DNA from: Candidatus Poribacteria bacterium
GTDB lineage: Bacteria > Abyssobacteria > SURF-5
Direction: 5' to 3'
Assembly (NCBI GenBank): GCA_016215705.1
Contig: JACRIR010000019.1
Span: 1-14,403 of the forward strand
Length of the DNA: 14,403 nucleotides
The notes under the pieces are model-generated. The model ran no database searches. It was not told where the DNA came from and saw only the letters and a list, made by a program, of their open reading frames with translations. A program made the translations under genes and the position numbers. Below, in pieces: positions 1 through 14,403 of the stretch (its first letter is position 1; every line of letters begins with the position of its first letter).

Positions 1-141
1 AAACTTCTTTATCTCCGCATATCCCTTGTGCGACAAACACTTCGTTATCGCCGAGGTCAGCGTCGTCTTCCCATGATCCACGTGACCTATCGTGCCTACG
101 TTCACATGCGGCTTCGTCCGCTCAAATTTCTGCTTGGCCAT
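1..141 (-). CDS. tuf: Elongation factor Tu, N-terminal 47 codons (runs off the window)
   Basis: The reverse strand encodes a protein beginning [20 protein letters not shown], followed by the G1 loop GHVDHGKTT at residues 19-27. This is the canonical start of EF-Tu, the GTPase that delivers aminoacyl-tRNA to the ribosome in the cytoplasm. The ATG is at 141-139 and is preceded by a GAGGAGG ribosome-binding site six bases upstream. Only the first part of the G domain is present; the gene continues beyond base 1. It lies 135 bp downstream of tRNA-Thr(GGT) on the same strand and ends a tRNA-tuf transcription unit whose promoter is at 730-758. The 135-bp leader shows only weak GC-rich hairpins. Identification is essentially certain from the G1 motif and N-terminus. 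Confidence 0.97.
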
Positions 142-276
142 CAGTGCCTCCTCGTTCTTGGGCGAATCCTCACGCAGGCCCCCGGGCGGGCCGTGAAGGC
201 TTGCCGGCACATACTTTCTTATTCGCGGCCCTTACTTTGAGTCTCCGTGCGGGCCGGACTCTTCGTTTTCAGATAG

Positions 277-349
277 AGCCCACGACCGGAATCGAACCGG
301 TGACCACGTGCTTACCATGCACGTGCTCTACCGACTGAGCTACGTGGGC
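277..349 (-). tRNA. tRNA-Thr (anticodon GGT)
   Basis: A complete cloverleaf can be folded on the reverse strand. The acceptor stem is GCCCACG/CGTGGGC, the D stem GCTC/GAGC, and the anticodon stem CGTGC/GCACG around loop ATGGTAA, giving anticodon GGT. The T stem is ACCGG/CCGGT with loop TTCGATT. The discriminator base is T and no CCA is encoded. It is the last tRNA before tuf, matching the position of thrT in the E. coli thrU-tyrU-glyT-thrT-tufB operon. Confidence 0.96.
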
Positions 350-359
350 ATACGCAACG

Positions 360-399
360 CTTATTTGGGACACCATGCGGCATGGTGTCCCCGAATAAG
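360..399. repeat. Palindromic repeat, copy 1 (inside the tRNA operon)
   Basis: The arms GGGACACCATGC (367-378) and GCATGGTGTCCC (380-391) are exact inverse complements around a single G. Outer bases CTTATT and AATAAG also pair, with one bulge and one mismatch. The same element recurs at 2568-2604 and 3768-3814. It lies between tRNA-Gly and tRNA-Thr(GGT), so it should form a stable hairpin in the polycistronic tRNA precursor. No T-run follows on either strand, so it does not look like an intrinsic terminator. It resembles REP-type palindromes mobilised by IS200-like (RAYT) transposases; that link is an inference, since no such gene is in the window. Confidence 0.85.
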
Positions 400-420
400 T
401 GCCGCGGAATTCTTCTTTGG

Positions 421-493
421 AGCGGGAAACGGGATTTGAACCCGCGACCCTCAGCTTGGAAGGCTGACGCTCTACCATCTGAGCTATTCCCGC
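421..493 (-). tRNA. tRNA-Gly (anticodon TCC)
   Basis: The reverse strand folds as a full tRNA. The acceptor stem is GCGGGAA/TTCCCGC, the D arm GCTC-AGATGGTA-GAGC, and the anticodon stem TCAGC/GCTGA around CTTCCAA, giving anticodon TCC. The T arm is GCGGG-TTCAAAT-CCCGT. The discriminator is T and CCA is not encoded. It occupies the glyT position of the conserved tRNA-tuf operon. Confidence 0.96.
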
Positions 494-518
494 ACACAGA
501 TACTGCATCTTAACGCTG

Positions 519-600
519 TGGGGAGAGGAGGATTCGAACCTCCGTAGGCAACGCCAACAGATTTACAGTCTGCCCCCTTTAGCCACTTGGGTATCTCCCC
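519..600 (-). tRNA. tRNA-Tyr (anticodon GTA)
   Basis: The reverse strand shows an acceptor stem GGGGAGA/TCTCCCC, a D arm CCC...GGG, and an anticodon stem GCAGA/TCTGT around CTGTAAA, giving GTA. A long variable arm, as expected for a bacterial class II tRNA-Tyr, is followed by T arm GGAGG-TTCGAAT-CCTCC. The discriminator is A. It is third in order from tuf, as tyrU is in E. coli. Confidence 0.96.
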
Positions 601-635
601 AATCAGGTATGCCCGGGGATATCTCGATTGGCTGG

Positions 636-707
636 AGCTGGCGAAGGGAATCGAACCCCCAACCAGCCGCTTACAAGGCGGCTGCTCTACCTTTGAGCTA
701 CGCCAGC
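636..707 (-). tRNA. tRNA-Thr (anticodon TGT)
   Basis: The reverse strand folds with acceptor stem GCTGGCG/CGCCAGC, D arm GCTC-AAAGGTA-GAGC, and anticodon stem GCCGC/GCGGC around CTTGTAA, giving anticodon TGT. The T stem GGGGG/CCCTT uses two G-T pairs. The discriminator is T. It is the promoter-proximal tRNA of the operon, equivalent to thrU, and its 5' end lies about 16 bases after the predicted transcription start. Confidence 0.96.
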
Positions 708-729
708 ATAGCCGACCCACAGACGAGAA

Positions 730-758
730 ATGTTAGCAGTTTAAGGGCGAAAAGTCAA
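730..758 (-). promoter_or_regulatory. Sigma-70 promoter of the tRNA-tuf operon
   Basis: Read on the reverse strand, TTGACT (758-753) and TAACAT (735-730) are separated by exactly 17 bp. Transcription should start near 723, just ahead of tRNA-Thr(TGT) at 707. A strong promoter here fits the stable-RNA and tuf output of this operon. The assignment rests on sequence match and position. Confidence 0.85.
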
Positions 759-987
759 GAGAGAATCCTATCGACAACCGCGAAGCTGCCGATTTGTTCG
801 CAAATTCAGGAGACAAACAAACCCAAAACTTCGTCCATGCGAAATGGCGTTTCTAAGTGCCTGCCCAAACGTCAATTGTCGGGCACATGAATATGTTTCT
901 TTTCGCCATTGAGCTTTCTAAAAAGTTTAACAGAAACCGAGTCGGTTGTCAAGACACTTCGCTCCCGTGCAAGAATCTGCTAAGTGC
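759..987. other. Divergent intergenic spacer, no gene seen
   Basis: This lies between the leftward tRNA-tuf promoter and the rightward promoter of the GGDEF gene. No supported ORF is present: the rightward ORF over 609-890 begins antisense to a tRNA. There are short possible pairings, AATGGCG (842-848) with CGCCATT (904-910), and TGCC/GGCA arms around 860-886. I do not consider them enough to call an RNA gene. Confidence 0.5.
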
Positions 988-1016
988 TTGACATGCTTGA
1001 GAATATGTGCTATGGT
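988..1016 (+). promoter_or_regulatory. Sigma-70 promoter of the receiver-GGDEF gene
   Basis: TTGACA (988-993) and TATGGT (1011-1016) are 17 bp apart. The -35 is perfect consensus. Transcription would begin near 1023, giving a leader of about 70 nt before the ATG at 1094. This also shows that the longer reading frame from 1007 cannot be the true start, since that codon lies in the promoter. Confidence 0.8.
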
Positions 1017-1093
1017 TTCTTAATTTGTATCACCGGCTGGTCGTCTGTTCCGCTGTTCCGCATTACGCCGTCAATATCTCGAGGGGAAAACAT

Positions 1094-2053
1094 ATGCCGG
1101 AAACCCAATCCCAGGAACGCCCGATTGTGTTGGTCGTCGACGACGAAGAAATCATGCAGAACCTGATGCGCGATATTCTCGAAGCATCCGATTATGCCGT
1201 TGACATTGCCGGCGACGGGGAACAAGCGCTCGAAAAACTGAGATCGAAGAACTTCGCCCTCGTATTTACGGACATCAGAATGCCCAAGATGGATGGGATG
1301 GAGCTTCTCAGACGGGCAAGAAGCCTGAAGCCTGACCTCGATATTATCATGATGACCGGATTTGCCACTGTCAACGTGGCGGTCGAGGCCATGAAGCTGG
1401 GCGCATTGGATTTCATTACGAAGCCATTCAATCTCGACCACATAAGGCTGGTCGCCGGCCGTTCAATTGAGCGCCGGGTGTTGAAGAAGCAGGCCGAGGA
1501 AGGGGAGTACTACAAGAGGCTTTCGCTGACCGACGGTTTGACCGAGCTTTTTAATCACAGGTATTTTCATCAACTGCTAAAGACTGAGTTAAGCCGCTCG
1601 GAACGAAACAATCGTCAATTTTCCCTGCTCATGATAGACGTGGACAACTTCAAGACTTACAACGATACCCTGGGGCATACCGCAGGCGACGAAGCGCTTA
1701 AGTTTCTGGCGTGGCTTCTCAGACACCATGCCCGCGCCTCCGATATGGTGTGCCGTTACGGAGGAGAGGAGTTTGCAGTAATATTGCCCGAGACGAACAA
1801 GGCCGAAGGAAAGATTGCGGGCGAGCGCTTTCGGCGGATTATCGAGGAGACAGTGTTCGAGAATCAGGAGATCATGCCCAACAAGAATTTCACCATCAGT
1901 GTCGGCCTCGCTTCTTATCCCGATGATACTCAATCGGCCGAGGAACTCGTGAAGAGAGCCGATGATGCTCTCTATCAGGCGAAAAGAGGGGGAAGAAACA
2001 GGGTAGCAAGCTGGGGACTCGAGATGAGCAAGAACACGGCTGAAGCACGGTGA
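1094..2053 (+). CDS. Response regulator with GGDEF output domain (diguanylate cyclase)
   Basis: This is a 319-residue cytoplasmic two-domain protein. Residues 10-125 form a CheY-like receiver with acidic pair D16-D17, phosphoacceptor D60 (TDIRMP), T88 and K110 (TKPF). A short charged linker (about 123-142) leads to a GGDEF domain opening with LTDGLTELFNHRYF. It contains GGEEF at residues 223-227, the active-site signature for making cyclic di-GMP from two GTP, and the upstream RxxD (RASD, 214-217) of the product-inhibition I-site. The layout matches PleD/WspR-like enzymes activated by phosphorylation-driven dimerisation. The start is the ATG at 1094, preceded by GAGGGG. No histidine kinase is adjacent, so its partner is unknown. 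It converges on moaB with a single base between the stop codons. Confidence 0.93.
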   Translation: MPETQSQERPIVLVVDDEEIMQNLMRDILEASDYAVDIAGDGEQALEKLRSKNFALVFTDIRMPKMDGMELLRRARSLKPDLDIIMMTGFATVNVAVEAMKLGALDFITKPFNLDHIRLVAGRSIERRVLKKQAEEGEYYKRLSLTDGLTELFNHRYFHQLLKTELSRSERNNRQFSLLMIDVDNFKTYNDTLGHTAGDEALKFLAWLLRHHARASDMVCRYGGEEFAVILPETNKAEGKIAGERFRRIIEETVFENQEIMPNKNFTISVGLASYPDDTQSAEELVKRADDALYQAKRGGRNRVASWGLEMSKNTAEAR

Positions 2054-2054
2054 C

Positions 2055-2543
2055 TCAAGGAGTGCGGCCGCATTCACCTCCTTCGCCTCGGAGGAGCTCG
2101 AGGGCGTGCGGGATGGCGGGCTTGATGAAAGAGAGACACTCCCGGACAGCCTTGGGGCTGCCGGGCAGATTGACAATGAGCGCGCATCCCAGCGTGCCTG
2201 CGACTGCGCGTGAAAGCATTGCCGTCGGAGCGACCTCGACGCTCTTGAGCCGCATGACTTCGGTGATGCCGGGAAGCTCTTTCTGAATAACTGCGCGCGT
2301 AGCTTCGGGCGTGACATCCCTCGGGGCTATGCCGGTGCCACCGGTAGTAAGCACCAGGTCCGCATTCTGCGCCATTCTCCTGAGAGCGGATTCTATCTGA
2401 GGCCGTTCGTCAGGAACAATCTCATAGGCGGCAACTCTGCCTCCCATTCCTTCCACGATCTCGCGTATTGCTGCGCCGCTTTTGTCTTCGCGTTCGCCAC
2501 GGGACCCTTTGTCGCTCACAGTAAGTATTGCCACTCGCATCAT
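2055..2543 (-). CDS. moaB: MogA/MoaB-family molybdenum cofactor biosynthesis protein
   Basis: A 162-residue protein with one MoCF-binding fold. It begins MMRVAILTVSDKGSRG, has TTGGTGIAPRDVTPEAT in the middle and NLPGSPKAV near the end. These are the conserved molybdopterin-binding loops of the MogA/MoaB family. Family members bind molybdopterin, and MogA-type enzymes adenylate it before metal insertion. I cannot tell the MogA from the MoaB subtype, so the symbol is provisional. The frame stays open five codons further (to 2558), but AGAGG at 2553-2549 sits at ideal spacing for the ATG at 2543. It is the last gene of the leftward tup-moa run, 134 bp after the MOSC gene; two repeats fill that gap. 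Confidence 0.9.
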   Translation of the reverse strand: MMRVAILTVSDKGSRGEREDKSGAAIREIVEGMGGRVAAYEIVPDERPQIESALRRMAQNADLVLTTGGTGIAPRDVTPEATRAVIQKELPGITEVMRLKSVEVAPTAMLSRAVAGTLGCALIVNLPGSPKAVRECLSFIKPAIPHALELLRGEGGECGRTP

Positions 2544-2567
2544 TGAATCCTCTCGCAAGCATGAATT

Positions 2568-2604
2568 TATTCGGGGACACCATGCGGCATGGTGTCCCCG
2601 AATA
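2568..2604. repeat. Palindromic repeat, copy 2
   Basis: Arms 2568-2585 and 2587-2604 are perfect 18-bp inverse complements around a single G, with core GGGGACACCATGC. The outer arm ends TATTC and GAATA differ from copy 3, yet remain paired. It lies between the MOSC gene and moaB, just upstream of the moaB ribosome-binding site. No T-run follows. Confidence 0.9.
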
Positions 2605-2641
2605 GACGCACATTTCCATTCCGCTCAAAATTCCGCATTTG

Positions 2642-2668
2642 TATGGGCGAACACACGGTTCGCCCATA
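2642..2668. repeat. Short perfect inverted repeat (11-bp arms)
   Basis: TATGGGCGAAC at 2642-2652 and GTTCGCCCATA at 2658-2668 pair perfectly around a 5-nt loop. It lies 9 bp downstream (in transcription) of the MOSC stop codon and could act as a transcript-stabilising hairpin. There is no clear T-tract on the reverse strand, so an intrinsic terminator is not well supported. Confidence 0.7.
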
Positions 2669-2677
2669 TAAGAATGA

Positions 2678-3130
2678 CTATTCCGAAACCCCCTTTTCCT
2701 CGACAACGATCTCGTCGCACTTCTTGATTGTTCCGCCGCGAAGCACACGCGCAAATATGCCCTCGCGCGGCATCACGCAATCGCCTGCAGCATAGTAAAT
2801 GGCGCACCTGTCGTGGCATTCTTTCCCGATTTGAGTGACCTCGAGAAGGATTTCGCCGATCCGGAGCCTTGTTCCGATCGGCATTTCATAGAGGACGAGC
2901 CCGCGGGTCGTAATGTTTTCAGCGAAGTCTCCGTAGCTTACGTCGAGTCCTTTCTCGCGCATTTTCTCGATGCTTTCCTCAGCGAGCAGGCTCACCTGGC
3001 GATGCCACGCGCCTGCATGCGCGTCGCCCTCGATCCCATGTTCGACGCATAAGGTCGCCGATTCGATGGGGGTCTTGCGCATACCCTTTTCAGCACTGAT
3101 CGAGATGGAGACAACAACGCCTTTCTTCAT
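2678..3130 (-). CDS. MOSC-domain protein (molybdenum cofactor-related)
   Basis: A 150-residue single-domain protein matching stand-alone MOSC (Moco sulfurase C-terminal) proteins. It opens with GVVVSISIS and has VEHGIEGDAHAG at residues 29-40. Then come QVSLLAEE (45-52), GDFAENITTRG (67-77), and the cysteine region GKECHDRCAIY (102-112), followed by GIFARVLRGG. C105 is in the position of the conserved family cysteine thought to carry sulfur or bind the cofactor; C109 and C118 are nearby. MOSC proteins act on sulfur or cofactor delivery to molybdenum/tungsten enzymes. It sits between moaC and moaB on the same strand. The ATG is preceded by GGAGAA. The precise reaction is not known for this subgroup. 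Confidence 0.88.
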   Translation of the reverse strand: MKKGVVVSISISAEKGMRKTPIESATLCVEHGIEGDAHAGAWHRQVSLLAEESIEKMREKGLDVSYGDFAENITTRGLVLYEMPIGTRLRIGEILLEVTQIGKECHDRCAIYYAAGDCVMPREGIFARVLRGGTIKKCDEIVVEEKGVSE

Positions 3131-3153
3131 CTTATTGTCTTCTCCGTTATTCC

Positions 3154-3209
3154 GAGCTAAGCGAAGGATATCATTCTTTTCGTGAGATTCTTCGCTTCGC
3201 TCAGAATGA
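3154..3209. repeat. Imperfect inverted repeat in the moaC-MOSC spacer
   Basis: The stretch around 3154-3170 (GAGCTAAGCGAAGGAT) is the imperfect inverse complement of 3186-3202 (ATTCTTCGCTTCGCTC). An inner TCATTCT (3171-3177) pairs with AGAATGA (3203-3209) in an alternative register. Related sequences are familiar as dispersed intergenic repeats in environmental bacterial genomes. The spacer of 144 bp holds no gene. Confidence 0.55.
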
Positions 3210-3274
3210 CATTCACAAAACCAAGAATGCCATTAATAAAACTGCCCGTGGCAATGATCGGCAGCACGCTCTCC

Positions 3275-3751
3275 TCATTCACGATCCATCTTGTAATGTC
3301 CGCTTTTGCCGCCTGATTTTTCGAGCAGCCGGATGTCTGAGATAATCATTCCTTTTTCGGCCGACTTACACATGTCGTATATCGTCAATGCGGCTACCGC
3401 TGCGGCCGTGAGCGCCTCCATTTCGACGCCGGTCTTGGCGGTCACACGCGCCTCGGCAACGATCACTATTGAATTGCCCGAGGGCTGGAAATCTATTTTC
3501 ACATTCTCCAGGGGCAGCGGATGACAGAGAGGGATCAGCCCGGAGGTTTTCTTTGCCGCCATGATTCCAGCGAGGCGGGCCACTTCAAATACGTCACCTT
3601 TCCGGACTTTCTTGTCGAGGATGAGGCGGAGCGTCTCGGATTTTATGTGGACCGTAGCGCTTGCGCGAGCAATCCTGCGTGTCGGCTGCTTTTCGCCGAT
3701 GTCCACCATCCGCGACGCGCCCCGTTCGTCAAAATGTGATAGCTTTGCCAC
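3275..3751 (-). CDS. moaC: Cyclic pyranopterin monophosphate synthase
   Basis: A 158-residue protein, full length for MoaC. MoaC acts with the radical SAM enzyme MoaA to turn GTP into cyclic pyranopterin monophosphate, the first stage of molybdopterin synthesis. Family hallmarks are LSHFDERGASRMVDI at the start, KGDVFEVARLAGIMAAKKT (51-69), GLIPLCHPLPLENV (71-84) and TGVEMEALTAAAVAALTIYD (107-126) running into MCK. K51, D126 and K129 fall where the catalytic K51, D128 and K131 of the E. coli enzyme are expected. The start is GTG at 3751, with AGAGGA seven bases upstream. It follows tupC by 77 bp containing palindrome copy 3. MoaA is not in the window. Confidence 0.96.
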   Translation of the reverse strand: MAKLSHFDERGASRMVDIGEKQPTRRIARASATVHIKSETLRLILDKKVRKGDVFEVARLAGIMAAKKTSGLIPLCHPLPLENVKIDFQPSGNSIVIVAEARVTAKTGVEMEALTAAAVAALTIYDMCKSAEKGMIISDIRLLEKSGGKSGHYKMDRE

Positions 3752-3767
3752 AGCAAATCCTCTGTTT

Positions 3768-3814
3768 CCCTTAATTCGGGGACACCATGCCGCATGGTGT
3801 CCCCGAATTAAGGG
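3768..3814. repeat. Palindromic repeat, copy 3 (perfect 23-bp arms)
   Basis: Arms 3768-3790 and 3792-3814 are perfect inverse complements around a single C, with the same core as copies 1 and 2. This copy is the longest: the outer CCCTTAATT/AATTAAGGG bases differ from the other copies but stay paired. It fills most of the gap between tupC and moaC and lies just before the moaC ribosome-binding site. Confidence 0.92.
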
Positions 3815-3828
3815 TTTCGGCCAGTTGC

Positions 3829-4860
3829 TCAGATTATGCGGACGGCGCCACAGTCAAAAACGCAGAATATCTCTTCTCCGAGCTTCAACTGGAGTTCGGT
3901 CAAGACTTGCTCAGAAACGACGATGCTGAGTCTTACTCCGATATCCACCGTTACCCGGGCATATGACTCATGCAGCGTCATTCTGACAACTTTTCCCGCA
4001 TGGCAATTGAGAGTTCCGTTTTCGGGAGGACGTCGTGAAAGCATTATATCACGAGAGTCGATGGATATGTGCGCCGGCCCGGTCGCCTCCGAAATGACGT
4101 TGAAGCCGAGTGTTTCATTTACAAAAACCTTGGTCCTGCCGTCGCACTTCTCAAAAATTCCCTTGAATATGTTTTCGTAGGGGAGCGGCTCAATCCGGCC
4201 ATTGCTCAGAAAGATGATACGATGAGCCAGGGCGGAAGCCTGCCGGTAATTGTGCGTCGAGAAGATGATTGTCGTTTTCGCCTCAACGCGGAGGTGACGG
4301 ATCAGGGACTCAACGTCACGCGCGTATTTCTTGTCTATGCTTGCGGTAGGTTCGTCGAGCAAGAGCACTTCGGGCTCGAGGGCAAGAGCCCTTGCCAGGG
4401 CCACTCGTTGCTGCTGGCCGGAGGACAACGTCCGCGCGCTTCTTTTCTCAAAGCCGGCGAGCCCGACGGTTTCAAGAGCTTCAGAGGTCTTTGTCTTGAC
4501 GTCGTTGCGCGATTTTCTCCTGAGCTTCAGGCCGTATCCGATGTTATACGCCACCGTCCGGTTGAACAGAAAAGGAGGATGTGCGACCATGGTCACGCGC
4601 CTCATGAGGGCGGTTTGATTCATTGCTCCGTTCCACACGGGAATCGAATCAAACACTATTTCTCCCGAGGTCGGGCGTTCGACGAAGGCCAGCAGTCGAA
4701 GCAGGGTTGTTTTCCCCGAACCATTTGGTCCCACGAGAGCGCATGTTTCTCCCCGGGCGAAGTGAAGGCTCGGAATGTCCAATGCGAAATCGCCGTTGTA
4801 GGATTTCTTGATGCTGGTCAGCTTGTAGAATTCCGGAGGCATAGCGGCAGATTCGTTCAT
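3829..4860 (-). CDS. tupC: Tungstate/molybdate-type ABC transporter ATP-binding protein
   Basis: A 343-residue ABC ATPase that would energise oxyanion import with the adjacent permease. Visible motifs are Walker A GPNGSGKTT (44-52), signature LSSGQQQR (145-152), Walker B VLLLDEPT (165-172), D-loop TASID and switch H203 (STHN). Where the Q-loop glutamine is expected (VFQxPxLF) this protein reads VAHPPFLF, placing H94 there. The second residue of the usual SGG signature is serine. About 110 C-terminal residues after the ATPase core resemble the TOBE/MOP-like oxyanion-binding extension of ModC/TupC/WtpC. The ATG overlaps the permease stop in an ATGA, with GAGGGG upstream, so the two are translationally coupled. 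Tungstate rather than molybdate is inferred from the TupB-like partner. Sulfate or another anion is less likely. Confidence 0.85.
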   Translation of the reverse strand: MNESAAMPPEFYKLTSIKKSYNGDFALDIPSLHFARGETCALVGPNGSGKTTLLRLLAFVERPTSGEIVFDSIPVWNGAMNQTALMRRVTMVAHPPFLFNRTVAYNIGYGLKLRRKSRNDVKTKTSEALETVGLAGFEKRSARTLSSGQQQRVALARALALEPEVLLLDEPTASIDKKYARDVESLIRHLRVEAKTTIIFSTHNYRQASALAHRIIFLSNGRIEPLPYENIFKGIFEKCDGRTKVFVNETLGFNVISEATGPAHISIDSRDIMLSRRPPENGTLNCHAGKVVRMTLHESYARVTVDIGVRLSIVVSEQVLTELQLKLGEEIFCVFDCGAVRII

Positions 4861-5549
4861 ATTCCCCTCAAGCGGAAGCTCTGCACGACTGCGTTCACGG
4901 ATAGCGCGATGAGTAGCAGTATGATGCCGAGCGCCATTGCCAGAGAGAACTCTCCCTTTCCGGTCTCGAGAGCGATTGCGGTCGTCATTGTTCGCGTGTA
5001 CCCGTGAATGTTGCCGCCGAGAATCATCGCGGCTCCGACTTCGGCGATTACGCGACCGAAACCGGCTGCGATGGCGACGACTATCGAGTAACGGGCCTCG
5101 CTCAAGATGGCGGACGCTCTTTGCAGGGCGTTGGCGCCGAGCGTTCGAGCGGTCTCACCGACACGCGCGTCGATAGCTTTTGTCGCCGCGAGAGAAAGCG
5201 CGACAATGATCGGCGTTGCGAGAATGAACTGGCCTATTATCATTGCGGTCGGTGTGAACAGCAGGCCGTACGCCCCGAGCGGACCGCGCCTGGATATAAA
5301 CGAATAGATCGTTAGTCCAACGACGACCGTCGGTATTGCCATCGAGGTGTTGAGGGCAATTTCCATCTGATGCTTGCCTCTGAACCGGCTGACTGCGAGC
5401 GTGAACCCCAACGGGACGCCGACGATGCTCGCCAGCGCGGTGGATATGAGAGAGACCCGGAGTGAAGTCCAGACAATGACTGCAAGCTCGCGATCGAGAT
5501 GGATAATCAGCCGGAAGGCTTTTGTGAATGCTTCAAGAATATAGTTCAT
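4857..5549 (-). CDS. tupB: Tungstate-type ABC transporter permease
   Basis: A 230-residue inner-membrane permease with about five or six hydrophobic segments. TWTSLRVSLISTALAS-like sequence follows the N-terminal amphipathic part, then GVPLGFTLAVSRFRGK and NTSMAIPTVVVGLTIY. The ATPase-docking loop is ETARTLGANALQ, followed by IAAGFGRVIAEVGAAMILGGNI. The AEVGAAMILGGNI region and the size are typical of TupB-like tungstate permeases of the ModB/CysT fold. The ATG at 5549 has only a weak ribosome-binding site. It heads the leftward run tupB-tupC-moaC-MOSC-moaB. The binding protein TupA normally precedes it, but none is found in the 442 bp upstream. The nearest promoter is at 5837-5865. Confidence 0.88.
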   Translation of the reverse strand: MNYILEAFTKAFRLIIHLDRELAVIVWTSLRVSLISTALASIVGVPLGFTLAVSRFRGKHQMEIALNTSMAIPTVVVGLTIYSFISRRGPLGAYGLLFTPTAMIIGQFILATPIIVALSLAATKAIDARVGETARTLGANALQRASAILSEARYSIVVAIAAGFGRVIAEVGAAMILGGNIHGYTRTMTTAIALETGKGEFSLAMALGIILLLIALSVNAVVQSFRLRGI

Positions 5550-5566
5550 AGCCCGAGAACCGACCT

Positions 5567-5675
5567 TAAGCCACAGAGGGAGCCCAGAACACGGAGCTAG
5601 AGAAGCAGAAAATCTTGCTGTGGCCGACGAAGAGATTCTGTTTCAATCCGCAATCCGAAATCGAAAATCCGAAAT
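5567..5675. repeat. Composite simple-repeat tract upstream of tupB
   Basis: Positions 5644-5671 are built of near-heptamers (CAATCCG, CAATCCG, AAATCGA, AAATCCG), which on the reverse strand read as GGATTT-type units. Positions 5567-5600 (AAGCCACAGAGGGAGC...) resemble another common CACAGAG-type intergenic repeat. Together they separate the truncated ORF at 5687-5785 from tupB. No gene is supported within this tract. Confidence 0.6.
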
Positions 5676-5686
5676 AAAATAACCAG

Positions 5687-5785
5687 TCCCCATACCTCAT
5701 GGAACTGGCGTTCGGCCAACAATTTCTCCTTTCCGAGGATGGGGGGCGCGGACGTTTCCATCGTCGCCTGCCGTTCAACCCCCAT
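5687..5785 (-). pseudogene. Truncated ORF, possible N-terminus of a class I methyltransferase
   Basis: An ATG at 5785 has a GGAGG at 5800-5796 and a consensus promoter at 5865-5837. The frame reads MGVERQATMETSAPPILG, then KEKLLAERQFHEVWG, and after about 33 codons enters the heptamer repeat (translated RIFDFGLRIE) and stops at 5597. The LLAERQFHEVW segment resembles the opening of small SAM-dependent methyltransferases (LLAxRxFHDxWA), but this is from memory and very short. It looks like a gene start whose remainder has been deleted or replaced by repeat DNA. It could instead be a non-functional leader. Confidence 0.3.
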
Positions 5786-5836
5786 AGCCTTTTCGCCTCC
5801 GGCATTAGGCAGGTTGAATCGGAGAAATCTGAATCT

Positions 5837-5865
5837 ATTATAGTCGAGCTGGTCGTATGAGTCAA
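5837..5865 (-). promoter_or_regulatory. Near-perfect sigma-70 promoter facing tupB
   Basis: On the reverse strand TTGACT (5865-5860) and TATAAT (5842-5837) are separated by exactly 17 bp. Transcription should start near 5830. The first ATG downstream is the truncated ORF at 5785; the first intact gene is tupB at 5549, about 280 nt away. It probably drives the tup-moa genes through the remnant. Confidence 0.8.
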
Positions 5866-5991
5866 ACGGGACAGGGAATGATGAATGATGAAGAATAAAA
5901 ACGGGGCAACTGAGAACGTTTACTTGATTTGCGAATCGAGGACTGAGTGAATCCTCACCGAATAAAATTATGTCATCTTACATAGAATCGG

Positions 5992-6522
5992 TCAAGAGGG
6001 TTCTCCCTTGCCCATTGACCGTATCCGTGCGATGTCTTCGTCCGGAATGCACAGGAACTTGAGAAACTCCCGGTGCTTCTCGGGAGCGAGCCGCTCAAAC
6101 TCGACGTGCCACCGGAGCATATCCTCGTCGCTGAAGCCGGATGCCCGCAGCAGCGACATCCACACTTCCGCATTCATCACTCTTATCCGCCGGCGATATT
6201 GTCTCCGTTTGAGAATGCCAAGGATGAATCGCTGTTGTTCTCTGAGGCGCCCGATGTCATCATTCAGCTCCTCCAACCGTTTCTCGAGCGCCTTTGTGAG
6301 AGTGTTTCCGGGGGAGTCCAGCACATTTGCGATTTCCTTGAGCGACAGCCCGGCCTGACGATACCTGCAAATCTGCTCGAGCCTCTTCGCGTCACTCCCG
6401 GAATATTGCCGGTATTCACTTTCGGTTCTCGCAGACGGTTTGAGCAGGCCGATGGAATCGTAATAGAGCAGAGTGCTCCGCGAGAGACCGAATTTTCGCG
6501 CCAATCTCCCTATCGTGTGCAT
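5992..6522 (-). CDS. MerR-family transcriptional regulator
   Basis: A 176-residue DNA-binding regulator. The N-terminal winged helix-turn-helix reads MHTIGRLARKFGLSRSTLLY, then YDSIGLLKPSAR and YRQYSGSDAKRLEQI, followed by RQAGLSLKEIANVLD. A coiled-coil dimerisation helix (about 75-115, KALEKRLEELNDDIGRLREQ) follows. The C-terminal part (VWMSLLRASGFSDEDMLRW, then EFERLAPEKHREFLKF and IARIRSM) is an effector-type segment seen in other MerR-like proteins. It lacks an obvious Cys metal site, so it probably senses something other than a metal. The ATG at 6522 has GGGGAGGG upstream; a GTG seven codons earlier is in frame but less likely. It lies on the same strand as the SRPBCC gene, whose promoter has MerR-type geometry. 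Confidence 0.9.
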   Translation of the reverse strand: MHTIGRLARKFGLSRSTLLYYDSIGLLKPSARTESEYRQYSGSDAKRLEQICRYRQAGLSLKEIANVLDSPGNTLTKALEKRLEELNDDIGRLREQQRFILGILKRRQYRRRIRVMNAEVWMSLLRASGFSDEDMLRWHVEFERLAPEKHREFLKFLCIPDEDIARIRSMGKGEPS

Positions 6523-6636
6523 TCCCCGCCCTCCCCTCTTCACAACATCGCAAACCTCTTTACCGCTCGGTTTCGGTATCGCGAATTCTTGTCGCTATTT
6601 CCGCCACCCCTTTTGCAGAAGGCGACTACTGATTGT

Positions 6637-6720
6637 CCCCTTTATTAAAGGGGGGCAGGGGGATTTTCCCTGTGCATCTCGCTCGTTTTCTCGAAATGGA
6701 TTCCCGTTTGCGCAGGAATG
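6637..6720. repeat. Two small hairpin repeats upstream of merR
   Basis: CCCCTTTA (6637-6644) and TAAAGGGG (6646-6653) pair perfectly around one T, followed by GGCAGGGGGATTT. This resembles the CCCCCTTTG...AAAGGGGGATTT repeat at 14297-14400. ATTCC (6700-6704) and GGAAT (6715-6719) flank CGTTTGCGCA, a form of the widespread ATTCCCGC...GCGGGAAT repeat. The surrounding stretch 6523-6754 shows no gene and no convincing promoter for merR. Confidence 0.55.
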
Positions 6721-6754
6721 ACGTAAAGCGTGTAGCTTCCTTGTATTATTACAA

Positions 6755-6881
6755 GTGTGGTGTCTCAGAAATAACTTAAAGCGTTGCGAAGGGGACTGTC
6801 CCAGATTTACGGGCGCTTTGCGCCGTAGAATCGGGACTGTCCCCGAAGCACAAATGTAAAGAAGCGTTAGAGACACTACAC
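6755..6881. mobile_element. 127-bp MITE-like element with 12-bp terminal inverted repeats
   Basis: The left end GTGTGGTGTCTC (6755-6766) and the right end GAGACACTACAC (6870-6881) are inverse complements with one mismatch. Inside, GGGGACTGTCCC and GGGACTGTCCCC flank ACGGGCGCTTTGCGCCGT, giving a large nested stem. It encodes no protein. A second copy at 14170-14264 is 95 bp long, differs at 5 positions and has no indels, but lacks the left end. No target-site duplication is obvious. Size, ends and copy number suggest a non-autonomous transposable element; the family is not recognised. Confidence 0.65.
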
Positions 6882-6909
6882 CAGGAACCAGGAACTAGGA
6901 ACCGGGAAC
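6881..6909. repeat. Heptanucleotide tandem array (CCAGGAA-type, 4 units)
   Basis: From 6881 the sequence runs CCAGGAA, CCAGGAA, CTAGGAA, CCGGGAA, CCG in perfect 7-nt register. It starts at the last base of the 127-bp element and runs into the 3' end of the SRPBCC gene, whose TAG stop lies in the third unit. Confidence 0.8.
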
Positions 6910-7386
6910 CGTTTCTCTGAGCATCTCACCTTTGGTCAGATAATGATTCAGCGAGTTGTTTGTCCACTGCGTCATCAGATCAAGAAATTCACCGGTAATG
7001 TGTTCAAGAACCCGGTTTCCGTCCGGACTTAGCCCCGTGTACGTGCGGCGCCAGTGAATTATTGAGCCATTATCTCCCGCCTCGAGCCAGACGTCAAGTT
7101 TTTCGACTGCCATGCCGGGATAGACAATCACAAACTCGATGCTGAAATTCTCGTTATCGTATTTGCTGACTACCCATGTTCCCTCACCGAGGCCATGAGG
7201 GAACTCCGTCTTGAATATGCAGTTGTTCTCCGCAACGCCTGACTCCGAATAGACCATTTCGCAGGCCCATCCATGAATCCAGTCGTATTCCCTTACAGGA
7301 CAGAGGAGGGGGAAGACTTCTTCACGAGGCGCCACAAGTTGGTAAGCATCCTGTTTCACGAATCGCTTTGGCGTAAAGTTGGCCAT
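6895..7386 (-). CDS. SRPBCC-fold (START/Bet v1-like) protein
   Basis: A 163-residue soluble protein beginning MANFTPKRFVKQDAYQLVAP, followed by REEVFPLLCPVREYDWI. The latter is the typical opening of a SRPBCC domain (a helix-grip fold with a deep hydrophobic pocket). Middle strands read GLGEGTWVVSKYD, FSIEFVIVYPGMAVEKLDVW and IIHWRRTYTGLSPDGN. A long C-terminal helix (residues about 125-155) closes the pocket. Members bind or modify hydrophobic ligands; no catalytic residues can be named here. The ATG has GGAAAGGG upstream. A promoter with a 19-bp spacer lies about 100 bp before it and a MerR gene is downstream, suggesting ligand-responsive control. The last four residues (VPGS) and the stop are encoded by the heptamer array, so the original C-terminus may have been altered. 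Confidence 0.75.
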   Translation of the reverse strand: MANFTPKRFVKQDAYQLVAPREEVFPLLCPVREYDWIHGWACEMVYSESGVAENNCIFKTEFPHGLGEGTWVVSKYDNENFSIEFVIVYPGMAVEKLDVWLEAGDNGSIIHWRRTYTGLSPDGNRVLEHITGEFLDLMTQWTNNSLNHYLTKGEMLRETVPGS

Positions 7387-7484
7387 ATTTTCCCTTTCCG
7401 GGGCAAGACGAATGCCCTCGAGCCGCTACCCTTGATGATTCCTCAGTCAACTCATCCTCACGGCGATGTTCCACGTTGTACGAC

Positions 7485-7515
7485 AGTCTAAACTATAAAG
7501 CTGTAGTCAGGTCAA
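7485..7515 (-). promoter_or_regulatory. Candidate MerR-regulated promoter (19-bp spacer)
   Basis: On the reverse strand TTGACC (7515-7510) and TAGACT (7490-7485) are 19 bp apart. This over-long spacing is characteristic of promoters activated by MerR proteins through DNA distortion. The spacer contains an ACTA...TAGT dyad with a matching A/T pair inside (ACTAnA-n4-TnTAGT). It lies 99 nt upstream of the SRPBCC start codon. Assignment to the MerR gene at 5992-6522 is inference from proximity. Confidence 0.5.
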
Positions 7516-7580
7516 GCATTTTTTCGAGTAGAAGAAGGGGAAAGGCGAAAGAGGTCAAGGAGAGGGAAAAAACACTTTCC

Positions 7581-8459
7581 CTATATTCTTATCCCCAATA
7601 TTCTCTGCGCGTTGGTGAGAAATATCTTTTCAAGAATATCGTCGCGGTAGCCTTCGGAGGCGTAGGCGTCGAAGAGTTTCTGGTGAGGGATCATGGGATA
7701 GTCGGAGCCGAACATCGCGCGGTCCTGCAGGCGGCCGTGCAGTTCCTTCTTGAGGGCGGGGGAGAAGTACTTCGGGGACCAGCCTGAGAGTTCCATCACG
7801 ACGTTGGACTTGTGGATGAGCACCGCGATCATCTCGTCCTGCCACGGCCACGAAGGATGACACGCGATAATGAGGAGCTCGGGGAAATCGGCTGCGACAT
7901 CATCTATATAAGGAATGGGCCTCGTGTATTTGAGGTGGATGCCCAAGCCGCCGGGCATGCCCGCTCCGAGGCCGGTTGTGCCGGTATGGAACATCACGGG
8001 CGCTTTGAGTTCGACACACTTTTCCCACAGCGGGTAGAACCTCCGGTCATTCGGAAAGAATGCCTGCGCCGATTGCTGGAACTTCACGCCCATCAGCTTC
8101 AGTTCCTTAATCGAGCGTTCGGCCTCCTTGATCGCCATTTCGCCTTTCCACGGGTCAACGCAGGCAAAGCCCCCGACGAAGGCCTGGGGATAATCGCTCG
8201 TAAGCCTGGCGACATAGTCGTTGCTCGTGGCCGGTTGGCCGGTGTTCGTCTCGGCGTCCCATGCGACGATGATTCCTTTCACGCCTGCGTCGACGAAATC
8301 CTGCGCCATATCTTCCTCGGTCTTTGAGATTGCGAGCACTTCTTCATCCGATAGCTCCCGCTTCTGATAATATTGCATAAGCGCTTTTTGATATTTCAGC
8401 ATGCTTTTGGCGGCGGCGCGTGTTGAGGGGTGCGCATGAACGTCGATGGCTTTTAGCAC
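7581..8459 (-). CDS. Amidohydrolase-superfamily (amidohydrolase 2) metalloenzyme
   Basis: A 292-residue TIM-barrel hydrolase or decarboxylase of the ACMSD/gamma-resorcylate decarboxylase-like group. Metal-binding residues are visible: HxH at H8/H10 (DVHAHPS), H158 (MFHTGTTG), H201 (ACHPSWPW) and D253 (FGSDYPM). These enzymes hydrolyse or non-oxidatively decarboxylate aromatic or cyclic carboxylates using Zn or Mn. The substrate cannot be told from sequence. The start is GTG at 8459, with GGAG six bases upstream. It begins 13 nt after the stop of the flippase gene, so the two are probably co-transcribed. A 7-bp hairpin (AGGGAAA 7563-7569 with TTTCCCT 7576-7582) overlaps the stop codon but lacks a convincing T-run. 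Confidence 0.88.
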   Translation of the reverse strand: MLKAIDVHAHPSTRAAAKSMLKYQKALMQYYQKRELSDEEVLAISKTEEDMAQDFVDAGVKGIIVAWDAETNTGQPATSNDYVARLTSDYPQAFVGGFACVDPWKGEMAIKEAERSIKELKLMGVKFQQSAQAFFPNDRRFYPLWEKCVELKAPVMFHTGTTGLGAGMPGGLGIHLKYTRPIPYIDDVAADFPELLIIACHPSWPWQDEMIAVLIHKSNVVMELSGWSPKYFSPALKKELHGRLQDRAMFGSDYPMIPHQKLFDAYASEGYRDDILEKIFLTNAQRILGIRI

Positions 8460-8472
8460 CTCGATCTCCTTT

Positions 8473-9831
8473 TCATTTTTCTGATATCCGCTGGCCGTGG
8501 TCTAACGACTTCTTTTGAGGCAAGAAGGTATAAACCAGAATCGAGACCATCAGCGCCATGCCGCCGGCGGCGATTGTCAATAGGACTGACATGGGCGTGG
8601 GATGGAACAGCCAGACCGCTGCGAACGTAAGAACTGTGAGCGGCACAAGCATCAAGATAAAACCATGTCGGTCGTTGGCGAGGTTATAATTCACCAAAAT
8701 AGTGGTCGTGGCGACAGGCGTTATGGCGACGCCAAAAAGTCTTATGAGTGCGACGAGTTCGGGCGCATCCGTCTTCGCAAGGAACAGCGCCAGGTGACGA
8801 CCCAAAATGACGCAGGCGCCGATTCCGCAAAGAGAAAGCAATACTTCGATGCCGAGACCGCGTAAGAGTATCGGCGTCGGATTCTCGCCGACGGCTTTCT
8901 TGCGGGCGACCTTCGGGAAGAGGGCCAATATTATCCCCATAGGCAGGAACAGAAAGCCCTTTCCCACGATTGAGGCGGTGGCGTAATAGCCCGCCAGCTT
9001 CAGACCCTCACCCTGCTCTCCGTAGAAATGGCGCACGAGCGCAATGTCGAGATTGCAGAAGAAACTCAAGGGAAAGAGTGCGACCACGACAGGAGCGGCA
9101 AACCTGTAGATTCGGCGCATGTCGATGGAGTCATCCTCCTCCGGCAGCGCAAGCACTTCTCGTATCGGCCAGAAGCCGACGGCAAAAGCAAGGATAAACG
9201 ACAGGGTTACACCGAGAAGCACGCCGCCGACACCCCATCCGATGACTGCGAACAGTATTCCGAGACCACACTTAGTGACGAACCCGGTGAAGTACGACAT
9301 CCCCAGATAGCCGAACTGCTCGTTCCCTTGCAGCACGGCCCAGAAGACCGGCATTGTGAACGTGAAGAACAGGAGTACGCCCGAGGCGATGATCGGGGCG
9401 TTCTTCTGAATATTGAAGAACTCTCCGATAATGGGCGCTCCCAATATTGCAAGGGCCATGAGGATGAATGCGACGACGCTCACGCGTTTGAAGCACTCTA
9501 GCAGCAATCTCCTTACTTTGGAATATTCGCCTCGAGCGCCGAACTGCGCGACAAACTTCGTTATGGTGGTCTGAACCGTGATAATCGGGATCGCTGCCAC
9601 ATACAACAGCGACAGCAACGAATTGAGGGCGCTATAGTCATCGGGCCCGAGGTTCCGGCTCATATAGATATGGAAATAGAACGTGAAAACATTGCCGAGG
9701 CCGGTAATAAGAATGAGGAAGCCTTCATCAAAGATGCTGTCTTTCTTTTGAGGAATCGCTCCCACAACAGGGCTCTCGATTTTGGATTCTCGATTTTGGA
9801 TTTTGGATTCTCCTTTATCCGCAGATTTCAC
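8473..9831 (-). CDS. Polysaccharide flippase-like multi-pass membrane protein (MOP/Wzx-type)
   Basis: About 452 residues with roughly 12 hydrophobic segments and an N-terminal domain typical of oligosaccharide flippases. It reads GFLILITGLGNVFTFYFHIY, then MSRNLGPDDYSALNSLLSLL and PIITVQTTITKFVAQF. Such proteins move lipid-linked sugars across the inner membrane; no glycosyltransferase is nearby to fix the substrate. The start is uncertain. The longest frame begins at GTG 9831 inside repeat DNA, and residues 8-20 (ESKIQNR ESKIES) are translated heptamers. The next ATG is around residue 58, inside the first conserved segment, and is too late. A start near residue 23 (GTG) or at the repeat-encoded GTG is most likely. 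The amidohydrolase gene follows closely. Confidence 0.8.
   Translation of the reverse strand: MKSADKGESKIQNRESKIESPVVGAIPQKKDSIFDEGFLILITGLGNVFTFYFHIYMSRNLGPDDYSALNSLLSLLYVAAIPIITVQTTITKFVAQFGARGEYSKVRRLLLECFKRVSVVAFILMALAILGAPIIGEFFNIQKNAPIIASGVLLFFTFTMPVFWAVLQGNEQFGYLGMSYFTGFVTKCGLGILFAVIGWGVGGVLLGVTLSFILAFAVGFWPIREVLALPEEDDSIDMRRIYRFAAPVVVALFPLSFFCNLDIALVRHFYGEQGEGLKLAGYYATASIVGKGFLFLPMGIILALFPKVARKKAVGENPTPILLRGLGIEVLLSLCGIGACVILGRHLALFLAKTDAPELVALIRLFGVAITPVATTTILVNYNLANDRHGFILMLVPLTVLTFAAVWLFHPTPMSVLLTIAAGGMALMVSILVYTFLPQKKSLDHGQRISEK
9778..9812. repeat. Heptanucleotide tandem array (GATTTTG/GATTCTC, 5 units)
   Basis: The sequence runs GATTTTG, GATTCTC, GATTTTG, GATTTTG, GATTCTC in exact 7-nt register. 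On the reverse strand it is read in frame as part of the proposed N-terminus of the flippase (KIQNRESKIES). Related units occur at 5644-5671 and 14009-14025. Confidence 0.8.
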
Positions 9832-9850
9832 AGATTTTCACTGGCTATGA

Positions 9851-9985
9851 TTTAACCGCAAAGGCGCAAAGGTCGCGAAGGAAAACAGCGGAGAAGGAAC
9901 ACGAATCAAGTTTACTACACGAATGAAAGAAACCCTTTCTCATCTTCTGGCCTTACTTTGCGCTCTTTGCGCCTTTGCGGCTAAA
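9851..9985. repeat. Long inverted repeat (30-bp arms) between hemW and the flippase gene
   Basis: The left arm at 9851-9880 and the right arm at 9956-9985 are inverse complements at 26 of 30 positions (core CCGCAAAGGCGCAAAG), separated by 75 bp. A third, single copy of the unit is at 14050-14075. The spacer between hemW and the flippase (9832-10039) contains no gene. The structure could form a large stem-loop in read-through transcripts. Confidence 0.8.
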
Positions 9986-10039
9986 TTGGTCTTCTCGGGT
10001 TTCCCGTTTGTCTTTCGCCTTTTACCCCCCCCAATTCTC

Positions 10040-11161
10040 TTATGGCAAGATTCTAAGTGCTACCTCGTTGGCCAGATGCCAGCCTTTGGCGGACGATTTG
10101 ATGGTTTGACCGTCCCATTCGAGGAGGCCGAGGCCGGTAAGATCGCTCAGAGAGCTCCCGAGCGCCTTCTCCAGAGAAATCCCAAACCTGCCTGCAAACG
10201 AGTCGGAGTCAACGCCGTCTTTCAGTCGAAGCCTCTGTATTATTGTCTCGATAGCCTGCATGTTGGGAGGAATGCTTTCAATCTCGCAGACCGCGTCCCC
10301 TCGGGTTTCCATCGCGCGAATGTAAGCTTGCGGGCCGCGCAGATTGGTTATCCGGCTGCCGCCAAGATACGAGACTGCGCTCGCGCCCAGTCCTAGATAC
10401 TCCTCGTTCGACCAATAGACCATATTGTGACGCGAGCGTCTGCCGGGGAGCGCAAAGTTCGAAATCTCGTAGTGCTCGTAGCCTGCGTCGCTTAGTGTTT
10501 CTAGAGCTATTTCATATAATTCGAGTTCCCCTTCGTCGGATTTCTTCTTTATCTTTCCCTCTTCCAGCAATTTCAAAAATCGCGTCGCAGGCTCAAATGT
10601 GAGGCAATAGGTGGAGACGTGTTCCGGTTCCATCTCGACTGCGCGAGCGAGTGAATTCCGCCAACTCTCGACGGACTGATTCGGAATGGCATATATCAGA
10701 TCGACACTGATATTTTCAATACCGGCTCTCCTCAGCAATGAGAAAGCTCGCGCGACGTCCACTGCCCGATGCTGCCGTCCCAGGAAGGAAAGTTCTGCGT
10801 CATCAAAACTCTGTGCTCCGAGACTCACGCGGTTGACGCCGGTTGCGGCGAGCACGTCGGCTTTGGCTGCATCGAGGCTGCACGGGTTGGCCTCGAGTGT
10901 TATCTCTGCAAGGGGCGATATATCAAGAACCTCTCGCAAATGTTCGAGCAACCAGCGAATCCGGCCCGGCGACAAAATAGTGGGTGTGCCGCCGCCGACG
11001 TATAGAGTTTCGACTGAGGAGAGTGTGGCGGACATTTGTTCCGCCTCGACGACGAGTGCGCGGAGATAGGAATCGAGACTGTCATTAATCGGAACTGAAG
11101 CGAAATCGCAGTATGGGCACTTGGATGTGCAATAGGGGATATGAAGGTAGACGGCTGTCAT
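10040..11161 (-). CDS. hemW: HemW-like radical SAM protein (coproporphyrinogen oxidase-related)
   Basis: A 373-residue radical SAM protein. The cluster motif C11-x3-C15-x2-C18 appears as HIPYCTSKCPYCDFAS, followed by GGGTPTIL (56-63), LEANPCSL, RVSLGAQSF and the family block HNMVYW. The length and the CPYCDF signature match HemW, formerly annotated as oxygen-independent coproporphyrinogen III oxidase. HemW is now regarded as a heme chaperone that binds heme and an iron-sulfur cluster and delivers heme to membrane targets. True HemN normally has a longer N-terminus and a CxxxCxxCxC pattern. The ATG lies 17 nt after the lepB stop, so it is probably in the lepA-lepB-hemW unit, though its ribosome-binding site is weak. 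Confidence 0.92.
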   Translation of the reverse strand: MTAVYLHIPYCTSKCPYCDFASVPINDSLDSYLRALVVEAEQMSATLSSVETLYVGGGTPTILSPGRIRWLLEHLREVLDISPLAEITLEANPCSLDAAKADVLAATGVNRVSLGAQSFDDAELSFLGRQHRAVDVARAFSLLRRAGIENISVDLIYAIPNQSVESWRNSLARAVEMEPEHVSTYCLTFEPATRFLKLLEEGKIKKKSDEGELELYEIALETLSDAGYEHYEISNFALPGRRSRHNMVYWSNEEYLGLGASAVSYLGGSRITNLRGPQAYIRAMETRGDAVCEIESIPPNMQAIETIIQRLRLKDGVDSDSFAGRFGISLEKALGSSLSDLTGLGLLEWDGQTIKSSAKGWHLANEVALRILP

Positions 11162-11178
11162 GACGGATGGCCCAAGGT

Positions 11179-11868
11179 TTAGCGAACCAGCCCTATCCTG
11201 TTCGGAGGCCAGTAAATAGCGACGGCTTTTCCTACAATATTTCCCTTTGGAACAAAACCCCAGAAACGGCTGTCACGGCTGTTGAGCGCATTGTCGCCGA
11301 GCATGAAGTAGTGGTCCGGCGGTATGGCCGTTTCCCACGAGCCGTACTCGCCCGCCGGATAATACACGCGCCCGGCCACGCTGGCAGGTTCCTTGAGAGG
11401 TTTTCCGTTAACGGCAATGTGGCCGCCGCCCCTGACGACGTCGCTCAACTGGGGATTCCAGCCCGGATTGTCCGGCACTATCGCCAACCGTTCGCCACCG
11501 ACGCCCGCAACTCGCTTGATGAAGTCCTTGCCTTGATCCAGCCCATCGATCCCCTGGGTTTCAAACACGACGACATCGCCTCGTTTCGGCTCGGTCATTG
11601 CCAGAACACGATTTCGTGTGAAAGGAATGCGGAATCCGTATATGAATTTGATGACGATGATCTTGTCGCCGTGCCCGTAGTTCATCGCTCCGCGAAGAGT
11701 CGGCTCCATGCTGCCTGTCGGTATTTTAAATGTTTGCAGGAAGAATGCCCGAATGAAGAGGGCGAGCACGACTGCGTATACTATGGTCTTGGTCCACTCC
11801 CACAAGACCGACTCTTGCGGCTGCTCGAAATCGACTTTTTCTTTGATCTCTGATACTGCTTTCGACAT
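11179..11868 (-). CDS. lepB: Signal peptidase I
   Basis: A 229-residue membrane-bound serine protease that removes signal peptides from exported proteins. One N-terminal transmembrane helix (about 26-44, TIVYAVVLALFIRAFF) is followed by the catalytic box FKIPTGSMEPTL with nucleophile S53. Other boxes are GDVVVF (97-102), general base K118 in DFIKRVAGVGGE, and box E MLGDNALNSRDSRFWGFVP. The single TM and 229-residue size place it among the shorter bacterial forms. The ATG has AGGAAGG immediately upstream. It follows lepA on the same strand, the order known from many Gram-negatives, but the gap of 266 bp here is unusually long and full of repeats. Confidence 0.96.
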   Translation of the reverse strand: MSKAVSEIKEKVDFEQPQESVLWEWTKTIVYAVVLALFIRAFFLQTFKIPTGSMEPTLRGAMNYGHGDKIIVIKFIYGFRIPFTRNRVLAMTEPKRGDVVVFETQGIDGLDQGKDFIKRVAGVGGERLAIVPDNPGWNPQLSDVVRGGGHIAVNGKPLKEPASVAGRVYYPAGEYGSWETAIPPDHYFMLGDNALNSRDSRFWGFVPKGNIVGKAVAIYWPPNRIGLVR

Positions 11869-12134
11869 GCCTTCCTATCCTTTCAATGTTTCCTCCGGCA
11901 AACGCCTCTTCTTTTTCTTCTTACTTTTTCTTTCCTCAAATCCACGTCCATCTGTGTGTATCTGTGGTGAAAAATGTTTCTTTTTCTTCTTTTCCCGGAA
12001 TCCCTGTAATCTGCGAAATCTGCGGATTCCCCGTTTCTTCTTTTGGTTGTAGGGGACAGCCCGCTATGCTACTCACGTTCGAAATCTTGAATTCCAGTCG
12101 GGATTCCCTTTTCTTCTTCTTTCTCACCGATCGC
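11869..12134. other. lepA-lepB spacer with purine tracts and short repeats
   Basis: 266 bp between lepA and lepB hold no supported gene. Four CTTCTT/TTTTTCTTCTT-type tracts (about 11907-11933, 11977-11994, 12033-12045, 12109-12125) read as GAAGAAAAA on the transcribed strand. Between them are two simple direct repeats: CATCTGTGTGTATCTGTGG (11950-11968) and ATCTGCGAAATCTGCGG (12010-12026, in a GGAATCC...GGATTCC frame). No clear promoter for lepB is seen. Confidence 0.6.
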
Positions 12135-13931
<1,797 letters not shown>

Positions 13932-13976
13932 ACACCTATTCTAAGCCTTCCAAAGTTTAAATGGATCAAACATTTA

Positions 13977-14005
13977 ATTATAGCAGAATATCGGCAGGGC
14001 TTCAA
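13977..14005 (-). promoter_or_regulatory. Extended -10 sigma-70 promoter of lepA
   Basis: On the reverse strand TTGAAG (14005-14000) and TATAAT (13982-13977) are 17 bp apart, and TGC directly precedes the -10, giving an extended -10 element. A start near 13970 gives a leader of about 40 nt to the lepA ATG at 13931. The -35 lies only a few bases from the heptamer array at 14009. Confidence 0.78.
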
Positions 14006-14008
14006 ATT

Positions 14009-14025
14009 GATTTTGGATTTTGGAT
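14009..14025. repeat. Short heptamer array (GATTTTG, 2.5 units)
   Basis: GATTTTG, GATTTTG, GAT in register, the same unit as at 9778-9812. It abuts the lepA promoter. Confidence 0.6.
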
Positions 14026-14049
14026 TGGGCCGGAAGAAGAGAGGTTCCC

Positions 14050-14075
14050 ACCGCAAACGCGCAAAGAGCGCAAAG
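14050..14075. repeat. Single copy of the CCGCAAAGGCGCAAAG repeat
   Basis: It matches the reverse complement of the arm at 9956-9985 with two differences over 26 bp. No partner arm is visible within the window. Confidence 0.65.
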
Positions 14076-14097
14076 ACTTGGCTTCTTCGGGATTCAA

Positions 14098-14163
14098 CCA
14101 CGAACCATAAACCACGAACCACTAACTACGAACCATGAACCATGAACTATGAACTATGAACCA
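14098..14163. repeat. Heptanucleotide tandem array (CCAYGAA-type, 9 units)
   Basis: Nine consecutive 7-nt units from 14098: CCACGAA, CCATAAA, CCACGAA, CCACTAA, CTACGAA, CCATGAA twice, CTATGAA twice, then CCA. The unit is closely related to CCAGGAA at 6881-6909. It ends 6 bp before the second copy of the 127-bp element. ORFs across it are repeat translations only. Confidence 0.85.
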
Positions 14164-14169
14164 CCCTTT

Positions 14170-14264
14170 CGAAGGGGACTGTCCCAGATTTACGGGCGCC
14201 TTGCGCCGTAGAATCGGGACTGTCTCCGAAGCTCAGATGTAAAGAAGCGTTAGAGACACTGCAC
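14170..14264. mobile_element. Second, left-truncated copy of the MITE-like element
   Basis: 95 bp aligned without gaps to 6787-6881, with 5 mismatches, in the same orientation. The right terminal repeat GAGACACTGCAC (14253-14264) is present. The 32 bp of the left end are missing and are replaced by the heptamer array. Confidence 0.75.
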
Positions 14265-14296
14265 TAGTAGAGCGCCTCCTAAATAATGTTGCAATG

Positions 14297-14400
14297 CTCC
14301 CCCTTTGAAAAAGGGGGACAAAGGGGGATTTAGGAAGTCGCAGAAATCCTTGGAAAACAAGAGTCTTAAATCCCCCCTTCCCCCCTTTGCAAAGGGGGGA
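14297..14400. repeat. Inverted CCCCCTTTG/AAAGGGGG repeat pair at the window end
   Basis: The arm at 14297-14331 (CTCCCCCTTTGAAAAAGGGG...GGATTTA) is an imperfect inverse complement of 14367-14400 (TAAATCCCCCC...AAAGGGGGGA), about 35 bp per arm with a 35-bp spacer. Each arm is itself a small hairpin. Related to the partial copy at 6637-6667. The region 14006-14403 contains no gene. Confidence 0.75.
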
Positions 14401-14403
14401 ACG

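Follow-up and report, generated by a model that had tools for sequence, protein, structure and literature searches.

Abundant palindromes in a Candidatus Poribacteria genome: probable non-autonomous derivatives of a Y1 transposase element

The genome of a Candidatus Poribacteria bacterium (GTDB lineage Abyssobacteria, SURF-5) carries hundreds of copies of a short palindrome that are probably non-autonomous mobile repeats derived from a TIRYT-type Y1 HUH element, most likely the one termed RAYT-B here, which ends in TTATTCCGGGGACATAATACC. As reconstructed, each palindrome would consist of two short terminal inverted repeats (TIRs) joined head to head, with a single base at the centre and no gene. 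When single-stranded, for example at a replication fork, the repeat would fold into one long hairpin, whose GGGGACA block and paired stem the transposase would recognise before cutting, and it would be re-inserted mostly at tolerated intergenic places close to gene 3' ends. Were the sequence fixed at GGGGACA alone and the remainder required merely to pair, the arms would diversify in step. RAYT-B as the enzyme that moves the palindromes is presumed from sequence, and the hairpin is a presumed intermediate of transposition; the matching of the arms may come from selection during spread, from template switching that copies one arm into the other, or from both.

The palindromes of the window and the size of the family

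Three members lie in the window (the whole stretch analysed, 14,403 nucleotides of contig JACRIR010000019.1), where the first-pass annotation had placed them (Table 1). Its description of 23-bp arms with almost no loop is accurate for copy 3, whose arms are 100% complementary around a 1-nt centre; complementarity is likewise 100% in copy 2. The left arm of copy 1 reads TTATTT-GGGACAC where CCCCGAATAA is expected, having lost one base and changed one C to T. The outer arms "TATTC/GAATA" thus fit copy 2 but not the left arm of copy 1, and the claim that outer arms differ between copies (TATTC/GAATA versus TTAATTC/GAATTAA) yet still pair holds for copies 2 and 3 but not for that arm. The arms pair around one central base, and the whole element folds as a single stem with a 3-nt loop; single-strand folds of the palindromes score z = -6.6 to -10.6. 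"REPIN" membership, which calls for a pair of inverted REPs that are themselves imperfect palindromes and are separated by a spacer, was rejected for this one-stem element.

Table 1. Palindromes and neighbouring genes in the window
Feature	Positions	Strand	Centre	Arms or Pfam family	Remarks
Palindrome copy 1, decayed	360-399	.	379	CTTATTTGGGACACCATGC-g-GCATGGTGTCCCCGAATAAG	inner 12 bp perfect
Palindrome copy 2	2568-2604	.	2586	TATTCGGGGACACCATGC-g-GCATGGTGTCCCCGAATA	18-bp arms perfect
Palindrome copy 3	3768-3814	.	3791	CCCTTAATTCGGGGACACCATGC-c-GCATGGTGTCCCCGAATTAAGGG	23-bp arms perfect
tRNA-Thr (ggt)	276-349	-			adjoins copy 1
tRNA-Gly (tcc)	418-493	-			adjoins copy 1
MoaB/Mog-type molybdopterin-binding gene	2055-2558	-		PF00994	3' side of copy 2, leftward unit
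MOSC-domain gene	2678-3130	-		PF03473	5' side of copy 2, leftward unit
moaC	3275-3751	-		PF01967	3' side of copy 3, leftward unit
ABC transporter ATPase (ModC-like)	3829-4860	-		PF00005	5' side of copy 3, leftward unit

The genome-wide search for the core that had been proposed at first pass found the family well beyond the window, with 417 copies at up to 3 mismatches and none for the reversed pattern; another core count gave 360, again with a control of 0. In 780 kb, 76 of the 97 perfect hairpins (arm of at least 11, loop of at most 8) are members. The palindrome is therefore not absent from the rest of the genome, and the share of hairpins, the empty control and the fold scores together show that the family is not due to chance. 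Statistics of gene context and covariation come from a 1.64-Mb sample made up mostly of contigs chosen for holding copies, so that its copies per kb do not stand for the genome average; 20 contigs for which no copies had been listed held 3 palindromes in 205 kb. A literature search with the literal motif returned nothing relevant. Half-unit head-to-tail arrays adjoin some palindromes, and a larger flank, AGAAACCGGC..GCCGGTTTCT, recurs around some copies and fits no consistent model of a target or an outer repeat.

Shared ends with a Y1 transposase gene

RAYT-B, a gene with a Y1_Tnp domain (HUH, RAYT-related), is present in two copies on one contig (C28). Terminal inverted repeats lie at either end of the second copy; the first copy has one on its right, its left side being cut off by the contig end. 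The hallmark of a TIRYT, a Y1_Tnp gene bounded by terminal inverted repeats, is thus present. Similarity between the two copies stops precisely where the repeat has its outer end, GGAATAA, which makes the outer arm part of the mobile unit. RAYT-B ends carry GGGGACAT, one base away from the motif GGGGWSAS, and the ends of a further Y1 gene of this genome, RAYT-A, read GGGGTCAG. Among 147 well-paired palindromes the GGGGWSAS motif occurs in at least one arm of 144 and in both arms of 114. Aligned with a RAYT-B end (TTATTC-GGGGACA versus TTATTCCGGGGACA), the palindrome agrees in outer arm and GGGGACA, but the inner arm at the RAYT-B ends is ATAATACC, not CCATGC. A transposase gene flanked by exactly the same palindrome, as anticipated at first pass, was not found.

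TIRYT-type repeats, named in 2013, and "TIRtrons" have GGGGWSAS TIRs that also occur as dimers and clusters (Di Nocera 2013, PMC3733652), and comparable elements make up subclass 2.1 and others in Quentin 2018 (PMC6006769), where the consensus GGGG[AT][CG]A[CG] is given. The present system shares with them a Y1 (IS200-like, RAYT-related) gene with such termini and short TIR repeats scattered through the genome. It differs in that two TIRs are fused around a single central base, that the arm classes vary in step, and that there are at least 417 copies where TIRYT TIR families were described as "moderately abundant" (PMC3733652); the present host bacteria were not seen among those covered by the two surveys.

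The same core occurs in Elusimicrobiota, in up to 140-141 copies and in association with RAYT-B homologues. The closest homologues (at least 77% identity) are in genomes G060, G063 and G351, with 140, 11 and 15 core copies, and there the flanks of the gene are themselves fused palindromes, an arrangement that no other than the Elusimicrobiota homologues showed. At 10 of 12 RAYT-B homologue loci, both sides carry inverted GGGGACAC/T repeats, often ..AATTCGGGGACACAATACC. Core and homologue are associated across 294 genomes (6/10 versus 25/284; Fisher p=1.3e-4, by a test that ignores relatedness among genomes). The Elusimicrobiota element is mostly a 27-bp core alone with unpaired flanks. G061 combines 19 core copies with a RAYT-like gene that is no more than distantly related, whereas in G251 there are 5 copies and no RAYT-like gene at E<=1e-20; as both are MAGs, the missing transposase is weak counter-evidence. 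Several other genomes have RAYT-B-like genes and no such palindromes. None of 385 further genomes, chosen as relatives and including two of the same family, has the core, and a wide spread across bacteria was rejected on that count; the two same-family genomes have a few GGGGACA palindromes with different inner arms. The unlike inner arm at RAYT-B ends and the inconstant pairing of core and gene count against RAYT-B as the source. So does the perfect symmetry of the palindrome, without the strand-specific features (GTAG tag, loop, bulge) that known RAYTs recognise (PMC8266576).

Covariation and possible rewriting of the arms

The arm consensus is SNWWAWTYGGGGACACSWTGC. Pairing between arms in the 1.64-Mb sample is 81-96% at distances d2-20 from the centre and 70-72% at d1 and d21, falling to background at d>=24; with shuffled partners it is 28-46% at d5, d16 and d18-21, where variation is greatest. 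The GGGGACA block at d7-13 is nearly invariant, the outer arm, widely variable yet paired, has a consensus of its own (SNWWAWTY), inner arms include CCATGC, CGATGC and CCTTGC, and perfect 20-bp arms number 76, of which 42 are distinct. The proposed test of covariation at the arm ends thus revealed a strong pairing bias. That pairing is conserved beyond sequence, as the first-pass annotation put it, is borne out as covariation across copies, but this alone is no proof of selection on structure, since arm-to-arm copying would yield the same pattern.

Compensated changes comprise 32 transversions and 15 transitions, whereas one-sided decay is mostly by transitions, a contrast that hints at one-step copying between arms; some arm pairs are linked by a symmetric one-base deletion. 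Double versus one-sided changes number 1 versus 13 in the core and 29 versus 25 at d14-19 (Fisher p=0.002). It is conceivable, if tentative, that the arms are rewritten jointly in single events, one being copied into the other by fold-back or template switching during transposition or replication, with selection holding only GGGGACA.

Template switching is a documented source of perfect hairpins and paired changes (PMC8794818; E. coli quasipalindrome mutation, PMC7202029). As a way in which mutations arise rather than a family of elements, it enters here only as a possible cause of arm matching. A scheme that dispenses with a transposase, in which one inverted duplication was dispersed by recombination and tandem slippage and perfected by quasipalindrome correction, could draw on it, on the compensated transversions and symmetric deletions, and on the half-unit arrays. 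That scheme is quite improbable: it predicts that GGGGACA is rewritten as often as the outer arm, against the counts just given, and leaves unexplained why copies are scattered in their hundreds, why the boundary is constant at d21-23 and why the ends are in common with RAYT-B.

Outer pairing might also be inherited from the target, if a 27-bp palindrome inserted mid-way into existing palindromes; in T. roseum and H. neapolitanus some REP families do lie within palindromic targets (PMC3733652), and the bare Elusimicrobiota core would suit this. Bare palindromes ending in ATTC or AATC (8-bp arms) are however absent from the 1.64 Mb, which largely refutes an origin of the outer arm from such targets; with the outer consensus and the exact end of both RAYT-B copies at the outer arm, this origin is very improbable.

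Genomic context and relation to known repeats

In the 1.64-Mb sample, which is 85% coding, 157 copies are intergenic and 12 lie inside or overlap called genes. The window copies are always between co-transcribed genes, as was claimed at first pass, but the rule does not extend to the sample, where 117 of the 157 intergenic copies separate co-directional genes, 27 convergent genes (14 expected) and 13 divergent genes (38 expected). All three window copies lack a downstream T-run, as was also claimed, and no enrichment was seen in the sample (T4 within 10 nt in 5/147 versus 10.6 expected); an intrinsic terminator (G+C-rich hairpin plus T-run) was rejected.

The depletion of divergent gaps, the very stable RNA fold of copy 3 (-40.6 kcal/mol) and pairing kept despite sequence change would suit hairpins selected as 3'-end RNA elements for termination, mRNA stabilisation or decay control, with arm compensation as RNA covariation; E. 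coli REPs are reported, in work cited in PMC3733652, to influence mRNA stability and attenuation. Such a role is unlikely to explain the family. Besides the scarcity of T-runs, a G-U route predicts transitions, the opposite of the compensated changes; the palindromes tolerate decay, with one or more mismatches in 21 pairs in 130 of the 189 copies sampled; patchy, genome-specific copy number and nested empty sites resemble a mobile repeat; and 3' bias is equally expected if promoter-proximal insertions are purged.

High copy number, extragenic position and 3' bias, together with covariation and ends in common with a RAYT-like Y1 gene, bear out in kind the resemblance to REP/RAYT systems noted at first pass. 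Like the classical GTAG REPs and BIMEs of enterobacteria and pseudomonads, the palindromes are extragenic, biased to gene 3' ends and matched by a transposase of the same superfamily. They are nevertheless not classical REPs, being fully symmetric and without strand polarity, and the transposase ends are TIRs of the TIRYT/GGGGWSAS type (PMC3733652, PMC6006769). In 4/147 palindromes a GTAG lies up to 16 nt away in the 5' direction on either strand (6.6 expected at random intergenic positions), and GTAG REP/RAYT ("REPtron") membership was rejected. REPINs, attributed to a RAYT (Bertels and Rainey 2011, PMC3116915), are likewise hundreds of short extragenic inverted doublets that form a single ssDNA hairpin, keep some blocks invariant and show compensatory stem changes; unlike REPINs, the palindromes have halves without an imperfect hairpin of their own, no GTAG tag, practically no spacer, and an invariant block placed in the middle of the arm instead of at the ends.

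The genome also contains a distinct GTAG REP family, which hosts some palindromes: its doublet contains one at about 12 loci, in more than one junction layout, and is empty at about 25. Occupied doublets make up one subclass of the palindromes. The empty doublets are paralogous sites, and doublet and palindrome may have spread together as a composite once a few insertions had taken place.

As probable TIR-only derivatives of a TIRYT-type element, these palindromes separate the sequence requirement of a transposase (GGGGACA) from an outer stem that needs only to pair, and they offer a natural test of how perfect palindromes persist. If joint rewriting of the arms is true, a mutation in one arm, even a transversion or one-base deletion, turns symmetric in the next generation, and the family would be a "self-perfecting" palindrome; the dozens of arm cases could tell whether compensation proceeds stepwise or through one-step template copying. 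Because the same 23-bp core recurs at high copy number, alongside homologous transposases, in a phylum that is unrelated, the pairing of enzyme and repeat can be tested by experiment.

Palindromes in the window and across the genome

All three palindromes described in the first-pass annotation were found in the window, the first of them in decayed form, and their single-strand folds are far more stable than shuffles (z -6.6 to -10.6). Copy 1 is flanked by tRNA-Thr and tRNA-Gly, and copies 2 and 3 lie within a cluster of leftward molybdenum-cofactor genes (MoaB/Mog-type, MOSC, MoaC, ABC ATPase); a molybdenum/tungsten riboswitch match is located upstream of the leftward molybdenum-related genes.

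Positions of palindromes, other repeats and RNA in the window, and of the RAYT-B transposase genes
Feature	Position	Description
Palindrome copy 1	360-399	inner arms perfect over 12 bp, then one base missing and one mismatch
Palindrome copy 2	2568-2604	arms perfect over 18 bp
Palindrome copy 3	3768-3814	arms perfect over 23 bp, one base at centre
GGGCGAACACACGGTTCGCCC hairpin	2639-2671	REP-like, adjoins copy 2; only 2 strict matches in sample
Repeat around CATTCTGAGCGAAGCGAAGAATC	3157-3230	63 sites in sample
Riboswitch	5710-5836 (-)	Moco RNA motif, Rfam RF01055, 54.5 bits
C/T-rich inverted repeats CCCCCTTTG..AAAGGGGG	14299-14401	separate dispersed family; 37 sites in 1.64-Mb sample
RAYT-B copies	L020:1-679 and 1691-2432 (contig C28)	direct orientation, ~1 kb apart, 15 differences in 679 bases

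Searching the window's own genome (5.47 Mb in 270 contigs, 92% complete) for the core gave 360 sites within three mismatches of GGACACCATGCNGCATGGTGTCC and 417 within three mismatches of the wider GGGGACACSNTGCNGCANSGTGTCCCC, and none for either reversed pattern. The family accounts for 76 of 97 perfect hairpins (arm of at least 11 bp, loop of at most 8) in a 780-kb sample, and 189 elements were extracted from a 1.64-Mb sample, versus 8 in the reversed-sequence control. With genes predicted by a home-made hexamer gene caller in the larger sample (1414 genes, 85% coding), the well-paired copies divide into 157 between genes and 12 that lie within or overlap called genes. Intergenic copies occupy co-directional gaps 117 times (104 expected by intergenic bases), convergent gaps 27 times (14) and divergent gaps 13 times (38). 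The earlier proposal that palindromes always separate co-transcribed genes thus describes the window but not the sample at large; the general rule is an intergenic placement that avoids divergent promoters, as has been published for REPs (PMC3733652). Neither T-runs nor GTAG is in excess beside the palindromes of the 1.64-Mb sample.

Pairing and change in the palindrome arms

With arm positions counted as distance d from the palindrome centre, Watson-Crick pairing in the 1.64-Mb sample is 81-96% at d2-20, 70-72% at d1 and d21, and 44% at d22, and is at background from d24. The GGGGACA block (d7-13) is almost invariant and hence little informative on pairing, and several pair types occur at d5, d14, d16 and d18-21. 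The suggested covariation of the arm ends is borne out by pairing far above that of shuffled partners (at d20, 83% versus 28%, with pair types CG 54, GC 51, TA 37 and AT 14). Elements perfect over 21 bp (59) have 35 distinct arms, and those perfect over d2-21 (76) have 42.

Changes were counted between each copy and its nearest neighbour, with no tree behind the counts. There were 1 two-sided change and 13 one-sided mismatches in the core (d7-13) versus 29 and 25 at d14-19 (Fisher p=0.002), under a detection rule that requires each arm to match GGGGACA closely and so is somewhat biased against core changes, while still admitting symmetric single ones. One-sided decay therefore hits core and outer arm alike, and in-step change is found mainly in the outer arm and at d5. 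Compensated changes comprise 32 transversions and 15 transitions, one-sided changes 33 and 77, respectively (p=1.6e-5); stepwise compensation through G-T pairs would be expected to leave the opposite pattern. A one-base deletion in both arms can also connect several perfect arm classes (TTAATTC and TTATTC). These circumstantial observations, which fall short of proof, suggest that one-step copying of arm to arm may lie behind the matched changes; old changes could also persist within old subfamilies.

Transposase genes and related genomes

A search of the window's own genome yielded three Y1_Tnp genes. RAYT-A (contig C225) encodes a DnaA-like C-terminal domain and has the ends GGGGTCAGGTCTTG; RAYT-B is present twice, the first copy truncated by the contig end and the second with TTATTCCGGGGACATAATACC on both sides. 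The frame separating the two is, by eye, leucine-rich-repeat-like. Likeness between the RAYT-B copies ends exactly at the outer end, GGAATAA, indicating that the mobile gene element ends in the palindromes' outer arm plus GGGGACA. The anticipated Y1/RAYT gene flanked by the same palindrome was not found in that exact form: the RAYT-B ends share those parts, but their inner arm is different.

Among 386 genomes drawn as relatives, the core occurs only in the window's own; the same-family genome G002 has a small set of its own, GGGGACAGAGCCC..GGGCTCTGTCCCC, with variable loop length, a shared end block and a different inner arm. The exact core with central A or T is present in Elusimicrobia MAGs; one Acidobacteriota MAG has it too, at a single site. 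Of 294 Elusimicrobiota genomes, 10 contain the core, and in some of these the arms are CACCTTGC or CACCCTGC and likewise pair. Whole-genome counts are 141 in G060 (MAG X2_MetaBAT.4, where pairing mostly ends at d13), 19 in G061, 11 in G063 and 1 in G062. A RAYT-B homologue (E<1e-40) is found in 6 of the 10 palindrome genomes versus 25 of the 284 others (p=1.3e-4, in a test that ignores kinship). In Elusimicrobiota, G351 and G063 have the nearest homologues of RAYT-B, sharing 77% identity or more with the protein of G060; four Elusimicrobiota genomes have at least 11 core copies, and G060, G063 and G351 are among them. Inverted GGGGACAC/T repeats flank both sides at 10 of 12 RAYT-B loci inspected; in G060, G063 and G351 these flanking repeats take the form of fused palindromes, GGGGACACAATACCTATTTCGG..CCGAAATAGGTATTGTGTCCCC.

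Probable mobility and relation to known repeats

One subclass, AGAAAATC..GATTTTCT, lies between the two REPs of a GTAG doublet, GGGCGCGATGAATCGCGCCCCTACAG..CTGTAGGGGCGCAATTCATTGCGCCC, which in the 1.64-Mb sample has ~12 loci with the palindrome and ~25 without (from 16 and 47 rows, respectively, both strands being listed for most loci). Occupied doublets have more than one junction layout, and could be a composite that spread after few insertions. The 1.64-Mb sample has no bare outer palindromes, which makes it very unlikely that the outer arm was inherited from a palindromic target.

Other arrangements were observed in the sampled sequences. In chimeric copies at L041:4345, L042:5750 and L054:3751 (all -), the outer stem and GGGGACA are retained and another hairpin, GTCCCGCC..GGCGGGAT, takes the place of the inner arm. 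Head-to-tail arrays of half-units, either of 27-29 bp or of two arm types in alternation, lead into full palindromes at L148:3823-3936, L134:5050-5137, L039:13537-13640 and L027:5514-5575; in the last, palindrome and adjoining units have the rare arm CATAATCC in common, as if the palindrome had formed from them. Around some palindromes (e.g., L150:5672, L140:16891, L051:2608), AGAAACCGGCGACTGTTTCC recurs at one flank together with CTGTTTCTTTC or GCCGGTTTCT at the opposite flank, which could be a larger element, a favoured host repeat or a duplicated target.

The first-pass annotation had noted a resemblance to REP elements; classical REPs are of GTAG type, and the palindromes fail on that point. 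They fit, by transposase gene type and motif, the terminal inverted repeats (TIRs) that Di Nocera et al. 2013 (PMC3733652) described on either side of RAYT-like genes (TIRYT, TIRtrons), with the consensus GGGGWSAS and a moderate abundance of single, dimeric and clustered TIR repeats; subclass 2.1 takes in most TIRYT (Quentin et al. 2018, PMC6006769). The RAYT-B ends have the outer arm and GGGGACA of the palindromes but another inner arm. The palindromes are quite probably hairpin elements made of fused TIRs, non-autonomous and derived from a TIRYT-type Y1 transposon. Because published TIRYT repeats, compensatory stem changes in RAYT-linked doublets (REPINs; PMC3116915) and paired changes arising by template switching (PMC8794818) precede it, the family is a variant within a kind of TIR repeat already known; its interesting part is what causes the arms to match so closely.
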